Shown one piece after another: positions 1 to 64,000 of a stretch of DNA of 64,000 nt (the stretch's first letter is position 1; every line of letters begins with the position of its first letter). This stretch comes from Myxococcus xanthus (lineage in GTDB: Bacteria > Myxococcota > Myxococcia > Myxococcales > Myxococcaceae), in assembly GCF_006402735.1 (NCBI RefSeq), contig NZ_CP017174.1:6304001-6368000 (forward strand), given 5' to 3'. Under the pieces are notes generated by a model. That model did not search any database, had not been told where the DNA came from, and saw only the letters and a program-made list of their open reading frames with translations. A program made the translations under genes and the position numbers.

Positions 1-1718
1 AACTCCAGCCACGACAGGTATGCCAGGTTGCGGTGCACGTAGGTGCGCTGCTCGCAGGCCTCGGGCGTTCGCGCCAGGGACTCGCGCAGGTAGGCGCGCG
101 CGCTGGTGACGTCCAACCGGTAGCGAGCGATGTGCGCCAGCTCCTGGAGGAACTGCTGCTCCAACTCCCATTCCTCCAACTCCCGGGATGCCAGCCAGCC
201 ACTCCATGCCTGCTCGAACGCCTCCGCCGGGCGGTTGAGCGCGAGATAGAGGTCCGACAGCCGCTTCTTCAGCGTGGCGCAGCGGTAGGACAACCCCTTG
301 CCCTGACAGGCGCCCACGGCCGCGCGCAGCCGCGCCTCCGCCTTCCACCATTCGCCCGCGCGCTCCTCGGCGCCCGCCAGCTCTCGCTCGGCCAGCAGCG
401 ACAACCAGGGGTCCTCGGCCGCACGGGCCAGCCGCGTGAAATCCTCCAGGTGGCGCGCGCCTGCCGTCTGATTGATGAGCCCGCCCAGGTACAGGTCGTC
501 CTCGCCCGAACGCCGCAGCGTCTCCAGGAAGCGCTCTGGCGAGGACAGCTCGCCCCGCACGAGCTTCGCGTAGTCCGCCGCCAGGGGTGCACGGCGGCTG
601 AAATCCCGCTCCGCCACACGCTGCACGTAGCCGCGAAGCACCTCGCCGCCCTGGACGCCGTCCAACACGTCCGCCAGCGGCAGCAGGCGCAGGGTCCACT
701 CCCGCGACGGCGCGGCCCTCACTGCGTCGTAGAACGCCAGCCGGACGATGCCAGGAAAGCGCTTCGCCTCCTCCAGCGGGAGCCGCGCCTGCGCGTCCAC
801 CATCAGGTCCCGCACCGCCGCGCGAGCCCCCTTCCAGGCCCGCCCACGCGCCTGCGTCTGATGCCGGAGCGCTCGCGCGCGGATCCGCGCCTCCTCGCTC
901 CAGCCTGGATCCCCGCGCTTCACCACCGCGTCGAATGCCTCCGCGGCCAGCAGCGTCAGCCCCATCTCCCGCAGCACCAGCGCCCGGTTCCACTGCGCCT
1001 GGGCGTGCTCGGGCGCCTGTCGCAATACCCCGTCCAGCAGTGCCAGCGCCTGTTCCGGATGCCCCTGCTCCAACGCGACGATGGCCAGGTCGCTGTCCCG
1101 GTCCGGTGACGGCGACATCCGGTGGAGGAAGTCGGAGGCTTGCCGCAGGTCCTTGCGGACCAGGTACGCGGCGGCAATGCCATGCAGGTCCCCCTGGTCC
1201 TCCAGATCCGCCAGCGCCCGGAGCGGCAATGCCGCGCCAGTCCCGCCCGGAGGGCCACTGACAGCCGCGCGCAGGGGCACATAGGGCCGGTGTCCGTCCG
1301 CGCGTGCATAGGCAACCCTCGCCTCGATGAGACGCGACGACGTCTGCGCGAGCCAGACCTCCTGCTGGGAGCCCCGCACATCGGCGCTCTTGACGACGAG
1401 CACCAGGACGATGGCCGCCGCCACGGCGCCCACCGCGAACGGGGCCCAGCGCCAGTGAGGGCGCCCCGGCACTTCGGCCGTGTCACGTGTCTTGGGCGCG
1501 TCGGACGCCATCCTGGTTTCGGGCGCGCCCTCCTGCTCGTGCGCCAACGCCTGCGGGTCCCCCATCACATGGAAGCCCAGCAGCTCCAGTTGCATGGCTT
1601 CGTGCAGGCCGGACGCGCAGGGGTCACAGCGAGCGAGGTGATGCCGGAAGTTCTCCTCGTCCACGGGCGGCAGCTCGCCATCCAGGAAGAGGGACAGCCT
1701 GTTACAGAGCGTCCCCAT
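1..1718 (-). CDS. Membrane zinc-finger (anti-sigma-like) protein with long TPR-like region, partial
   Basis: The frame is open from an ATG at 1718 to the left edge, so the C-terminus (beyond about 572 residues) is missing. The N-terminus carries a ZAS/zf-HC2-type cluster with Cys5, His27, Cys31 and Cys34 (HxxxCxxC). One transmembrane helix follows at about residues 91-109. The rest is an Ala/Leu/Glu-rich helical region that looks like degenerate TPRs. The start overlaps the stop of the upstream sigma factor gene by one base (TGATG), so the two are probably translationally coupled. By analogy with sigma/anti-sigma pairs, the cytosolic zinc finger would hold the sigma factor and the large outer part would sense a signal. 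Myxobacterial proteins of this layout sometimes end in a CHAT peptidase domain; that part would lie outside the window, so this is a guess. Confidence 0.75.
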   Translation of the reverse strand, partial: MGTLCNRLSLFLDGELPPVDEENFRHHLARCDPCASGLHEAMQLELLGFHVMGDPQALAHEQEGAPETRMASDAPKTRDTAEVPGRPHWRWAPFAVGAVAAAIVLVLVVKSADVRGSQQEVWLAQTSSRLIEARVAYARADGHRPYVPLRAAVSGPPGGTGAALPLRALADLEDQGDLHGIAAAYLVRKDLRQASDFLHRMSPSPDRDSDLAIVALEQGHPEQALALLDGVLRQAPEHAQAQWNRALVLREMGLTLLAAEAFDAVVKRGDPGWSEEARIRARALRHQTQARGRAWKGARAAVRDLMVDAQARLPLEEAKRFPGIVRLAFYDAVRAAPSREWTLRLLPLADVLDGVQGGEVLRGYVQRVAERDFSRRAPLAADYAKLVRGELSSPERFLETLRRSGEDDLYLGGLINQTAGARHLEDFTRLARAAEDPWLSLLAERELAGAEERAGEWWKAEARLRAAVGACQGKGLSYRCATLKKRLSDLYLALNRPAEAFEQAWSGWLASRELEEWELEQQFLQELAHIARYRLDVTSARAYLRESLARTPEACEQRTYVHRNLAYLSWLE

Positions 1719-2320
1719 CACGCGCTGCCTCCTCCGTCGCTCCCGGTGAGCGGCAACAGCAGCGCCTTCAACTCCTTACGGGCCTGATAGAGCCAGCTCC
1801 CCACGGTGCCTTCGGGGACGCCCATGCGCAGGGCGATGGCGCGGTAGCGCAGCCCCGAGGCATGCAGCGAATACGCCTCACGCACCCTGGGATTCGGCAG
1901 TTGGGCAATGGCCGCCTGGAAGTCCTTCTCCGAGATGTGCTCCCAGACCTCCATGGCCTCCGGTTCGGGGGCCGCCACCCCCTCGCGCACCAGCCGCAAC
2001 TCTGGACGGTCCTGCTCCAGCAACTCCGAGCGCCGCTTGCGGCACTGGTCGAGGAAATGATTGGTCATCGCCCGACACAGCCACGCCCTGTAGACGGGCT
2101 CCGGCTGCGCGGCGAGTGCCCCGTGATGCAACAGTCCGCGCGTGAGCGCCTCCTGCACCAGGTCTTCCGGATCGAGGCCCCCCTGACCGCACAACCGTCT
2201 CGCCAGGGCCAACAGCATGGGCCTGACACGATGCGCGAACGCCTCGAACCCGTCGGGATGCACATCCGTACTGTAGGCCACAGGAATGCGAATGACTGTG
2301 GCAATGCGTTGGCCGCTCAT
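1718..2320 (-). CDS. ECF-type RNA polymerase sigma factor
   Basis: A 200-residue protein with the two-domain ECF layout. Sigma region 2 lies at about residues 28-95, with the DPEDLVQEAL segment and a Trp-containing region 2.3/2.4. Sigma region 4 lies at about residues 135-190 and ends in a helix-turn-helix around RYRAIALRMGVPEGTVGSWL. The start at 2320 is supported by a GGAAGGAG ribosome binding site about 8 bases upstream. The stop codon shares a base with the start of the zinc-finger/TPR gene, which is probably its anti-sigma partner. The regulon is unknown. The family call is firm; the ECF subgroup was not determined. Confidence 0.88.
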   Translation of the reverse strand: MSGQRIATVIRIPVAYSTDVHPDGFEAFAHRVRPMLLALARRLCGQGGLDPEDLVQEALTRGLLHHGALAAQPEPVYRAWLCRAMTNHFLDQCRKRRSELLEQDRPELRLVREGVAAPEPEAMEVWEHISEKDFQAAIAQLPNPRVREAYSLHASGLRYRAIALRMGVPEGTVGSWLYQARKELKALLLPLTGSDGGGSA

Positions 2321-2460
2321 CGACCCGGACTCCTTCCACGCCTATCGAAACGAAGTCCGGGGCAATCCTTGGAAGGCCGTCGTGAAGCAGACTTAATCGT
2401 ATCAAGTTGCGCTCGCTCACCGACATCCCTGCCGCCCTGCGGACCAGGGACAGGCCGGCG

Positions 2461-4068
2461 TCAGGCCAGCGCGGCGGAAATCGAGGCAGGCTGCGCCACG
2501 GGTAATTCCAACGTCAACGCCGCGCCCCCCAGGGCTTCCGAGCGTCCCGCACTCAAACGTCCGCCATGCCGTTCGGCGATGCCTCGCGCGATGGCCAGCC
2601 CCAATCCCGTCCCCGGCCGAGGTCCCTCGCGCTTGCGGCCCGTCACGAAGGGCTGGAAGAGCCGGGGCAACAGCTCCGGTGGAATGCCAGGCCCGCTGTC
2701 CTCCACCCGGACGAGCAACCGGCCGTTCGCCTGCTCAATGGATGTCCTCAACCGCGGTGCGGGCACGTCTCTCAGGGCGAGCAGTGCATTCTCCAACAGG
2801 ATGACCATCACCTGTGAGAGCTGGGACTGATCGGCCTCCACCGTGAGCGACGCGTCCTCCTCTGACTCGAAGGAGACGTCGGGCGCGAGCGAGCCCAGTC
2901 CCTGCCGCGCGGTGGAGTACGCCAGCGCGACGGTGGCTGAGACATCCACGCGGCGCAGGTCCAGCGGGCGCGGGCGACCGTAGCGCAGCAGCTCGTCCAC
3001 GAAGTGACTGGCGCGGTCAATCTGCTCCCGCATGGCCGCCACCGTGTCCGGGTCCCCGCCCCTTCGCTCCAGCAGCTTGAGGTGCGCGGCGAGCACGCCC
3101 AACGGATTGCGGACCTCGTGGGCCACCGCGGACGTGAATTGCCCCAGCTCCGCCAGCCGCGCGGCTTGGTCCGCGCGCGCCTCCTCGCGAGCGAGCGCCA
3201 CGGCCAGCTCGTCACTGGTGGCGCGGCCCTTGAGGAGCCGGCGCCCCAGCCAGGCCTGAAGCGCCTGACGCACGGGCTCGAACGCGAGCGCGGCCAGGGC
3301 CAGGAGAAAGAAGGCACCTACGCGGTACTCGGTGAGGAACGGCTGGCCGCTGCCCGACAGCAGCGTCAATACGCCAAAGAGGAAGCCCGCGGACAACACC
3401 GCCGCCACCGCGGAGTAGACGAGGCTGCGTTCAAGCAGCCGTCGGTCCGCGGCTGGCTGATGGGCATTGATGACGTGCACCAGCACCAGCAGCGCCGCCA
3501 GCACCAGGTACATTCCGAACGGCAACGCGTACCCGCCTGACAGCAACAGGGCGTTGCCGATACTGCCCAGGTACGCGAGCAGCCCGGCGATGCCCAGGCT
3601 GAGGAGAATGGGCCGTCGCTCGGGAGCTTCGCCGCGGTACGCGCGCGACAGATGAACCAGCGGCACGCTCGCCGCCGCCACGGCGAGCACCATGGTGGGC
3701 CAGAACAGGGGACCTCGCCCCATCGCCAGCGGCCCGTGCAGGACGTTGGGGAGGAACGCGCCAATGCCCGTCACCACCACCGCCACGCCGTACGCGAGCA
3801 CCACCAACCGGTAGGAGCGCTGCCGGGTCACGTCATAGGCGGAGTGCAGGTATGCCGCCGCGACGAAGGCCCCACCCGCAACGAAGCGCTCCCCCACCCA
3901 CGCCATGGACGGGATGCAGAGGAGCAGCAGCGCGCCCGTCCACCCCGCGGTCGCCAGACAGTAGAGCGCCAGGCCTCGTGCGTTGTGCCCCCGGAGCGCG
4001 GCCGTGAAGAACAGCAGCAGCGACACGGAGAGGACAGGCACGAGGCTGTAGGCGAACAAGGGCCCCAT
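2461..4068 (-). CDS. Sensor histidine kinase with multi-span membrane N-terminus
   Basis: A 535-residue protein. The first 265 residues or so form about seven or eight hydrophobic helices with no recognisable periplasmic domain. The kinase core follows: an H-box around AVAHEVRNPLG (phospho-acceptor His317), an N-box (LLENALLAL), a G1 box (DSGPGIP), an F-box (FQPFVTG) and a G2 box (GTGLGLA). It should autophosphorylate in response to a membrane or lipid-phase signal. No response regulator gene is adjacent, so this is an orphan kinase, common in myxobacteria. It ends 140 bases upstream of the sigma factor start on the same strand; co-transcription is possible but not shown. Confidence 0.88.
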   Translation of the reverse strand: MGPLFAYSLVPVLSVSLLLFFTAALRGHNARGLALYCLATAGWTGALLLLCIPSMAWVGERFVAGGAFVAAAYLHSAYDVTRQRSYRLVVLAYGVAVVVTGIGAFLPNVLHGPLAMGRGPLFWPTMVLAVAAASVPLVHLSRAYRGEAPERRPILLSLGIAGLLAYLGSIGNALLLSGGYALPFGMYLVLAALLVLVHVINAHQPAADRRLLERSLVYSAVAAVLSAGFLFGVLTLLSGSGQPFLTEYRVGAFFLLALAALAFEPVRQALQAWLGRRLLKGRATSDELAVALAREEARADQAARLAELGQFTSAVAHEVRNPLGVLAAHLKLLERRGGDPDTVAAMREQIDRASHFVDELLRYGRPRPLDLRRVDVSATVALAYSTARQGLGSLAPDVSFESEEDASLTVEADQSQLSQVMVILLENALLALRDVPAPRLRTSIEQANGRLLVRVEDSGPGIPPELLPRLFQPFVTGRKREGPRPGTGLGLAIARGIAERHGGRLSAGRSEALGGAALTLELPVAQPASISAALA

Positions 4069-4085
4069 GCCCGTACTGTGACAGA

Positions 4086-4958
4086 TCAGCGAGCGCCGTG
4101 AGGCGGACTCGCCGCCAAGGTATGGGCGGTGATGGCCCGGGTCATCGTCTCCCAGTCATCCGGGTGCAGGTCATGCCCCGCGTCCTGCAGTGTCACCAGG
4201 CGCGCGCCCTTGACGGCACGGCTCAAGGCCACGCCATGCGCATGGTCGATGACCGGGTCCACAGAGCCGTGGATGACCAGCAGCGGCGCTTCAATCTCAC
4301 GAGTCCGGCCGTACCACTCCAGGCCACCGGACAGCCCCGCGTGGTTCAATGCACATTGAGGCGCGAGCGCGCGCCGGTAGTCCTGGACTGCTCGCGCCCG
4401 CACCCGGGCCTCGTCGAACGACCTCCGCGCACGGCCCACGCACAACCGTGAGAGTTCGACCTGGAAGCCGATGGCCTCCGCCTCGTCGGCCCAGTTCAGC
4501 GTGGCGGCCCGCTGGAAGTGCGCGAGCACCGCCGGGTCCATGCCCGGGTCCTCGAAGTCCGGCTCCGAGAAAATCTGGGCGCTGATGAGCGTCAGCGAGC
4601 GGACTCGCTCCGGGTACGTCAACGCCGCCATCTGGCAGAGCAGGCCCCCCAATGACATTCCCACGAGGTGCGCGCGCTCGATGCCATATCCATCCAGCAC
4701 GGAGATGGCATCGGAGGCGAGGTCGTCCAGCGTGTAGGGCGTGGCGCCTGGCACACCGTGCGAGGAGCGCCCCGTGTCGCGGTGGTCGTAGCGGATGACG
4801 AAGTGACCCGTCCGCGCGAGCTGCTCCATGAGCCCGTCGGGCCACCCCAGCATCGAGCTGGCCGCCCCCATCAACATCAGCACGGGGGCGTCGCCCTCGC
4901 GTCCGAAGTGCTCGGTGCAGAGCCGAATGTCGCCCGATTCGATGATGCGCTCGGACAT
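4086..4958 (-). CDS. Alpha/beta-fold hydrolase under probable TetR control
   Basis: A 290-residue soluble alpha/beta hydrolase. The nucleophile elbow is GMSLGG with Ser102; the acid is probably the Asp in HGSVDPV and the base the His in DAGHDLHP. The oxyanion region MLMGAASS and the RYDHRDTG motif resemble the aclacinomycin methylesterase/RdmC-like group, but the substrate cannot be read from sequence. There is an AAAGGGG ribosome binding site before the ATG. The promoter 45-70 bases upstream has a perfect palindrome filling its spacer (see that entry), so the gene is probably repressed by the TetR protein encoded just upstream. Confidence 0.85.
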   Translation of the reverse strand: MSERIIESGDIRLCTEHFGREGDAPVLMLMGAASSMLGWPDGLMEQLARTGHFVIRYDHRDTGRSSHGVPGATPYTLDDLASDAISVLDGYGIERAHLVGMSLGGLLCQMAALTYPERVRSLTLISAQIFSEPDFEDPGMDPAVLAHFQRAATLNWADEAEAIGFQVELSRLCVGRARRSFDEARVRARAVQDYRRALAPQCALNHAGLSGGLEWYGRTREIEAPLLVIHGSVDPVIDHAHGVALSRAVKGARLVTLQDAGHDLHPDDWETMTRAITAHTLAASPPHGAR

Positions 4959-5002
4959 CCAGGAACCCCTTTCGACGGCCAGGAACTGGCGTGGATGACG
5001 AG

Positions 5003-5031
5003 TTAATAACCGACGCGTCGGTTATATTCAA
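5003..5031 (-). promoter_or_regulatory. Sigma-70-type promoter with TetR operator palindrome in its spacer
   Basis: On the minus strand there is TTGAAT (5031-5026), exactly 17 bases, then TATTAA (5008-5003). The spacer lies within a perfect 20-base palindrome at 5006-5025, ATAACCGACGCGTCGGTTAT. Palindromes of the ACCGAC-GTCGGT kind are typical of TetR operators, and a TetR gene ends 39 bases away. A repressor bound here would cover both promoter elements of the hydrolase gene that starts at 4958. The palindrome is seen directly; the pairing with this TetR is inference. Confidence 0.75.
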
Positions 5032-5069
5032 CCCGCACCTTTCGGGTGCCCCTCCAGGCGACACAACCT

Positions 5070-5636
5070 TCAGTCGAAGGACTCTCGTGGAAACACGCAC
5101 CCGAGCAACGTGCGCAAGCGAGCGAGGACGTACTCCGTCAACGGCGGCGTCCGCTCCACCAACCACTGCATCGTCGCACCCGCGATGACGTCTTGAAGCA
5201 GGGCGGACACCGCGCCACGGTCGACGCTGGGAGGAAGCCGGACGGCGATGGCGTCGCGCACGAGCAGATTCCGCTCATGCGCCATCCGCCTCAACGTGGG
5301 GTCTCTCACGTCCTCCCAGGCCAGGAGCAGGTGTGCGTCGAGCGCCTCACCCTCCCCCATCACCGAGACCAGCGTCTTCAGGAAACGCCAGAGGCCCTGT
5401 GCTCCGACTTCCACGGGCAGACCGGCGAAGTACTCGCGCTTCTGCTCGGCGGTCCGCTCCATGAGCCGGAAGTAGAGGTGCTCCTTGTTCTTGAAGCGCT
5501 GGATGAGCGCCGCGCGGGACATGCCCACCGCGACGGCCACGTCATTCAGCGTGAATGCGCCCGGCCCGCTCCGAAGCAACACGGACATGGCGGCGTCGAG
5601 GATGGCTTCGTCGCTGTGCAGCTTGGGCCGGGGCAC
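5070..5636 (-). CDS. TetR/AcrR family transcriptional regulator
   Basis: A 188-residue protein starting at GTG 5636. The N-terminal helix-turn-helix, about residues 8-54, has the classic form: an ILDAAM helix, then TLNDVAVAVGMSRAALIQRF and KEHLYF. The C-terminal ligand domain is not assignable to a known inducer. An upstream in-frame extension exists but lacks coding character and crosses the neighbouring hydrolase gene. The gene lies between two hydrolase genes on the same strand. The palindrome just downstream, in the promoter of the next gene, is its likely operator. No clear ribosome binding site is visible before the GTG, so the start is moderately certain. Confidence 0.83.
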   Translation of the reverse strand: MPRPKLHSDEAILDAAMSVLLRSGPGAFTLNDVAVAVGMSRAALIQRFKNKEHLYFRLMERTAEQKREYFAGLPVEVGAQGLWRFLKTLVSVMGEGEALDAHLLLAWEDVRDPTLRRMAHERNLLVRDAIAVRLPPSVDRGAVSALLQDVIAGATMQWLVERTPPLTEYVLARLRTLLGCVFPRESFD

Positions 5637-5671
5637 GGGCCGTAGATAACACGCGCGGCGAACGCGCGCGC

Positions 5672-6430
5672 TCAGCGCACCGTGGCGAGAAAGCCGTCCA
5701 GCAGCCGATTCACCTCGTCCGGAGCGTCGAGTTGCACCCAGTGCCCCGTGCCCTCCACCTTCGCGTGCGGCAGCTCTGGCACCAGGTGGTGATACGAGCC
5801 CGGTTCCTCGTTGAAGGCCGTCACGACCGACAGACGCGGCCCCGAGTAGCGCCGCAGCGGCGTCACGGGGTCGAAGTCCAACAGGGCTCCCAGTCCGCCC
5901 CGGACACCCTCTTGGGACGTGGCGCGCATCTCGGAGAGCACCCGCTCGCGGACCTCCGGCCGGGACGGCGCCAACATGGGGCCCCAGGCCTCCTCCACCA
6001 CCGCGCTCCAGGCCTCGGTCGCCAGCACCGACATCAAGCCCTGGGCCTGCTCCGCGGGCATCGAGCGTCCATCCGAGGCCGGGGCGAGGAGGAACAGCCC
6101 CGCGACGCGGTCCGGATGCGCCCCCGCGTAGGCCACGCAGACGGCCCCGCCCAGGCTGTGCCCCACCAGCACGAAGCGCTGAAGCCCCAGCCCCTCCACC
6201 ACCGTCCCCACGTCCCGGACGAAGTCCTCCACGGTGAAGCCGCCGTCCCGTGGCAGCTCGGACTTCCCGTGGCCTCGCAGGTCCAGTGCCACGGCACGCC
6301 GGTGCTCGCGCAGGTACGACAGTTGCGCGGCCCAGTGCGTGGTGTTGCCGGCACTCGAATGGACGAACACCACCGGCAGTCCACCCACGCCCCCATCGTC
6401 GACATTCAGCATTCCCTTGGAACCCATCAT
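5672..6430 (-). CDS. Alpha/beta-fold hydrolase
   Basis: A 252-residue alpha/beta hydrolase. The nucleophile elbow is GHSLGG with Ser92, the oxyanion segment is FVHSSAGNTTHW, and the probable catalytic His lies in EGTGHWVQLD. The pattern ALDLRGHGKS is typical of the esterase/haloperoxidase-like branch. The substrate is unknown. It is divergent from the WYL regulator starting at 6518, with only 87 bases between them, so that regulator is a likely controller. The TetR gene begins 36 bases downstream on the same strand, so the two may be co-transcribed. Confidence 0.85.
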   Translation of the reverse strand: MMGSKGMLNVDDGGVGGLPVVFVHSSAGNTTHWAAQLSYLREHRRAVALDLRGHGKSELPRDGGFTVEDFVRDVGTVVEGLGLQRFVLVGHSLGGAVCVAYAGAHPDRVAGLFLLAPASDGRSMPAEQAQGLMSVLATEAWSAVVEEAWGPMLAPSRPEVRERVLSEMRATSQEGVRGGLGALLDFDPVTPLRRYSGPRLSVVTAFNEEPGSYHHLVPELPHAKVEGTGHWVQLDAPDEVNRLLDGFLATVR

Positions 6431-6517
6431 GACGGCCTCCTCTGGCCTCGAAGCGCGCGGTCATGCGCGACCTGATGCTTGTGGAGTACGGCCCATCCCT
6501 GACAGAAACTGTCAGCA

Positions 6518-7249
6518 ATGGCTCGAGTCGACCGGGTGATGCGGCTGCTGGACTTCCTGCGGGGCAGGGACGGGACGACGGTGGCGGAGATCGCCGAGGC
6601 GCTCGACGTGAGCGCACGAACCGTCCACCGGGACCTGGCCACGCTGCGGGAACAGGGCCTTCCCCTGAGCAGTGACACAGGCCCTGGGGGCGGCGTCCGG
6701 CTGGAGCGGGACCGGGGCGTGGCGGCCGTCCACCTGTCGCAGGAGGAGGTGGTGGCGCTCTGGCTGGCCGCGAACCTGTCCGCGACGGGCAGCACGTTGC
6801 CCTGGGGCAGCGCGGCGCGCTCGGGGCTCCAGAAGCTCTTCGCCAGCGTCCCCAAGGAGCGGGGTCGGGGCATGCGTGAGCTCTGCCGCCGCGTGGTGGT
6901 GGGACGGCCGGCGAGCGCCCGCGTGCTGGCGGACGTCGGAACCCCGCCGGAGGAACTGCTCGCCGTCTTCGAGCGGGCCTTTCGCGAGCAGGTCTGCCTG
7001 TCCTTCGAATACCGCGACCGGCACGGCAAGGCGACCCGCCGCATCGTGGAGCCGCACGGGCTGCTGGTCGAATCGCCCGTCTGGTACGTGCTGGCCCGGG
7101 ACGTGGAGAAGGCCGCCGCGCGCATGTTCCGCATGGACCGCATCCGCCGGGCTCGCCTCGTCCCCGACCGCCCCTTCACGCCCGACATGGAGGGACTGCG
7201 AGCCCAGGCCGAGGCCCAGCGCGCGGACGGTGCGCGCGCCTCTAGCTGA
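6518..7249 (+). CDS. HTH/WYL-domain transcriptional regulator (YafY-like)
   Basis: A 243-residue protein. An HTH_11/DeoR-like helix-turn-helix occupies about residues 5-55 (TVAEIAEALDVSARTVHRDL). A WYL domain follows at about residues 135-215, with the signature present as VWYVLARD and the conserved LSFEYRDRHG strand. WYL domains bind nucleic acid or nucleotide-like ligands and often control neighbouring divergent genes. Here the divergent neighbour is the hydrolase at 5672-6430. The ligand is unknown. Confidence 0.85.
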   Translation: MARVDRVMRLLDFLRGRDGTTVAEIAEALDVSARTVHRDLATLREQGLPLSSDTGPGGGVRLERDRGVAAVHLSQEEVVALWLAANLSATGSTLPWGSAARSGLQKLFASVPKERGRGMRELCRRVVVGRPASARVLADVGTPPEELLAVFERAFREQVCLSFEYRDRHGKATRRIVEPHGLLVESPVWYVLARDVEKAAARMFRMDRIRRARLVPDRPFTPDMEGLRAQAEAQRADGARASS

Positions 7250-7307
7250 GGTAGGCTGCGCGCCCGCCGGAGCCGGAGTGCGCGCCGGAGTCACCAGGAG
7301 TCACACG

Positions 7308-8174
7308 GTGCGGTACTTCGCCATGGTCGCGGCCGGGGCCACCCTCTGGGGGTGCTGGGCGCTCTTCTTCCGTCCAGCGGGGCTCGCCGGGCCGCAGAAC
7401 GCATTCCTCGTGCTCCTGGCCATGTCGCTCCCGGCGCCCTTCCTGTTCCGGCGCGAAGCCCTGCGCGACCGCCGAGCCACCCTGGCGATGCTCGTCGTGG
7501 CGCTGGCGGACGCGGCGAACACGGCCCTCTTCTTCGCCGCCATGGAGCGAGGGCCGGTGTCCATCGCCGTGCTGACGCACTACCTGGCGCCCTTGCTGCT
7601 GGCGCTGCTGGCCCCCTGGGTGCTGGGCGAGGAGCGCTCCACCCGGGCCCTGATAGGCGGCCCCGTGACGCTGGTGGGCCTGGCCCTGCTCATCGGCCGG
7701 CCCGACGGTGACTTCTCGGGGCTGACGGCGCTGCTGGGCGCGGGCAGTGCCTGCTTCTACGCCATCATCGTCCTGGCCGCGAAGCAGGCGGCGCGGGCCT
7801 ATTCACCCATGGCCGTGACATCACTGCATGCCCCCATCTCCGCGGGCGTGCTGCTGCTCTGTTTCGGAGACCGGGTACTGCCACCCACGGTGGATGGAGG
7901 CACGCTCCTCGTGCTCGTGGGCGGCATCGTTTGCGGCCTCATTGGAAACATCCTCTTCCATACCGGTCTGCGGCACGTTCCCACCGCGGCCACGGCGGCG
8001 CTCACGTACCTGGAGCCGCTTACCGCTTCGCTGGTGGGCTGGGCCTTCTTCTCGGAGACGCTGACGCCCGTCGCCCTGGGCGGAGGCCTGTTGGTGCTGG
8101 TGACGGGCGCATGGGTGGCGACCGAGCGACGCGCCACCCTCCAGGCCGTGCCGCTGCGCGCCGCGCCACGCTGA
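7308..8174 (+). CDS. EamA/DMT-family membrane transporter
   Basis: A 288-residue integral membrane protein with about ten hydrophobic helices in two repeats of five, the layout of EamA (drug/metabolite transporter) exporters. The second repeat ends with the typical AALTYLEPLTASLVGW segment. The GTG start at 7308 follows a CCAGGAG ribosome binding site by 7 bases, which argues against in-frame starts further upstream that lie in the WYL gene. It begins 58 bases after the WYL gene and may be co-transcribed. Substrate unknown; members export amino acids, sugars or drugs. Confidence 0.85.
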   Translation: MRYFAMVAAGATLWGCWALFFRPAGLAGPQNAFLVLLAMSLPAPFLFRREALRDRRATLAMLVVALADAANTALFFAAMERGPVSIAVLTHYLAPLLLALLAPWVLGEERSTRALIGGPVTLVGLALLIGRPDGDFSGLTALLGAGSACFYAIIVLAAKQAARAYSPMAVTSLHAPISAGVLLLCFGDRVLPPTVDGGTLLVLVGGIVCGLIGNILFHTGLRHVPTAATAALTYLEPLTASLVGWAFFSETLTPVALGGGLLVLVTGAWVATERRATLQAVPLRAAPR

Positions 8175-8269
8175 ACGCGTGCGCCAAATCACCGCTTGCA
8201 TGCTTGGGGAGTCCTTTGGTCCTCTTGGGCCCCCGCACACACTCTTCCCTCCGTTCCTGGCGACGCCGT

Positions 8270-8824
8270 ATGCCTATGGAAACCGCAGCCGACAGCCGTG
8301 AGTATCGCGTCGTCTTCTTCTGCCCCGCGTCGAGCGCCCGGCTCGAGCGGCTGGAAGTGCCCGTGCGACGGCTGCTCTCGCGTATCCACGCGCCGCCCGC
8401 GGAGCTGGCGCCGCTCCAGGAAGCGGGCGCGCTCACCGAGGCTGGCTGGCAGGTGTTCCTGGTCCGCTCGCTGACGGAGCGCTCCGCGGCGCAGGCCATG
8501 GCGGCCTATGTCAGCGAGGCCACGTGCGCGCTGGCCGCGGAGCTGGACGCGGAGGTGCTGGGGCTCTACGTGGACGTGTCCGGTGACTCGGCGCGCATCT
8601 GCCGCTGCGGTCCCGAGGACGGTCCGGAGACATTCGCGGGCCGCCGTCAGGCCGCGCTCAACCGCACCGCCGAATGGTTGGAAGTGACGCCCGTCAGCCT
8701 CTCCGCCCTCTTCCACCTCGACCTGCCCGACGCGGAGTACGAGCCGGACGCGGATGACCGCTTCGTCGAGGAGAAGCTCCGCGAGGCCCGGACCCTCATG
8801 GAGCGATACCGCCAGGGCAAATGA
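8270..8824 (+). CDS. Conserved-looking hypothetical protein
   Basis: A 184-residue soluble protein that I do not recognise. It starts at ATG 8270, with a second in-frame ATG two codons later. It has a predicted alpha/beta character, two Cys near residues 83 and 107, an acidic C-terminal third and no signal peptide. Codon bias matches its neighbours, so it is very likely a real gene. Its last four bases overlap the start of the DTW-domain gene (ATGA), which implies coupled translation and perhaps a shared role in RNA modification, but nothing in the sequence shows that directly. Confidence 0.65.
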   Translation: MPMETAADSREYRVVFFCPASSARLERLEVPVRRLLSRIHAPPAELAPLQEAGALTEAGWQVFLVRSLTERSAAQAMAAYVSEATCALAAELDAEVLGLYVDVSGDSARICRCGPEDGPETFAGRRQAALNRTAEWLEVTPVSLSALFHLDLPDAEYEPDADDRFVEEKLREARTLMERYRQGK

Positions 8825-9405
8825 GGTCTCGAACGCCCGAGGACCTCGCGGGTCGCTGCCCGCGCTGCTTCCTCCCCATTGCCCTGTGTCTCTGCTCCGA
8901 GGTGCCGTGCGTCTCCACGCGCACGGAGCTGCTCATCGTCCGGCACCACAAAGAGACGCTCAAATCCACCAACACCGCGCGCATGGCGGCGCTCGCCATT
9001 CCCCGGTGCAGCATCGTCTCCTATGGCTCGCCGGGCGTCCCCTTCGACGCCTCCGTCCTGGAGGGCGATGACACGTGGCTGCTGTTCCCGGACGCGCACC
9101 AAGAGCCCGAGCCCGGTGCGGCCTTGCCCAGCAGGCTCATCATCCTGGATGGGAGCTGGGGACAAGCACGCCGCATGGTGCAGCGAGTCCCCGCGCTGCG
9201 GCGACTGCCCGGCTTGAAGCTGCCACCGCCCGCTCCGGACTCGCGGCGCCTGCGTCGCCCGCCCCACCCGGATGGCATGTCCACGCTGGAGGCCATCGCC
9301 GGTGCGCTTGCGTACCTGGAGGGCGAACACGTCGCCCAACCGCTCCACGCGCTGCACGAGCAGATGATTGACCGCGTCCTCGCGAGCCGGGGACGGCACA
9401 CCTAG
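8821..9405 (+). CDS. DTW-domain protein, probable tRNA-uridine aminocarboxypropyltransferase
   Basis: A 194-residue DTW-domain protein (TapT/YfiP family). A zinc-type cluster sits at Cys13, Cys16, Cys23 and Cys25. The DTW signature is present as ILDGSWGQARRM, with Ser in place of the usual Thr. Family members transfer the 3-amino-3-carboxypropyl group from S-adenosylmethionine to a uridine in tRNA (acp3U). The length is normal for the family. The start overlaps the upstream gene by four bases. The function is assigned from the family; the tRNA target is not known from sequence. Confidence 0.85.
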   Translation: MRSRTPEDLAGRCPRCFLPIALCLCSEVPCVSTRTELLIVRHHKETLKSTNTARMAALAIPRCSIVSYGSPGVPFDASVLEGDDTWLLFPDAHQEPEPGAALPSRLIILDGSWGQARRMVQRVPALRRLPGLKLPPPAPDSRRLRRPPHPDGMSTLEAIAGALAYLEGEHVAQPLHALHEQMIDRVLASRGRHT

Positions 9406-9498
9406 CGCGCTCGACTGCAAGGGGCCGCCCCGGCCGGCGCTTCGCGCTGAGCACGAACAGTCCACTCAGGATGGGGTTGGCGCCAACAGGCGTGGGCT

Positions 9499-10539
9499 TC
9501 AGCGCGCGGTCAGCGCGTCCAGTTCGGCGATGAGGGCGGGCACATCGCCGCGAGGAATCGCCCGACAGGGCCAGAAGCCCGCGGCGCGGTCCGTGGCGAT
9601 GATGGGGATGCCTTGCTCCCGTGCCTGCGCCAGCTCGCTCAGATGGCTCTCACACCACGCTGGCGCGAGCACCACGTCCACCTGCTGGAGCGTGCGCTGG
9701 ACCTGAGCCGTCACCTTCCGCACTCGCGGGTGGTTCAGGTGTCGTGGGTCCGTGCCCTCGGCGGGGCGCACCCAGAGGCTCCACTGGGGCCGTTCGTCGA
9801 GCACCGCCAAGGCTTCTCGCAGTCCGCCGCGCGCGAGAGCGGGCCCGGCGAGGAGGGCCACGTGCGGGCCGTGGTGCTGGGGCGCCTGGGGCGGTTCGCG
9901 GTCCGATGGAAAGTGCAGCCTGCGGAGCTTCTCCGGGGCGTGTCCGGCCAGCCGCAACCGCTCGAGGGCGAGCTCGCCTCGCACCCAGATTTCATCCGCG
10001 AGGACGCGCTCCGCCTCCTGCCGCGCGACGTCCTCCGCGGAGGCGCGATGGTTGCGAAGGAAGGCCTCCTCCGGGTGTCTCGCGGCCGCGGCGTCCAGGT
10101 CCGCGTGCAGTGCCCTCAACGAGGGCAGGTCCTCCACCAGCACGCAGCGCGCGCCCCGGCGGCGGGCCACCGCGAAGACCTCCCGGGCACCGAGCGCTGG
10201 CGCGAGCACCGTCTCCACCGACGCCGGAAGCAGCGCAGAGGCCGCCTGCGCCCATCGCTTGCGAAGGGTGAAGCGGGCCTGCAGTGTCGCCGCCGTCGAG
10301 CGCGCCGCGACGCGCATCCCCGCCTCCACGGCCCCCCAGCCTGGCAGCCCCCAGACGCGGAAGCCCTCGGGCACCGGCAGCGTCCGGCGGGTCCAGGCGT
10401 GGCGCAGGCGGGTGGGAAGGGGGCCCCAATCGGGCAGTCTCGGCAGCGCCCAGGGGGCCAGCACCTCTGCCTCGCGCGTGAGCAGCGATGCGAGGTGGGA
10501 GAGCCAGGGGGCGGGCTCCGGTGCGAGAACCAGGTTCAT
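9499..10539 (-). CDS. Glycosyltransferase-like protein coupled to a VanW-family gene
   Basis: A 346-residue protein starting at ATG 10539. The second half looks like a GT-B nucleotide-sugar binding domain: a strand/loop segment VVLAPAWCESHLSELAQA, then REQGIPIIATD, reminiscent of group 1 glycosyltransferases in which an acidic residue and a Ser/Thr follow the loop. The N-terminal half is poorly conserved and carries many Arg and Trp residues. There is no signal peptide. The start overlaps the VanW-family stop by four bases, so the two are probably made together and may act on the same envelope glycan. The family call is tentative. Confidence 0.6.
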   Translation of the reverse strand: MNLVLAPEPAPWLSHLASLLTREAEVLAPWALPRLPDWGPLPTRLRHAWTRRTLPVPEGFRVWGLPGWGAVEAGMRVAARSTAATLQARFTLRKRWAQAASALLPASVETVLAPALGAREVFAVARRRGARCVLVEDLPSLRALHADLDAAAARHPEEAFLRNHRASAEDVARQEAERVLADEIWVRGELALERLRLAGHAPEKLRRLHFPSDREPPQAPQHHGPHVALLAGPALARGGLREALAVLDERPQWSLWVRPAEGTDPRHLNHPRVRKVTAQVQRTLQQVDVVLAPAWCESHLSELAQAREQGIPIIATDRAAGFWPCRAIPRGDVPALIAELDALTAR

Positions 10540-11435
10540 GGCGCCCGGGCCTCCGACCGTGGGACTTCGACGCGGGCGTGGCATGCGGTCTCCCCGCACG
10601 TCAGGCACGTCCGCTTCCGCGCCTCGGGGTTCAGCAGGCGTCGCCGGTTCTCGGCGATGGTGCGCTCTTCGAGCACGGCGCCAGAACCGGTGTCTTCGAC
10701 TCGGCGCACGACGCGGTTGATGCGCAGGGTTCCCTCGGGAAGCTCGAGAAGGGACTCGTCCTCGGACCACAGCCGTGAGCGTGTCCGGGGGGCGTCCGCC
10801 CCATGGATGGAGAGCCGCAGCTTCCCGTCCGAGACGCGGGCACCGAGCCGCACCGGTCCCTCACGAGGCGCCACCACCAGGTCCACATAGGGCCAGGCCA
10901 CCGTGGCATCCATTCCCCACAGCGCGCCTGGCGGCGGGGGTACCGCCTCCATCGTGTGCCCCCAGCGCTCCAGGATGTGCCAGCCCTGGCGTGCGGCGAA
11001 CTCGAAGAGCGCATTGGCCAGAAGGCAGATGCCGCCCCCGATGGACGGGGTGAGACAGCCACCGCTCAGCGCCAGCCCATGCCGGTAACCCTTGCGCTCC
11101 GTCAGCCGGCCCAGCGTGCGCCAGAAAGAAAGGGGCCTGTCCGGAGCGAGGAGGAGGCCATCGAAGGCCGGCGCCGCCAGACGTACGTTGTGCTGCTTGC
11201 CCGCTTCGAGCACAGGGTCCGCGTCCGAGTCCGCGCGCTCCAGATTCACGGTGTGCGAGCCGAGGAGCACGCCCTTCTCGTGAGTGGGCGCCAGGAGCGG
11301 GCGCGGCCAGCGCTCTGGGGTCGCGGACCACCGCACCAACCGGTTCGCCTGGAGCATCAACTGCTTGCTCCGCCTCCACAGCAGGGCGTGGGCGGATAAC
11401 TCCAGGAGTCGGGGAGCGATGGGAGGCGAGGGCAT
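10536..11435 (-). CDS. VanW-family protein with Cys-rich C-terminal tail
   Basis: A 299-residue protein with the VanW core: the segment SFWRTLGRLTERKGYRHGLAL followed by the Gly-rich SIGGGICLLANALFEFA and a conserved His-Thr (RWGHTMEAV). VanW proteins occur in vancomycin-resistance clusters and many envelope loci; their chemistry is unsettled. The ATG at 11435 is preferred over GTG codons further upstream. The last 30 residues contain CLTCGETAC plus a short tail, a CxxC pattern that could bind metal and is not part of the standard domain. It is coupled by ATGA to the glycosyltransferase-like gene. Confidence 0.75.
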   Translation of the reverse strand: MPSPPIAPRLLELSAHALLWRRSKQLMLQANRLVRWSATPERWPRPLLAPTHEKGVLLGSHTVNLERADSDADPVLEAGKQHNVRLAAPAFDGLLLAPDRPLSFWRTLGRLTERKGYRHGLALSGGCLTPSIGGGICLLANALFEFAARQGWHILERWGHTMEAVPPPPGALWGMDATVAWPYVDLVVAPREGPVRLGARVSDGKLRLSIHGADAPRTRSRLWSEDESLLELPEGTLRINRVVRRVEDTGSGAVLEERTIAENRRRLLNPEARKRTCLTCGETACHARVEVPRSEARAP

Positions 11436-11585
11436 GTCCGAACATTCTGCAAGGGCGGCGCCAGGGAAGGAAACACCGGGGTCTGACACCACTCATGCAC
11501 GGGCGCGGCTGCAGGGACACCCGCCTGGAATTCCCTCGCCTCTTCGGCGTCACCCGACGGTGTGGGCTGTTAGACTTGCCGCATC

Positions 11586-12014
11586 ATGACCCGCGCCCAG
11601 CCCTCGGACACCGTGGTCCTCTTCGACGGCGTGTGCAACCTGTGCAACGGCACGGTCCTCTTCATCATCGACCGGGACCCGGACGCGCGCATCCGCTTCA
11701 CGGCGCTGCAGTCCCAGCGGGCCGCCGCGCTGCTGGCGCCTCATGGCGTCGTGCCCAAGGAGGAACCGGACAGCTTCGTCCTCCTGCAGGACGGCAAGCT
11801 GTACGAGCGGTCCACGGCCGCGCTCCGCGTCGCGCGGATGCTGAAGGGGCCGTGGCGGTTTCTCTACGCTTTCATCGTGGTGCCCCGGCCGCTGCGCGAC
11901 CTCGTCTACCGAATCATCGCGCGCAACCGCTACCGCTGGTTCGGCCGGGAAGCGCAGTGCCGCATCCCCACGCCCGAGCTGCGAGCCCGCTTCCTTCCGG
12001 AGACCGCGCCATGA
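11586..12014 (+). CDS. DCC-family (DUF393) thiol-disulfide oxidoreductase-like protein
   Basis: A 142-residue protein with the family signature near the N-terminus: VVLFDGVCNLCNG, giving the DxxCxxC (DCC) motif. The fold is thioredoxin-like and the length is typical. Members are thought to act in thiol redox chemistry, but a defined substrate is not known. The stop overlaps the ATG of the DUF1648 gene by four bases, so the pair is probably one operon. Confidence 0.85.
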   Translation: MTRAQPSDTVVLFDGVCNLCNGTVLFIIDRDPDARIRFTALQSQRAAALLAPHGVVPKEEPDSFVLLQDGKLYERSTAALRVARMLKGPWRFLYAFIVVPRPLRDLVYRIIARNRYRWFGREAQCRIPTPELRARFLPETAP

Positions 12015-12397
12015 AGACCCGCATCGCCCACGTGGTGAATGCCGTCGCCATCGTCGCCGCCGTGGGAATCGCCGGGGCGCTCTACTCGAAGCTGCCGGAC
12101 CCGGTGCCCACCCACTGGAACTTCCAGGGCCAACCGGATGGGTTCACGCCCAAGCCGCTCGGCGCGTTCCTGGGGCCCGCGGTGATGACCGGTGTGTGGC
12201 TCCTGTCCCTCTTCACGTCGCGAGCATCCGCCCGAGCCGCCACGCGCCGGGGCCCCGCAGTGCTGGTGCACACGCTGGTCATCGTCATCATCGGCGTCGT
12301 GAGCTCCGCCTCGCTGCTGGCCGCGGTGAAGCAGTCCGCTCCGGCAGGCTCGCTGGTCCGGGCCCATGGCATGAAGGACGTGTCGGAAGAGGACTGA
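12011..12397 (+). CDS. DUF1648-domain membrane protein
   Basis: A 128-residue protein with three hydrophobic segments (about residues 7-26, 52-66 and 84-104). Between the first two lies the DUF1648 signature: LPDPVPTHWNFQGQPDGF. DUF1648 is found alone or as the first part of SdpI-like immunity/signalling proteins in Gram-positives; here only the short form is present. Coupled by ATGA to the DCC gene. The function is unknown. Confidence 0.78.
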   Translation: MKTRIAHVVNAVAIVAAVGIAGALYSKLPDPVPTHWNFQGQPDGFTPKPLGAFLGPAVMTGVWLLSLFTSRASARAATRRGPAVLVHTLVIVIIGVVSSASLLAAVKQSAPAGSLVRAHGMKDVSEED

Positions 12398-12516
12398 CGC
12401 GCACCAACGCACAGCAGGCGTTGGCGTCGGTAAAGCAGGCCGCGCCGAAAGGACCTCGGGTCCAGGCGTCAGCGAAGAGGCACCCTCCAGCGAAAATCTC
12501 GTGAGCGCCTCCGCCG

Positions 12517-13959
12517 TCAGCAAGCGTTGACGTCGGTGCAGCGCGCCTTCTTCATCTCCGTGGCGAAGGGGCTGGGCGCCAGGAAGCCGGTAACACGTGG
12601 CTGGGTGAGCACCTTGCCCTCCGGCGAGATGAACGCCACGGTGGGCAAGCCCTCCACACCAAAGCGCTCCAGCAACGCGTCCAGCGAGTCCTCGCTGTTC
12701 GTCGCGTCAATCTTGATGTTGAGGAAGCGCCCCTCGTCGGACTCGGAGATGACCTGCTGCGCGGGGTACGTGTCGCGGTCCAGCTCCTTGCAGGCCGCAC
12801 ACCAGTCCGCGAAGAAGTCGATGAGCACCGGCCGGCCCTCCGCCTTCGCCTGTGCGAGAACCTGGTCGAAGGCCTCCGGGGAGAAGGTGGCCTGCTTCGC
12901 CGGCATGACGTGGTGCCACTGCCAGGACGGTGCGCGCGGCGGCTCGGCGAGCCCCAGGCTCACCCACAACGTGCCCACCGGGCCCGCGTCCAGCGCACCG
13001 CCGCGCAGCACCAGCGCCGCGACGACGAGCGCCACGCCCAGCGCCTTGAACGAGAACTCCCGCGCGCCTTCCTTGAACGAGCGATGCACCGCGCCCAGGG
13101 CCACGCCCACCACCACCAGCAGCGCGGCGATGACGGCTCCTGGCACCCGGCCGACCTGAAGGCCCAGCCCCTTCACCACGTCCCGCGCCCAGGGGAAGGC
13201 GTCCTTGAGGTAGCTGAAGGCCAGGGCCACCAGCATGATGCCCAGCACGCTCTTCACCCACTCCATCCACACGCCGCCGCGCGGCAGCCGGACGGTGAAG
13301 ACGCCGATGAGGAAGAACGGCACGCCGATGCCCAGCGCGTAGACGAACAGCAGCGACGCGCCCAGCGTGGTGTTGGCCGACTTCGCCACGAAGGCCAAGA
13401 GGCCTGTCAGCACCGGGCCGGTGCACGGCGCCGCCAGGAAGCCGGACACGCTGCCCATCAGGAACGCGCCCGCCACACCCGCGCCGCCCACGGCGTTGAG
13501 CTTCGTCTGGAACGACGACGGCAGCGCCAGCTCGAACGCGCCGAACATGGACGTGGCCAGCAGCAGCAGGAACACCGCCAGGCCCGTCACCACCGCCGGG
13601 TGCCCTAGCATCGACCCGAACGCCTGGCCCGTCTTCGCCGCCAACACGCCCAGCGCGCTGAACACCACGCCCATGCCCACGATGTAGGAGGACGTCAGGA
13701 GCAGCGCGCGGCCCCGGCCCTCCGTCTTGCGCGCGCCGAAGACGGACACGGTGATGGGGATGAGCGGATAGACACACGGCGTCAGCGCGGTGAGCAACCC
13801 ACCCGCGAACACCACCGCCGCGCCCACCGCGAGGCTGCCAGATTCGAGGAACCGGGCCGCATCCAGGTTGGCATTGGGGCCCGTGGGCAGCAGCCATGGC
13901 ACCACGGCCACCGCCACTCCGGCCAGCACCGCCATCACTCCGAGCTTCTTCGCATCCAT
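12517..13959 (-). CDS. dsbD: DsbD-type cytochrome c biogenesis/thioredoxin fusion protein
   Basis: A 480-residue membrane protein. The central part has the eight-helix DsbD/CcdA domain with its two redox cysteines, in LTPCVYPL (Cys62) and APCTGPVL (Cys179). After a further hydrophobic stretch the C-terminal thioredoxin domain carries DWCAACK (Cys387 and Cys390). It should move reducing equivalents from cytosolic thioredoxin across the membrane to periplasmic thiol proteins. The N-terminal DsbD-alpha immunoglobulin-like domain of the E. coli enzyme is absent, so the usual relay from C-terminal to N-terminal domain cannot occur and a separate periplasmic acceptor is expected. The start at ATG 13959 gives a signal-like first helix. 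Confidence 0.9.
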   Translation of the reverse strand: MDAKKLGVMAVLAGVAVAVVPWLLPTGPNANLDAARFLESGSLAVGAAVVFAGGLLTALTPCVYPLIPITVSVFGARKTEGRGRALLLTSSYIVGMGVVFSALGVLAAKTGQAFGSMLGHPAVVTGLAVFLLLLATSMFGAFELALPSSFQTKLNAVGGAGVAGAFLMGSVSGFLAAPCTGPVLTGLLAFVAKSANTTLGASLLFVYALGIGVPFFLIGVFTVRLPRGGVWMEWVKSVLGIMLVALAFSYLKDAFPWARDVVKGLGLQVGRVPGAVIAALLVVVGVALGAVHRSFKEGAREFSFKALGVALVVAALVLRGGALDAGPVGTLWVSLGLAEPPRAPSWQWHHVMPAKQATFSPEAFDQVLAQAKAEGRPVLIDFFADWCAACKELDRDTYPAQQVISESDEGRFLNIKIDATNSEDSLDALLERFGVEGLPTVAFISPEGKVLTQPRVTGFLAPSPFATEMKKARCTDVNAC

Positions 13960-14015
13960 GCGCGCGTGACTCCGTGGTCCCAGGCCCCCTGTATACGCAG
14001 GCCCGGGGCCCCGGG

Positions 14016-15917
14016 CTACTGCGCAGGAGGAGCAAGCGGGGAAGCAGGCGTCTTCAGTCCGGCGGAGCGTGCCAGCCCCATGACGCCCTCCACCGCCGCG
14101 GCGATGTAACCAAACGGATTGGCCCCATCCACCGCGGTGACGTGCACCTCGCCCATCTTCTGCTGGAAGGCCGCGGCCACCTGGGGGAGCTGCTGCGCCA
14201 GGGTCATCTGGATGACCTCCGGGCTGACGCTGTTCTCGATGTCGCGCAGCGCGCGCGCCTTGCCCAGCTCCAGCTCCTGCTGCGCCTGGTCCTTGCGCAC
14301 ACTCAGCTCGGCGATGGCCACCTCCGTCTCCACGATGAACCGCCGGGCCTGCACCACCTGGAGCTCCGCGTGGAGCCGTTCGGCCTCCTGCTGGTGCGCG
14401 GCCATCTGCACCTCGTGCCACGCGGTGGCCTGTTCGTGCTCACGGCGCAGACGCTCCAGCTCCAGCTGGGCCTTCGCGCCGGCCTCCTCCTGTTCGCGGC
14501 GCAGCTTCGCCAGCTCCACCTCCTGCTCGTGCCGCTGGCGTGACAGCTCCAGTTCCTGCTCACGCTGCTGCCGCGCCAGCTCCATCTGCGCCTTGGCGTT
14601 CTCCGCCTCCTGCGCGCGCTGGAGCCGCACCAGCTCGATTTTCGCCTGCGCGGCCTCGGACTCCTGCGCCAGCTTCAGCTTCTCCAGCTCCAGCTTCGCG
14701 CGCCCGGCCTCCGTGTCCTGCTCGCGCTTGAGCTTCTCCAGGGCCACGCGCTGGCGCGCGACCTCCGCGTCCTGTTCTCGCTGGAGCTTCTCCATCTCCA
14801 CCTGCGCGCGGCTGACGGCCAGCGCCCGCTCGGAGACGACTTTCGCGTCGGCCAGACGGGACTCCGCGGACAGCGCGTCCAGCTTCGCCTGTTCGTCGGC
14901 CACCTGCTTCTTCTGGCGGACCTCCTGCTCGGCGGCCATCTTGGCCAGCGCGACCTCGCGCTCCACGGTGGCCTGCTCCTGCTTCAGCGTGCGCTCCTGG
15001 GCGAGCTTCGCCTCGGCCACGCGCGCCTCCACCGCCAACGCCTCCAGCCGGGCCTGCTCCTCCGCCGTCTGCTTCGTCTGGCGCACCTCCTCCTCGGCCG
15101 CCAGCCGCTGGAGGCTCAGCTGCCGCTCGGCTTCCGTCTCTTCGCGATGGACGAAGCGCTCCTTGGCCAGCTCCGCCTCGCGCGCCTGCCGCTCCTGCTC
15201 ATGACGGAAGCGCGCCTGCATGTTGGCGAAGACGGTGGAGGACAGGACGCGCACGTCCTGGATTTCAATCGTGTCCAGGATGACGCCCCAGCCCGCGTCC
15301 GTCTGGTCCTCCAGGCGACCCCGGCCCGACAGCACCGGCGCGATCTCCCGCACCAGCTCCGCGGCGATGCCCTCCTTGCGCTTGGAGAGGCACTCCTCCA
15401 CGGACATGTTCGCCACCAGCCGCCGCGCGGCGCCGACGAACATCTCCCGCAGCAGCTCCGCCAGCTTCTCCTGCGCGCGCTCCGGGAAGGAGAAGTTGAG
15501 CATGCGGAAGGCCACCAGCGGGTCCGAGATTCGGTACACCGCCAGACCCGTCACCTGCACGCCCACCTTCTCGTGCGTCACCTGGTCCGCGGTGAACTGG
15601 AGTCGCTGGATGCTGGTGGGGACAATGGCCACCGAGTCCCCCGGCAGCTTGAAGCAGCTGGCGCCCTGGCCGCTGACCTCCCGCACCCGGCCGCGCCGCA
15701 TGTGGACCAGGAACTCACTGGGCCGCGCGGTGACGAGCCCCCAGCGCTTCATCTTCTCCGGATCCTCCGCGGGCTTGCCGGCACGCCACCCGTCCACGTA
15801 GCGCGGCTGTTCCAGCTTGCCTCCACCCCCTCCGTCCATCCGGGCCAGGTGGGTCCTCCCGCCGCCCTCCCCCGTCTCCTGCGCCTCCTTCGTGCGGGCC
15901 GTCTGCTTCGCGCTCAT
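14016..15917 (-). CDS. Flotillin-like SPFH/band 7 protein with long coiled coil
   Basis: A 633-residue protein starting at ATG 15917 behind a GGGAGG ribosome binding site. Residues of about 50-240 form an SPFH/band 7 domain. About 330 residues of Glu/Gln/Arg/Ala-rich heptads follow, with repeated units such as EREQDAEVARQR and AEEQARLEAL, before a short globular tail (residues 570-633). There is no obvious N-terminal transmembrane helix, so membrane contact would be peripheral. Flotillins scaffold membrane microdomains. It ends 57 bases before the dsbD start on the same strand. The repetitive coiled coil could be an assembly trouble spot, but the frame is intact. Confidence 0.8.
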   Translation of the reverse strand: MSAKQTARTKEAQETGEGGGRTHLARMDGGGGGKLEQPRYVDGWRAGKPAEDPEKMKRWGLVTARPSEFLVHMRRGRVREVSGQGASCFKLPGDSVAIVPTSIQRLQFTADQVTHEKVGVQVTGLAVYRISDPLVAFRMLNFSFPERAQEKLAELLREMFVGAARRLVANMSVEECLSKRKEGIAAELVREIAPVLSGRGRLEDQTDAGWGVILDTIEIQDVRVLSSTVFANMQARFRHEQERQAREAELAKERFVHREETEAERQLSLQRLAAEEEVRQTKQTAEEQARLEALAVEARVAEAKLAQERTLKQEQATVEREVALAKMAAEQEVRQKKQVADEQAKLDALSAESRLADAKVVSERALAVSRAQVEMEKLQREQDAEVARQRVALEKLKREQDTEAGRAKLELEKLKLAQESEAAQAKIELVRLQRAQEAENAKAQMELARQQREQELELSRQRHEQEVELAKLRREQEEAGAKAQLELERLRREHEQATAWHEVQMAAHQQEAERLHAELQVVQARRFIVETEVAIAELSVRKDQAQQELELGKARALRDIENSVSPEVIQMTLAQQLPQVAAAFQQKMGEVHVTAVDGANPFGYIAAAVEGVMGLARSAGLKTPASPLAPPAQ

Positions 15918-16157
15918 GTGCGTGCCTCCCTGTGGTGGCCCCCACCCGTGCAGGCGGCCGGCCAGGGAGGGGCTCGCCGGGAAATCAAGAGGTTGGCCGG
16001 AGGGCGTGCGCCATTCTGGGGCACCTCGTCCCAGGACGGCGCGCCCGGACTGATCCACGACGGCGCGGCGTTGACTTAAGACGTCCTATTGGGAGCACGC
16101 ACCCACACCCGCAGCGCTCCTGATGTTCGCTTGACCCGAAGGCGCCCCTTTTTATAT

Positions 16158-16174
16158 TTGACCAGTCCGGTCCA
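16158..16174 (+). promoter_or_regulatory. Possible IscR/Rrf2-type operator upstream of iscS
   Basis: The sequence TTGACCAGTCCGGTCCA forms an imperfect inverted repeat (TTGACC, five bases, GGTCCA). It is preceded by ATAT and followed by CATT, which recalls the E. coli type 1 IscR site (GAC and GTC half-sites flanked by A/T). It lies 88 bases before the iscS start. No iscR gene is in the window, so a trans-encoded Rrf2 protein would be needed. The TTGACC could equally be a -35 element, although no good -10 follows at 17 bases. Confidence 0.35.
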
Positions 16175-16261
16175 CATTCAGGTGTGACGGTGTAGGCTCC
16201 CCTGCGGCAAAGGCGCTCCGAGGCGCCGGTCGACGTCCCCTCCAGGAAGGTGTTGGAAGCA

Positions 16262-17626
16262 ATGGTGAAGCTGCCGATCTACATGGACAACCACGCCACC
16301 ACCCCGCTGGACCCGCGGGTGCTGGAGGCGATGCTGCCCTACCTGCGAGAGGACTTCGGTAACGCGGCCAGCCGTAATCACGTGTTCGGCTGGAAGGCCG
16401 AGGCGGCGGTGAACAAGGCCCGGCAGCAGGTGGCCGAGCTCATCGGCGCGGCCGAGCAGGAGATCGTCTTCACCTCGGGCGCCACCGAGTCCGACAACCT
16501 GGCCATCAAGGGCGTCATCGAGTTCTACAAGTCCAAGGGTGACCACATCATCACCCTCAAGACGGAGCACAAGGCCATCCTGGACACCTGCAAGCGCCTG
16601 GAGCGCGTGCGGCAGGAGCGGTTGGACGAGCTGAAGCTGCTGCGGCTGGCGCAGCTGGCGGGCCAGGACGTCACCGAGGACAACCAGTCGGAGCTGCTGG
16701 CGAAGTACGACGTGGACTCCGACGAGACGTACCGGAAGTGGGCCGAGCTGCCCACCGGAGGCGCGCGCGTCACCTACCTGGACGTGGAGCCCGACGGCCG
16801 GGTGAGCCTGGAGAAGCTGGCTGCGGCGATGACGCCGAAGACGGTCCTGGTCTCCATCATGTTCGCCAACAACGAGATTGGCGTGGTCCAGCCCGTCGCG
16901 GAGATTGGCGCGCTGTGCCGCTCCAAGGGCGTGCTCTTCCACTGCGACGCGGTGCAGGGCATCGGCAAGGTGCCCTTCGACGTGGAGGCCATGAAGGTGG
17001 ACCTGGCCTCCATCACCTCGCACAAGATGTACGGCCCCAAGGGCATTGGCGCGCTGTACGTGCGCCGCCGGCCGCGCGTGCGCATCGCGCCCATCATCGA
17101 CGGCGGCGGTCACGAGCGCGGCATGCGCTCCGGCACGCTGAACGTGTCGGCCATCGTCGGCTTTGGCATGGCGGCCGAGCTGGCTCGCAAGGAGCTGCCC
17201 GAGGAGTCGGCGCGCATCCTTCGCCTGCGTGAGAAGCTGCGCAAGGGCCTCACGGACGCGCTGGACATGACCATCATCAACGGCTCGATGGAGCACCGGC
17301 TGCCGGGCAACCTCAACATCTCCTTCGCCCACGCGGAGGGTGAGTCCCTGATGATGGGCATCAAGGACGTGGCGGTGTCCTCCGGCTCGGCGTGTACGTC
17401 CGCCTCCCTGGAGCCCTCCTACGTGCTGCGCGCGCTGGGCGTGGACGAGGAGCTGGCGCACAGCTCCATCCGCTTCGGCCTGGGCCGCTTCACCACGGAG
17501 GAGGAAGTCGACTACGTGGTGAACCTCGTAGTGGACAAGGTCCGCAAGCTGCGCGACATGAGCCCGCTCTACGAGATGGCCAAGGAAGGCATCGACCTCA
17601 AGAGCATCGAGTGGACGGCGCACTAG
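16262..17626 (+). CDS. iscS: Cysteine desulfurase IscS with a ~50-residue insertion
   Basis: A 454-residue PLP enzyme that takes sulfur from L-cysteine for Fe-S clusters. Key features are the [10 protein letters not shown] motif, the PLP lysine in [10 protein letters not shown] (Lys255) and the catalytic loop [10 protein letters not shown] (Cys378). It follows E. coli IscS closely to its C-terminal SIEW end. It is about 50 residues longer than that 404-residue enzyme because of a charged insertion at about residues 115-167, between the LDTCKRLER and [12 protein letters not shown] segments. The ATG at 16262 is used; a GTG at 16250 would add four residues. First gene of the isc operon. Confidence 0.93.
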
Positions 17627-17722
17627 CGCCTTCCCAGGTAGACAGGGGGGCCCAGGCCCCCTCGCCCGGAGGGCGTTGCCCGCCGGAACCTTTGGTGAGA
17701 AGCATCCGTTGAAGGAGCAGGC

Positions 17723-18124
17723 ATGGCTTACAGCGACAAGGTCATCGAGCACTACGAGAGCCCCCGGAACGTCGGGACGCTCGACAAGGAAGACCCGAAC
17801 GTGGGCACCGGCCTGGTGGGCGCGCCCGCCTGCGGCGACGTGATGCGCCTGCAGCTCAAGATTTCCGAGGACGGGCTCATCGAGGACGCCCGCTTCAAGA
17901 CGTTCGGCTGCGGGTCGGCCATTGCCTCGTCGTCGCTCGTCACCGAATGGGTGAAGGGCAAGACGGTGGACCAGGCGATGACCATCTCCAACAAGGACGT
18001 GGCCCGCGAGCTGTCGCTGCCGCCGGTGAAGATTCACTGCTCCGTGCTGGCCGAGGACGCCATCAAGGCGGCCATCGAGGACTTCAAGAAGAAGCGCGCC
18101 GCGCGTCAGGCCAAGGCGTCCTGA
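17723..18124 (+). CDS. iscU: Iron-sulfur cluster scaffold protein IscU
   Basis: A 133-residue scaffold on which [2Fe-2S] clusters are built. The three ligand cysteines are Cys37 (PACGD, with Asp39), Cys63 (FGCGSA) and Cys106 (HCSVLAEDA). The LPPVK motif recognised by the HscA chaperone is intact at residues 99-103. It ends with a Lys/Arg/Ala-rich tail slightly longer than in E. coli. It follows iscS by 96 bases that hold a short GC hairpin but no T-run. A GAAGGAGCAGGC ribosome binding site precedes the ATG. Confidence 0.95.
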   Translation: MAYSDKVIEHYESPRNVGTLDKEDPNVGTGLVGAPACGDVMRLQLKISEDGLIEDARFKTFGCGSAIASSSLVTEWVKGKTVDQAMTISNKDVARELSLPPVKIHCSVLAEDAIKAAIEDFKKKRAARQAKAS

Positions 18125-18149
18125 CGTTCGGGAAAGGGAGAGGCGAACC

Positions 18150-18548
18150 ATGAGCGAGCAGGCGACCCAGGAGACGACGCAGCGCCAGGCGCCTGCCACC
18201 GCGCCCGTGGCCAAGCCCCCCAAGGGCATCACCATTGCCGACAGCGCGGTGGCCCGGCTGAAGGAGCTGCTGGAGCAGCGGCAGACGCCCGAAGCCGGCC
18301 TCCGGCTGGCCGTGAAGGGTGGCGGCTGCTCGGGCCTCCAGTACTCCATGGAGTGGTCGGAGAAGTCCCGCGAGCGCGACAAGATTTTCGAGAAGGACGG
18401 CGTGCGCGTCTTCGTGGACCCGAAGAGCTACCTGTACCTCATCGGCACCGAGCTGGTGTTCGAGCAGACGCTCATGGCCTCCGGCTTCAAGCTGAACAAC
18501 CCCAACATCAAGGCGGCCTGCGGCTGCGGAGAGAGCTTCTCCGTCTGA
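18150..18548 (+). CDS. iscA: A-type Fe-S carrier protein IscA (HesB family)
   Basis: A 132-residue A-type carrier. The three conserved cysteines are Cys60 (GGCSGLQY) and Cys124/Cys126 (ACGCGESF). It has an extra N-terminal extension of about 24 residues, rich in Gln, Ala and Pro, compared with E. coli IscA. It receives clusters from IscU or brings iron to them. It starts 25 bases after iscU behind an AAAGGGAGAGG ribosome binding site. Confidence 0.93.
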   Translation: MSEQATQETTQRQAPATAPVAKPPKGITIADSAVARLKELLEQRQTPEAGLRLAVKGGGCSGLQYSMEWSEKSRERDKIFEKDGVRVFVDPKSYLYLIGTELVFEQTLMASGFKLNNPNIKAACGCGESFSV

Positions 18549-18599
18549 CGCAGCACCACGCGCTCCGCCCCCCTCGCCGGGGTGGAGCCGCCGCCACGC

Positions 18600-18631
18600 G
18601 GGCCCGGCCAGCCGCCGGGCCCTTTTCGTTT
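18600..18631 (+). terminator. Intrinsic terminator/attenuator inside the isc operon
   Basis: A perfect 9-base-pair stem GGGCCCGGC (18600-18608) pairs with GCCGGGCCC (18614-18622) around a 5-base loop. It is followed by TTTTCGTTT. It lies between iscA and hscB, so it should lower rather than abolish expression of the chaperone genes downstream. Confidence 0.75.
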
Positions 18632-18659
18632 GTCCCCTCCCCGCATTGGAGAGCCCCCT

Positions 18660-19217
18660 TTGAGGACCCACTTCGACGTCTTCGGCCTGAAGCGCGCCTA
18701 TGACGTGGACGTGCCGGCGCTGGAGAAGCAGTACCGCGAGCTGTCGTTGCAGCTCCATCCGGACCGCGTGGCACAGGCCAGCGCGCGCGAGCGCCTGCAG
18801 GCCCTGGAGGGCACCACCGCCCTCAATGAGGCCTTCAAGACGTTGAAGGACCCGGTGCGCCGCGCCTTCTACCTGCTCAAGCTGCACGGCATCGACCTGG
18901 ACCGCGAGGACGCGGGCGCGCAGAAGGACATGCCCCTGGCCTTCCTGGAGGAGGTCATGGACCTGCGCGAGTCGCTGGACACCGCCATGGCGAAGAAGGA
19001 CCTGGGCCGCGCCCGGGCCATGGCGGACGACGTGGAGGCCCGGAAGAAGGCGGCCCTCACCGAGGCGGCGGAGTCGCTTCGCACCCTGGAGGCCGACGCG
19101 CCAGGGGCCGGCGGGCAGGAACTGGTGAGAAAGGCATCGCACGCGCTGGGGCGGGTGCGCTACTTCACGCGCTTCCTCGAGCAGGTGGACGCGTTCGAGG
19201 AGGAGATTCAGGCGTGA
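18660..19217 (+). CDS. hscB: Fe-S cluster co-chaperone HscB (J-domain)
   Basis: A 185-residue J-domain co-chaperone that brings IscU to HscA. The J-domain lies at about residues 3-72 and has the HPD motif (LHPDRV). The C-terminal three-helix domain that binds IscU follows. The TTG at 18660 is chosen because GGAGAG lies 6 bases upstream and the protein then begins at the expected [10 protein letters not shown]. An in-frame open stretch further upstream runs through the terminator hairpin and is not coding-like. The stop overlaps the hscA GTG (GTGA). Confidence 0.9.
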
Positions 19218-21061
19218 GCAAGAACGGCTACCTTCAGATTCACGACCCGCTGAAGCCCAAGGGGCAGGCGGTGGGCATCGACCTGGGCACGACGAACTCG
19301 CTGGTGGCGGCGGTGGTGAAGGACCAGCCCGTCTGCGTCCCAGTGGACGAGGGCGACGCGCTGTTCCTCCCCTCCGTGGTGCACTACGCAAAGGACGGCG
19401 GCGTGGTGGTAGGCGCCCGGGCCCGGAAGCTGGCGTCCGAGCACCCCACCGACACCATCGCCTCCGTGAAGCGCTTCATGGGGCGCAGCCCGGACGACGC
19501 GGAGACGCGGAAGCTGGGGCACTACAAGTTCGCGCCCGGCGCCAAGGTGGTGCGCTTCGACGTGGCGGGCGGCACGCCGGTCACGCCCATCGAAGTCTCC
19601 GGTGAGGTGCTGCGCGCCCTCAAGCGCCGCGCGGAGGCCCACTTCTCCACCAAGGTGGAGCAGGCCGTCATCACCGTGCCCGCCTACTTCGACGACGCCC
19701 AGCGGCAGGCCACCAAGGACGCCGGCCGGCTGGCCGGTCTTGAAGTGCTGCGGCTGCTCAACGAGCCCACCGCCGCCGCGCTGGCCTACGGCCTGGACAA
19801 GGGCAGCCAGGGCACCTTCGCCGTCTACGATTTGGGCGGCGGCACCTTCGACATCTCCATCCTCAAGCTGGTGGACGGGGTGTTCGAGGTGAAGTCCACC
19901 GGCGGCGACTCCGCGCTGGGTGGCGATGACTTCGACCGGGCGATTGCTCAGCGTGTACTGGAGACGCTGGGCGCGTCCGAGGCGCCGGCTCCCGCCTTGG
20001 TGGCGGAGGTGCTGGCGGCCTCGCGCAAGGCCAAGGAAGCGCTCACCGACGCTTCGTCGGTGGAGTTCACCGCGGGTGGGCAGACGCACTCGGTGAAGCG
20101 CGAGGACTTCGACGCCTGGGTTCAGCCCTACGTGCAGAAGACGGGCACGGTGTGCCGGCGGGCGATGAAGGACGCGGGCGTCACGGCCGGGGAGCTGGAC
20201 GGCGTCATCCTGGTCGGCGGCGCCACGCGCGTGCCAGCGGTGCGCCGCTACGTGGCGGAGCTGTTCGGCCGCGAGCCGCTGGGCGACATCGACCCGGACC
20301 AGGTGGTGGCGCTGGGCGCGGCGGTGCTGGCCAACCTGCTCACCACGGCGGACCGTCAGGACGACGTGCTGTTGCTGGACGTGATTCCCCTCTCCCTGGG
20401 CCTGGAGACGATGGGCGGCATCGTGGAGAAGCTGATTCAGCGCAACTCCACCATCCCCACCACCGCGGGCCAGGTGTTCACCACCTTCAAGGACGGGCAG
20501 ACGGGCCTGGACGTCCACGTGCTCCAGGGCGAGCGCGAGCTGGTGGAGGACAACCGCAGCCTGGCGCGCTTCACCCTGTCCGGCATTCCGCCCCTGGCCG
20601 CGGGCATGGCCCGGGTGGAGGTCCGCTTCCAGGTGGACGCGGACGGCATCCTCTCCGTCAGCGCCCAGGAGCAGAGCACCGGCGTCAGCCAGTCGATTAC
20701 GGTGAAGCCCAGCCACGGCCTCACGGATGAGGAGATCGAGCAGATGCTGCTCGACTCCATCGACTACGCCGAGGACGACATCCAGGCCCGGCAGGTCCGT
20801 GAGCAGCGGGTGGACGCCGAGCGCGTCCTGGCCGAGGCGGACCGGCAGTTGGGCGAGCACGGCTCGCTGCTCCAGGAGGGGGAGCGCGCCGTCATCGATT
20901 CCGCCATCGCCCGCGTGCGCGAGCTGATGAAGGGCGAGGACCACCTGAAGCTGAAGGAGGCCGTGCACGCGCTGGACGAGGCGTCCCGCCCCTTCATCGA
21001 GCGGGTGATGAATCAGGCCATCACCCAGGTGGTGGCTGGCCACTCCGTGGAGGACTACTGA
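19214..21061 (+). CDS. hscA: Fe-S assembly chaperone HscA (Hsp70 family)
   Basis: A 615-residue Hsp70-class chaperone, essentially the length of E. coli HscA (616). The nucleotide-binding domain has GIDLGTTNS, the phosphate-2 motif [12 protein letters not shown] and the adenosine motif [10 protein letters not shown]. The interdomain linker and substrate domain follow ([14 protein letters not shown]). It releases clusters from IscU in an ATP- and HscB-dependent way. The GTG start overlaps the hscB stop. The position between hscB and fdx is the standard isc order. Confidence 0.95.
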
Positions 21062-21062
21062 C

Positions 21063-21440
21063 GTGCCCAAGGTGACTTTCAAGAGCCCCCTGGCCGAGGT
21101 CAGCGCCGACGTGCCCACCGGCACCACCCTGCTGGACGCCGCCGAGGCCTGCGGCGCCCAGGTGGGGCATAGCTGTGGCGGGGTCTGCGGCTGCTCCACC
21201 TGCCATATCTGGGTCCGCAAGGGCCTCGACTCGCTGAGCGAGCAGACGGACGCGGAGGCGGACCGCCTGGACATGGGCTTCGACGTCCGCCCCTATTCCC
21301 GGTTGAGCTGCCAGACGGAGCTGGGCGCCGAGGACATCCTGGTCGAAATCACCGAGGAGTCCCTCACCGCCTTCATGGACGAGAACCCCGTCCTGCGCCG
21401 TTCGCTCGAGGCCGAGGGAAAATGGCCGCTGAAGAAGTGA
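21063..21440 (+). CDS. fdx: [2Fe-2S] ferredoxin of the Isc system
   Basis: A 125-residue adrenodoxin-type ferredoxin. The cluster ligands are arranged as C-x5-C-x2-C in SCGGVCGCSTC (Cys38, Cys44, Cys47), with the fourth Cys in LSCQTEL. It supplies electrons during cluster assembly. It starts at GTG 21063, one base after the hscA stop, and is the last gene of the operon. Confidence 0.93.
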   Translation: MPKVTFKSPLAEVSADVPTGTTLLDAAEACGAQVGHSCGGVCGCSTCHIWVRKGLDSLSEQTDAEADRLDMGFDVRPYSRLSCQTELGAEDILVEITEESLTAFMDENPVLRRSLEAEGKWPLKK

Positions 21441-21456
21441 GGTTGTTACGTAGTGC

Positions 21457-21485
21457 TTGACGGGGCGGGGCAGTGGCTCTATACG
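21457..21485 (+). promoter_or_regulatory. Sigma-70-type promoter for tRNA-Leu
   Basis: TTGACG (21457-21462), a 17-base spacer, and TATACG (21480-21485) lie upstream of the tRNA. The expected start would be near 21492, leaving a leader of about 30 bases. It gives the tRNA its own transcription independent of the isc operon. Confidence 0.7.
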
Positions 21486-21523
21486 TCCGGCCCATCGCAG
21501 CGCCGCACCGCGATGCCCCACCT

Positions 21524-21607
21524 GCCCAGGTGGTGGAATTGGTAGACACACTAGATTCAGGGTCTAGCGCCTGCAAGGGCATGGAGGTTCGAGTCCTCTC
21601 CTGGGCA
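21524..21607 (+). tRNA. tRNA-Leu (anticodon CAG)
   Basis: A class II tRNA of 84 bases. The acceptor stem GCCCAGG (21524-21530) pairs with CCTGGGC (21600-21606), and the discriminator is A. The anticodon arm is CTAGA-TTCAGGG-TCTAG, giving anticodon CAG. A long variable arm follows, then the T arm with GGTTCGAGTCC. The 3' CCA is not encoded (CAA follows) and must be added by the nucleotidyltransferase. It reads CUG, the main Leu codon here. Confidence 0.95.
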
Positions 21608-21619
21608 CAAAGTTGAGAA

Positions 21620-21657
21620 GGGGCCCCGGTTTCAAACCGGGGCCCCTTTTCGCTTTT
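21620..21657 (+). terminator. Intrinsic terminator after tRNA-Leu
   Basis: An 11-base-pair stem GGGGCCCCGGT (21620-21630) and ACCGGGGCCCC (21636-21646) with loop TTCAA, followed by TTTTCGCTTTT. It lies 12 bases after the tRNA and also separates it from the convergent membrane protein gene. Confidence 0.9.
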
Positions 21658-21663
21658 CAGGGG

Positions 21664-22752
21664 TCAGGAACGCGCGGGCTCCACGGCATCGTGCGCCACG
21701 TGGTTCGCGGCCTCCCGCGCGAGGCTCCCGCCCTTGCGCAAGTCGCGGATGCGAATCTTCCGCAGGTGGACGGAGACGGCCCCCACCGCGACCTGGCTGA
21801 TGACGGTGCCCAGGTGCGTGAGCGTGGAGAAGGCCGCCGCGTCCTCCGGCGAGGCCCCCAGGCTGCGAGCCGCCCAGCTCGTCACGAAGTAATAGATGCC
21901 CATGCCCGCGGGGACGCCCGGGAGCGACTGCCCCAGGGAGATGGCCCCCAGCACCACCGCCCCGGCGAAGAGTCCGCCGGAGATGCCGATGCCGTGCAGC
22001 GCCAGGCCATAGGCCAAGGCGGAGGCCAGCACTGGCGCCACCGAGAAGACGAACACCTTCGCCATGCCGGTGAAGGAGCGCGCGGTGCCCAGGCCCTCGC
22101 TGACGTGATGGAGGAAGCCCTCCACCCGGGGGAGCTTGTGGCGGCGGTGCAGCGCGAAGGCGAGCGGGCCGGACCAGTGCGCCAGCAACACCACCAGCGC
22201 GACCAGTCCCACGCAAAGTGACACGGCCACCTTCAGCTCCCCTTGGAAGCGGGACAGCGTCTGGCCGAAGGGGCCGAGCAGCGACAGCGTGACGAGCAGC
22301 ATCAGCGCCGCGAACTCCATCAGCTTGCAGACGCCCACGGTGCCCAGACACCGGAGAAAGGGGATGCGCTGCGTCCTCGACAGGAGGAAGGAGCGCATGA
22401 CGTCGCCCAGCTTTCCCGGCAGCGCGTTGTGGACGAAGGCGCCGATGGCCACCAGGTGGTAGCGCTCCTTGAAGGGCACCGGCCGGCGGAGGGTGCGCTG
22501 CCACTGCACCGCGCGCAGCGGGATGATGGAGGCCTGGAGCAGCATGAAGGGCACCAGCCACACGAGGTGGCCGGGCAAGTCCCTCACGAAGTCCCCCAGC
22601 GGGAAGCGCGGCTGGAGCAGCGGCCCCGTGCCGCTCAAGTTCCACTTGAAGAAGGCAGTGGACAGCAGGACGACGGACAGCACGAGCCCGAAGACGGCGA
22701 GCAGCGCCTTGATCAACGCCCGGCCTCCGGCGTGCCTCGCCCTCCCCTTCAC
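21664..22752 (-). CDS. UPF0104/lysylphosphatidylglycerol-synthase-TM family membrane protein
   Basis: A 362-residue integral membrane protein with about eight helices. It carries the family signatures NALPGKLGDVMRSFLL (residues 104-119) and PGVPAGMGIYYF in the second half. This superfamily (AglD/YbhN/MprF N-domain) is linked to lipid flipping or glycolipid handling; the soluble synthase domain of MprF is absent. The ATG overlaps the stop of the phosphodiesterase-like gene by four bases, so both are likely to act in one envelope process. Confidence 0.82.
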   Translation of the reverse strand: MKGRARHAGGRALIKALLAVFGLVLSVVLLSTAFFKWNLSGTGPLLQPRFPLGDFVRDLPGHLVWLVPFMLLQASIIPLRAVQWQRTLRRPVPFKERYHLVAIGAFVHNALPGKLGDVMRSFLLSRTQRIPFLRCLGTVGVCKLMEFAALMLLVTLSLLGPFGQTLSRFQGELKVAVSLCVGLVALVVLLAHWSGPLAFALHRRHKLPRVEGFLHHVSEGLGTARSFTGMAKVFVFSVAPVLASALAYGLALHGIGISGGLFAGAVVLGAISLGQSLPGVPAGMGIYYFVTSWAARSLGASPEDAAAFSTLTHLGTVISQVAVGAVSVHLRKIRIRDLRKGGSLAREAANHVAHDAVEPARS

Positions 22753-24335
22753 GGCACCAACCGGAGTCGTGGGGTGTTTTCGAGATAGGCCGCCGCGAGC
22801 CGCTCATGGAGTTGTACGCAGTGCGAAAGGCCGGACAGGTCCACGGGCGCCTTCGCGGGCCAGCACACCAGGCTGTTGGCCTCCGTGCGCGTCAGTCCAC
22901 CGTGCGAGCCGAACTCCCAGGCGAAGCCCACGGTGCCTCCGCGCTTCACGGCTTCGCCGAAGAGGACCATGTCCCCCGCGGTGGACATGGTTGGGAGTAC
23001 GCGGAGGAAGTCCGCCACCGCGCGCTTGCTGAACTCGGTGGACAGTGGGGCCCGGTCCAACGTGTCCAAGGTGTAGACGCCGTCGCGTACGAGCGCGACC
23101 GCGCTATTGCCCCGTCGCAGCGCAACAAGGCCGATGTCCGGGCTCCGCGTCACCCGGGCGAGGACATCGGGGTGGCGCGCGAGCAGGGACATGGCTTCCA
23201 GCGGCTTGGGCTCGCCGGACAAGTACACATGGGCGAAGTTGCCGCAATCGACAGCCACCGGCGTGAATGGCGCTCGCGGCTGAGTGTCCGGCTCCGGTCG
23301 AGTCCTTCCGTCGCAGAGTCCGCGGACCACGTCGTCGGAGAGGGGTCCGTCACCGTGGGGCGCCATCAACCACTGCTCCAGAGGTTGGCCCCTCCGCTGC
23401 TCCCAGGGCAGACAGTCCACGTGCCCGTGGTCGGAGAGGAAGACGACGTCGTAGGGCTGCTCCACCGCGCCCGCCACGGCGTACAACTCCGCGAGGTACG
23501 CATCCACGCGGTACAGCTCGGCGCGGGATTGTTCGGAGCGCGGCCCCCGACGGTGGGCCACCTCATCGTAGTTACCGTAGACCAGATAGATGACGGGCAC
23601 ACCCCGCGCCATGTCCACCAAGGACTTGGTGAAGGCGAAGCTCCAACCCAGCCGCTGGAGGAAGACGTGGCTGAAGAGGAACGCCGGCTCGTGGCGCCAG
23701 TCGTGGAGCCCACGAGCCCAGTGGACGACTTCGCGCGCCGCGGCCCAGGTGTCCATGCCCAGGGAGCGCAGGTAGTCCCAGATGCCGCGCGTGCGCGCGC
23801 TGAGCAGCCCCAGCATCTCGTATGAGAACGAGCGAGACATCTGCTCGAAGCTGGCCAGCGTGCTCATGCTCAGCGCGTTCTCGGCCCCCGCGCGGAACAG
23901 GGAAAAATACCCGTGCCCCCCACCGTCGAGCAGGCTGGTGCGGCCCGCGCCGCGCAGACGCTGATCAATGGCCAGCGCATCCGCCGGGGTGTTCATCTGG
24001 ACCTTGCGGCCCAGCTCGCGGTCGAACCACGAGTACGCCGGCAGGTTGGAGTGGCGCATGCCGTAGAGCAGGCCCGCCTGGAAGTAAGGCGTGGACGTGG
24101 GCGCTCCCCAGAAGGCCTCGTCCAGATGGAAGGCCCCCGAGCGGACGAGCCGCGACAAGAAGGGCATGCGCCCCGCGACGAGCGCTTCATCCAGCAGGCT
24201 CTTGGGGACGCCATCCAGATGGACGAGGAGCAGCTTCCTCGCCCTACTTCCTGGCGCGGGTGGAACCTTCTCCCGTACCCGGCGCACGAGGCCGTGAGCC
24301 CATAGATGCATCGCTGGTGGAAGCACAGCGCTCAC
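22749..24335 (-). CDS. Alkaline-phosphatase-superfamily protein (phosphodiesterase-like)
   Basis: A 528-residue protein. It has the superfamily pattern: LLVHLDGVPKSLLDEAL near the N-terminus, a nucleophile region with GAPTSTPYFQAGL, a metal-site segment VYGNYDEVAHRRG and VVFLSDHGHVDC. This resembles type I phosphodiesterase/nucleotide pyrophosphatase enzymes and phosphoglycerol or phosphoethanolamine transferases. No signal peptide or membrane span is clear. The GTG at 24335 is preferred because AGGAGGGGAGG lies 9 bases upstream; a TTG further up and an ATG at 24311 are alternatives. Coupled by ATGA to the UPF0104 gene. Confidence 0.78.
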   Translation of the reverse strand: MSAVLPPAMHLWAHGLVRRVREKVPPAPGSRARKLLLVHLDGVPKSLLDEALVAGRMPFLSRLVRSGAFHLDEAFWGAPTSTPYFQAGLLYGMRHSNLPAYSWFDRELGRKVQMNTPADALAIDQRLRGAGRTSLLDGGGHGYFSLFRAGAENALSMSTLASFEQMSRSFSYEMLGLLSARTRGIWDYLRSLGMDTWAAAREVVHWARGLHDWRHEPAFLFSHVFLQRLGWSFAFTKSLVDMARGVPVIYLVYGNYDEVAHRRGPRSEQSRAELYRVDAYLAELYAVAGAVEQPYDVVFLSDHGHVDCLPWEQRRGQPLEQWLMAPHGDGPLSDDVVRGLCDGRTRPEPDTQPRAPFTPVAVDCGNFAHVYLSGEPKPLEAMSLLARHPDVLARVTRSPDIGLVALRRGNSAVALVRDGVYTLDTLDRAPLSTEFSKRAVADFLRVLPTMSTAGDMVLFGEAVKRGGTVGFAWEFGSHGGLTRTEANSLVCWPAKAPVDLSGLSHCVQLHERLAAAYLENTPRLRLVP

Positions 24336-24621
24336 GGGTGTCGCCTCCCCTCCTCCGGCAGCCAAGATGGGCACTTGAGAGGACAGCCGCCCCAGGGTGT
24401 GAGCCGCCTTCCAGGAGAGCGGGCGGGCAACCGCCGACGTTTCCTGGGAGAGGCCGACCCTGGACAAGAACGGAAGCAAGCGGGCGGGCGCCGTGAGCCA
24501 CCTCCCCCCTACTGTCGCGTCAACCTACACGCGGCAGCCACCCGGCCATGGTTGTGACTGGACGGGTGGCGCGGCGCCGCATTCCCCGCGTCAGGAGCAC
24601 GAAGCACGCGGCTCATCTGGC

Positions 24622-26310
24622 TCAGCGCAGCTTCACGTACTCACCCAGGTCGCCAAAACCGATGAGGTCGGCTCGGCCATCGTTGTTGATGTCCACGGCG
24701 AAGCGAGGGTGCCTGTTCACACGCCAGTCTCCGACGCCGTAGACAAAATCCGGCGACATGAGCGTGGACGCAGAGAAGCTGGAGCCCGTCGACAGGGCGG
24801 CGCGGGTCTCACTCTCTCCAAACCCAACAATGTCGGCCCTGCCATCACCATCGACGTCCGCGACGGTGCGCACATGGCGATCCACACGCCATCCCTGGTC
24901 CCAGGTGAACTCAGAAGTCCATTGCTGGGTTGGATTGAAGCCAGTGCCCGTGTTGTTGGCCAGCGCGACGTATACGCCACTCTTGGAGAAGCCAACGATG
25001 TCCGCCCTACCATCGCCATTGACGTCCGCGACGGCGCGCACGGAATTGGGCACAAACCACTGCTGGTTTACGCCAAAATCTCCCAACCAGAGCCTGGAAG
25101 CACCGAACGAAGAGCCCGTGGAAAGAGAAACATATACACCCGCATCACCAAACCCAACGACATCTGCCTTACCATCACCATTGACGTCCGCGACGGTGCG
25201 CACATGGCTCTCCACTCGCCATTGACCGGCATTGTAGCCAAAATCCCCCACCCAGAACTGGGGCGCACCAAAGCCGAGGCCATTCGACAGCGCGACGTGT
25301 ACGCCAGCGTCATGGAAGCCAATGAGATCCGCCTTGCCATCGCCATTGACGTCCGCGACGGTACGTGGGTGCCGGTCCACGCGCCAGTTCTGAGCATAGC
25401 CGAAAGCTTGAAGATGGAGCAGCGAGGGAGCGAAGTAACCGGCATCTAGAGATGGGGGCACGTACACGGTCCGGGAGACAAACACGCCCGAATAGCCGAA
25501 GCCGACGATGTCGGGGAGTCCATCACCAGTGACATCCCCCATGACACGCTCGTGGTGGCCCACCTCCCACCCTCCAGCGCTCTGGTCAGCGCCAAACTGG
25601 CGCCCCCACATCGAGTCACCGTAGAGCAGGGTGGCGCCCTTGATGTCATACTGACTCAACCGACCGCCCCGACGCCAACGACTGTCGCCACACTCATACA
25701 TGACCGAATCGGAATCGACGACTTCCCCGAACACCGTGTCGGCGTCGTCAGCCCCCCTCCCCCGACAACTGGACGAACTGATTCTCGCCTCCTCATTGGC
25801 GAAGCCGAGCGCATGACCGAATTCGTGGACCGCCATGGCACGGATGCAGCGCTCCCGCGTGTCCTGACAGTCCTGCATCCAATGCTGGAAAGAGAGGTTG
25901 AGCACCATGGCGCCATAGAGCGCCTCATTGAGCCACCCCAAGCCATACGTAAAGGAGCCATCGGAGGTATCTTCGATGAGGATGCGGATGCTCCCCGGAT
26001 TCCCGAGACACGCCCCCCAGCCAGTGAAGTCGAGCGGCGTGACCAGGCCCCAGGTGCCCTCGACCGCGCTCCGCACCCATTCTCGTTCGACATCGCCAGC
26101 GGCCGATGGGTTCTCCCAGCAGACGGAGATGGTTCGAGAATCCCAAATGTATGTCGAGGCAGCGTAAAGCCCTGCCGAGTCAGCATCGACGGTCGCCTCC
26201 TGATCGAACGATGTCAGCGCATCGTCGGATCCACCACAACCCGTGACGAGGAGGCCTCCCACGAACGTCAGGATGAGAGGTAGAGCATGGAAGGTCAGGG
26301 TTCGCCGCAC
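24622..26310 (-). CDS. Secreted lipoprotein: zinc metalloprotease domain plus FG-GAP/VCBS repeats
   Basis: A 562-residue lipoprotein. The GTG at 26310 gives a signal peptide ending in LLVTGCGG (lipobox). The first half is a metzincin-like protease with HEFGHALGFANEE, the HExxHxxGxxN(E) zinc motif, and several Cys. The second half has at least five repeats of about 50 residues built on DVNGDGKAD-(I/V/L)-(V/I)GF, the calcium-binding FG-GAP/VCBS pattern, probably folding into a beta-propeller. It would act at the cell surface on proteins, or serve in adhesion. GC content is visibly lower than in the flanking core genes, which hints at transfer or relaxed selection. Confidence 0.82.
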   Translation of the reverse strand: MRRTLTFHALPLILTFVGGLLVTGCGGSDDALTSFDQEATVDADSAGLYAASTYIWDSRTISVCWENPSAAGDVEREWVRSAVEGTWGLVTPLDFTGWGACLGNPGSIRILIEDTSDGSFTYGLGWLNEALYGAMVLNLSFQHWMQDCQDTRERCIRAMAVHEFGHALGFANEEARISSSSCRGRGADDADTVFGEVVDSDSVMYECGDSRWRRGGRLSQYDIKGATLLYGDSMWGRQFGADQSAGGWEVGHHERVMGDVTGDGLPDIVGFGYSGVFVSRTVYVPPSLDAGYFAPSLLHLQAFGYAQNWRVDRHPRTVADVNGDGKADLIGFHDAGVHVALSNGLGFGAPQFWVGDFGYNAGQWRVESHVRTVADVNGDGKADVVGFGDAGVYVSLSTGSSFGASRLWLGDFGVNQQWFVPNSVRAVADVNGDGRADIVGFSKSGVYVALANNTGTGFNPTQQWTSEFTWDQGWRVDRHVRTVADVDGDGRADIVGFGESETRAALSTGSSFSASTLMSPDFVYGVGDWRVNRHPRFAVDINNDGRADLIGFGDLGEYVKLR

Positions 26311-26420
26311 GAGGCTCTCACTTGTCTGGACGGGAACCGTCCGGCTCCGGAATGGGGGTATCAACGGCGGAAACAATGCATTGAAGCGCGAAGGATGGAC
26401 ACACACCTGCTGCTCAACCC

Positions 26421-27782
26421 CTAACGGATGAAATACGACACCCTGCCAGCACAGGCGCTGTCCCGAGCACAGCCAACGCGAATCCGGTACGTACCCGCGA
26501 CCTTCGCCGTGTACCGGATGTGGGAGAGGCTGTCATAGGCATCGTCGTTGCTCGCGACCCCGGTATACGTATTGGTGCTGGTCTCGTATCGATCCAGGTG
26601 CAAGTACGTGTCCCCCCTGGCGGTGGCGTACATCACCATGGCGGTCCCCACATAGAGGGTCTCTCCCGCCGACAACGAGACGTTCTGGGCGACAGTGTTA
26701 CGCGTCGCATTGTTGGTGCCGCTGGTCGCGAAATCAAACGTCACCGGTGTCGCTGGCCCTTGAGCAGGACACAGCCGCGTGTTGGTCGCCACAGCGCAAT
26801 ACGCATCGATGGCGGGCCGCACGTAGTTGATGGATTCAGCGTTGCAATTGGCATCCGTGCAACTACCAATGGACGTGACGACATTGACGGCATAGCATTC
26901 GCCCGCCGGTCCGACGCGCTTGACGTAGTCCTTGTTGCCACGCACGAGGATACCAGCCAGCAAATAGCTGCCGTCGATTTTCGCATAGACGCCCGACCCT
27001 GAGTTGCCTCCGAAGGTATCCGTGTCGCCGAAGAAAAAGTCCAACGTGGAAGCACGCGAGGCAAGCACCTTGCCCCCCGAATCAATCTTGAAGGGGATGC
27101 CGCTACCCGAGCCGATCACAGCCAACTGGGTCGTCGTCGACAGCGCCACGCTGTCCATGCGAACAGGTGCTGGAACAGCACGCAATGCACTGACAGGGCG
27201 GTCCAACTGGACGATGGCATAGTCCAACTGACGGCCACCCACCGTGGATGCGTTGCGCACGACGACGCGACTGCACCTGAAGACGTCTTCCGACGTCACC
27301 GGCTCCAGGGTGGTCGCTCCCGTTCGGTAATATTTGAAGACGAAGCGCGTGGATGCACACGACAGCGGCCCCTTCACACAGTGGCCCGCCGTGAGCACCA
27401 GGTCGTTATCAATGAGCGTGCCTGAACAAAAAGCAGCCGTCGGGTCATTCAAGAACCTCTGGTCGGAACAAAGGCCCTGGGCTTCCTGTAGCGTCTGCGA
27501 GAAGAAGCCGATGCTCGAGGGGTTGCTCGTGTCGAGGTCCGCGACGTCCACCAACGCCACGGTCGATTCCCGGGTGAACTTCTTCAGAGTCGCATCGGAG
27601 TGCGCGTAATAGTCCTTGCGGTCATCAACGCCGTAAACCACGCGCTGCCGCAGCGCGTCCGTGGGGGCGGACGTGTCGCCTCCCTTTGTCATGGGGCCAG
27701 AGTCCTGCACGCACGCCACTGAAAGGGAACAGAGCAGCACGCCGAAGAGCTTCCGTCGCACGTGAGTGAGAATGACCTGCAT
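26421..27782 (-). CDS. Trypsin-like serine protease lipoprotein with C-terminal PPC-type domain
   Basis: A 453-residue lipoprotein starting at ATG 27782, with signal peptide and lipobox LSVACVQ. The S1 catalytic triad is visible: His in LVLTAGHCV, Asp in LDYAIVQLD and Ser in GGNSGSGVY. A linker follows, then about 110 residues of beta-rich sequence (YLHLDRYETSTNTYTG, AGTYRIRVGC) typical of the bacterial pre-peptidase C-terminal (PPC) domain, which usually aids secretion or substrate binding. It shares strand and low-GC character with the metalloprotease gene 110 bases downstream, so the two may be one secreted-protease unit. Confidence 0.84.
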   Translation of the reverse strand: MQVILTHVRRKLFGVLLCSLSVACVQDSGPMTKGGDTSAPTDALRQRVVYGVDDRKDYYAHSDATLKKFTRESTVALVDVADLDTSNPSSIGFFSQTLQEAQGLCSDQRFLNDPTAAFCSGTLIDNDLVLTAGHCVKGPLSCASTRFVFKYYRTGATTLEPVTSEDVFRCSRVVVRNASTVGGRQLDYAIVQLDRPVSALRAVPAPVRMDSVALSTTTQLAVIGSGSGIPFKIDSGGKVLASRASTLDFFFGDTDTFGGNSGSGVYAKIDGSYLLAGILVRGNKDYVKRVGPAGECYAVNVVTSIGSCTDANCNAESINYVRPAIDAYCAVATNTRLCPAQGPATPVTFDFATSGTNNATRNTVAQNVSLSAGETLYVGTAMVMYATARGDTYLHLDRYETSTNTYTGVASNDDAYDSLSHIRYTAKVAGTYRIRVGCARDSACAGRVSYFIR

Positions 27783-28314
27783 GGAGGGAGGCCCCTGCTG
27801 GAGTTGAGAACCTGGAATGTCGAGCAGCAAACATTCCAGGAACTACCAGTATTTATCGAAAGTCCGCAAGCATCTTTGAACGAATTTCAGCATGAACCTG
27901 GACCTAATTCGAGCTGCGGCACGCGGGCATCCATGATTCGAAAAGAAGACAACTTGACACACGGAGCCCCCATGCCCCGTACGCCATCAGCGTCCGTTCG
28001 ACGAAATGTGCGCTGCGCCAGAAGTCGGCGCACGGAAAGATGCACGTAGAGTCATTGCATCTGGCTAGCAGCCGTTCCAGCAATGACGGTTGGCAGTCAT
28101 CGAAGCGCGCGGATTTCTGGCCATGACCGGCCAGACGTTCCCAATGAGCGCAATTGCGGCCTGGCGACCCTGAAGGGCAGGAAACTGTCATCTACAGACA
28201 CCATCGCAACACATCAAGAGGGATTGAGAACGCATCATGTATATCTGGGCGCCCCGTGGCTGGGTACGTTCCCCGCGTCCGGCCATGGTCCGTCCCCGCC
28301 GCAAGGAGCCCCAC
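27783..28314 (+). other. Intergenic region, 532 bases
   Basis: Divergent promoter region between the trypsin-like lipoprotein (minus) and the PLP decarboxylase (plus). GC is lower than average. A 7-base inverted repeat, TCATTGC (28052-28058) and GCAATGA (28080-28086), is the only structure I can see. No coding region with convincing codon bias. Confidence 0.5.
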
Positions 28315-30585
28315 ATGGCCCACAAGTCCCAGCCGGACTACTCCAGTCATGCCCTTGATGGATTGAAGCAAGCTTTGCGCGAGCGCCTGAAGACCAACCA
28401 ACTCGCGCACAGAGAGCTGCTGTGGGAATCAACCCGCAGCAGGGAGGCCCCGCTCGAGAACGAGCGGGACGTCGAGGCCTGGTTCCTGGGCTCCCGCGCG
28501 GAGAACGCGGACATCTTCGAGCAACTGGTGCTGGAGGCCCTGAGAGACCACTCCTTCTGGCGCCGGAACTTCCACCCGATGGACCCACCGGCCATCACCC
28601 AGAGCATCAAGAGAGACCCGGGCTACCTCCGGGCGCTCGACACACTGCACACCGAGTTCGACAACCTCCTGGCCGAGTTGAAGAAGTCCGCGCCGTTCTT
28701 CAGCATGCGCTACCAGGGCCACATGACGTGGGAGCAGACGCTCCCGGGCATGGCCGGCTACTTCGCGGCCATGCTCTACAATCAGAACAACGTCGCGCTG
28801 GAGGCCTCACCGCTGACGACGGTGCTGGAGGTCCGGGCTGGCGAGGACCTGTGCCGGATGGTGGGCTATACCCAGCAGAACGGCATCCGGCCCTGGAGCC
28901 ATCTGACCAGCGGTGGCACCACCGCCAACATCGAGGCGATGTGGGCCGCGCGAAACTTGAAGTTCTATCCCCTGTCCCTGCGCGAGGCCCTTCAGCGGGA
29001 GTCCACGCTTTCCGCCGCGAAGGCCCTCAAGGTAACGCTGCCCTCGGGAACCCAGGCACGTCTGGTTGACCTGGATGTGTGGCAAGCGTTGAACCTGGAT
29101 GTGGACGAGGTGCTGGGCCTCCCCACCCGCATCCATGAGGAGTTCAAAATCCCGCCGGAGACCCTGACGGCGAACGTGAGCAACTACATGCTCCAGGATT
29201 TAGGGCTCGTGGAGTTCACCCGCCGCTACCTGGGAGACCTCCCGGCGCCCGTGTTCATGGTCCCCGGCTCGAAGCACTACTCGCTGCCCAAGGCGGCGGC
29301 GATTCTGGGCATCGGCGCGGACCACATGTTCAGCATTCCTCTGGATGAAGAGGGGCGCATGGACATGTCGGCCCTGGAGGCGCGGCTGGACCAATGCTTG
29401 AAGGACAAGCAGCCCGTCATCGCGGTGACGGCGGTGATGGGGACGACGGAGGAAGGGCTGGTGGACCCGCTCGCGTCCGTGCTGGCGCTTCGCCGGCAGA
29501 AGTACCATCCGCAGGGGATGTCGTTCTGCGTGCACGCCGACGCGGCCTGGGGCGGGTACTTCGCCTCACTCCTCCGCGCGCCGCCGAGTCCAAACAAGCG
29601 CCTCGCGGGGCCGCCCGCCCCCGTGCTGCCACTGAGCCGCTATGTCACGGAGCAGTTCGAGTCCCTCCCGGAGGCGGACACCATCACCGTGGACCCACAC
29701 AAGACGGGCTACCTGCCCTACCCCGCCGGGGCGCTGTGCTACCGCAATCAGTCCATGCGCAGCCTGGTGGCCTTCGAGGCGCCCTACATCAACACAGCGG
29801 GGAGCCAGGAGGACCTCACCGTGGGCAAGTACGGCATCGAGGGCTCCAAGCCCGGTGCCGCGGCGGCAGGCGTGTACCTCAGTCATGCCGTCGTGCCACC
29901 CGACCAGCGTGGCTATGGGAAAATCCTCGGAAGGGCGCTCTACAACTGCAAGCTCTTCCATGCCCGGCTACTGACGATGAACACCGTGGCGAGCGACTTC
30001 GTCGTGGTACCGGGACCGCGCTTCAAGCTCTCCGATTCCCTCAAGCGCAAGTACGGCGGAGAGAAGCAGGCGCTGGAGTTCCTGCGTCAGCAAATCCAGG
30101 GCATGCGTCAGGAGCAGCTCCTTAGCGCCTCGGGTGAGGAGGAACTGGAGCTGCTGCGCGAAACGGGCGCGGACCTCAACATCCTCACCTACGCCTTCAA
30201 CTTCAAGACCGAGCAGGGACTCAACACGAGCCTGGAGGAGGCAAACACCTTCAACCGCATGATCTACGAGCGCCTGGGTGTCAAAGCCGATGGCCGTGAC
30301 ATCTACGGCTACCGGCTGCTGGTGAGCACCACGGACTTCATCGAGGAGGACTACGGCAAGAAGTTCTTCGACGACTACAAGACGCGCTTGTTGGGGAGTG
30401 GTGCGGCCTCGGGACGTGGCGAGGAGGGCCGCATCACCGTGCTGCGCTCCGTCATCATGGACCCCTGGATTACCGAAGACCTCCAGGGGCGGCCGTTCCT
30501 CGACACCATCATCGAGGAGCTGCGAGCGGCCGTGATGGACGCGCTCAACGAGATGTGCGGCACCTCATCGAAGCGCTCGCGCTGA
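28315..30585 (+). CDS. Large group II PLP-dependent decarboxylase (TyrDC-like)
   Basis: A 756-residue PLP enzyme. The ATG at 28315 follows an AAGGAG site; an upstream in-frame ATG at 28237 would add 26 unlikely residues. The substrate segment WSHLTSGGTTANIEAMWAARNLK closely resembles the DGT(V)ANLE-WYARN region of bacterial tyrosine decarboxylases. The cofactor region has HADAAWGGYF and the PLP lysine motif VDPHKTGYLPYPAG. It is longer than the roughly 620-residue Gram-positive enzymes. It should decarboxylate an aromatic or acidic amino acid in the cytoplasm, but the exact substrate cannot be read. No amine/amino-acid antiporter gene is adjacent, unlike in tyramine operons. Confidence 0.82.
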   Translation: MAHKSQPDYSSHALDGLKQALRERLKTNQLAHRELLWESTRSREAPLENERDVEAWFLGSRAENADIFEQLVLEALRDHSFWRRNFHPMDPPAITQSIKRDPGYLRALDTLHTEFDNLLAELKKSAPFFSMRYQGHMTWEQTLPGMAGYFAAMLYNQNNVALEASPLTTVLEVRAGEDLCRMVGYTQQNGIRPWSHLTSGGTTANIEAMWAARNLKFYPLSLREALQRESTLSAAKALKVTLPSGTQARLVDLDVWQALNLDVDEVLGLPTRIHEEFKIPPETLTANVSNYMLQDLGLVEFTRRYLGDLPAPVFMVPGSKHYSLPKAAAILGIGADHMFSIPLDEEGRMDMSALEARLDQCLKDKQPVIAVTAVMGTTEEGLVDPLASVLALRRQKYHPQGMSFCVHADAAWGGYFASLLRAPPSPNKRLAGPPAPVLPLSRYVTEQFESLPEADTITVDPHKTGYLPYPAGALCYRNQSMRSLVAFEAPYINTAGSQEDLTVGKYGIEGSKPGAAAAGVYLSHAVVPPDQRGYGKILGRALYNCKLFHARLLTMNTVASDFVVVPGPRFKLSDSLKRKYGGEKQALEFLRQQIQGMRQEQLLSASGEEELELLRETGADLNILTYAFNFKTEQGLNTSLEEANTFNRMIYERLGVKADGRDIYGYRLLVSTTDFIEEDYGKKFFDDYKTRLLGSGAASGRGEEGRITVLRSVIMDPWITEDLQGRPFLDTIIEELRAAVMDALNEMCGTSSKRSR

Positions 30586-30745
30586 CGCGCTTCAGGGAGC
30601 TCCGTCAGCGGCGAGGTTGTTGAGCCCGTGAGGCATTGGATTTCTCAAGGCCCGGCAGCCTCGTCGTCTTCGGAAAACCTCGTCTGCATCCGCGAGAGCG
30701 GGGCGCTGGTGCTCAGCACGCACCGGCTTCAGTCACGGACTTCCC

Positions 30746-31914
30746 CTACCGCCTGATGCGCAGCGTGACGGAGGTGAACACCTCGATGCGCTGTCCGCCT
30801 TCCTGGATGAAGCGGCTGGTGTAGCTCACCGGCTTGATGAAGATTCCGAACGCATCATGCTCGGTGTTGGATTTGACGCTGAACCACGCCATCTGAAGCG
30901 CCCCCATGCATGCGCCCGTGCAGCCCACGCCCTTGGCGCTGCGGTGCACGAACACCGTGCCTCCCTCAATCTGGTTCGAGTTGTTGGTGCGCGGCTTCGG
31001 CACGGAGATGAACAGTCGCCGCCCGGTGCTGGGATCTTCCCAGACGGCGCCCAGCAGGAGACCGCCGGTGCTGTCGGCGTTGGTGCCCATGGGGCGGAGC
31101 GTGACGTCAATGGAGCCACCGTTGTCGATGGCCGAGTTGACCTGGACGAGTTCCTCCTTCGTGGTCCACCCCAACCAGTGGAGTTGCGGGAGGCTGTAGT
31201 TGCCTGACGGACTGATGCCCATGTACGGGCTCGTGTCGCCAGAGGTGTCTTGCTTGCCGGTTACAGGGGCTCGCCGGTCGCCATGCGCGAGACCGAGAAC
31301 GTGCCCCGCCTCGTGGGCGTAGTCCCGGAACAGATTTCCTTTCATGTAGATGCGCCGCCCCGCGAAATGCGGGGATCTGCACATCCCGCTGGGCAGCACA
31401 TACACGGTCATGAACGCGTTCGAATTGGACTTCTGGATGGCCTACCGTTTGGCCTTTCCGCAATCGGCGGTCGTCACATGCACCGCCTGCGAACCGATGA
31501 GCTCCAGGTCCACCTGGTTCCGAGACGCGATTGAGTAGAAGTCGCGCAGATTTCGGATGTCGTTTTGGATGGCCGCCATCGGCTGTGCGCGCAGCGTGGA
31601 CCAATTGGCCGCCATGCAGCCATCAGACTGCACCGCGTCAAGGAAGACACCATCCTCGAGCTCCGGGTGCTCGAAGGTCTCGCACGTCGCCCACATCTCA
31701 CTCCAGTGCGCCCAATCGCAGTGACGTACGTCTCGACACAGGAGAGCGCCACATCGAGGGCCGGAGAGACGACCGCTTGGCCCGAGGACTCGACGGACGC
31801 CGCGATATCGGGGCCGCCCGACTGCTCGGAGGTGGGCGGCTCCTCTTCTCCTCCATTGCATCCTGACACGAGTGCTCCGCACAGCATCACGAGAGCAATT
31901 GACAGCTTTGGCAT
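30746..31914 (-). pseudogene. Broken secreted zinc metalloprotease lipoprotein (frameshift plus in-frame amber codon)
   Basis: Three pieces together spell one protease. The ATG at 31914 gives a lipoprotein signal ending in LVSGCNGG and runs on to CVETYVT. At about 31720-31732 the reading shifts frame, and the protein continues in the next frame as HCDWAHWSEMW and so on to DCGKAKR. There a TAG at 31442-31444 stops it, yet the same frame continues with AIQKSNSNAFMTVYVLPSG, the zinc site HEAGHVLGLAHGD and a C-terminal beta-rich domain down to 30746. The matching composition on both sides of each lesion argues for one gene with two defects. Recoding or sequencing error at the frameshift cannot be excluded. 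Confidence 0.72.
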
Positions 31915-32252
31915 ACGCCCCCACCGCGCAGCCCTTGGCTGCGTACCACTGCACAGCATGTGCAATGGAAGGACTGTCGTAACTCAATCAATGGACCAAT
32001 CCATGGGTGTGCCATCGGGACTGGATTGTTAGTGGGTTACGTGGCTGGCGCTCTCCTGGTGCGAATGGCTTTACGCGTTTGCCCGCGAATTACGACTCAC
32101 AATGCGAAGAGCTTTACACGCCGAGCACCACAACCATCAGGTGCTGAGAATATGATTCTCCCTGGGGCGTCGACCCAGCCCTGCCATGTCCGGCAGAAAG
32201 AGCAAGGCATTTGCTGAAGCACTGCAAATCATTGCCAATCATCCCACGTCTC
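31915..32252 (+). other. Intergenic region, about 340 bases
   Basis: Relatively AT-rich spacer upstream of the broken protease (minus) and downstream of the small hypothetical gene (minus). No open frame with convincing codon use and no clear hairpin or promoter that I can support. Confidence 0.4.
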
Positions 32253-32642
32253 TCACCCGGGCCAAGAAGCCTTCATCACGAACTCAGCGAGGATCTCGCG
32301 CGCCTCGATGACGCTGGTATCCCTCGGATCGATCGCCGCGACTGTATCGTTGTATGGGTCGAGGGAGAGATAGACCATGCCCGACGGCTGAACGAGCGCC
32401 TTGTACCCAGAAACGAAATAGAACTCCTGTTCCTCAGACCATCGGAAGTCGATCCGAGTCGCACCCGTAAAGCGGATGCGCAACTCTGACACGGGGCTGT
32501 CCGGCCGTGGGGAGCACACGAGTTCCAGTAGCACACCGCCGCGCTCTGCGACACGCGCCGCTATCGATAGAATCCTCCCGTCGTGCAGCGCCCACCGTCT
32601 TGCAATCTCATCAAGCGCTCGCGCACCCTCGAAAGTACTCAT
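32253..32642 (-). CDS. Small hypothetical protein
   Basis: A 129-residue soluble protein that I do not recognise. The ATG at 32642 has GGGGAG about 4 bases upstream. The sequence has a mixed alpha/beta pattern with a strand-rich middle (RIRFTGATRIDFRW, FYFVSGYKALV) and no signal peptide or membrane span. Size and acidic/aromatic character recall small immunity-type or accessory proteins, but no partner toxin gene is beside it. GC is lower than in core genes. It probably encodes a real protein. Confidence 0.55.
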   Translation of the reverse strand: MSTFEGARALDEIARRWALHDGRILSIAARVAERGGVLLELVCSPRPDSPVSELRIRFTGATRIDFRWSEEQEFYFVSGYKALVQPSGMVYLSLDPYNDTVAAIDPRDTSVIEAREILAEFVMKASWPG

Positions 32643-32997
32643 TCACTCCCCGTGAGTCACCCAAGTCCGGCCAACTCCTGCATCCTCACAGAGGATTTGC
32701 CCGCTCAGGCGTCCGGAGGCGCCAAAGGCGGCTCAGTAGGGGAGGATTTTTCACCAGCCGCGGGCGCGTCCACCGCATATCGGCCGGCTCCCGGGTGGAG
32801 TAGGCCTCCTTCAAGGCAACTCGTCCAGGCATCCTATTCCTGGGGGTCTCCATTTCACGACAACAAGACCCTTGCCAGCTCAGCCCCCAATAACAAAGTG
32901 GTCGTCCGCGCCGAGCATCTTCACCGCCAAGTCAACTGTTCCCACCTTGGGCTGCAAGGCAGATGGCCAGAGCCGGCGGGTCACTGAAGAGGCGCGC
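32643..32997 (+). other. Intergenic region, 355 bases
   Basis: Lies between the small hypothetical gene and the end of the mevalonate operon, both on the minus strand, so it should hold the promoter of the former and the terminator of the latter. I see no strong hairpin with a T-run and no convincing open frame. Confidence 0.4.
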
Positions 32998-34077
32998 TCA
33001 GGTTAGAGCGTCGACCCAGGTCCGCAGCCGGGGAGCCACCTGAGCCTCGCCACGCACGCCGGGTTCGGCATCCAGGAGGAGCGTGTGGAAGCCTCGGGCT
33101 TCCAATCCCTTGCACATCTCCGCCCGAACCTGGGCATCCGGCGCGAACAGGATGCAGCCGTCGCCACCGCCCGCCCCGGACAGCTTGCCCGCCGCACCGT
33201 AGGTCGCGGCCAGTGCCAGCACCCGGCGCATGCCTTCCGTCTCAAGCGGCCCCAGCTCCAACAGCAGCGCGTGCTGCGCCTTCACGGCCTCCGCGAAGGC
33301 CCGGAAGTCTCCGCCGCTCAGCCCATCCTCAATCGCATGGCCCAGTGTGTCCGAGCGCGCCACGAAGCTCCGGCGGCCTGACTCCTCCAGACGCGCTTCC
33401 ACCTGGCCAATCAACACCCGCGTCGAGGCGCTCTCGCCGGTGAAGGCATACGCCATGGACACCCGAGGCGAAGGCAGCCGCCACACGTCCACCGACGGCG
33501 ACTCTGCCAGCGCCGCGCGCAGTCGCCCGGCGTTGCTCGCCTCAATCAGCGGCGCCACGTCGTAGCGCCGGTAGCGCAGCACGCCTCCGGCGAAGCTCGT
33601 CGCCACGTCCCCGCCACTGCCCTTGCCGCCCTGCCCCAGCGTGTGCGCCAGCAGCGCCAGCTTCAGCGCGTCGTAACGCTCCTCCAGCACATAGCGCGCG
33701 CCTTCCGCCGCCAGCACCGTCGCGCACGCACTGCCGCCCATGCCCAGCTTCTGCCCGTTCGGGCCCACCGCGGACGGCGCCACCGCCAGGTCGAAACCCT
33801 GACTCGCGCGGCCATGTGCCCGCAGCGCCTCGTCCAGCGCCCGCGCAACGAAGGCGAACCCCGCCGGGACTTCACGCTCCCAGCGCACCCCCAGCGGCGT
33901 GGTGCTCCCCGCCAGCGTCCCCTCTTCCAGGCACACGTGCACGCGGGCATCCGCGCGGCGGCGGACATACGCGGCGGTGCGTGGCGCCACCGCGGCCAGG
34001 CGCGCCACGCCGCCCCACAGCACGGCGTACTCCCCGGAGAGGAACAGCTTGCCCGGCGCGGAGAGGGCGCGCTCCAT
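32998..34077 (-). CDS. Phosphomevalonate kinase-like GHMP kinase
   Basis: A 359-residue GHMP-family kinase and last gene of the mevalonate operon. It has the N-terminal APGKLFLSGEYAVLWGG segment, the ATP loop KLGMGGSACAT and the C-terminal motif KLSGAGGGDGCILF. With mevalonate kinase and diphosphomevalonate decarboxylase already encoded upstream, this one most likely phosphorylates 5-phosphomevalonate to the diphosphate. Its ATG shares one base with the end of the mvaD gene. The assignment within the GHMP family rests on context and on the GEYAVL(W) start typical of phosphomevalonate kinases. Confidence 0.82.
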   Translation of the reverse strand: MERALSAPGKLFLSGEYAVLWGGVARLAAVAPRTAAYVRRRADARVHVCLEEGTLAGSTTPLGVRWEREVPAGFAFVARALDEALRAHGRASQGFDLAVAPSAVGPNGQKLGMGGSACATVLAAEGARYVLEERYDALKLALLAHTLGQGGKGSGGDVATSFAGGVLRYRRYDVAPLIEASNAGRLRAALAESPSVDVWRLPSPRVSMAYAFTGESASTRVLIGQVEARLEESGRRSFVARSDTLGHAIEDGLSGGDFRAFAEAVKAQHALLLELGPLETEGMRRVLALAATYGAAGKLSGAGGGDGCILFAPDAQVRAEMCKGLEARGFHTLLLDAEPGVRGEAQVAPRLRTWVDALT

Positions 34078-35075
34078 CAGAAGAGGTGCTCCGCCTTCAG
34101 CTCCGCGTCACCACCGGGCACGCAGCGAATCACATCCACCGCGCCGCACGCGCGGGCCAACGCCTCCGCGGCCACCTCGTGCGCGGCGTCCGTCAGCAGC
34201 ACCGGGTTCGGCCCCGCGTCCAGCGTGAACCACACCGGGATGCCCTTCTTGCGCTGCTCCTTCAGGTGCTGGATGAGCGCCAGCGTGCCAGGGCTCATGT
34301 AGCTCAGCGGCGGATTCGCGGCGAAGGACGTCGCGTGCATCCGCCACGCGTTCCGCTCACACAGCTCACCCAGGGCCTGCAGGTCACGCCGGGCGATGTG
34401 CTCGCGCACCTGGACCACCTCCGCCTCCGCGTCCTTCACCCACGCCGGGTAGTACGGGCTGGTGTCCACCGTGTGCTTCATCCCGTCCCGCGACTTCACC
34501 TCTTTCTCGCCGCGGTCGAGAATCGCCACCACCATGCGAACGTCCGGCCAGTGGGCCGCGTCGAAGCGCTGCACCGCGAAGCTGTCCTCACCATCCGGAC
34601 GCTCGCCGCGCTGCCACTCGCAGAACCCACCCTGCACGCTCCGACACGCCGAGCCGCTGCCCATGCGCGCCAGGATGCTCGCCGCGCGTGGCTCCGCGGG
34701 CAGACCCGCCGCAGCGCGCCCCGCCACCGCCAACGCCGCGAAGCCCGCCGCGCTGCTGGCCAACCCGGCCGCCATGGGGAAGTCCCCGCGCGACACCACC
34801 TTCGCGGGGCCCAGGTCGGCCTTCGCCTGGGCACGCACCAACTCCAGCAGCCGCAACACGCGGTCGCGCTCGCTGCCCTTCGCGGTGTGCCCGTTGAGCT
34901 CCACCTGGTCGCTCGCGGCGCCGAACTCCACCGTGGTCGTCACCGACAACGGCGACAGCGTGAGGGACAGGCTGGACTGGTGCGGAAGAATCAGCGCGTC
35001 GTCCCGCTTCCCCCAGTACTTCACCAGGGCGATGTTGGGATGCGCCAGAGCTGTGGCTTTCATGGGAAGACTCAC
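34077..35075 (-). CDS. mvaD: Diphosphomevalonate decarboxylase
   Basis: A 332-residue enzyme that converts mevalonate 5-diphosphate to isopentenyl diphosphate with ATP. Hallmarks are AHPNIALVKYWGKRD at the N-terminus, the phosphate loop PMAAGLASSAAGFAAL, MGSGSACRSVQGGF, and the Asp-containing FTLDAGPNP near the C-terminus. The GTG at 35075 overlaps the upstream stop (GTGA); an ATG four codons later is an alternative start. Confidence 0.93.
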   Translation of the reverse strand: MSLPMKATALAHPNIALVKYWGKRDDALILPHQSSLSLTLSPLSVTTTVEFGAASDQVELNGHTAKGSERDRVLRLLELVRAQAKADLGPAKVVSRGDFPMAAGLASSAAGFAALAVAGRAAAGLPAEPRAASILARMGSGSACRSVQGGFCEWQRGERPDGEDSFAVQRFDAAHWPDVRMVVAILDRGEKEVKSRDGMKHTVDTSPYYPAWVKDAEAEVVQVREHIARRDLQALGELCERNAWRMHATSFAANPPLSYMSPGTLALIQHLKEQRKKGIPVWFTLDAGPNPVLLTDAAHEVAAEALARACGAVDVIRCVPGGDAELKAEHLF

Positions 35076-36004
35076 GACGCCCGCGGACCCGCGAGCTGGC
35101 TGCTGAAGCAGCGCACGCCCATCCGGGTGAGCTTCGTCACCACGGGCTTGGGCTCCAGGAACAGGCCAATGACGGCCCCACCATCTCCACCGGCCCCGGT
35201 CAGCTTGGCACCCAGCGCCCCCAGCTCCCGCAACCGGTAGATCATCTCTTCCAACTGCGGCGACGACAGGCCTAGCGCAGCGAGCAGGCCCTGGTTGACG
35301 TTCATCGCGTCGCCCAGTGCCTCCAAATCTCCCGCCGCCACCGCCTTCGCGCCCTCCGAGGACACCCGTCCAATCTCCGTGAACAGGCGCTCGTAGCGCG
35401 ACGGCCAGCGAGCCTGCCGCTCCCGCAGCGCGCCCACCGTCTTCTTCGTGGGGCTGCGCTCACCCGCGAGCGTCACCACCACGTGCAAGGGCTTGGGGCA
35501 CTCCACCACCTGCCCCGTCCCCTTGGCGGCCCCCGGCTTGCGCCGATAGAGGACCAGCTGCTCCGCCGCGCTCGTGGTGTGGTCCACCCCGGACGGCGTG
35601 CCGTGGAACTCCTGCTCCATCGCCCACGCCACGCGCGCCGCGTCCTTCGGCGTGGCCACCTTCCCCGCCGCCTGGAGAAGCAACCGCGCGCACGCCACCG
35701 ACAGCGCCGCCGAGCTTCCCAAGCCCACCGCCAGCGGCAGGTCCGCCTCCAGCGACACCTTCACCGGCGGCGCGCCCGTCACCGCCGCTGCACGGGCGAA
35801 CGCCGCCGTGAGCTGCGCCCGCTGCGGGCGGCTGAGCGTGGAGGGCAACGCGAGTTGACACGCCTTCGCGGGCACGGCGCGCGCCGTCACGCCCTGCGAC
35901 AACGGACCGGCCAGGGCCGGGTGCCCATACACGACGCTGTGCTCACCCAACAGGATGACCTTGCCGGCGCCAAAGGCCGACCAGGATTCAGGACGAGGAG
36001 CCAC
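35072..36004 (-). CDS. mvaK1: Mevalonate kinase
   Basis: A 310-residue GHMP kinase. It has the mevalonate-kinase start GAGKVILLGEHSVVYG, the ATP loop PLAVGLGSSAALS, the catalytic-Asp region GTPSGVDHTTS and the final KLTGAGGDGGAVIGL. It phosphorylates mevalonate. I chose GTG 36004, four bases after the mvaA stop. An in-frame ATG at 36040 would add 12 residues overlapping mvaA and has no better ribosome binding site, so the start is uncertain. Confidence 0.9.
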   Translation of the reverse strand: MAPRPESWSAFGAGKVILLGEHSVVYGHPALAGPLSQGVTARAVPAKACQLALPSTLSRPQRAQLTAAFARAAAVTGAPPVKVSLEADLPLAVGLGSSAALSVACARLLLQAAGKVATPKDAARVAWAMEQEFHGTPSGVDHTTSAAEQLVLYRRKPGAAKGTGQVVECPKPLHVVVTLAGERSPTKKTVGALRERQARWPSRYERLFTEIGRVSSEGAKAVAAGDLEALGDAMNVNQGLLAALGLSSPQLEEMIYRLRELGALGAKLTGAGGDGGAVIGLFLEPKPVVTKLTRMGVRCFSSQLAGPRAS

Positions 36005-36008
36005 GGCG

Positions 36009-37337
36009 TCAGACCGTGGTGCCGGTCGCGGCCGCGGCATCCTCGGCGGGGAGGCTGGCCAGGAGCTCGCGGGCCTTCTCCACCTTCACGTGGCCCGCCT
36101 TCACCAGCAGGTTGGCGATCTTCTCCACCCAGTCGCCCCGCGCGCCCGCCGTCACCGCCACGCAGCGCGCGTGCATCGCCATGTGGCCCTTCTGGATGCC
36201 CACGCTGCCCAGCGCCCGGAGCGCCGCGAAGTTCTGCGCCAGGCCCACCGCCGCGAACACCATGGCGAGCTCTCGCACCGACGTGGTCTGCATCAGCTTG
36301 AGCGCCATCTGCACGCCCGGGTGGATCTTGATGGGCCCGCCCACCGTCCCCAGCGCCATGGGCAGCTCGATGCGGCCCACCAGGTGGCCCTCTTCCAGGT
36401 ACCAGGTGGACAGCGGCCGGTACTGCCCATTGCGGCAGGCGAACGCGTGCGCGCCCGCTTCAATGGCGCGCCAGTCCTGCCCCGTGGCGATGGCCACCGC
36501 GTCAATGCCGTTCATCACACCCTTGTTGTGCGTGGCCGCGCGGTACGGGTCCGCCTCCGCGAAGCGGCTTGCCTGGGCGATGCCCTCGGCGATCTCCTCG
36601 GCCGGCATCTCAAAGTCCGCCAGCAGCGGGATGGGGATACGGCACATGGCGCGCGCCAGACGGCGGTCCGCCAGGTTGGAGAGGATGCGTAGGTACACCT
36701 TGCCGTCGGTGATCTGCTCGATGAGCGGCGCCACGCCCTCCGCCATGGTGTTGATGAGGTTGGCCCCCATCGCCTCCTGGGCGTCGATGATGAGGTGGAC
36801 GATGAGCAACGGCTCGCCGCGCGGTCCCTCGGGGGCCGGCAGCACGCGAACCTCGACGTCCTTCGCCCCGCCGCCACGCGCCACCATGGCCGGGTGGAAG
36901 CTGTTGGCCAGCGCGAGAATCTGCTCCTTGTGCTCCAGGATGCGCTCGGTGGCCACCGTCGGGTCGCCGTAGCGCGACACCTGCACCTGGCCAATCATCA
37001 GCGACGGGTCGGCCTCGCCGATGAACCCGCCCGACTCCCGGACGATCTTCGCCGCGAAGGACACCGCCGCCACGACGGACGGCTCCTCCACCGCCATGGG
37101 CACCAGGTAGTCCCGCCCGTTGACCTGGAGGTTGAGGCCCAGGCCCAGCGGCAGGGAGAACGTCCCCACCGCGTTCTCAATCATCTGGTTCGCCAGGACA
37201 GGCTGGAGCGCCTCCGAGCCCAGCAGCTGCTGCAGGTCCTCGGGCGTGAGCCGGAACATGCGGGAGAGGTGCGCGTGGCGCTCCTCCATCGGCAGCTTGT
37301 GGAACCCGGGAAGCCGGGACGTCACGGTGTCAGACAT
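36009..37337 (-). CDS. mvaA: Hydroxymethylglutaryl-CoA reductase, class II
   Basis: A 442-residue class II HMG-CoA reductase. Substrate and cofactor motifs are ENAVGTFSLPLGLG, DAQEAMGANLINT (the class II form of the Asp-Met-Gly segment), THNKGVMNGIDAVAIATGQD with the catalytic Lys, and the catalytic His in KGHMAMHAR. There are no membrane helices, as expected for bacterial enzymes. The reaction is between HMG-CoA and mevalonate; operon context indicates the biosynthetic direction. The ATG at 37337 has GGAAGGAAG upstream. Confidence 0.93.
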   Translation of the reverse strand: MSDTVTSRLPGFHKLPMEERHAHLSRMFRLTPEDLQQLLGSEALQPVLANQMIENAVGTFSLPLGLGLNLQVNGRDYLVPMAVEEPSVVAAVSFAAKIVRESGGFIGEADPSLMIGQVQVSRYGDPTVATERILEHKEQILALANSFHPAMVARGGGAKDVEVRVLPAPEGPRGEPLLIVHLIIDAQEAMGANLINTMAEGVAPLIEQITDGKVYLRILSNLADRRLARAMCRIPIPLLADFEMPAEEIAEGIAQASRFAEADPYRAATHNKGVMNGIDAVAIATGQDWRAIEAGAHAFACRNGQYRPLSTWYLEEGHLVGRIELPMALGTVGGPIKIHPGVQMALKLMQTTSVRELAMVFAAVGLAQNFAALRALGSVGIQKGHMAMHARCVAVTAGARGDWVEKIANLLVKAGHVKVEKARELLASLPAEDAAAATGTTV

Positions 37338-37370
37338 GTTCTTCCTTCCAGACTTCGGCGCGGCCACCCT

Positions 37371-38429
37371 CTACAGCGCCGCCAACCAATCCTTCAACTC
37401 TCCGGTGACCACTCGGGGCCGCTGTCTCAGTTCAGCGCAGCTTCTGCTACCCGTCAGGACGAGCGCCTGCCGCAGGCTGGCCAGGATGACCTCCAGCGCC
37501 GCCTCCGCCGCCTCGAGGCCGCCCGCCTGCTGCGCGCGGAACAACGGCAGCGCCATGCCTGCCAGGTTCGCGCCCAGCGCCAGCACCTTGGCGGCATCCA
37601 GTCCCGTGCGGAGGCCGCCGCTCGCCACCAGGTGGACGTCCGGGCCCACGGCACGGCGCACGGTGGCCAACGCGGCCGCCGTGGGAATGCCCCACGCGCT
37701 GAATTCCGCTCCCAGCTGTGCCTGTACGCCCGACGCGCGAAGTTGTTCCACGCGCACCCAGGACGTCCCGCCAAGGCCGGACACGTCGATGTTCCGCACG
37801 CCCAGGTCCACCAGCCGCCGCGCGACGTCCGGGCCGATGCCGCAGCCCGTCTCCTTCACCAGCAGCCGGTCGCCAAAGGCCCTCACCAGCAGCTCCACCA
37901 CGCGGTAGCCGCCCTGGAAGTCCCGGTCGCCTTCCGGCTGCGTCAGCTCCTGGCCCGCGTTGAGGTGCAGCGCCAGCCCGTCCGCGCCAATGCCGTCCAC
38001 CAGCCGGCGCGTTCCATCCACGCCCAGCCGGATGGCCTGGAACATGCCGATGTTGCCCAGCAGCGCCACCGTGGGCGCCACCTGCCGCACCTGGAAGGAC
38101 GCGGCCCGCGAGGCGTCCTCCGACATGGCGCGCTGGCTGCCCACACCGAAGGCCAGGCCGTGGCGCTCGGCGAGCAGCGCCAGGTCGCGATTCACCGCGC
38201 CCGCACGCTCCGTCCCACCCGTCATGCCGGTGACGAGCAGCGGGTAGCGCAGCCGCTTGCCCAGGAACGCCGTGGACAGGTCCACGTCCTCCACGGACAT
38301 CTCCGGCATCGCGCAGTGGACCAGCTTGACGCACTCCAGCAGGGTGCTGTTTCCGCTGGGTTCGACGTCGCCCGTCGCGCAAAGGTCGAGATGCGCGTCC
38401 TTGCGTCTGGCTGTGATGTCGTCGCCCAT
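37371..38429 (-). CDS. fni: Type 2 isopentenyl-diphosphate delta-isomerase (FMN-dependent)
   Basis: A 352-residue TIM-barrel flavoprotein. It has the type 2 signature: RKDAHLDLC near the start, LLVTGMTGGTERA, FGVGSQRAM, LHLNAGQELTQPEGDRDF and VKETGCGIG, with the flavin phosphate segment ASGGLRTGLDAAK. It interconverts isopentenyl and dimethylallyl diphosphate. The ATG at 38429 matches the family N-terminus. First gene of the mevalonate operon; the next gene starts 33 bases downstream. Confidence 0.92.
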   Translation of the reverse strand: MGDDITARRKDAHLDLCATGDVEPSGNSTLLECVKLVHCAMPEMSVEDVDLSTAFLGKRLRYPLLVTGMTGGTERAGAVNRDLALLAERHGLAFGVGSQRAMSEDASRAASFQVRQVAPTVALLGNIGMFQAIRLGVDGTRRLVDGIGADGLALHLNAGQELTQPEGDRDFQGGYRVVELLVRAFGDRLLVKETGCGIGPDVARRLVDLGVRNIDVSGLGGTSWVRVEQLRASGVQAQLGAEFSAWGIPTAAALATVRRAVGPDVHLVASGGLRTGLDAAKVLALGANLAGMALPLFRAQQAGGLEAAEAALEVILASLRQALVLTGSRSCAELRQRPRVVTGELKDWLAAL

Positions 38430-38590
38430 CTCGATGAAGTCCGGTCCGCCCAGGTGCCACGGCGCGTAAGTGCCCGAATGACCGGGGTTTCCTAGCAAGC
38501 ACGGCGGCCAAGGCGCAAGCCAAAGGGCCCGGGCGGTCAGTCTCGGCGTGTGGGTGGACGCTGGCGCCTTGTGGGCGGTATGAGCGCCGC

Positions 38591-38998
38591 GTGAGCGCCA
38601 CCCCGACCCACGTGGTTGTCTTCCTGCACAGCGGCGACTACGACCGCGTGCATCAAGGCCTGTCCATCGCCGCCGCTGCCGTGGCGTCTGGCCGCAAGGC
38701 GGAGGTTTACCTTTTCTGGTGGGCCCTGGAGCGCTTCCTCGATGGGGCGCTCGACGACCCAGACTTCATGGGTCGCGATGACGTCACCAACCGCTTCGAG
38801 TCGCGTGGGATGCCCACGTTGCGCGCCCTCCTCACACACCTGACCGATTCAGGACGCTTCACGCTGGCCGGGTGCACGGGCTCGCTGGGAGCCCTGGGGG
38901 CGGAGGCGCGGGCGGATGCCAGTGGCATCGCCCTGTGGCTGGGCTGGAGCGCCATCCTGCAGCGCACCGCGGGCGTGACGGACCGCTTCTACCTCTAG
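38591..38998 (+). CDS. DsrE-like family protein
   Basis: A 135-residue protein of the DsrE/DsrF-like fold: a first strand VVVFLHSGDYDRVHQGLS, an alternating alpha/beta middle (AEVYLFWWALERF) and a Cys-containing segment TLAGCTGSLGAL near residue 97 that could match the sulfur-relay Cys. It starts at GTG 38591, divergent from the isoprenoid operon. The role (sulfur transfer or peroxide handling) is not established. Confidence 0.7.
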   Translation: MSATPTHVVVFLHSGDYDRVHQGLSIAAAAVASGRKAEVYLFWWALERFLDGALDDPDFMGRDDVTNRFESRGMPTLRALLTHLTDSGRFTLAGCTGSLGALGAEARADASGIALWLGWSAILQRTAGVTDRFYL

Positions 38999-39031
38999 AA
39001 GCGAGACGCCGCCCGCGGTGGGGGCCGGGCT

Positions 39032-41434
39032 TCAGATGGACAGCTTGGCGCCCAGGATGATGGTCCGGGGCGCGTTGGGCCGGGCTCCGTAGGGGCGGCG
39101 CGACACGATGACCTGCTCGTCCAGGATGTTGCGCGCGCTCAGGTACAACTGCCCCCAGCGAGAGAAGTTCCAGTTCGCGTTGACGTCGAACGTCAGCAGC
39201 GCGCCCGTCAGCTCGCCTGGAGGTGCCTCGCCCTGCCCCGCCCGCTCGCGCATGGCATCCACGTAGAAAGCGCTCAGTGCCAGGCCGCCCCAGGACGACT
39301 CCACGCCCGCGGTGGCGTAGATCTGGTGCCGCGGAACGTAGGGCAGTTCGTCTCCCGCTCGCACGTTGCCGAACTGCGGGTCCGCGGACTGGAAGTCCTC
39401 GCGCAGCCGCGTGCGGGTGAAGGTGTACGCCAGCGAGACGGGGAACGTCAGGCCGCCACCCGGACGGAAGGTCTTCTCGCCGAAGATCTCCAGGCCATAG
39501 ATGAACGCCTTGCCCGCATCCGTCTGCCGGTCGAGGTCGTCATTGAGGCATCCGCTGGAGAACGTGCAGATGTCGGTGAGGTTCGAGTAGTCGTTGAAGA
39601 AGCCCAAGGCCTCGAAACGCTCTCCGCGGCGTGTCCACCGCGCGCCGCCCTCGTAGTTGATGCTCTTCTCCGGAAGCACCGCGGAGGGCTGTCCGGGCGC
39701 GGGGGGCGAGAAGCCGCGATAGGCGCCCGCGAACAGGCCCAACTCTCGCGTCAACGCACCGTAGACACCCATGCCCGGCATGAGCACTTCCAGCGCGCCG
39801 CTCGACGCTGTCCCCACCAGCCGGTTCACGGAGTTGGAACGGATGATCTCCAGGCGGACACCCGGCGTCAGCACCAGGGGCCCCCACGCAATGGCGTCCG
39901 TCGCGTGCAGGGCAACGGCGTGCGTGGAGTCCCTGTTGTTGGCCGTCGTGTACGTGGGCTCGTTGGTACGCACGAGCTGGCCGCCCTGCATGAGGTAGGC
40001 ATCCTCGGTGTGAAGGCGGTCGATGCTGTCGTAGTGGAAGCGGGCGCCGAGCTCGACGTTGTGACTCAGCGGCCCCGTGACGGCGGACCACCGGGCAATG
40101 CTCTGGAGGCCCTGAGACACGAACGTCCGATCATTGGGACCGATGAGCAGCGCGTCCTGGGTCGACGACGTGTCGACCGTTCCGGTAAGCACGCCGTAGT
40201 AGATGGAGTTGCGCGCGCTCGTCGGGTCCGCGAGCACGCTGGCGATGGATGCGCCCCGAAAGCGGTTCACCTTCCTCCAGGCCCGGCTCAGGTCATGCCG
40301 GTAGACGGATGTCGTCACCGCCAGCCCGCCGGCCTCGAGTTCGTGGCTCAGAACGACCTGAGTGCGGTGCCACTTCATGTGGTCCAGGGCGCTCGCGATG
40401 TAGCGCCGCAGCGGCGCAGCGGCGAAGTCCGCGTCGCTCAAGCCCAGGTACGTCTCGTTGGCGTCCTCGTCGGAGTAGCCCAGCTTGACCTGGAGCGTCT
40501 GGCGGACGGGCCCCTCGGGAACGAGCAGGTAGCGGCCCTTGGCCATCCACTCGTTGCGGGTGAAGCCCGTGTTACCGCCCACGGTGTCCAGTTCCTTGAA
40601 GCCGTCACTGCGCAGGTGGAGACCTTCCAGCAGGAAGCCCGCACGCTCGGTGCTCGCGCCGAAGACGCCATGGACCTTGCCGTAGAGGTACCCGCCCCCC
40701 GCCACGTCCAGCCAGATGGACTCCGCCGCGGGGATGTCTCGGGTGAGGAAATCCACGGAGCCGCCCACCGTCTGCGGTCCCTGCTGGATGGCCGAAGGGC
40801 CCTTGAGTACGCGGATGCTCTGCATGCGCGTGGCCAGCGGGAAGTAATAGGCCGCCGGCGCGGAGTACGGCGCGGGGCCGAAGAGGATGCCGTCCTCGAG
40901 CAGGGTGACCTTCTTGCTGCGGTCCGGATTGACGCCGCGCAGGCCCACGTTCGGCCGCAAGCCGAAGCCGTCCTCGCCTCGTGCATACACACCGGGAACC
41001 GTCTGGAGGATGGCCGCCGGGTCATCGCGCTCGAAACGCTCGAGCTGCGCGGGCTTCAGCACGTGGATGGAGCCGCTGGTGCGCGCCTCCGACGTACCCA
41101 CCACCACGCTCTCGAACTTCTTCTCGACGGCCTCGGGCGCAGGCTCCAGGACGAGCGGCTCGCTCGCGGGAACTTCGGAGGCCAGCGGCGCGTCGCCCAT
41201 GAGGGACGGCTCGGGCTGTGCCAACGGCTCGGCCGGAGGCGACTCGGGAGCGGCGGCGGTGTCCGGTGCCAGGGGCGGCTCGGGTGCCACCTGCTCCCGC
41301 GACGGCTCGGGGACCACGGCGGCGGCGTCCTGGGGCGGCTCGGACTGCGCCGCGGCCGGGGAGGCCCATGCCAGCAAGAGCGCCGGAAGTGTCCAGCTCC
41401 GCGCCCACATCAGCTTCTGCTCGAACAGTGCCAT
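39032..41434 (-). CDS. TonB-dependent outer membrane receptor, probable iron-chelate uptake
   Basis: An 800-residue receptor. The signal peptide ends near ASPAAAQ. A Pro/Glu/Ala-rich spacer follows, then a plug domain at about residues 105-240 with KPAQLERF, VGLRGVNPDRSKKVTLLEDGI and a Gly-rich QTVGGSVDFLT. The C-terminal beta-barrel ends in LGAKLSI with an aromatic-poor last strand. The plug resembles ferric-dicitrate/FecA-like receptors, so ferric chelate is the likely cargo. A start at ATG 41410 is also possible. It lies downstream of the delta-60 lipoprotein gene, and the divergent control region has Fur-like boxes. Confidence 0.87.
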   Translation of the reverse strand: MALFEQKLMWARSWTLPALLLAWASPAAAQSEPPQDAAAVVPEPSREQVAPEPPLAPDTAAAPESPPAEPLAQPEPSLMGDAPLASEVPASEPLVLEPAPEAVEKKFESVVVGTSEARTSGSIHVLKPAQLERFERDDPAAILQTVPGVYARGEDGFGLRPNVGLRGVNPDRSKKVTLLEDGILFGPAPYSAPAAYYFPLATRMQSIRVLKGPSAIQQGPQTVGGSVDFLTRDIPAAESIWLDVAGGGYLYGKVHGVFGASTERAGFLLEGLHLRSDGFKELDTVGGNTGFTRNEWMAKGRYLLVPEGPVRQTLQVKLGYSDEDANETYLGLSDADFAAAPLRRYIASALDHMKWHRTQVVLSHELEAGGLAVTTSVYRHDLSRAWRKVNRFRGASIASVLADPTSARNSIYYGVLTGTVDTSSTQDALLIGPNDRTFVSQGLQSIARWSAVTGPLSHNVELGARFHYDSIDRLHTEDAYLMQGGQLVRTNEPTYTTANNRDSTHAVALHATDAIAWGPLVLTPGVRLEIIRSNSVNRLVGTASSGALEVLMPGMGVYGALTRELGLFAGAYRGFSPPAPGQPSAVLPEKSINYEGGARWTRRGERFEALGFFNDYSNLTDICTFSSGCLNDDLDRQTDAGKAFIYGLEIFGEKTFRPGGGLTFPVSLAYTFTRTRLREDFQSADPQFGNVRAGDELPYVPRHQIYATAGVESSWGGLALSAFYVDAMRERAGQGEAPPGELTGALLTFDVNANWNFSRWGQLYLSARNILDEQVIVSRRPYGARPNAPRTIILGAKLSI

Positions 41435-41480
41435 CTGAAGCGTTTCGACCTTGTCTCGACCGGGATGTCCGACGACTCAA

Positions 41481-41543
41481 GAAGCCAGGAGCCGGGGATG
41501 GCGGCCCGCCCGCGCGCGGACCACCCTCCCCGGCTCCTGCTTC
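41481..41543 (-). terminator. Strong hairpin between delta-60 lipoprotein and TonB receptor genes
   Basis: A perfect 13-base-pair stem: CAGGAGCCGGGGA (41486-41498) and TCCCCGGCTCCTG (41527-41539), extended past one bulge by GAAG/CTTC. On the minus strand it lies between the two genes and is followed by TTCTTGAG rather than a clean T-run. It may act as a partial terminator, setting a ratio between lipoprotein and receptor. Confidence 0.55.
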
Positions 41544-41559
41544 TACACTGCGCCAGCGA

Positions 41560-43038
41560 CTACTGCTTCTCGATAGGACCGCCGATGACGATCTTTCCAT
41601 CCGTCTGGATGGCGATGCCGCGAGCGGACTCCTCGGTGGCCGCGGTCGCGACGTTGATCTTCGCGATGCCGCCGGTGCCGAAGGTCGGGTCGAGGTTGCC
41701 ATCGGTGGTGAATCGCGCCACCACCATCTGGTTGTCGCCACCCTCGGTCACGAAGCCCGCCGCGTAGATGCGGTTGGTCGCGTCGAAGGCAACGGACCAG
41801 AAGCGGTCGTTCTCCGTGGCGGAGATCGGCGTGGCCTTGATGATGACCTCCTCCGCCGTGCCGTTCGTCGGGATGATGGCCAGGATGCCGTCGTCGTTCC
41901 CGCTGCCGCCGGCGCGGTAACCCACCGCGGCCGCCCAGTTGCCGTCCGCCGACTTGGCCACGCCGAAGAAGGCCTGCTCCGGGCGCTCCAAGCCGTAGGT
42001 CTTGTAGCCTTCCGGCGCGAAGGTCGTGTCCGGCTGGCCGTCCGGCGTCTGCATCAGGAGGAGGGCCTGGATGTTCTGCGCGCTCGGCGTGCCGCTGCCC
42101 ACGTGCAGGACGCGGTCGTCGTTCAGGACCACCAGGTTGCGGCCACGGTCATTGTCACCGGCCAGGTCCAGCACCACGGAGCCACCCGTGCCCCACGTCG
42201 GGTCGAGCGCGCCCGTGGCGGTGTAGCGGAAGGACACCAGGTCCACCGTGCCGGAGGACGCGGAGCGGCCGTAGCCGGTCGTCACGTAGCTGCCGTTGGA
42301 CTGCATACCCGCGGCGTAGGCCTCGGCCATGCCCCACTCGGGGTTGGTCTCGCTCTGGGCCTGGAACGGCGCGGACGTCACGACGCCCTTCCAGCCGAAG
42401 GCATCGTCCGCCTTGCCGTTGTCGTTCAGGCGCTGCAGCACGATGCGGTTGGCCGCCTGCGCACCCACGCCCGTGGGCATGGACGTGTAGCCGGACGTCA
42501 TGATCTTCCCGTCCGGCTGGATGAAGCCGTAGCGCATGCCGTCGTTCAGGTTGGACAGGTTGAGGACGCTGAACCCGTTGGGCGTCCCGGCTGAGCCGAA
42601 CGTCGTGTCCAGCGCGCCCGTCGCCGTCAGGCGGGCCACCACGCGGTCGGTGTCCGCACGCGTGCCGTCCCCGCGCTTGTTGCCGAACAGCACGATGCGG
42701 TCCGTGGCGTCCACGCGCACGTCCCACAGCGAGTCACGCGTGCCGTCGCGGCCGGTGCCGAAGTCCACGTGCGTGATGCCGCCCGCACCGAACGTCGTGT
42801 CGTGCGTACCGTCCTCGTTGAAGCGGACCACCGCGATGTCGCTGTCCAGCGCGCCGGTGCCCGCGTCGGGCGTCGGGTTCGTGCCCGCGTCCGTACCAGC
42901 GTCCGTGTTGGTGCCCGCGTCAGGCGTCGGGGTCGGCGTGGGCTCGTCGTCGTCGCCACAACCCGTCATGCACGCCAGCGTGAGCGCCAGCGCGGCTCCA
43001 CGCACCAGGAAGCTGCGGTGCTTCACCGTCTTCAACAT
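41560..43038 (-). CDS. Delta-60 repeat lipoprotein
   Basis: A 492-residue lipoprotein; signal peptide and lipobox CMTGCGDD, then a low-complexity linker of Thr/Pro/Asp/Ala (PTPTPDAGT units). The rest is made of repeats of about 55-60 residues with the delta-60 pattern: VVARLTATGALDTTFGSAGT, IVLFGNKRG, VVARFTTDGNLDPTFGTGG and IAIQTDGKIVIGG. Such repeats fold as a beta-propeller on the cell surface or in the periplasm. The ATG at 43038 has GGGGAAG upstream. It is the first gene of the Fur-boxed minus-strand unit and may bind substrate or a partner for the TonB receptor that follows. Confidence 0.85.
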   Translation of the reverse strand: MLKTVKHRSFLVRGAALALTLACMTGCGDDDEPTPTPTPDAGTNTDAGTDAGTNPTPDAGTGALDSDIAVVRFNEDGTHDTTFGAGGITHVDFGTGRDGTRDSLWDVRVDATDRIVLFGNKRGDGTRADTDRVVARLTATGALDTTFGSAGTPNGFSVLNLSNLNDGMRYGFIQPDGKIMTSGYTSMPTGVGAQAANRIVLQRLNDNGKADDAFGWKGVVTSAPFQAQSETNPEWGMAEAYAAGMQSNGSYVTTGYGRSASSGTVDLVSFRYTATGALDPTWGTGGSVVLDLAGDNDRGRNLVVLNDDRVLHVGSGTPSAQNIQALLLMQTPDGQPDTTFAPEGYKTYGLERPEQAFFGVAKSADGNWAAAVGYRAGGSGNDDGILAIIPTNGTAEEVIIKATPISATENDRFWSVAFDATNRIYAAGFVTEGGDNQMVVARFTTDGNLDPTFGTGGIAKINVATAATEESARGIAIQTDGKIVIGGPIEKQ

Positions 43039-43071
43039 GATGTCTTCCCCTCCTCGGGATTTCGTCGAACT

Positions 43072-43090
43072 GCAAACGATAATCGTTATC
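43072..43090 (-). promoter_or_regulatory. Fur-box-like site upstream of delta-60 lipoprotein gene
   Basis: The 19 bases GCAAACGATAATCGTTATC match the Fur consensus GATAATGATAATCATTATC at 15 of 19 positions by direct comparison. The site is 34 bases upstream of the lipoprotein start. A repressor here would make the lipoprotein/TonB receptor unit iron-repressed. Confidence 0.75.
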
Positions 43091-43180
43091 AGTTTCTTCG
43101 CGTCCGCCTCGTACTCCGGAAGACCGCGACCGGTCAACAGCCAACCTGTGGGAACCCACACGTTTCTCCGGGCAAACTTT

Positions 43181-43199
43181 GAAGTTGATTGTCATTAAC
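43181..43199 (+). promoter_or_regulatory. Second Fur-box-like site, upstream of imelysin gene
   Basis: GAAGTTGATTGTCATTAAC matches the Fur consensus at 13 of 19 positions. It lies 27 bases upstream of the imelysin ATG at 43227, where it would cover the promoter or start region. Weaker than the first site but in the expected place. Confidence 0.55.
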
Positions 43200-43226
43200 A
43201 ACATCGGCGTGTTAGCGAGCCCGGCC

Positions 43227-44465
43227 ATGAACACCGAGTCATCGCGCCCCCTCTACGTCCTGCGTGCGCGCGCCATCGCGCTCGCGGTGCCCGCCCTCCT
43301 CTCGCTGTCCGCGTGCAAGTCGGACAAGGTGACTCCGGCGGACGCCGGCACGGACAATCCCGACAACACGGTGGCCGCGACGCGCGCCGCGCTGCTGGAG
43401 GCATCCGGAGCTTGTGTGCTGCAGACGGCACGTGAGTTCCAGACGGTGGCCACCGCGATGGAGAGCGCTGTCGCGGCCCACGCCGCCACGCCGGATGCCA
43501 CCACGCGAGACGCCGCGCGCGCGGCCTACCACCAGGCCATGGACGCGTGGCAGGTGGCGGAGGTGATGCAGTTCGGTCCCGCCGCGCCCCGCAGCCTCCC
43601 GGGCGGCGCGGAGATTCGTGACAACATCTACTCGTGGCCCCTGGTCAGCCGGTGTGCCATCGAGGAGCAGATCGTCAACCGCGGCTACGAGTCGGCGAGC
43701 TTCGACAGCTCGCTGGTGAGCCGCCGCGGCCTGTACGCGCTGGAGTACCTGCTCTTCTTCGAGGGCAACGACACCGCCTGCCCCGGCACCTCCGTCATCG
43801 TGTCCCAGGGCACGTGGGCGGCGCTGTCCGCGGACGAGCGGGCCGCGCGCAAGCGGGCGTACGCCGCAGTGGTGGCCGCCGACGTCCACCGCCGCGCGGA
43901 CGCGCTGGTGAACGCGTGGGCCCCGGACGGGCAGAATTTCAGCAGGACGCTGACGACGGCGGGCTCCGGCAATGCCGTGTATCCCTCCACGCAAGCTGCG
44001 CTGAACTCCGTGAGCGACGCCATCTTCTATTTCGAGCGCGAGGTGAAGGACCTCAAGGTGGCACGGCCGCTGGCGCTGCGTGACTGCTCCACGTCGACGT
44101 GCCCCGAACACCTGGAGTCACAGTTCGCCGCGCGCTCGAAGGCGAACATCCGGGCCAACCTGGTGGGCTACCGGCGCATGACGGAAGGCTGTGGCGAGAA
44201 CTTCTCCGGCACGGGCTTCGACGACCTGCTCGAGGCGTCGGGCGCCGACGCGCTGGCGGCGAAGCTGCGCGAGCGCAACGCGGCGGCGGCGGCGGGCATC
44301 GACGCCGTTCCAGGTGAAGACCTGGCGGCGGTCCTAGCTCAGGACAAGGCCTCGATGCGTACAATGTACGACGCCATCAAGGGCGTGACGGACGTGCTCA
44401 AGACGGAGCTCGTCACCGTTCTGGACCTGGAGCTGCCCCAGTCCGTCGAGGGGGACAATGACTGA
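43227..44465 (+). CDS. Imelysin-family (M75-like, iron-regulated) lipoprotein
   Basis: A 412-residue lipoprotein with signal peptide and lipobox SLSACKSD (Cys30). The body is helical with the imelysin layout: an early FQTVATAMESAV helix, an AWQVAEVMQFGP helix, then RRGLYALEYLLFFEG (residues 166-180) and a second half-repeat. The family's GxHxxE metal-site motif appears here as GLYALE, so Tyr170 replaces the His. Imelysin proteins (IrpA, EfeO-like) are tied to iron uptake. The ATG at 43227 is preferred over an upstream one at 43179 that would run through the Fur box. The last 8 bases overlap the next gene. Confidence 0.85.
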   Translation: MNTESSRPLYVLRARAIALAVPALLSLSACKSDKVTPADAGTDNPDNTVAATRAALLEASGACVLQTAREFQTVATAMESAVAAHAATPDATTRDAARAAYHQAMDAWQVAEVMQFGPAAPRSLPGGAEIRDNIYSWPLVSRCAIEEQIVNRGYESASFDSSLVSRRGLYALEYLLFFEGNDTACPGTSVIVSQGTWAALSADERAARKRAYAAVVAADVHRRADALVNAWAPDGQNFSRTLTTAGSGNAVYPSTQAALNSVSDAIFYFEREVKDLKVARPLALRDCSTSTCPEHLESQFAARSKANIRANLVGYRRMTEGCGENFSGTGFDDLLEASGADALAAKLRERNAAAAAGIDAVPGEDLAAVLAQDKASMRTMYDAIKGVTDVLKTELVTVLDLELPQSVEGDND

Positions 44466-45912
44466 GGTGGCGTCCGGCAAGCGCCCCGCGTCCGGGCGCC
44501 TCTGGCAGGTGCTGCTGGCGCCGCGAGACATCGCGGCGCTGGTGGCGTTCCGCGTGGCGCTCGGACTGCTCATCTTCGTATCGGCGGTCCGGTTCCTCGC
44601 CTACGGCTGGGTGGACGTGCTGTTCACCGGCCCCCGCTTCCACTTCACCTACTGGGGCTTCGGCTGGGTGCCCGCGCTGCCGGCGCCGTGGATGCACGCC
44701 GTCTTCGGGGTGCTCGCGGTGCTCGGGCTCTGCATGGCGGTTGGCCTTTTCTACCGCGTGACGGTGGGCCTGCTGTTCGTCGCCTTCACCTACGTCCAGC
44801 TCGTGGACGTCAGCAACTACCTCAATCACTACTACCTGGTGAGCCTGCTCCTCGGGCTGATGCTCCTCGTGCCGGCGCACCGGGCCTTCTCGGTGGATGC
44901 CTGGCGCAAGCCCGCGCTGCGCAGTGACTGGCTGCCCTCGTGGTGCACGCTCCTGCTGCGATTCCAGGTGGGGGTGGTGTACGTCTTCGCGGGGCTGGCG
45001 AAGCTGACCGGTGACTGGCTGCTCCATGCCCAGCCCCTCAGCATCTGGCTGTCGGCTCGGACGAGCCTCCCTCTCGTCGGCCCCATGCTCGACGAGCCCT
45101 GGGTCGCCTACGTCGCGGCCTGGTCGGGATTCCTCTTCGACACCACCATCGTCGCCTTCCTCCTCACCCGGAAGCTGCGGCCCTTCGCCTATGTGGTGGT
45201 GCTCGGGTTCCACGCGGCCACCTCCGCGCTGTTCCCCATTGGCATGTTCCCCGTCATCATGGTCACCGGGGCCCTGGTCTTCTTCGAAGCCTCCTGGCCA
45301 CGGCGGCTGTTCCGCGGACTGCGCGCCCGCCTTGCCCGGTCGTCCGTCGCGAAATCGGCCGCCCCTGCAATGCCCGCGACGCTGGCCCTGAGCGCTCCCG
45401 GCTGGATGGGACAGGTGGCGCTCGGACTGGCCCTGACCTACGCCGTCGTGCAAATCGCCGTGCCCCTCCGCACACACCTCTACGGTGGCAACGTCCTGTG
45501 GCACGAACAGGGCATGCGCTTCTCGTGGCGGGTGATGGCGCGCGAGAAGAACGGCAGCGTGACGTTCATCGTCCGCGACCCGGCGTCGGACCGGGAGTGG
45601 CACGTCGCGCCCAGCCAGTACCTCACCCGCCTCCAGGAGCGGGAGATGTCGGTGCAGCCGGACCTCATCCTCCAGTTGGCGCGGCATATCGCCCGGGACT
45701 TCGAGGCGCAGGGCAAGGGGCCGGTGCAGGTTCACGCCGAAGCGCACGTGTCCCTCAACGGGCGTCCCGCGGAGCTACTGGTGGACCCCGACGTGGACCT
45801 CGCCCGGGAGGTGGACAACCTCGCGCCCAAGCGGTGGATTCGCCCCGCCCCGGAGTCACCGCCCATCCGCTTGCGCTCTCCGCTGCGCAGCGCGACGGCC
45901 GAGCGCCCCTAG
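44458..45912 (+). CDS. HTTM/vitamin K-dependent gamma-carboxylase-like membrane protein
   Basis: A 484-residue protein with an HTTM membrane domain (residues 20-340) and a C-terminal soluble beta domain. By recall, it aligns along its length with human gamma-glutamyl carboxylase: YLNHYYL (His124), the catalytic-Lys region YVFAGLAKLTGDW (Lys182, matching Lys218 of GGCX), GFHAATSALFPIGMF (His252), a WHEQGMRFSWRVM segment and the closing VDPDVDLAREV. The human His381 equivalent appears to be Arg362. GGCX uses vitamin K hydroquinone, O2 and CO2 to make gamma-carboxyglutamate. The ATG at 44458 lies inside the imelysin gene, so translation is coupled. Confidence 0.85.
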   Translation: MTEVASGKRPASGRLWQVLLAPRDIAALVAFRVALGLLIFVSAVRFLAYGWVDVLFTGPRFHFTYWGFGWVPALPAPWMHAVFGVLAVLGLCMAVGLFYRVTVGLLFVAFTYVQLVDVSNYLNHYYLVSLLLGLMLLVPAHRAFSVDAWRKPALRSDWLPSWCTLLLRFQVGVVYVFAGLAKLTGDWLLHAQPLSIWLSARTSLPLVGPMLDEPWVAYVAAWSGFLFDTTIVAFLLTRKLRPFAYVVVLGFHAATSALFPIGMFPVIMVTGALVFFEASWPRRLFRGLRARLARSSVAKSAAPAMPATLALSAPGWMGQVALGLALTYAVVQIAVPLRTHLYGGNVLWHEQGMRFSWRVMAREKNGSVTFIVRDPASDREWHVAPSQYLTRLQEREMSVQPDLILQLARHIARDFEAQGKGPVQVHAEAHVSLNGRPAELLVDPDVDLAREVDNLAPKRWIRPAPESPPIRLRSPLRSATAERP

Positions 45913-46237
45913 GCGCGTGCTTTTTGGGAGGGACGAGGGGCTGGGTAACGGGCTCTCCGTTGCAGTCAGGCATCCTGCCCCGCTTCCCCGGGGGGCCGGC
46001 GGTGGACGGAACGTTCGTTCCACGGCCGCCCTCTGAGGGGGAGCTCCTCGCCCATTCCCTGTTCCCCCGGAAGTGGCATCGCCGTTGGGGCGCGGGCAAC
46101 CCACCTCGTGGCCCGTTCCGGGAGCGGTTCCGGGGCAAGCGCGGCGGCCATCCAGGCGCCGTCTCCGCCGTTGCCGAGCCCTGACGCTTGTTTACGTTTC
46201 CAGAGGGCTCCGCACGGGGCCCGGAAACGAGACGGCC
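45913..46237 (+). other. Intergenic region with two inverted repeats before htpX-like gene
   Basis: 325 bases without a convincing gene. It contains a 14-base inverted repeat GGAACGTTCGTTCC near 46010, and a strong hairpin at 46195-46229 built from CGTTTCC and GGAAACG arms with GGGC/GCCC pairing inside. The second ends 8 bases before the protease ATG, so it could hide or expose the ribosome binding site. Confidence 0.5.
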
Positions 46238-47221
46238 ATGGCGCTCCACCCTTCCCACGACACGGGCCGCGCTGGTGCGGACCGGCCAGCGCTCCACGGT
46301 GGCGGCGGTTGGCACCGGCTGGGCAATGCGCTCAAGACCACCGTACTGCTGGCCGGGCTCACGGCCCTGGTGCTCGTCATCGGCGACCGCTTGGGCGGCC
46401 CGCGGGGCCTGCTCTTCGCCGGCCTCTTCGCGGTGGTGATGAACTTCGGCTCCTACTGGTTCAGCGACCGGATTGCCTTGGCCATCCACGGCGCCAAGCC
46501 GTTGCCCTACGAGCAGGCGCCCTGGCTGCACGACATGGTGGCGCGGCTGGCCTCCCGTGCGGGCATGCCGAAGCCCAAGGTCTACATCCTCCCCACGGCG
46601 GCGCCCAACGCGTTCGCCACGGGCCGCAACCCGAGCCACGCCGCCATCGCGGTGACGGCGGGGCTGATGGAGCTGCTCGACCGGCGCGAGCTGGAGGGCG
46701 TGCTGGCCCATGAACTGGGGCACGTGCGCAACCGGGACACCCTCATCGGCACGGTGGCGGCGACCCTGGCCGGCATCATCAGCTACGCCGCGCAGATGCT
46801 CTTCTGGTTCGGCGGCTCCATGCTCAGCCGGGGCGACAACGACGAGCGCGGCGGACTGGGCAGCGCCTTCGCCAACCTGGGCCTGCTGCTGGTGGCCCCC
46901 ATCGCCGCCACGCTGCTCCAGCTCGCCGTCAGCCGCTCACGGGAGTACGGAGCGGACCAGACGGGCGCCGAGCTGGCGGGCGACCCGGACGCGCTCGCCA
47001 ATGCCCTGCTGAAGCTGGAACGCGGCGCGGAGGCCATTCCCTACGACAGGGCCCCCGCCACCTCCCACCTCTTCATCGTCAACCCGCTCCACCATGGCGG
47101 AGTCATGGCCCTGTTCTCCACCCACCCGCCCATCCCCGAGCGGGTCCGCCGGCTGAGGGAGATGGGCGCCCGCCTGGGAGCCCGCACCGGTGGGCGCGGC
47201 GGCTGGGAGTACGCGTACTGA
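46238..47221 (+). CDS. htpX: HtpX-family M48 membrane zinc metalloprotease
   Basis: A 327-residue membrane protease. Two N-terminal helices lie at about residues 33-75; the zinc motif is LAHELGHVRNRD (HExxH), followed by two more helices and the third ligand region SREYGADQTG. It degrades misfolded membrane proteins in the cytoplasmic membrane. The ATG at 46238 is chosen; an upstream in-frame extension lacks coding character. A hairpin sits immediately before the start. Function is from the M48B family; the symbol is by homology. Confidence 0.87.
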   Translation: MALHPSHDTGRAGADRPALHGGGGWHRLGNALKTTVLLAGLTALVLVIGDRLGGPRGLLFAGLFAVVMNFGSYWFSDRIALAIHGAKPLPYEQAPWLHDMVARLASRAGMPKPKVYILPTAAPNAFATGRNPSHAAIAVTAGLMELLDRRELEGVLAHELGHVRNRDTLIGTVAATLAGIISYAAQMLFWFGGSMLSRGDNDERGGLGSAFANLGLLLVAPIAATLLQLAVSRSREYGADQTGAELAGDPDALANALLKLERGAEAIPYDRAPATSHLFIVNPLHHGGVMALFSTHPPIPERVRRLREMGARLGARTGGRGGWEYAY

Positions 47222-47372
47222 GGTGACGGACGGCGCCCCGGGCGCCCGCCGGGCCGCTGGCCAAGGCGACGCAGGGAGTGAACCGAAGCACGTCCAGCAG
47301 TGGACCCTTGACGCCCCGGGGGCTGACGGTAGGCTGCCCCGCTTTTTGCATTTCCCCGTGGAGGTCGTTCCC

Positions 47373-48407
47373 GTGCTGGTCCTGGTCCTCGCCCTTGCTG
47401 TCGGGCTCGCCATCTCGCTCTATTTCAATCTCTTCGCCGGCCCCAAGCACGCCGCGCTTCCCTCGTCGTCCACGTCGTCGTCGGCGCCCCGCGCCGAGTT
47501 GGTGACGGACACCCAGGCGCGTGCCAAGGCCGAGGCGGAGCTGCAGCGCAAGCAGAAGGAGCTGGACGAGCAGCGCACTCAACTTCAGGACGTGAAGGAG
47601 CAGCTGAAGCAGGCCAAGCGCAAGCTCTACGAGCAGAAGGAGTCCGACAAGAGCGCGCAGGACCTGGCCAAGGCGCGTGCCGAGGTGGAGCGCAACGCCT
47701 CCACGCAGCTCGAGCGGACCCGTGAGGAGCTGTCCCACGCGCTGGTGGAGAACCAGCGGCTGAAGGCGGAGGTGGAGTCCAAGGGCCGCCGCCCGCAGCC
47801 CGCGCCGGCCGCGCCCGCCCCCATCGCCGCGCCCGCCACGCAGGTCGCCGCGCCCGCCCAGGAGGGTGAGGCCGTCATCGCCGCGGTGGTGCCGGTGGTG
47901 CCCACGGCGACGGAGACGGTGCCGCAGGAGCGTGGCCAGCGCCGCTACCGCGAGCTGACTGACGCCGACCGCGAGAAGATGGAGCGGCTGGAGCAGGCGG
48001 CGAACAAGGACCGCCTCCGCGCGGTGGAGCTGGAGAAGGAACTGCGCCGGGTGAAGGGCCGCAACGAGACGCAGCAGCGCGTCTATGCCGCCACCAAGCA
48101 CGACCTGGACCTGAGCCGCGACAAGTACAAGGCCCTGGAGAAGCGCCTCAACCGCACGCTCCTGGAGCGCGACCTGATTCGCCGGGCCATCAAGGACCTG
48201 GAGAAGAAGACGGGCATGCTCGCCGACCGCACGGAGCTGACGCCCGAGGAGGTCGCCGCCAGCGACCAGCGCACCGAGGAGACGTCGCGCGTGCGCGCCG
48301 AGGCCGAGGCCCAGGCCACCCCCAAGACGGAGGCCCCGGCCGACACCGAGCAGCAGGCGCCCGAGAGCGCTCCGGCCGACGCGGAGTCCAAGCCCGCGCA
48401 GGCCTGA
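47373..48407 (+). CDS. Membrane-anchored coiled-coil protein of unknown function
   Basis: A 344-residue protein. One transmembrane helix at the very N-terminus (VLVLALAVGLAISLYF), then two coiled-coil blocks (about residues 45-130 and 190-300, rich in Glu, Lys, Arg, Gln) separated by a Pro/Ala-rich linker, and an acidic Ala/Pro/Glu tail. The GTG at 47373 has GGAGGT 7 bases upstream, which favours it over the GTG at 47358. I do not recognise a family. It could be a structural or polarity protein of the inner membrane, but that is inference. Confidence 0.7.
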   Translation: MLVLVLALAVGLAISLYFNLFAGPKHAALPSSSTSSSAPRAELVTDTQARAKAEAELQRKQKELDEQRTQLQDVKEQLKQAKRKLYEQKESDKSAQDLAKARAEVERNASTQLERTREELSHALVENQRLKAEVESKGRRPQPAPAAPAPIAAPATQVAAPAQEGEAVIAAVVPVVPTATETVPQERGQRRYRELTDADREKMERLEQAANKDRLRAVELEKELRRVKGRNETQQRVYAATKHDLDLSRDKYKALEKRLNRTLLERDLIRRAIKDLEKKTGMLADRTELTPEEVAASDQRTEETSRVRAEAEAQATPKTEAPADTEQQAPESAPADAESKPAQA

Positions 48408-48434
48408 CGCACCCGCCCTCACATGGGCACCTTG

Positions 48435-48475
48435 AAGGGCTCGGCATCCTGGAGGACCTCCAGGGCCGGGCCCTT
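48435..48475. terminator. Probable bidirectional hairpin terminator
   Basis: AAGGGC (48435-48440) with TCGG pairs with the CCGGGCCCTT arm ending at 48475; a second short palindrome CCTGGAGG/CTCCAGG sits inside. It lies between convergent genes (coiled-coil protein, plus; MarR regulator, minus). No long T-run, so confidence is moderate. Confidence 0.5.
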
Positions 48476-48488
48476 CGTCATTTCCACA

Positions 48489-48944
48489 TCAGGAGTCGGA
48501 CGAGCCGCAGCCGCCTTCCAGCGGCACCGGCCCCCGGGCCTGGAGAAGGCCCGTCAGGAGCTTGACTGTGAGGCGCTTGAACTCCGCCATCTCCTGCGCC
48601 GTGAGGTAGCGAAGCAGCTCCGCGTCCGTCCATAGGAGCGCGTCGCGCAGCAGGTTCAGCTCCGTCTGACCGGCCGGGGAAAGCTCCAGGCGCGCGCACC
48701 GGCGATCTTCCGCGGTGCTTCGCTTCACCAGGCCGTCCTCCTCCAGGCGCGCGACGAGCCGGCTCACCGCGGGTGCGTCCACGAGCAGCCGCTCCGCGAT
48801 GGCGGCCTGGCTGCGCACACCGTCAGCGATGGATTTCAGCGCCAACAACTGCATGAAGGGTCTGCTGGTCTGCTCGCCCAGTCGCTCGGTGAGGAGGCGA
48901 CGGATGGCGCGCCGCAGCGAGGCCATTTGCTCCGGGACAGTCAT
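48489..48944 (-). CDS. MarR-family transcriptional regulator
   Basis: A 151-residue winged helix protein. The recognition part is SQAAIAERLLVDAPAVSRLVARLEEDGLVKRS, with the wing DRRCARLELSPAGQTEL. The ATG at 48944 directly follows a GGGGGGAG stretch; an in-frame start at 48983 would overlap the operator. It is divergent from the RND efflux operon and most likely represses it and itself in response to a small molecule. The inducer is not known. Confidence 0.85.
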   Translation of the reverse strand: MTVPEQMASLRRAIRRLLTERLGEQTSRPFMQLLALKSIADGVRSQAAIAERLLVDAPAVSRLVARLEEDGLVKRSTAEDRRCARLELSPAGQTELNLLRDALLWTDAELLRYLTAQEMAEFKRLTVKLLTGLLQARGPVPLEGGCGSSDS

Positions 48945-48958
48945 CTCCCCCCAAAGAT

Positions 48959-48975
48959 GGTTGCAGACTACAACC
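48959..48975. promoter_or_regulatory. Probable MarR operator
   Basis: The 17 bases GGTTGCAGACTACAACC form a near-perfect inverted repeat (GGTTG, then CAACC, mismatches only at two inner pairs). On the minus strand a perfect TTGACA (48983-48978) precedes it by no gap, so the operator occupies the promoter spacer. On the plus strand a TTGCAG/TTACAT pair at 17-base spacing overlaps it too. It thus sits where one MarR dimer could control both the regulator gene and the efflux operon. Confidence 0.6.
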
Positions 48976-49063
48976 ATTGTCAATTACATCGACGCGACGC
49001 GTTTGGTCACAACGGGGGGAAGTTTTCAGCCCACACGCAGTTCCCTCATTTCCTCCTCCTGGT

Positions 49064-50452
49064 ATGGCATCCCCTTCCGTCATTCTTCTGGCGCTCTTCG
49101 CGGCGTCGACGCTGACCGAGCCGTCACCGTCCATTCCTGCGCCCGTCCCCTTCCAGCCGAAGGTGGAGGACGCGATGCTCACCCCCGTTGCCCCCGCACA
49201 GCGGCAGGTGACGACCTGGGACGAGGCGCTCGCGCTCGTCCGGGAACGTTCCACCGACCTCCGAAGCGCCGAAGCCGGCGTGGAGCGCGCCGCTGGCCGC
49301 TCCCGGCAGGCCCTGGCCGCGCTGCTACCCAATGCGCGTCTGTCATCCAGTGTCGGTGTGGACCTCCTCAACCCCGACCTCCCCGTGGGCGCTGGCGGTA
49401 CACCACTGGTGGGCATAGGTGGCGGCGACACCCGCGGTCCCTCCACGCCGCTGATCACCGCCACGGCGAACGTGACGCAATCCCTGGTGGACGTCAGCGC
49501 CTGGCGCGGGCGCGCCTCGGCCGTGGCCGCCGAGAAAGGCGCGGCGGCGACGCTGGGCGAGACGCGGCGGCTGCTCACGCGGGGGCTGGCCCAGGTGCTG
49601 GTGTCCACGGTGGCGGCGGAGCGGGCGGCGGAGATCAACCGCGTGGGCCTGCGGCAGGCATTGGAGCGCTTCGCGCTCGCGCAGCGCACCTATGAACTGG
49701 GCGCGGGCAACCAGTTGGACGTGGTGCGCGTGGAGCAGGACGTGGCGGTGGCCCGTGGCGCCCTCGTCGCGGGAGACGAGCAACTGCGGCGCAGCCGTGA
49801 GGCCCTGGGTCTGGCGGTGGGCTTCGGCAACGCCGTTGGCGTCAGCCGGGACTTCAACCTCCAGGGACTGGTGAACGAGACGCAGCGGGCCTGCACGCCC
49901 TTGAAGGACATGAACGAGCGGACGGACCTCGTGGCCTCGCGCGCGCAGCTGGAGTCCGCGCGCGACAGCCGCCAGCAAGCCACCGCCGGCTACCTGCCCA
50001 CGCTGGGCCTGTCGAGCACCGCCATTGGCCTCACCACGGACCCCGGCTTCGGCCGCGTGGCCATCTGGAGTGTGTCCGCGGTGCTCTCCGTCCCCATCTG
50101 GGAAGGCGGCCTGCGCGGCGGCTTGATTCGCGAGCGCGAGGGGCTCGAGCGCCAGGCAGCGGAGACGCTGGAGAGCACCCGCCGCGACGTGTCGATTCAG
50201 GTGGCCCAGGCCCGGCGCTCCGTGGAGGTGGCCGAGGCCCTGGTGGCGACGGCGGTGGCGTCCCGCGACCTCGCGGACCGGACCGACCGCCTCACCCGCC
50301 GTTCTTTTGAAGTGGGCCGCGGCAGCAGCCTCGAGCTGGTGCAAAGCGGAGCGGCCCTGCGCCAGGCGGAGCTGACCCTGGTGCTGCGTGAATTCGAGCT
50401 CGTCCAGGCGCGCCTGGACTCATTCCTGACGGAGGCGCGGTGCGACTGGTGA
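49064..50452 (+). CDS. TolC-like outer membrane factor of RND efflux system
   Basis: A 462-residue protein with N-terminal signal sequence (VILLALFAAST) and the outer membrane efflux protein repeat: two long coiled-coil halves, with LALVRERSTDLRSAEAGVERAAG and ALVATAVASRDLADRTDRL. It should form the trimeric channel through the outer membrane. The ATG at 49064 is used; an open stretch upstream lacks coding character. The next gene begins before its stop codon, so the three efflux genes are one unit. Confidence 0.85.
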   Translation: MASPSVILLALFAASTLTEPSPSIPAPVPFQPKVEDAMLTPVAPAQRQVTTWDEALALVRERSTDLRSAEAGVERAAGRSRQALAALLPNARLSSSVGVDLLNPDLPVGAGGTPLVGIGGGDTRGPSTPLITATANVTQSLVDVSAWRGRASAVAAEKGAAATLGETRRLLTRGLAQVLVSTVAAERAAEINRVGLRQALERFALAQRTYELGAGNQLDVVRVEQDVAVARGALVAGDEQLRRSREALGLAVGFGNAVGVSRDFNLQGLVNETQRACTPLKDMNERTDLVASRAQLESARDSRQQATAGYLPTLGLSSTAIGLTTDPGFGRVAIWSVSAVLSVPIWEGGLRGGLIREREGLERQAAETLESTRRDVSIQVAQARRSVEVAEALVATAVASRDLADRTDRLTRRSFEVGRGSSLELVQSGAALRQAELTLVLREFELVQARLDSFLTEARCDW

Positions 50453-51600
50453 ATCGGATGAAGGCAATGTGGGGTGCCACCCTGCTGGCGGTGGTGGCGG
50501 GCTGTTCGGGGCAGAAGGCCGCCCCACCGGCCCCTCCGCCCCGCGAGGTGGAAGTCGTGACGCTCACCCCGCGCGAGGTGCGCGAAACGGGGGAGTACCT
50601 GGGCTCGCTGATGTCGCGGCAGAACGTCAGCGTGCTGCCCCAGGTCGCGGGCTACGTGCGCAAGATTCACGTGCGTCCCGGTGAGAAGGTGGAGGCCGGC
50701 GCGGCGCTCATCGAGGTGGACTCGCGCGAAGGCACCGCCGCGCTCGACAGCGCGCAGGCGCAGCTCAGCTCCACCCAGGTGAGCCTGGAGCTGGCGCGCC
50801 GCACGCTGGAGCGCACCGAGGCGCTCTACAAGGAAGGGCTCGCGAGCGCGCAGGAGCTGGAGCAGGGCCGCGCGCAGGTGGAGGCGGCCCAGGCCGCGGC
50901 GCGTTCTTCCGCCGCGCAGGTGACGCAGCGCCAGGTGCAGCTCCAGTACCACGTGGTGCGCGCGCCCTTCGCAGGCACGATGGGCGACGTGCTGGTGCGG
51001 CTGGGTGACTACGTGGGCATGACGACGCCGCTCACCAGCGTGGCGCAGGCGGACGTGCTCGAGGTGAGCGTGTCGGTGCCGTCGCCGCGCGCCCGGTCGA
51101 TGAAGCCCGACACCGCGCTCGAAATCCTCGACGGCACGGGCAAGGTGCTGCTCACCAGCAACGTCTTCTACATCGCGCCCCAGGCGGACCCGCGTACCCA
51201 GTTGGTGGAGGTGAAGGCCGCCTTCCGCAACACCGTGGGCCTGCGGCCCAGCGAGCTGGTGCGCGCGCGGCTCGTGTACTCGGCCCGGGATGCGCTGCAG
51301 ATTCCCGCGCTCGCCATCGTGCGGCAGAGCGGTCAGCCCTTCGCGCTGGTGGTCCTGGCGAAGGACGGGAAGACGGTGGTGGAGCGCCGCCCCATCACGC
51401 TCGGCGCGCTGGGCGAGATGGCCTACGTGGTGGAGAGCGGGCTCCAGTCGGGCGACCAGGTCGCCGTGTCCTCGCTGCAAGCGCTGCGGGATGGCATGGC
51501 GGTGAAACCCAAGCAGGCCAACGCCCCCAACGCCCCCACTGACAGCGGCCCGCCCCGGGCCTCTGGCAATGGTGGCGGCACTGTCGGCGGGAGCCGCTGA
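50440..51600 (+). CDS. RND efflux periplasmic adaptor (membrane fusion protein), lipoprotein
   Basis: A 386-residue adaptor. The GTG at 50440 follows GGAGG; lipobox VVAGCSGQ. Then come the lipoyl half-motifs (VLPQVAGYVRKIHVRPGEKV and VRAPFAGTMGDV), a short alpha-hairpin (residues 95-150), a beta-barrel domain and a Pro/Gly/Ala-rich tail. It links the inner membrane pump to the outer membrane channel. Starts at 50449 (GTGA overlap) and 50458 are alternatives. Confidence 0.88.
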   Translation: MRLVNRMKAMWGATLLAVVAGCSGQKAAPPAPPPREVEVVTLTPREVRETGEYLGSLMSRQNVSVLPQVAGYVRKIHVRPGEKVEAGAALIEVDSREGTAALDSAQAQLSSTQVSLELARRTLERTEALYKEGLASAQELEQGRAQVEAAQAAARSSAAQVTQRQVQLQYHVVRAPFAGTMGDVLVRLGDYVGMTTPLTSVAQADVLEVSVSVPSPRARSMKPDTALEILDGTGKVLLTSNVFYIAPQADPRTQLVEVKAAFRNTVGLRPSELVRARLVYSARDALQIPALAIVRQSGQPFALVVLAKDGKTVVERRPITLGALGEMAYVVESGLQSGDQVAVSSLQALRDGMAVKPKQANAPNAPTDSGPPRASGNGGGTVGGSR

Positions 51601-51622
51601 ACGAAGGGCCGGATAAAGCACC

Positions 51623-54600
51623 ATGTTCGTCGATTTCTTCATCCGTAGGCCCGTCTTCGCCATCGTCTGCTCCATCCTGCTGACGCTGGTGGGCCTGATA
51701 GCCATCCCCACGCTGCCCATCTCCCAGTACCCGGACCTGGCGCCGCCACAAGTCACCGTGACGAGCACCTACGTGGGTGCGAGCGCCGAGGTGGTGGAGA
51801 GCGCCGTCACCATCCCGCTGGAGCAGGAGCTCAACGGCGTGGAGGGCATGCGCTACATCACCTCCACCAGCAGCAACGACGGCACCAGCCAGATCACCAT
51901 CACCTTCGAGGCCACGCGCGACATCGAGGTGGCCGCCGTCGACGTGCAGAACCGCGTCAGCCGCGCCGCGGCGCGCCTGCCCTCGCAGGTGAACCAGACG
52001 GGCATCGTCGTCAACAAGGCCTCCAGCCAGATGCTGCTGACGGTGGGCCTGTTCAGCGAGGACAACCGCTACGACGCCAAGTTCCTCAGCAACTACGCCG
52101 ACGTGAGCCTGAAGGACGCCATCAAGCGCGTGCCCGGCGTGGGTGACGTCCGCATCTTCGGCGAGCGCAAGTTCTCCATGCGCCTGTGGCTGGACCCCAC
52201 GGAACTGGCGCGCCGCAAGCTCACGCCCCAGGACGTGACGCGCGCGCTCCAGGAGCAGAACCTCCAGGTGGCCGCGGGTCAGATTGGCCAGCCGCCGTCC
52301 ACCGATGACCAGCCCTACCAGATCGCTGTGCGGGCCCGGGGCCGGCTGGTGGAGCCGGCGGAGTTCGGCGACATCGTCCTGATGCGGAACACGGATGGCA
52401 CGAGCATCCGGGTGAAGGACGTGGGCCGCGTGGAGCTGGGCGCGGAGAACTACGGCACCGTCCTGCGCTTCAACGGCAAGACGGGCGTGGGCCTGGGCAT
52501 CTTCCAGCTGCCCACCGCCAACGCGCTGGACGTGCGCGACGGCGTGTACGCGGAGCTCGAGCGGCTGTCGAAGCAGTTCCCGCCCGGCATGCAGTTCCAG
52601 ACGGGCACCGACACCACCCTGGCCGTCCGCGCCTCCATCAACGAGGTCATCAAGACGCTGGTGGAAGCCATCGTCCTCGTCATCCTCGTCATCTTCCTGT
52701 TCCTGCACGGCTGGCGCAGCGTGCTCATCACCGCCTTCACCCTCCCCGTCTCGCTCATCGGCACCTTCGCCTTCGTCCACCTGATGGGCTTCTCCATCAA
52801 CACCCTCACCCTCTTCGGCCTCACGCTGGCCACGGGCCTGGTGGTGGACGACGCCATCGTCGTCATCGAGAACATCGAGCGGTTGATGGTGGAGCGGCGC
52901 CTGTCCCCCGTGCAGGCCGCGCGCGAGGGCATGAAGGAGGTGACCGGCGCGGTCATCGCCATCTCCATCGTGCTGGTGGCGGTGTTCGTCCCGGTGGCGC
53001 TCTTCCCGGGCACCACCGGCGCCATCTACCGGCAGTTCGCGCTGACCATCGCCGCCTCCGTGGCGCTGTCCACCTTCTGCGCCCTCACCCTCACCCCGGC
53101 GCTCAGCGCGAAGATGCTGAGGCACCACGAGGGACCGAAGTGGGTCTTCTTCCGCTGGGTGGATAAGGTGCTGGACGGCACGAAGGCCGTCTACGGGCGG
53201 AGCCTGCGCAAGTTGCTGAAGTATCCGGTCCTGGTCCTGCTCGCCTTCCTGGCGTGCATCGGCGGCACGGCGCTGCTGTTCCGCGCCGCGCCCACGGGCT
53301 TCATCCCCGACGAGGACCAGGGCTACCTCATCATCTCCATTCAGGGCCCCGAGGGCATGTCGCTCGCCCAGACGGAGAAGGTGCTGGCAGAGGCGGAGGC
53401 GATTCTGCAGGCGCAGCCCGAGGTGCGCGCCATGTTCGCCATCGGCGGCTTCTCCATGCAAGGCAGCGGCCCCAACATGGCCACCATCTTCTCGTCGCTG
53501 AGCCCCTGGGAGGAGCGCAAGGGCAAGGGCCAGTCGGTGGCCGCGCTAGTGGAGCGGCTGCGCGGCCCGCTGAGCGGCATCGGCGGCGCGCGCGTGCTGC
53601 CCTTCCAGCCGCCCGCCATCCGAGGCGTCGGCAGCGTGGGCGGCTTCCAGTACATCGTCGAGGACGTCGACGGCACCAGCTCGCTGGATGACCTGGCCGC
53701 GGCCACGCAAATGCTGGTGGCGAAGGCCAACGAGCAGGGCCAACTGCGCGGCGCCTTCAGCACCTTCAACGCGGACACGCCGCTGCTCGACGTGGAGGTG
53801 GACCGGCAGAAGGCGAAGGCGCTCGGCGTGCCGATTGAGCAGGTGTTCGGCACCATGCAGGTCTACATGGGCAGCCAGTACGTCAACGACTTCAACTACG
53901 CCAACCGCACCTACCGCGTGTACGTCCAGGCGGAGCAGCAGTTCCGCGACAGCCCGTCGGACATCGGCGCCTTCTACGTGCGCAGCGACACCGGGGACAT
54001 GATTCCGCTGGAGTCGCTGGTGAAGGTGGAGCCCACCGTGTCCGCCCAGGTCATCCGCCACTACAACCTGTTCCGCTCGGCGGAGATCAACGGGCAGCCG
54101 GCGCCGGACGTGTCCTCCGGCCAGGCGCTGGAGGCCATGGAAGCGCTGGCCGCGCAGTACCTGCCCCAGGGCATGAGCGCGGAGTGGACGGGCATCAGCC
54201 TGGAGCAGAAGGAGAGCGGCGGTCAGACGGCCATCATCTTCGCGCTGGGTCTGCTCTTCGTCTTCCTGGTGCTCGCGGCGCAGTACGAGAGCTTCAGCCT
54301 GCCGCTGGTCATCATCTTCTCCGTGCCCCTGGCCATCATGGGTGCATTGGGGCTGCAGTTGGCGCGCGGGTTCGCCAACGACGTGTTCTGCCAGGTGGGA
54401 CTGGTGATGCTGGTCGGCCTGGCCAGCAAGAACGCCATCCTCATCGTGGAGTTCGCCGAGCAGCTCCGGGAGGGCGGGAAGAGCGCCATCGACGCGGTGG
54501 TGGAGGCGGCGGAGGTCCGCCTGCGCCCCATCCTGATGACGTCCATCGCCTTCCTCCTGGGCGTGGTGCCACTGATGACGGCCTCCGGCGCCGGCGCGGC

Positions 54601-54769
54601 GTCCCGCAACTCCCTGGGGACGGCGGTGTTCGGCGGCATGCTGGTGTCCACGGTGGTGAACTTCGTGTTCATCCCCGGGCTCTACGTGATGATGCAGAAG
54701 CTCCGCGGCGACGCGAAGCGGACCACCGGTGAGGACGAAGCGGTGCCCACGCCCGCCGCGTCCCACTGA
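51623..54769 (+). CDS. RND-family multidrug efflux pump (HAE-1 type)
   Basis: A 1048-residue inner membrane transporter, the normal length for AcrB/MexB relatives. Features: N-terminal helix FIRRPVFAIVCSI, the proton-relay pair in TGLVVDDAIVVIENIERLM, the second-half relay Lys in VGLASKNAILIVEFAEQL, and two large periplasmic loops. It exports drugs or lipophilic compounds using the proton gradient, together with the two genes just upstream. The length and the IPTLPISQYPDLAPP start place it in the hydrophobe/amphiphile exporters rather than the metal exporters. Confidence 0.92.
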   Translation: MFVDFFIRRPVFAIVCSILLTLVGLIAIPTLPISQYPDLAPPQVTVTSTYVGASAEVVESAVTIPLEQELNGVEGMRYITSTSSNDGTSQITITFEATRDIEVAAVDVQNRVSRAAARLPSQVNQTGIVVNKASSQMLLTVGLFSEDNRYDAKFLSNYADVSLKDAIKRVPGVGDVRIFGERKFSMRLWLDPTELARRKLTPQDVTRALQEQNLQVAAGQIGQPPSTDDQPYQIAVRARGRLVEPAEFGDIVLMRNTDGTSIRVKDVGRVELGAENYGTVLRFNGKTGVGLGIFQLPTANALDVRDGVYAELERLSKQFPPGMQFQTGTDTTLAVRASINEVIKTLVEAIVLVILVIFLFLHGWRSVLITAFTLPVSLIGTFAFVHLMGFSINTLTLFGLTLATGLVVDDAIVVIENIERLMVERRLSPVQAAREGMKEVTGAVIAISIVLVAVFVPVALFPGTTGAIYRQFALTIAASVALSTFCALTLTPALSAKMLRHHEGPKWVFFRWVDKVLDGTKAVYGRSLRKLLKYPVLVLLAFLACIGGTALLFRAAPTGFIPDEDQGYLIISIQGPEGMSLAQTEKVLAEAEAILQAQPEVRAMFAIGGFSMQGSGPNMATIFSSLSPWEERKGKGQSVAALVERLRGPLSGIGGARVLPFQPPAIRGVGSVGGFQYIVEDVDGTSSLDDLAAATQMLVAKANEQGQLRGAFSTFNADTPLLDVEVDRQKAKALGVPIEQVFGTMQVYMGSQYVNDFNYANRTYRVYVQAEQQFRDSPSDIGAFYVRSDTGDMIPLESLVKVEPTVSAQVIRHYNLFRSAEINGQPAPDVSSGQALEAMEALAAQYLPQGMSAEWTGISLEQKESGGQTAIIFALGLLFVFLVLAAQYESFSLPLVIIFSVPLAIMGALGLQLARGFANDVFCQVGLVMLVGLASKNAILIVEFAEQLREGGKSAIDAVVEAAEVRLRPILMTSIAFLLGVVPLMTASGAGAASRNSLGTAVFGGMLVSTVVNFVFIPGLYVMMQKLRGDAKRTTGEDEAVPTPAASH

Positions 54770-54793
54770 GGTCCGCGGGCGCTGGAAGAAAAA

Positions 54794-54825
54794 CGGCCCG
54801 GCTCCTCACACGAGGGGCCGGGCCG
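54794..54825. terminator. Bidirectional terminator after RND operon
   Basis: CGGCCCGGC-T-CCTC (54794-54807) pairs with GAGG-G-GCCGGGCCG (54812-54825) around a 4-base ACAC loop. On the minus strand it is followed by TTTTTC, so it terminates the small lipoprotein gene; in the plus direction it ends the efflux operon although the T-run is poor. Confidence 0.8.
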
Positions 54826-54889
54826 AATGCTATTTGGACATCAAGCGAACAGTGGCGCCAGCGCCTCCCCGTCGCGGATGAGCCGCGTC

Positions 54890-55354
54890 TCAGGTCTCGG
54901 AGATGGGATACCCGCCACCGCACCCGCACGTCCTGGCGCGATCAAACCGGTACTCCGTGCAGGTTCCGCCCTGCGGGTTGGAGCACACGCGATAGCTGTT
55001 GCGATCCTGGTACTCGGTACCAGTCGTCACCAACTGCCCATCGACGCGCGTCTTGCAGATAGGGTTCAGCGGGTCGCAAGCCGTCTTCGGTGCGCACTCG
55101 TATTGAGCAGACCAGTCAGTACAGGCCAGGTAGCCAGCGCCAATGCAGTTCCCTTCGCTCGCGGGCTGGCATGAACTCGTTAGCGCCTGCAACATCTCCG
55201 CATCGGGAACCGGAATGACGGAGCTCAACTCAATGCTGCTTGAGGAGAGTTCACCGTCGCCAGAAAGCTGCTCTTCCGCAGGACCACACGCGGACAGCAT
55301 CACCAGCACCGCCGCTCCAACAAAACCCCTGAGCTTCGTCATATGCAACACCAT
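54890..55354 (-). CDS. Small Cys-rich lipoprotein
   Basis: A 154-residue lipoprotein of unknown function. ATG 55354 follows GGCGGAAG. The signal peptide ends at the lipobox MLSACGPA, then an acidic/Ser-rich linker, then about 90 residues with many Cys (SCQPAS, NCIGAGYLACTDW, ECAPKTACDPLNPICKTR, RTCGCGGGYP). This suggests a compact disulfide-bonded or metal-binding surface domain, of a kind abundant in myxobacteria. No enzyme motif. Confidence 0.72.
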   Translation of the reverse strand: MVLHMTKLRGFVGAAVLVMLSACGPAEEQLSGDGELSSSSIELSSVIPVPDAEMLQALTSSCQPASEGNCIGAGYLACTDWSAQYECAPKTACDPLNPICKTRVDGQLVTTGTEYQDRNSYRVCSNPQGGTCTEYRFDRARTCGCGGGYPISET

Positions 55355-55881
55355 CAAGCTTCCGCCGCCAGAAGCCAGTTTGACGACCCGTCGCCAACTG
55401 CCTCCAGGTCATAGTTGTCGTGACAGGGGATGCGGCAATTTGCTCCAACCGGAGATCCCAAACACGACATAGCACCATCCACATCGAACAACTCAAACTA
55501 CCCTCCAAACAAGAACCAGAAAAAAGACAGACACAAACACCTTGACACCCACCAAAAGTCAAACAGAGCCCATGCAAAATTAAATTTCCACCACCTCTGC
55601 AATCACCCATGCAAATCCACACGCCATCTGTTTTGAGTTTGCGCCGAGAAACCAGTCCGAGGTCCCGGTGGATAAGGTCTCGCACAAACCAAGCTCTTGA
55701 CCTTCCCGAGCTCCGGGTCCTGAAAGACCGAGTCAGCGCAGTCGAGACGTGTCGGGATGCGCCCCCTGGAGTACGCTGAGACCCACTGGAGGTAGCCCCT
55801 CCCCCTCGGCGGCCCCCGAGCAGGCGCCTGTGCCCCCTGGAGACGAGACTTGCGGTTGGACAGCCCGCCACGTAGCGAGGA
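55355..55881. other. Intergenic region with strongly C-over-G skewed segment
   Basis: 527 bases between the Cys-rich lipoprotein (minus) and the histidine kinase (plus). The segment 55441-55620 holds only 18 G against 64 C and is rich in A; the minus strand therefore reads as G/T-rich. Short open frames here lack coding character. It could be the leader of the lipoprotein transcript or a non-coding RNA, but no clear promoter or terminator pair is seen. Confidence 0.5.
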
Positions 55882-57429
55882 ATGCCCGTGAAGCTCTCCC
55901 TCGCGACACGCATCTTCCTGGGCTACGCCGTGGTGCTCGGCACCTTCGGGCTGGTGTCCCTGTTCAGCGTGACGGAGCTCCACCGCAACCGGCTGGAAAT
56001 CCGGCTGGTGAGCCAGGGCTACCTCCAGCTCTCCCAGGACGCCGCGGAGCTGGAGACCTTCCACGCCACCCAGGAGAAGGACACCGAGCGCCTGATTCAA
56101 GAGGGCAACGTCGAAATCCGCCGCGCCTTCATCCGGCTGGCCCGGACCTACAACTCGCCCCTCATGACCCAGCGGCTCGCCGCCGCCCAGGCCAAGGCGC
56201 ATGAGGTGCTAGCCTCCGCCCCCGACAGCGAGGGGCCCTTCATCCGGGGCCTGGAGGACCGCTTCGGCGAGCTCCAGGCCCGCTACCGCGACTACGGCCG
56301 CGCCGCGGAGGCCGTCTTCGCCGTCCTGTCCACGGAGAATCCGGACCGGGAACAGGTCGCCGTCGCAACCGCCGCGCTGCGGCAGGAGGAGAACTCCATC
56401 GGCCGCGAGATTCGCGTGCTGCGCGCCGCCCTGTCCAACCGCATCCGGGAGCGCGTGGACGGCGCCGAAGAGCGCGAGCGAACCACCGGCCTCTTCATCA
56501 TCGGCTTCTCCGTGGCCGCCATCGCCGTGGGCGTGGGCGCCACCGCCTGGTCCGCCCGCACGCTGCGCCCCATGCGCAACCTCATCCGGGGCGTGTCCCG
56601 CATCGGCCGCGGTGACTACAACGCCCAGCTCGGCGTGCGCGGCGACGACGAGGTGGCCGTCCTGGCCCGGGAGTTCGACCAGATGGCCCGCTCGCTCCAG
56701 GCGCGCGAGGCCCAGCTCAAGGCCCAGGCCGAGGCCCTCATGCGCGCGGAGCAACTGGCCGCCGTGGGCCGCATCTCCGCGCAAATCGTCCATGAGGTGC
56801 GCAACCCCCTGTCCTCCATTGGCCTCAACGTGGAGTTGCTCCAGGACGGCTTGGAAACCGCCCGCTTCGCCACCCCCGAGGACGCGGCCGAGGTGAAGGA
56901 CCTCATCGCCGCCGTCACCCAGGAAGTGGACCGCCTGGCGGACGTCACCGAGCAGTACCTGCGCATGGCCCGCCCGCCCCGGCCCGACCTGGACCCCCGC
57001 GACGTCACCGCGGTGTTGGACACCGTGCTCGACTTCACCCGCGAGGAGCTGGAGCGCGCCGGCGTGGACGTGGTGCGCGACTTCGCCCTGGATACCCCGC
57101 ACGTGCTCGCCGACGAGGGCCAGCTGCGGCAGGTCTTCCTCAACCTGCTGCGCAACAGCCGCGAGGCCATGCCGTCAGGCGGCCGCCTCACCATCATCAC
57201 CCGTCCGGCGGAGGACGCCGTGGAGGTCACGGTGCGCGATACCGGACAAGGCATCACGGAGGATGTCCGACAGCACCTCTTCGAGCCCTTCTTCACCACC
57301 AAGGAGGGGGGCACCGGCCTGGGACTGGCCGTCAGTCAGCAAATCCTCCAGGCGCACGGTGGCTCGCTCTCCTGCCAGAGTATTCCCGGCCAGGGGACGG
57401 CCTTCGTGTTAAGGCTTCCTCGCGCATGA
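55882..57429 (+). CDS. Membrane sensor histidine kinase with HAMP domain
   Basis: A 515-residue kinase. First helix about residues 10-30, a helical sensor domain (31-200), second helix about 203-224, HAMP at about 225-278, then the core: H-box QIVHEVRNPLSSIG (His304), N-box NLLRNSREAM, G1 DTGQGI, F-box FEPFFTT and G2 GTGLGLAVS. The sensed signal is unknown. Its stop overlaps the ATG of the M16 protease gene by four bases, an uncommon pairing. No response regulator is adjacent. Confidence 0.9.
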   Translation: MPVKLSLATRIFLGYAVVLGTFGLVSLFSVTELHRNRLEIRLVSQGYLQLSQDAAELETFHATQEKDTERLIQEGNVEIRRAFIRLARTYNSPLMTQRLAAAQAKAHEVLASAPDSEGPFIRGLEDRFGELQARYRDYGRAAEAVFAVLSTENPDREQVAVATAALRQEENSIGREIRVLRAALSNRIRERVDGAEERERTTGLFIIGFSVAAIAVGVGATAWSARTLRPMRNLIRGVSRIGRGDYNAQLGVRGDDEVAVLAREFDQMARSLQAREAQLKAQAEALMRAEQLAAVGRISAQIVHEVRNPLSSIGLNVELLQDGLETARFATPEDAAEVKDLIAAVTQEVDRLADVTEQYLRMARPPRPDLDPRDVTAVLDTVLDFTREELERAGVDVVRDFALDTPHVLADEGQLRQVFLNLLRNSREAMPSGGRLTIITRPAEDAVEVTVRDTGQGITEDVRQHLFEPFFTTKEGGTGLGLAVSQQILQAHGGSLSCQSIPGQGTAFVLRLPRA

Positions 57430-58757
57430 GCTTCACTACGTACCGGGACGTGCTGCCCTCGGGGCTGCGCGTCGTCACTGTCGAGACGCCCCACCTCCAC
57501 ACCGCCCTGCTCGCCGTCTACGTGCGGACGGGCAGCCGTCACGAGACGCTCGTCAGCAATGGCGTCAGTCACTACCTGGAGCACCTCTTCTTCCGCGGCA
57601 GCGAAGGCTGGCCGGACACGGTGAAGATGAACGCGGCCGTGGAGGAGGTCGGCGGAAACCTCAACGGCGTCACCACCCGGGACCACGGGTACTACTACAC
57701 GCCCATCCACCCCGCGCACCTGCGCGTGGGCCTGGACATCATCGGCGACATGCTCACCCGCCCCCGCCTCACCGACATGGAGGTGGAGCGGCAGATCATC
57801 CTCGAGGAGATGCTCGACGAGGTGGACGAGAAGGGCCGGGACATCGACCTGGACAACCTGTCCAAGCACCTGCTCTTCCCCGGTCACCCGCTGGCCCTGA
57901 AGATTGCCGGCACGCGTGAGTCCGTCACCAGCCTGACGCACCCGCAGATCCTGGAGCACTTCGCCCAGCACTACGTCGCGGGGAACATCGTCGTCACCGC
58001 CGCCGGCCGGGTGAAGCACTCGGAAGTCCTGGAGATGACCGAGCGAGCCTTCGCCCGCCTCCCGCGCGGCCCGTCCAGCGTCGAGGCGCCGCCGCCCCTC
58101 ACTCCGGCCGGCCCGCGCCTGCACTTCGTCAGCCATGACGAGTCGCAGACGGAGTTCCGCCTCAACTTCCGCGGCGTCCCCGAACAGCACGAGGACTACC
58201 CCGCGCTGCAGATCATCCGCCGCGTGTTGGATGACGGCCTGTCCTCGCGGCTGCCGTACGAAATCGTGGAGAAGCGCGGCCTGGCGTACTCCGTGAGCGC
58301 GTCGCTGGACGCGTACCACGACGCGGGGCTCCTCGAGATTGAGGCCGCCAGCGCTCCAGAGAGGGCCGCGACGGTCATCACCGAGGCCTTCCGCGTGCTG
58401 TCCACGCTCTGTGAGAACGAGGTGGGCGAAGAGGAGCTGGCGCGCGCCAAGCGCCGGCACCGCATGCTGCTGGAGTTCTCCCAGGACTCGCCGGGCGAGC
58501 TGGCCGGCTGGTTCGGCGGCACGGAGCTGTTCCGCACGCCGGAGTCGTTTGGCCACCGCGCCGACCTGGTGGACTCGCAGTCCGCCGCGCGCGTGCGCGA
58601 GGTGGCCCGGCGCTACTTCAACCGGGAGAACCTCACGGTGGTGGCGGTGGGCCAGCGCAAGGGCCTCAAGGCCCTGGAGCGCGTGGTGGCGGACGCCCCC
58701 GGCCTTCCCGGGCCGGAGGCCGCGCCGCTGGCGGTGGTCAGCGGCGGCCGCGGATGA
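57426..58757 (+). CDS. M16-family zinc metallopeptidase (pitrilysin-like)
   Basis: A 443-residue protease. The inverted zinc motif HxxEH is present as HYLEHLFF (His49, Glu52, His53), followed by the downstream ligand region AAVEEVGGNLNG with Glu74. The second, structural M16 domain is also present, giving the usual single-chain two-domain layout of about 440 residues. No signal peptide is visible, so it is probably cytosolic. Translationally coupled to the histidine kinase. It overlaps the convergent TPR gene by 20 bases at its end. Confidence 0.88.
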   Translation: MSFTTYRDVLPSGLRVVTVETPHLHTALLAVYVRTGSRHETLVSNGVSHYLEHLFFRGSEGWPDTVKMNAAVEEVGGNLNGVTTRDHGYYYTPIHPAHLRVGLDIIGDMLTRPRLTDMEVERQIILEEMLDEVDEKGRDIDLDNLSKHLLFPGHPLALKIAGTRESVTSLTHPQILEHFAQHYVAGNIVVTAAGRVKHSEVLEMTERAFARLPRGPSSVEAPPPLTPAGPRLHFVSHDESQTEFRLNFRGVPEQHEDYPALQIIRRVLDDGLSSRLPYEIVEKRGLAYSVSASLDAYHDAGLLEIEAASAPERAATVITEAFRVLSTLCENEVGEEELARAKRRHRMLLEFSQDSPGELAGWFGGTELFRTPESFGHRADLVDSQSAARVREVARRYFNRENLTVVAVGQRKGLKALERVVADAPGLPGPEAAPLAVVSGGRG

Positions 58758-60063
58758 TGACCGGGCCCGAGGACTTCTTCTTGGGCTTCGGCAGCAGCGC
58801 GTTCAGCGTCTTCTGGGTGCGGAGGTAGTCCGGGTTCTCCGGCTCCCGCTTCAGGGCCTCGTCGATGAGCTTGAGGCCCTGCGTCACCTTCGTCTGCATC
58901 CGCGCATAGAGGGCGGCGAGTTGGGCCTTCTCCTCGAAGGTGGCCTCGCTCATGCTGAGCAGCAGCTCCAGCGACGACTCCGCGTCCGTGATGCGGTCCG
59001 CATTCAGGTGGATGCGCCACATCCGGGCGTGAACGGGCGCGAAGCGGGGCTCCGCGGACAGCGCGAAGCGGTAGGCCTCCTCCGCGCCGCGCCGGTCCCC
59101 TTGCTCCTCCAGGGAGCGCCCGCGCACGTACTGCGCCCGGGCCAGCCGGGGGTTGAGCTGGAGCGCCTGGTCCACCAGGGCCTGCGCATCCGCTCGGCGG
59201 CCCTGCACCCGCACCGTCTCCGCCAGCCACGCCAGCGCGTCGGCGTTCTGCGGCTGCGCCTCCACCAGATTGCGCAGGGCCTCCTCCGCGTCCGCGGCCC
59301 GGCCCAGGGCCAGCAGCACCCGTGCGCGCAGCGTCACCACCTCCGGCCGCTCCGCGTCAGCTCCCTTCACGGCGTTCAGGTCGGACTCGGCCAGGTCCGG
59401 GAAGCCGCTGACCAGGAAGTAGCGCGCGCGCAGCAGCCGCGCGGAGGCCAGCGCCGGGTCCTGGTTGAGGAGCCGGTCCATGAGGTTGGCGGCCAGGAGC
59501 TCGTCGCCCTTGAGCCAGAGCACCTCGGCCTCGACGGACTTGGCCTCGGCGTCGTCTGGGTTCTCCCGCAGGATGTTCTCCAGCGTCTTGAAGGCGGCAT
59601 CAATCATGCCTTCCCGCGCCTGGATCCGGGCCAGCCGCAGCACGTCCGCATCCGGCAGGTTGCCCGCATCCCGCATGGAGATGAGCGCCGCGAGCGCGTC
59701 CTTGGTGAGGCCCTGCTGGAGGTAGATGTCGGCCAGCTGGCGCTGGATGGTGGGGTCCGAGCCCGGCGACATGGAGGCGGCCTGCTTCAAGGCCAGGATG
59801 GCGGCGCCCTCATTGCCCGCCATGCGGTGGGCCTGCGCCATGAGCAGGTGCGGCTCCGGACTGTCAGGCGCCGCGGTGGCGGCCCTGCTCAGTGCGGCAA
59901 GCGCGGCGTTGGCCTGTCCACTGGACAGGTGGCTGCGGGCTTCAGTCAATGCTGCCTGGGCCCGCTTGGCCTGGTTCTCCGCGGCGGCAACTTCCGGCTC
60001 TTTGCAAGCAAGCAGCGGAAGGAGCGCCAGGGTCCACGGTCTGATTCGAAAAAGACGGTGCAT
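58738..60063 (-). CDS. TPR-repeat lipoprotein
   Basis: A 441-residue protein with a short signal peptide and lipobox LPLLACKEP. From about residue 30 to 400 it consists of roughly ten tetratricopeptide-type repeats (for example DAAFKTLENILRENPDDAEA). It ends with a basic tail of Lys and Arg. Such proteins are scaffolds for complexes, often in motility, secretion or polysaccharide export. It is convergent with the M16 gene and divergent from the small gene at 60104. Confidence 0.85.
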   Translation of the reverse strand: MHRLFRIRPWTLALLPLLACKEPEVAAAENQAKRAQAALTEARSHLSSGQANAALAALSRAATAAPDSPEPHLLMAQAHRMAGNEGAAILALKQAASMSPGSDPTIQRQLADIYLQQGLTKDALAALISMRDAGNLPDADVLRLARIQAREGMIDAAFKTLENILRENPDDAEAKSVEAEVLWLKGDELLAANLMDRLLNQDPALASARLLRARYFLVSGFPDLAESDLNAVKGADAERPEVVTLRARVLLALGRAADAEEALRNLVEAQPQNADALAWLAETVRVQGRRADAQALVDQALQLNPRLARAQYVRGRSLEEQGDRRGAEEAYRFALSAEPRFAPVHARMWRIHLNADRITDAESSLELLLSMSEATFEEKAQLAALYARMQTKVTQGLKLIDEALKREPENPDYLRTQKTLNALLPKPKKKSSGPVIIRGRR

Positions 60064-60103
60064 CGCTGAGGCGCAGGGTACCGGATGTTATCCTCCTTCG
60101 TCG

Positions 60104-60448
60104 ATGGACCCATTCGTTCGGCGCCTCGTGGAGAGGCTCCATGACCCCAGCAAGCCGCTGTCGCGAAACCGGCACTTCCACACGTTCGAGACCCCCGAGG
60201 GGCGAGCGGCGCTGAAGGTGGTCCGGCGGCTGCGCAGCCTCCAGAAGGACATCCTCGCGTGCCACGCGGAGGGGTTCCGCGCGCGAATCTTCCGCCACGC
60301 GACTGGGAAGGGCGAACACCGCATCGAGCTCCTCATGGAGCGCCTCTCCGGCCGCCGCGTCTCTATGCTCCAGTCCGACGAATTCGAGCTGCTCACCGCG
60401 CTGCCCGGCGTGCGTGACGCGCTGGAAGTGTTCGACGAAGCGGCATAG
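60104..60448 (+). CDS. Small conserved-looking hypothetical protein
   Basis: A 114-residue basic protein that I do not recognise. ATG 60104; strong third-position GC bias marks it as real. Helical, with many Arg/His and one Cys (DILACHAEGFRARIFRHATG). No signal peptide. Only 40 bases from the divergent TPR lipoprotein start. Confidence 0.6.
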   Translation: MDPFVRRLVERLHDPSKPLSRNRHFHTFETPEGRAALKVVRRLRSLQKDILACHAEGFRARIFRHATGKGEHRIELLMERLSGRRVSMLQSDEFELLTALPGVRDALEVFDEAA

Positions 60449-60612
60449 GCTCCTCGCCATGGATTCCTGTCGGCACCTGGCCCCCGTGTCCCTGCGCGGC
60501 TGAGCGCGGCAGCAAGCGGACTGCTCCGCGCTGTTCGGACGCCGCTGCACTCTGCGTCCGTTCCAGGCGATGTGTGCCCTGGTAGGGCCTCCCCGGTCTC
60601 TTTGCTGCCTTC

Positions 60613-61305
60613 GTGCCCGCTTTCCGCGTCGCGGAAGGCCCGGGCGCGATGTGCCGCGCTCCTGTTCCTGAGCCACGGCCTCGCCTGGCGTGCGCCCCGT
60701 GCGTGACGAACCTCCGTCATGCGTGTGCGGCTTCCACGCGCGTGCGGGCTGCCGGGCACTACCTGGCCCGTGTACTCGACCGGTGCCCGGCGCTGACGGG
60801 GCTCGCCTTCGACATCTCCCGCTTCGCTGCCCGGCGGGCCGCCAGGGTCCATGCCCGTGCGGGTGCCCTCATCGCGGACGGCGAGCGGACGTTGCCCATC
60901 CGAAGTCACAGCGTTGCACTGGCGCTCAGCGTCTTCGCTCCTCGCAACGTCCCAGAGTTCCACCGCGTCCTGAATCACCGAGGCGCACTGCTCATCGTGA
61001 CACCCACAGACCAGCACCTGACGCAGCTCATCCAACCCATGGGCCTGCTGAGCGTCGCCGCGCGAAAGGAGGAGCGGCTCCACACACGGCTGCGGACCAC
61101 GTTCGCGCCAGGCGTCCGGGAATCGCTGGAGCTGACATTGCAGCTGACGCGCGACGACGCGTTCCACATCGCGGCCATGGGGCCCAGCGCGTTCCATGCT
61201 TCCACGGAGGAGCTGCGGCGGCGCGCGGACGTGTTGCCCGAGCCTTACGCCGTCACCGCGTCCTTCACCGTGGCCAGCTACCAGCGCGTGGAGAAACCCC
61301 TCTAA
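60613..61305 (+). pseudogene. RlmA-like methyltransferase remnant lacking the SAM-binding motif
   Basis: The C-terminal 180 residues or so follow the 23S rRNA (guanine-N1) methyltransferase RlmA/RlmAII pattern: LTGLAFDISRFAARRAARVHA, LPIRSHSVALALSVFAPRN, RVLNHRGALLIVTPTDQHLTQL and AMGPSAFHA. Before it, where DxGCGEG should bind S-adenosylmethionine, the frame reads only TRVRAAGHYLARVL. The zinc-finger N-terminus (CPxC...GYVNLLP) is not found in any frame upstream. I read this as a gene damaged at its 5' part by small indels; the 60613 start is just the first in-frame GTG. Confidence 0.5.
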
Positions 61306-61438
61306 CAACACGCGCCGCGGCAACAGAGGCCACAGGCGGTGGTCAGGAACCGGGCGCACGTGAATCGCATCGCGACGTCAGGCGACCGAGGGTGCCGGAA
61401 TGCGCCAATGGCAGACACCTGCCGCCCGTGAAACACAG

Positions 61439-61472
61439 CGGGCCCGGCGCGCGTGACGGCGTGCCGGGCCCG
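61439..61472 (-). terminator. Hairpin terminator for the ALDH/DUF779 operon
   Basis: A 10-base-pair stem CGGGCCCGGC (61439-61448) and GCCGGGCCCG (61463-61472), 8 bases beyond the DUF779 stop on the minus strand, followed by CTGTGTTTC. The T-run is weak. Confidence 0.55.
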
Positions 61473-61480
61473 TGGAACGG

Positions 61481-61917
61481 CTACTCCGGAGGTCCACGCC
61501 GGGGCGGCGGCGCGTTCTTCATCCGTTCGTATTCCTCGTCCGTGAAGACGCGGCTGCGGGTGAGGAAGCGCACGCCCAGCGGGGACTCCAGGCTGAAGCC
61601 CGCGCCCCGCCCCTTCACCACGTCCAGGGTGAGGTGCGTGTGCTGCCAGTACTCGAACTGCGCGCCGCCGATGTAGACGGGGCAGCCCTCCACCTCGCCC
61701 AGGAAGACGTCTCGCTGGCCCACGCGGAAGTCCCCCACGGGGTAGCACATGGGCGCGCTGCCATCGCAGCAGCCGCCCGACTGATGGAACATCAAGGGCC
61801 CGTGCGTGGCGCGGAGCTGGCGAATGACGGCGGCGGCCTCGGGCGTCACGTCCACCCGGGCCACCGCCGTGGCGCCGTCCTGTCCGCCCGTGTCAGGGCC
61901 GGCACCGGCGCCACTCA

Positions 61918-61918
<1 letters not shown>
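61481..61918 (-). CDS. DUF779-family protein
   Basis: A 145-residue protein of the DUF779 family, which typically sits beside acetaldehyde dehydrogenase genes. Features: MFHQSGGCCDGSAPMCYP (three Cys that may bind metal), VFLGEVEGCPVYIG and FEYWQHTHLTLDVVKGRG. Its role is not settled. The ATG shares a base with the stop of the dehydrogenase gene (TGATG), so the two are coupled. Confidence 0.88.
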
Positions 61919-63438
<1,520 letters not shown>

Positions 63439-63478
63439 TGCGCTCTCCTTGGGTGGTTTGGTGAACGGGACACCCCAG

Positions 63479-63494
63479 AGCAGCGCGCGTGCCA
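63479..63494 (-). promoter_or_regulatory. Sigma-54 (RpoN) promoter of the ALDH operon
   Basis: On the minus strand TGGCACGCGCGCTGCT matches TGGCAC-N5-TTGCW except for one C for T; the invariant GG and GC doublets are correctly spaced. The start codon is about 41 bases downstream. A sigma-54 activator gene adjoins. Confidence 0.75.
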
Positions 63495-63525
63495 GGGCCC
63501 GCGTCCGTCGACGTTGCGGCGCGTC

Positions 63526-63590
63526 GTGTCCCGCTCTGCGACACCTGTCCGGACACGCATGGCGCGGAGCGCGACAGGTGCGTCGCGCGA
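63526..63590. promoter_or_regulatory. Candidate activator (UAS) sites with TGTC/GACA dyads
   Basis: Several dyads lie 32-96 bases upstream of the sigma-54 promoter: GTGTCCCGCTCTGCGACAC (63526-63544), the palindrome TGTCCGGACA (63546-63555), and a GCGACAGGTGCGTCGC element (63571-63586). They could bind the adjacent AcoR-like activator. The assignment is inference from position. Confidence 0.5.
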
Positions 63591-63614
63591 TGGACACCGT
63601 CTTCCAGTGAACGT

Positions 63615-64000
63615 TCAGGCGCGCGAGGGCAGCGTGATGCCGAAGCGCTCCGCCATCCGGTAGAGCGTGCTCCGCGCGATGCCCAGACGCCGGGCGGCCT
63701 GCGCCACGTTGCCGCCACTGAGCGCCAGTGCTTCCTGGATGGCGCGGGCCTCCAGCTCGCGCAGCGGGCCGGCGGCGGCACCCGCGCTCGGTTGACGCGG
63801 CGCATTGGAAGCAAGCGGCACTGCGGGCCGTGGTTCTACCTGGGCCCCGGGCGAGGGCGGGCTTCCCAGGCCTGACGGCAGGGCGGCCACGTCCAACACG
63901 GGGGCGCCTCCCGCGCGAACCAGCGCCAACCGCAGCACTGTCTTCAGCTCGCGCACGTTGCCGGGCCAGTGGTGGGCTGCGAGCCGGGTGAGCGCGGCGG
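63615..64000 (-). CDS. Sigma-54-dependent activator (AcoR-like), C-terminal part
   Basis: Partial; the gene runs off the right edge and only the last 128 codons or so are visible. They show the end of the AAA+ domain ([20 protein letters not shown], with the conserved WPGNVREL) and a Fis-type C-terminal helix-turn-helix ([26 protein letters not shown]). The sigma-54 promoter next door and the DUF779/ALDH operon point to an AcoR-like activator of aldehyde metabolism. The sensory N-terminus is outside the window. Confidence 0.88.

Follow-up and report, generated by a model that had tools for sequence, protein, structure and literature searches.

We identified in Myxococcus xanthus a gene for an integral membrane protein (P0001) that is, with practical certainty, a member of the vitamin K-dependent gamma-carboxylase (VKGC/GGCX) family, to which the human enzyme activating blood-clotting proteins belongs, its sequence, Pfam and fold matches far exceeding chance, and that directly follows a gene for an imelysin lipoprotein (P0002). 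The imelysin-VKGC(-TonB receptor) operon is recurrent across phyla. Our best explanation, on which we are evenly poised, is that P0001 is an inner-membrane, carboxylase-type enzyme, dependent on menaquinol, which belongs to an iron-scavenging operon and perhaps modifies the imelysin. The parts of this explanation differ in strength: a role for P0001 in iron uptake is highly probable, retention of the menaquinol/O2 chemistry is probable to judge from sequence, action on a putative protein substrate is mildly favoured, and imelysin as that putative substrate is a tentative proposal. The features concerned lie in a 64 kb stretch of DNA, hereafter the window:

39032..41434, minus strand: TonB-dependent receptor, with weak FecA/siderophore-receptor matches
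41560..43038, minus strand: divergent DUF5122/delta-60-repeat protein, start inferred, ATG at 43038
43072..43096, no strand assigned: Fur-box-like sequence, two overlapping 19-mers, each matching GATAATGATAATCATTATC at 15 of 19 positions
43181..43205, no strand assigned: further Fur-box-like sequence, matching at 14 and 13 of 19 positions, directly upstream of the imelysin ATG
43227..44465, plus strand: imelysin (M75) lipoprotein P0002, ATG inferred at 43227 within a TTG-initiated frame from 43179
44448..44462, plus strand: codons of the acidic C-terminal tail EGDND of P0002, conserved in this imelysin type
44458..45912, plus strand: VKGC-family integral membrane protein P0001, ATG start, 484 aa, with an HTTM domain (aa 22-280) and a VKGC lumenal domain (aa 320-465)

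Homology to human GGCX across both membrane and soluble parts, as proposed in the initial annotation, was borne out by a phmmer match (3.5e-34 over query residues 14-464) with 27% identity in the alignment (119/445 aligned residues), and by Pfam matches to PF05090 (HTTM; 3.3e-79, 266.6 bits) and PF22777 (VKGC lumenal; 5.9e-45, 153.4 bits), each with a cut-off of 27.7. The AlphaFold2 model of P0001 (pLDDT 92.9) found the GGCX fold by Foldseek (3.6e-22), and an overlay on GGCX, which the same annotation had suggested as a check, placed model residues 9-472 on GGCX 41-517 (Z 33.6 to GGCX-MGP, 440 residues aligned, rmsd 3.0), while the best non-GGCX structure reached Z 8.2. The overlays on GGCX chains stop at GGCX 508-527, and the arch and the remainder of the animal-type propeptide clamp beyond about that point have no counterpart in the shorter P0001, so substrate recognition must differ.

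Human and animal GGCX share with P0001 the combination of HTTM and lumenal domains, the residues Lys218, His160, Asn159 and His287, and the quinone-head pocket residues F286, F294, F299, W223 and V210. In the sequence alignment, K182 corresponds to the catalytic base K218, N123/H124 to the Glu-site residues N159/H160 and H252 to H287, in agreement with the equivalents originally named for Lys182, His124 and His252. The quinone-head pocket, as defined from GGCX with bound menaquinol in the available text of PMC12589487, is identical in P0001 at six of its seven residues, with M401 replaced by V359. Unlike GGCX, P0001 also carries A181 for K217, L337 for Y379, T339 for H381, M353 for the Glu-site residue Tyr395, R362 for H404 and Thr for N290. 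The claim that Arg362 occupies the His381 position was thus half right: there is no His at that position, which is T339 (human ..LPYSHFL.., P0001 ..VPLRTHL..), and Arg362 was misnamed, as it aligns with His404. A His is present at residue 340, one after T339.

Conservation was assessed in an alignment of 148 rows, 147 of them distinct bacterial sequences from several phyla. Asn159, His160, Lys218, Trp223, Phe286 and Phe299, all quinone- or Glu-site residues of GGCX in the available text of PMC12589487, are identical in 147/147 bacterial rows. The seven commonest states of the His381 column among these rows are His (43), Thr (37), Phe (28), Tyr (21), Ala (7), Ser (5) and Cys (2); since this column varies among bacteria, loss of its His says little about chemistry and is no special trait of P0001. 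These data bear on the highly improbable reading of P0001 as a catalytically changed relative that uses another cofactor, or as a membrane protein that merely chaperones the imelysin and is no enzyme. The replacements of H381, K217 and Y379 speak for such a change, but the catalytic Lys and the quinone-pocket residues are invariant across the 147 rows, and the K217 column is Ala in 137/147 of them, its role in GGCX being described as structural rather than catalytic in the portion of PMC12589487 available. Retention of the quinone-head pocket therefore disfavours another cofactor, the second of two interpretations first offered, and leaves standing the first, a true VKGC-family member with its catalytic Lys. 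To judge from sequence, altered chemistry or an altered substrate is possible for P0001.

In the imelysin-linked clade (131 rows), compared with human GGCX, M401 is replaced by Val in 129/131 rows and N290 by Thr in 126/131, while the Y395 column is mostly Met (56), Tyr (50) or Phe (24). The M401 and N290 changes fall in the pocket wall and tail tunnel, and Y395 is a Glu-binding residue. The 16 rows outside this clade, made up of non-imelysin VKGC that include a ribF-serS clade of Bacteroidota, keep the invariant core, retain the human states at N290 and M401 in 16/16 and at H381 in 13/16, and carry His at 395 in 15/16; none is labelled imelysin-linked. The imelysin label requires 12 changes on the VKGC tree, not one, against a shuffled mean of 27.6. 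These clade-specific changes around an invariant Lys/His/Asn core are consistent with a rather unlikely alternative, namely that menaquinol oxidation and strong-base chemistry are kept without Glu carboxylation, the enzyme acting on another group (Asp, a small chelator or a lipid) or mainly as an epoxidase. A Leptospira VKGC homologue, studied by Rishavy et al. 2005, is reported to have epoxidase activity without carboxylating Glu peptides, and the imelysin partner lacks a diagnostic Glu (see below). Against this alternative, no variation is seen at N159 and H160, the two residues by which GGCX grips the side chain of Glu, and the highest Z of the P0001 model was to substrate-bound GGCX chains (33.6, versus 27.5 and below for apo chains).

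The genomic setting is what connects P0001 with imelysin. The TGA stop of P0002 overlaps the VKGC ATG (ATGACTGA), and an imelysin gene adjoins VKGC in 75/81 loci, a set biased toward the kin of P0001. In samples drawn by phylum, pairing with imelysin was found for 69/88 VKGC matches, 65/72 VKGC genomes and 23/25 genera among 195 Myxococcota genomes, and for 30/40 VKGC matches among 148 Bacteroidota genomes. A rough estimate of adjacency by chance is about 0.0006 per VKGC. No imelysin lay within 6 kb upstream of 19/88 Myxococcota and 10/40 Bacteroidota matches. Imelysins also thrive without VKGC, since among 249 Pseudomonadota genomes PF09375 was matched in 60 and PF22777 in 2. In the literature, no paper among the matches listed describes this operon beyond a table for Riemerella in PMC5609570, one paper was found pairing imelysin with vitamin K-dependent gamma-carboxylase, and none pairing HTTM with imelysin, or H381 with GGCX.

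The promoter region resembles Fur-controlled regions. The two 19-mers at 43072..43096 have the joint best Fur-box scores in 64 kb, their score of 15 being reached by 0/5000 dinucleotide shuffles of the promoter, and the four best scores of the window all fall in the promoter common to imelysin-VKGC and the divergent gene. The divergent DUF5122 gene adjoins that of the TonB receptor, which was detected with a profile of VKGC-adjacent receptors from other phyla. At 9/80 loci there was no Fur-like site scoring at least 13. By annotation, the locus can be likened to Riemerella anatipestifer RAYM_09779-09794 (TonB receptor, VKGC, imelysin and hypothetical protein, on neighbouring tags numbered five apart), a cluster that, in the available part of PMC5609570, rises under iron limitation and fur deletion and stands in the table of Fur-regulated genes with no function proposed for it. 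There, the VKGC gene keeps its iron response when fur is mutated (2.77), and with iron plentiful its expression rises only 1.39 on deletion of fur, so Fur may not be the sole regulator.

The imelysin partner matched PF09375 (3.4e-33, 115.9 bits, cut-off 23.5) and was modelled with a pLDDT of 88.4. The GxHxxE motif of ICMP/IrpA imelysin types is absent from P0002, which has GLYALE instead and is therefore read as an IPPA-like GxxxxE type, following the motif types (GxHxxE, GxxxxE) given in the accessible text of PMC3143127. Like P0002, the IPPA/PA4372 family in that text is of the GxxxxE type with an acidic end tail, but its partner in Pseudomonadota is an imelysin of the ICMP type and there is no VKGC. 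Most VKGC-adjacent imelysins terminate in an acidic tail (e.g. DNDGD or GDND), that of P0002 being predicted as disordered (aa 424-428, pLDDT under 50). We considered this tail as a VKGC-specific tag and rejected it, as the same tail is found on imelysins of genomes without a PF22777 match and is thus not specific to VKGC linkage. In a sample of 20 imelysins, DGD terminates 16/16 second imelysins (L227-L242, which we assign to the PA4372/IPPA type) of Pseudomonadota genomes lacking a PF22777 match, L243 and L246 end in DND, and L244 and L245 (65 and 28 bits) have neither ending; a tailed imelysin is also kept in four Myxococcota genomes without such a match. The tail could still be a VKGC substrate.

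Comparison of linked imelysins, with L059 and L074 left out for damage or shortness, against 22 unlinked rows gave no convincing Glu/Asp column conserved solely in the linked set. The nearest columns were E162 (acidic in 0.77 versus 0.27) and D349 (0.85 versus 0.36), both confounded with phylum, while the tail column E424 (0.85 linked versus 0.05 unlinked) and its neighbours are not independent evidence, because 18/22 unlinked rows were chosen for a DGD or DND ending. No Glu-dense, Gla-like stretch was found in P0002, the maximum being 5 Glu per 45 aa. It is distinctly unlikely that the protein carboxylated by P0001 is instead the TonB receptor, a DUF4856-like protein or another envelope protein, even though a TonB receptor ORF lies within 8 kb of VKGC in 65/81 loci and a DUF4856-like ORF in 50/81, given that imelysin has the closest adjacency at 75 of these loci. 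A Glu-rich N-terminal extension, which would favour the receptor, is present on the TonB receptor of the window and on three myxobacterial receptors overall among the 45/68 rows listed; as a substrate it was rejected, being not evident in the Bacteroidota receptors among those rows. Asp-rich neighbours at unlinked VKGC (L137, L142 and L143) are suggestive as substrates, but few, and no such Asp-rich tail was seen at other unlinked VKGC neighbours examined (e.g. L135 and L144).

The M. xanthus genome appears equipped for cofactor supply, with a menB match (396.9 bits, cut-off 342.7) and a reading frame that combines VKOR with DsbA/thioredoxin domains; the futalosine menaquinone route (PF02621) had no match in this genome, menB being present instead. 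Under the preferred explanation of P0001 as a menaquinol-dependent carboxylase-type enzyme, iron starvation would cause Fur to leave the promoter, and P0001 would then take menaquinol from the membrane, whereupon Lys182 would deprotonate it and its reaction with O2 would yield a strong base and menaquinone epoxide. This base would deprotonate an acidic side chain on a partner in the periplasm, likeliest the imelysin coupled to the VKGC gene, and CO2 would join the deprotonated side chain as an additional carboxylate. The extra carboxylate might let the partner bind metal more tightly, to capture iron or to hand it over with the TonB receptor. In its most specific form, which we consider unlikely, menaquinol-driven VKGC would carboxylate acidic residues of imelysin, in the disordered C-terminal Asp tail or at another site, creating high-affinity metal sites for a vitamin K-dependent iron capture; the carboxylase of animal clotting factors would have arisen from this system or alongside it.

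Homologues of VKGC were recognized in bacteria some two decades ago and are not known to have an agreed function. The imelysin-VKGC-TonB receptor operon, its Fur-type control and the clade-specific pocket link a large bacterial VKGC branch to iron uptake, and the operon names a partner protein for testing, providing a good lead to bacterial VKGC function. Should a partner prove to be carboxylated, bacteria would gain a new type of protein modification and menaquinone a new role; if there is none, the system would show what else VKGC chemistry can do.

VKGC-family protein P0001 belongs to a widely recurring imelysin-VKGC operon whose VKGC proteins form a clade of their own. Its reading frame is:

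44458-45912, (+) strand: VKGC open reading frame P0001, ATG start, 484 aa

The ATG overlaps the stop codon of the adjoining imelysin P0002 (PF09375, 3.4e-33 in Pfam; ATGACTGA). Divergent from the imelysin gene lie a delta-60-repeat protein gene and, behind it, a TonB receptor gene with FecA-type and siderophore-receptor matches below curated cut-offs. Among the best 80 of 572 confirmed loci plus the window (n=81, a set biased towards the query's kin), 75 have an imelysin frame whose end lies at most 400 bp ahead of the VKGC domain. Of the six exceptions, three are truncated at a contig end (L066, L084, L120), L080 has its imelysin 2.2 kb upstream, and L097 and L110 lack one. A TonB receptor frame directly follows the VKGC gene on the same strand in 49/81 loci and lies within 8 kb in 65/81, and a DUF4856-like frame lies within 8 kb in 50/81. 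Among the matches listed, we found no description of the operon as such in the open-licence literature, though it may be in print elsewhere. A mevalonate-pathway cluster was also observed near the operon (32998-38498, (-) strand), with GHMP kinases, diphosphomevalonate decarboxylase, HMG-CoA reductase and an FMN-dependent protein read as type 2 IPP isomerase.

The pairing recurs across phyla. In the Myxococcota sample, PF22777, the VKGC lumenal-domain profile, was found in 72/195 genomes and PF09375 in 91/195; 65 of the 88 PF22777 matches have a same-strand imelysin within 2 kb upstream and 4 more at 2.0-2.1 kb, while the remaining 19 lack one up to a distance of 6 kb, and some of them lie at contig ends. 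The linked pair is present in 65 of the 72 VKGC-bearing genomes, in 23/25 genera, and in 23/23 VKGC genomes of the window's genus. In the Bacteroidota sample (148 genomes, the phylum of Pontibacter ruber, G195, locus L076), PF22777 occurs in 36 genomes and PF09375 in 37, and 30/40 PF22777 matches are imelysin-linked. Six of the ten unlinked matches lie between genes read as ribF and serS (L175, L177, L178, L179, L181, L182), L183 and L184 have other neighbours, the L180 match is immediately preceded by an imelysin fragment at a contig end, and the genome of L176 carries a tailed imelysin elsewhere (L186). Three Bacteroidota lumenal-domain matches (G251:C18, G307:C8, G329:C5) contain one in-frame stop each and represent decayed genes, recoding or errors. 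In Pseudomonadota, the phylum of G198, PF22777 is found in 2/249 genomes and imelysins in 60/249. Many Pseudomonadota lack menaquinone, and this rarity would fit a VKGC requirement for it.

P0001 itself is a sound member of the VKGC family and retains the known reaction-centre residues. The homology to human GGCX proposed in the initial annotation, spanning membrane and soluble parts, is borne out by Pfam domains (HTTM, aa 22-280, 3.3e-79; VKGC lumenal domain, aa 320-465, 5.9e-45), by a phmmer match to GGCX among PDB sequences across residues 14-464 (3.5e-34), and by the predicted fold. The AlphaFold2 model, built with 48 window and locus sequences, has a mean pLDDT of 92.9 and a pTM of 0.90; overlaid on known structures with VIA-align, it ranks GGCX chains first, and Foldseek concurs (3.6e-22). 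Model residues 9-472 superpose on GGCX 41-517, with Z 33.6 over 440 aligned residues (rmsd 3.0) for the GGCX structure 9wfc and at least 22.5 in 16/16 GGCX rows, against 8.2 for the top unrelated chains. The structural alignments stop at GGCX 508-527, so that the membrane domain and first lumenal part are common to both proteins, whereas the rest of the propeptide clamp and the arch belong to GGCX only. The closest named homologue among the matches listed is the VKGC of Myxococcus vastator (L055), 93% identical, and on that ground the source is taken to be a Myxococcus-like bacterium.

In the phmmer alignment (119/445 aligned residues identical; numbering of the full-length 758-residue GGCX chain), K182, H124 and H252 correspond to K218, H160 and H287, as first proposed. 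The placing of R362 at the His381 position did not hold: R362 aligns with H404, and the partner of H381 is T339. In the available part of one structural account (PMC12589487), the quinone head is surrounded by F286, F294, F299, H160, V210, M401 and W223 and touched by K218, the Glu side chain is held by N159, H160 and Y395, K217, Y379 and S398 make up a structural network of their own, and H404 lies in a network linking the cap with the propeptide-binding domain; that part makes no mention of H381. P0001 keeps 6/7 quinone-head residues, with V359 replacing M401. We also aligned human GGCX with 147 distinct bacterial VKGC (drawn from 160 loci whose sequences reach 330 residues, with duplicate rows removed), mainly the query's kin from Myxococcota and the 80 best loci, with more distant VKGC thinly sampled. 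N159, H160, K218, W223, F286 and F299 are identical in 147/147 rows, and H287 (146), V210 (143) and F294 (141) nearly so. At the H381 column the seven most frequent states are H (43), T (37), F (28), Y (21), A (7), S (5) and C (2); because this column varies, a kept Lys with a lost His381 is an ordinary state of the family, and the original His381 argument, misnumbered on the sequence alignment, carries low weight.

A quick maximum-likelihood tree (148 rows, SH-aLRT the only support measure, a long branch for human) places 131 rows on a branch with support 99, including 118/118 imelysin-linked rows (labels assigned by hand) together with seven contig-edge rows, five others and one with an imelysin about 2 kb away. 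The imelysin label changes 12 times, against a shuffled mean of 27.6 (0/500 shuffles as low), these changes arising because contig-edge and other rows are scattered inside the clade. Within it N290 is replaced by T in 126/131 rows and M401 by V in 129/131. The 16 bacterial rows outside, which include the six-member ribF-serS clade, share N290 and M401 with human GGCX in 16/16 and H381 in 13/16, and have a His at 395 in 15/16. The clade of P0001 thus has a pocket wall of its own kind; a free His381 position characterises that clade and is no oddity of a single protein.

The VKGC-linked imelysins are read as the IPPA-like type. The last Asp of their acidic C-terminal tail is kept in 73/73 aligned linked imelysins (two rows dropped), and residues 424-428 of P0002 are predicted disordered (pLDDT <50). 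We rejected this tail as a VKGC tag: genomes with no PF22777 match also encode imelysins that carry it, so it belongs to the imelysin type. Strongly conserved ..DGD or ..DND C-termini, predicted disordered, were seen in this type across several phyla (P0002; L227-L242, L243, L246). The last six residues of IPPA are reported to be disordered (PMC3143127), and the available text of that paper yields no match for DGD, acidic or tail. Four genomes of the window's genus have no PF22777, and the two imelysins fetched from them (L158, L159) lack the tail. No Glu column marking linked imelysins was found in an alignment of linked versus unlinked ones. At one locus (L165, genome G027), a protein with a PF04116 match (4.7e-24) starts at the usual place of VKGC and possibly replaces it, as a single case:

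L165, 3941-5005, (-) strand: fatty-acid-hydroxylase-superfamily membrane protein, after a tailed imelysin gene

Another locus (L173, G012:C36) resembles the window, by eye, in its M48-protease-like and coiled-coil-like genes, and has a tailed imelysin without adjoining VKGC; its genome carries a separate imelysin-VKGC pair. Directly ahead of three unlinked VKGC genes, the encoded non-imelysin protein has an Asp-rich tail (SDSDSD, GGSDFD) or many GGHDDDDDGHG-like repeats:

L142, 6131-7120: Asp-rich upstream protein
L143, 6364-7113: Asp-rich upstream protein
L137, 2965-6966: Asp-rich upstream protein

The operon is probably iron-regulated. In a scan with the 19-bp Fur consensus, the divergent promoter holds all four top scores of the 64 kb (15, 15, 14 and 13 of 19), at 43072-43205, and 0/5000 dinucleotide shuffles of 43051-43226 reach 15. 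In 7/7 nearest loci (L055-L061), Fur-like sites scoring at least 15 are found roughly 0.9-1.3 kb ahead of the VKGC frame; beyond these the picture is mixed, with no site of at least 13 in 9/80 loci, and the dispersed sites of AT-rich genomes are uninformative. In the portion of PMC5609570 available, the Riemerella anatipestifer VKGC has -Fe/+Fe ratios of 2.64 in wild type and 2.77 in a fur mutant, and a fur mutant/wild-type ratio of 1.39 with iron, the preceding third entry being blank. The response thus persists in the fur mutant, and a second iron signal may act.

The window's genome (9.3 Mb, one contig) encodes menB (396.9 bits, above the curated cut-off) and a single VKOR domain, in frame with thioredoxin/DsbA-type domains, which may serve disulphide formation instead of quinone-epoxide recycling. 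For the operon as a whole, the explanation that we rate highest is a proposed activity in which VKGC would carboxylate the imelysin or another envelope partner.
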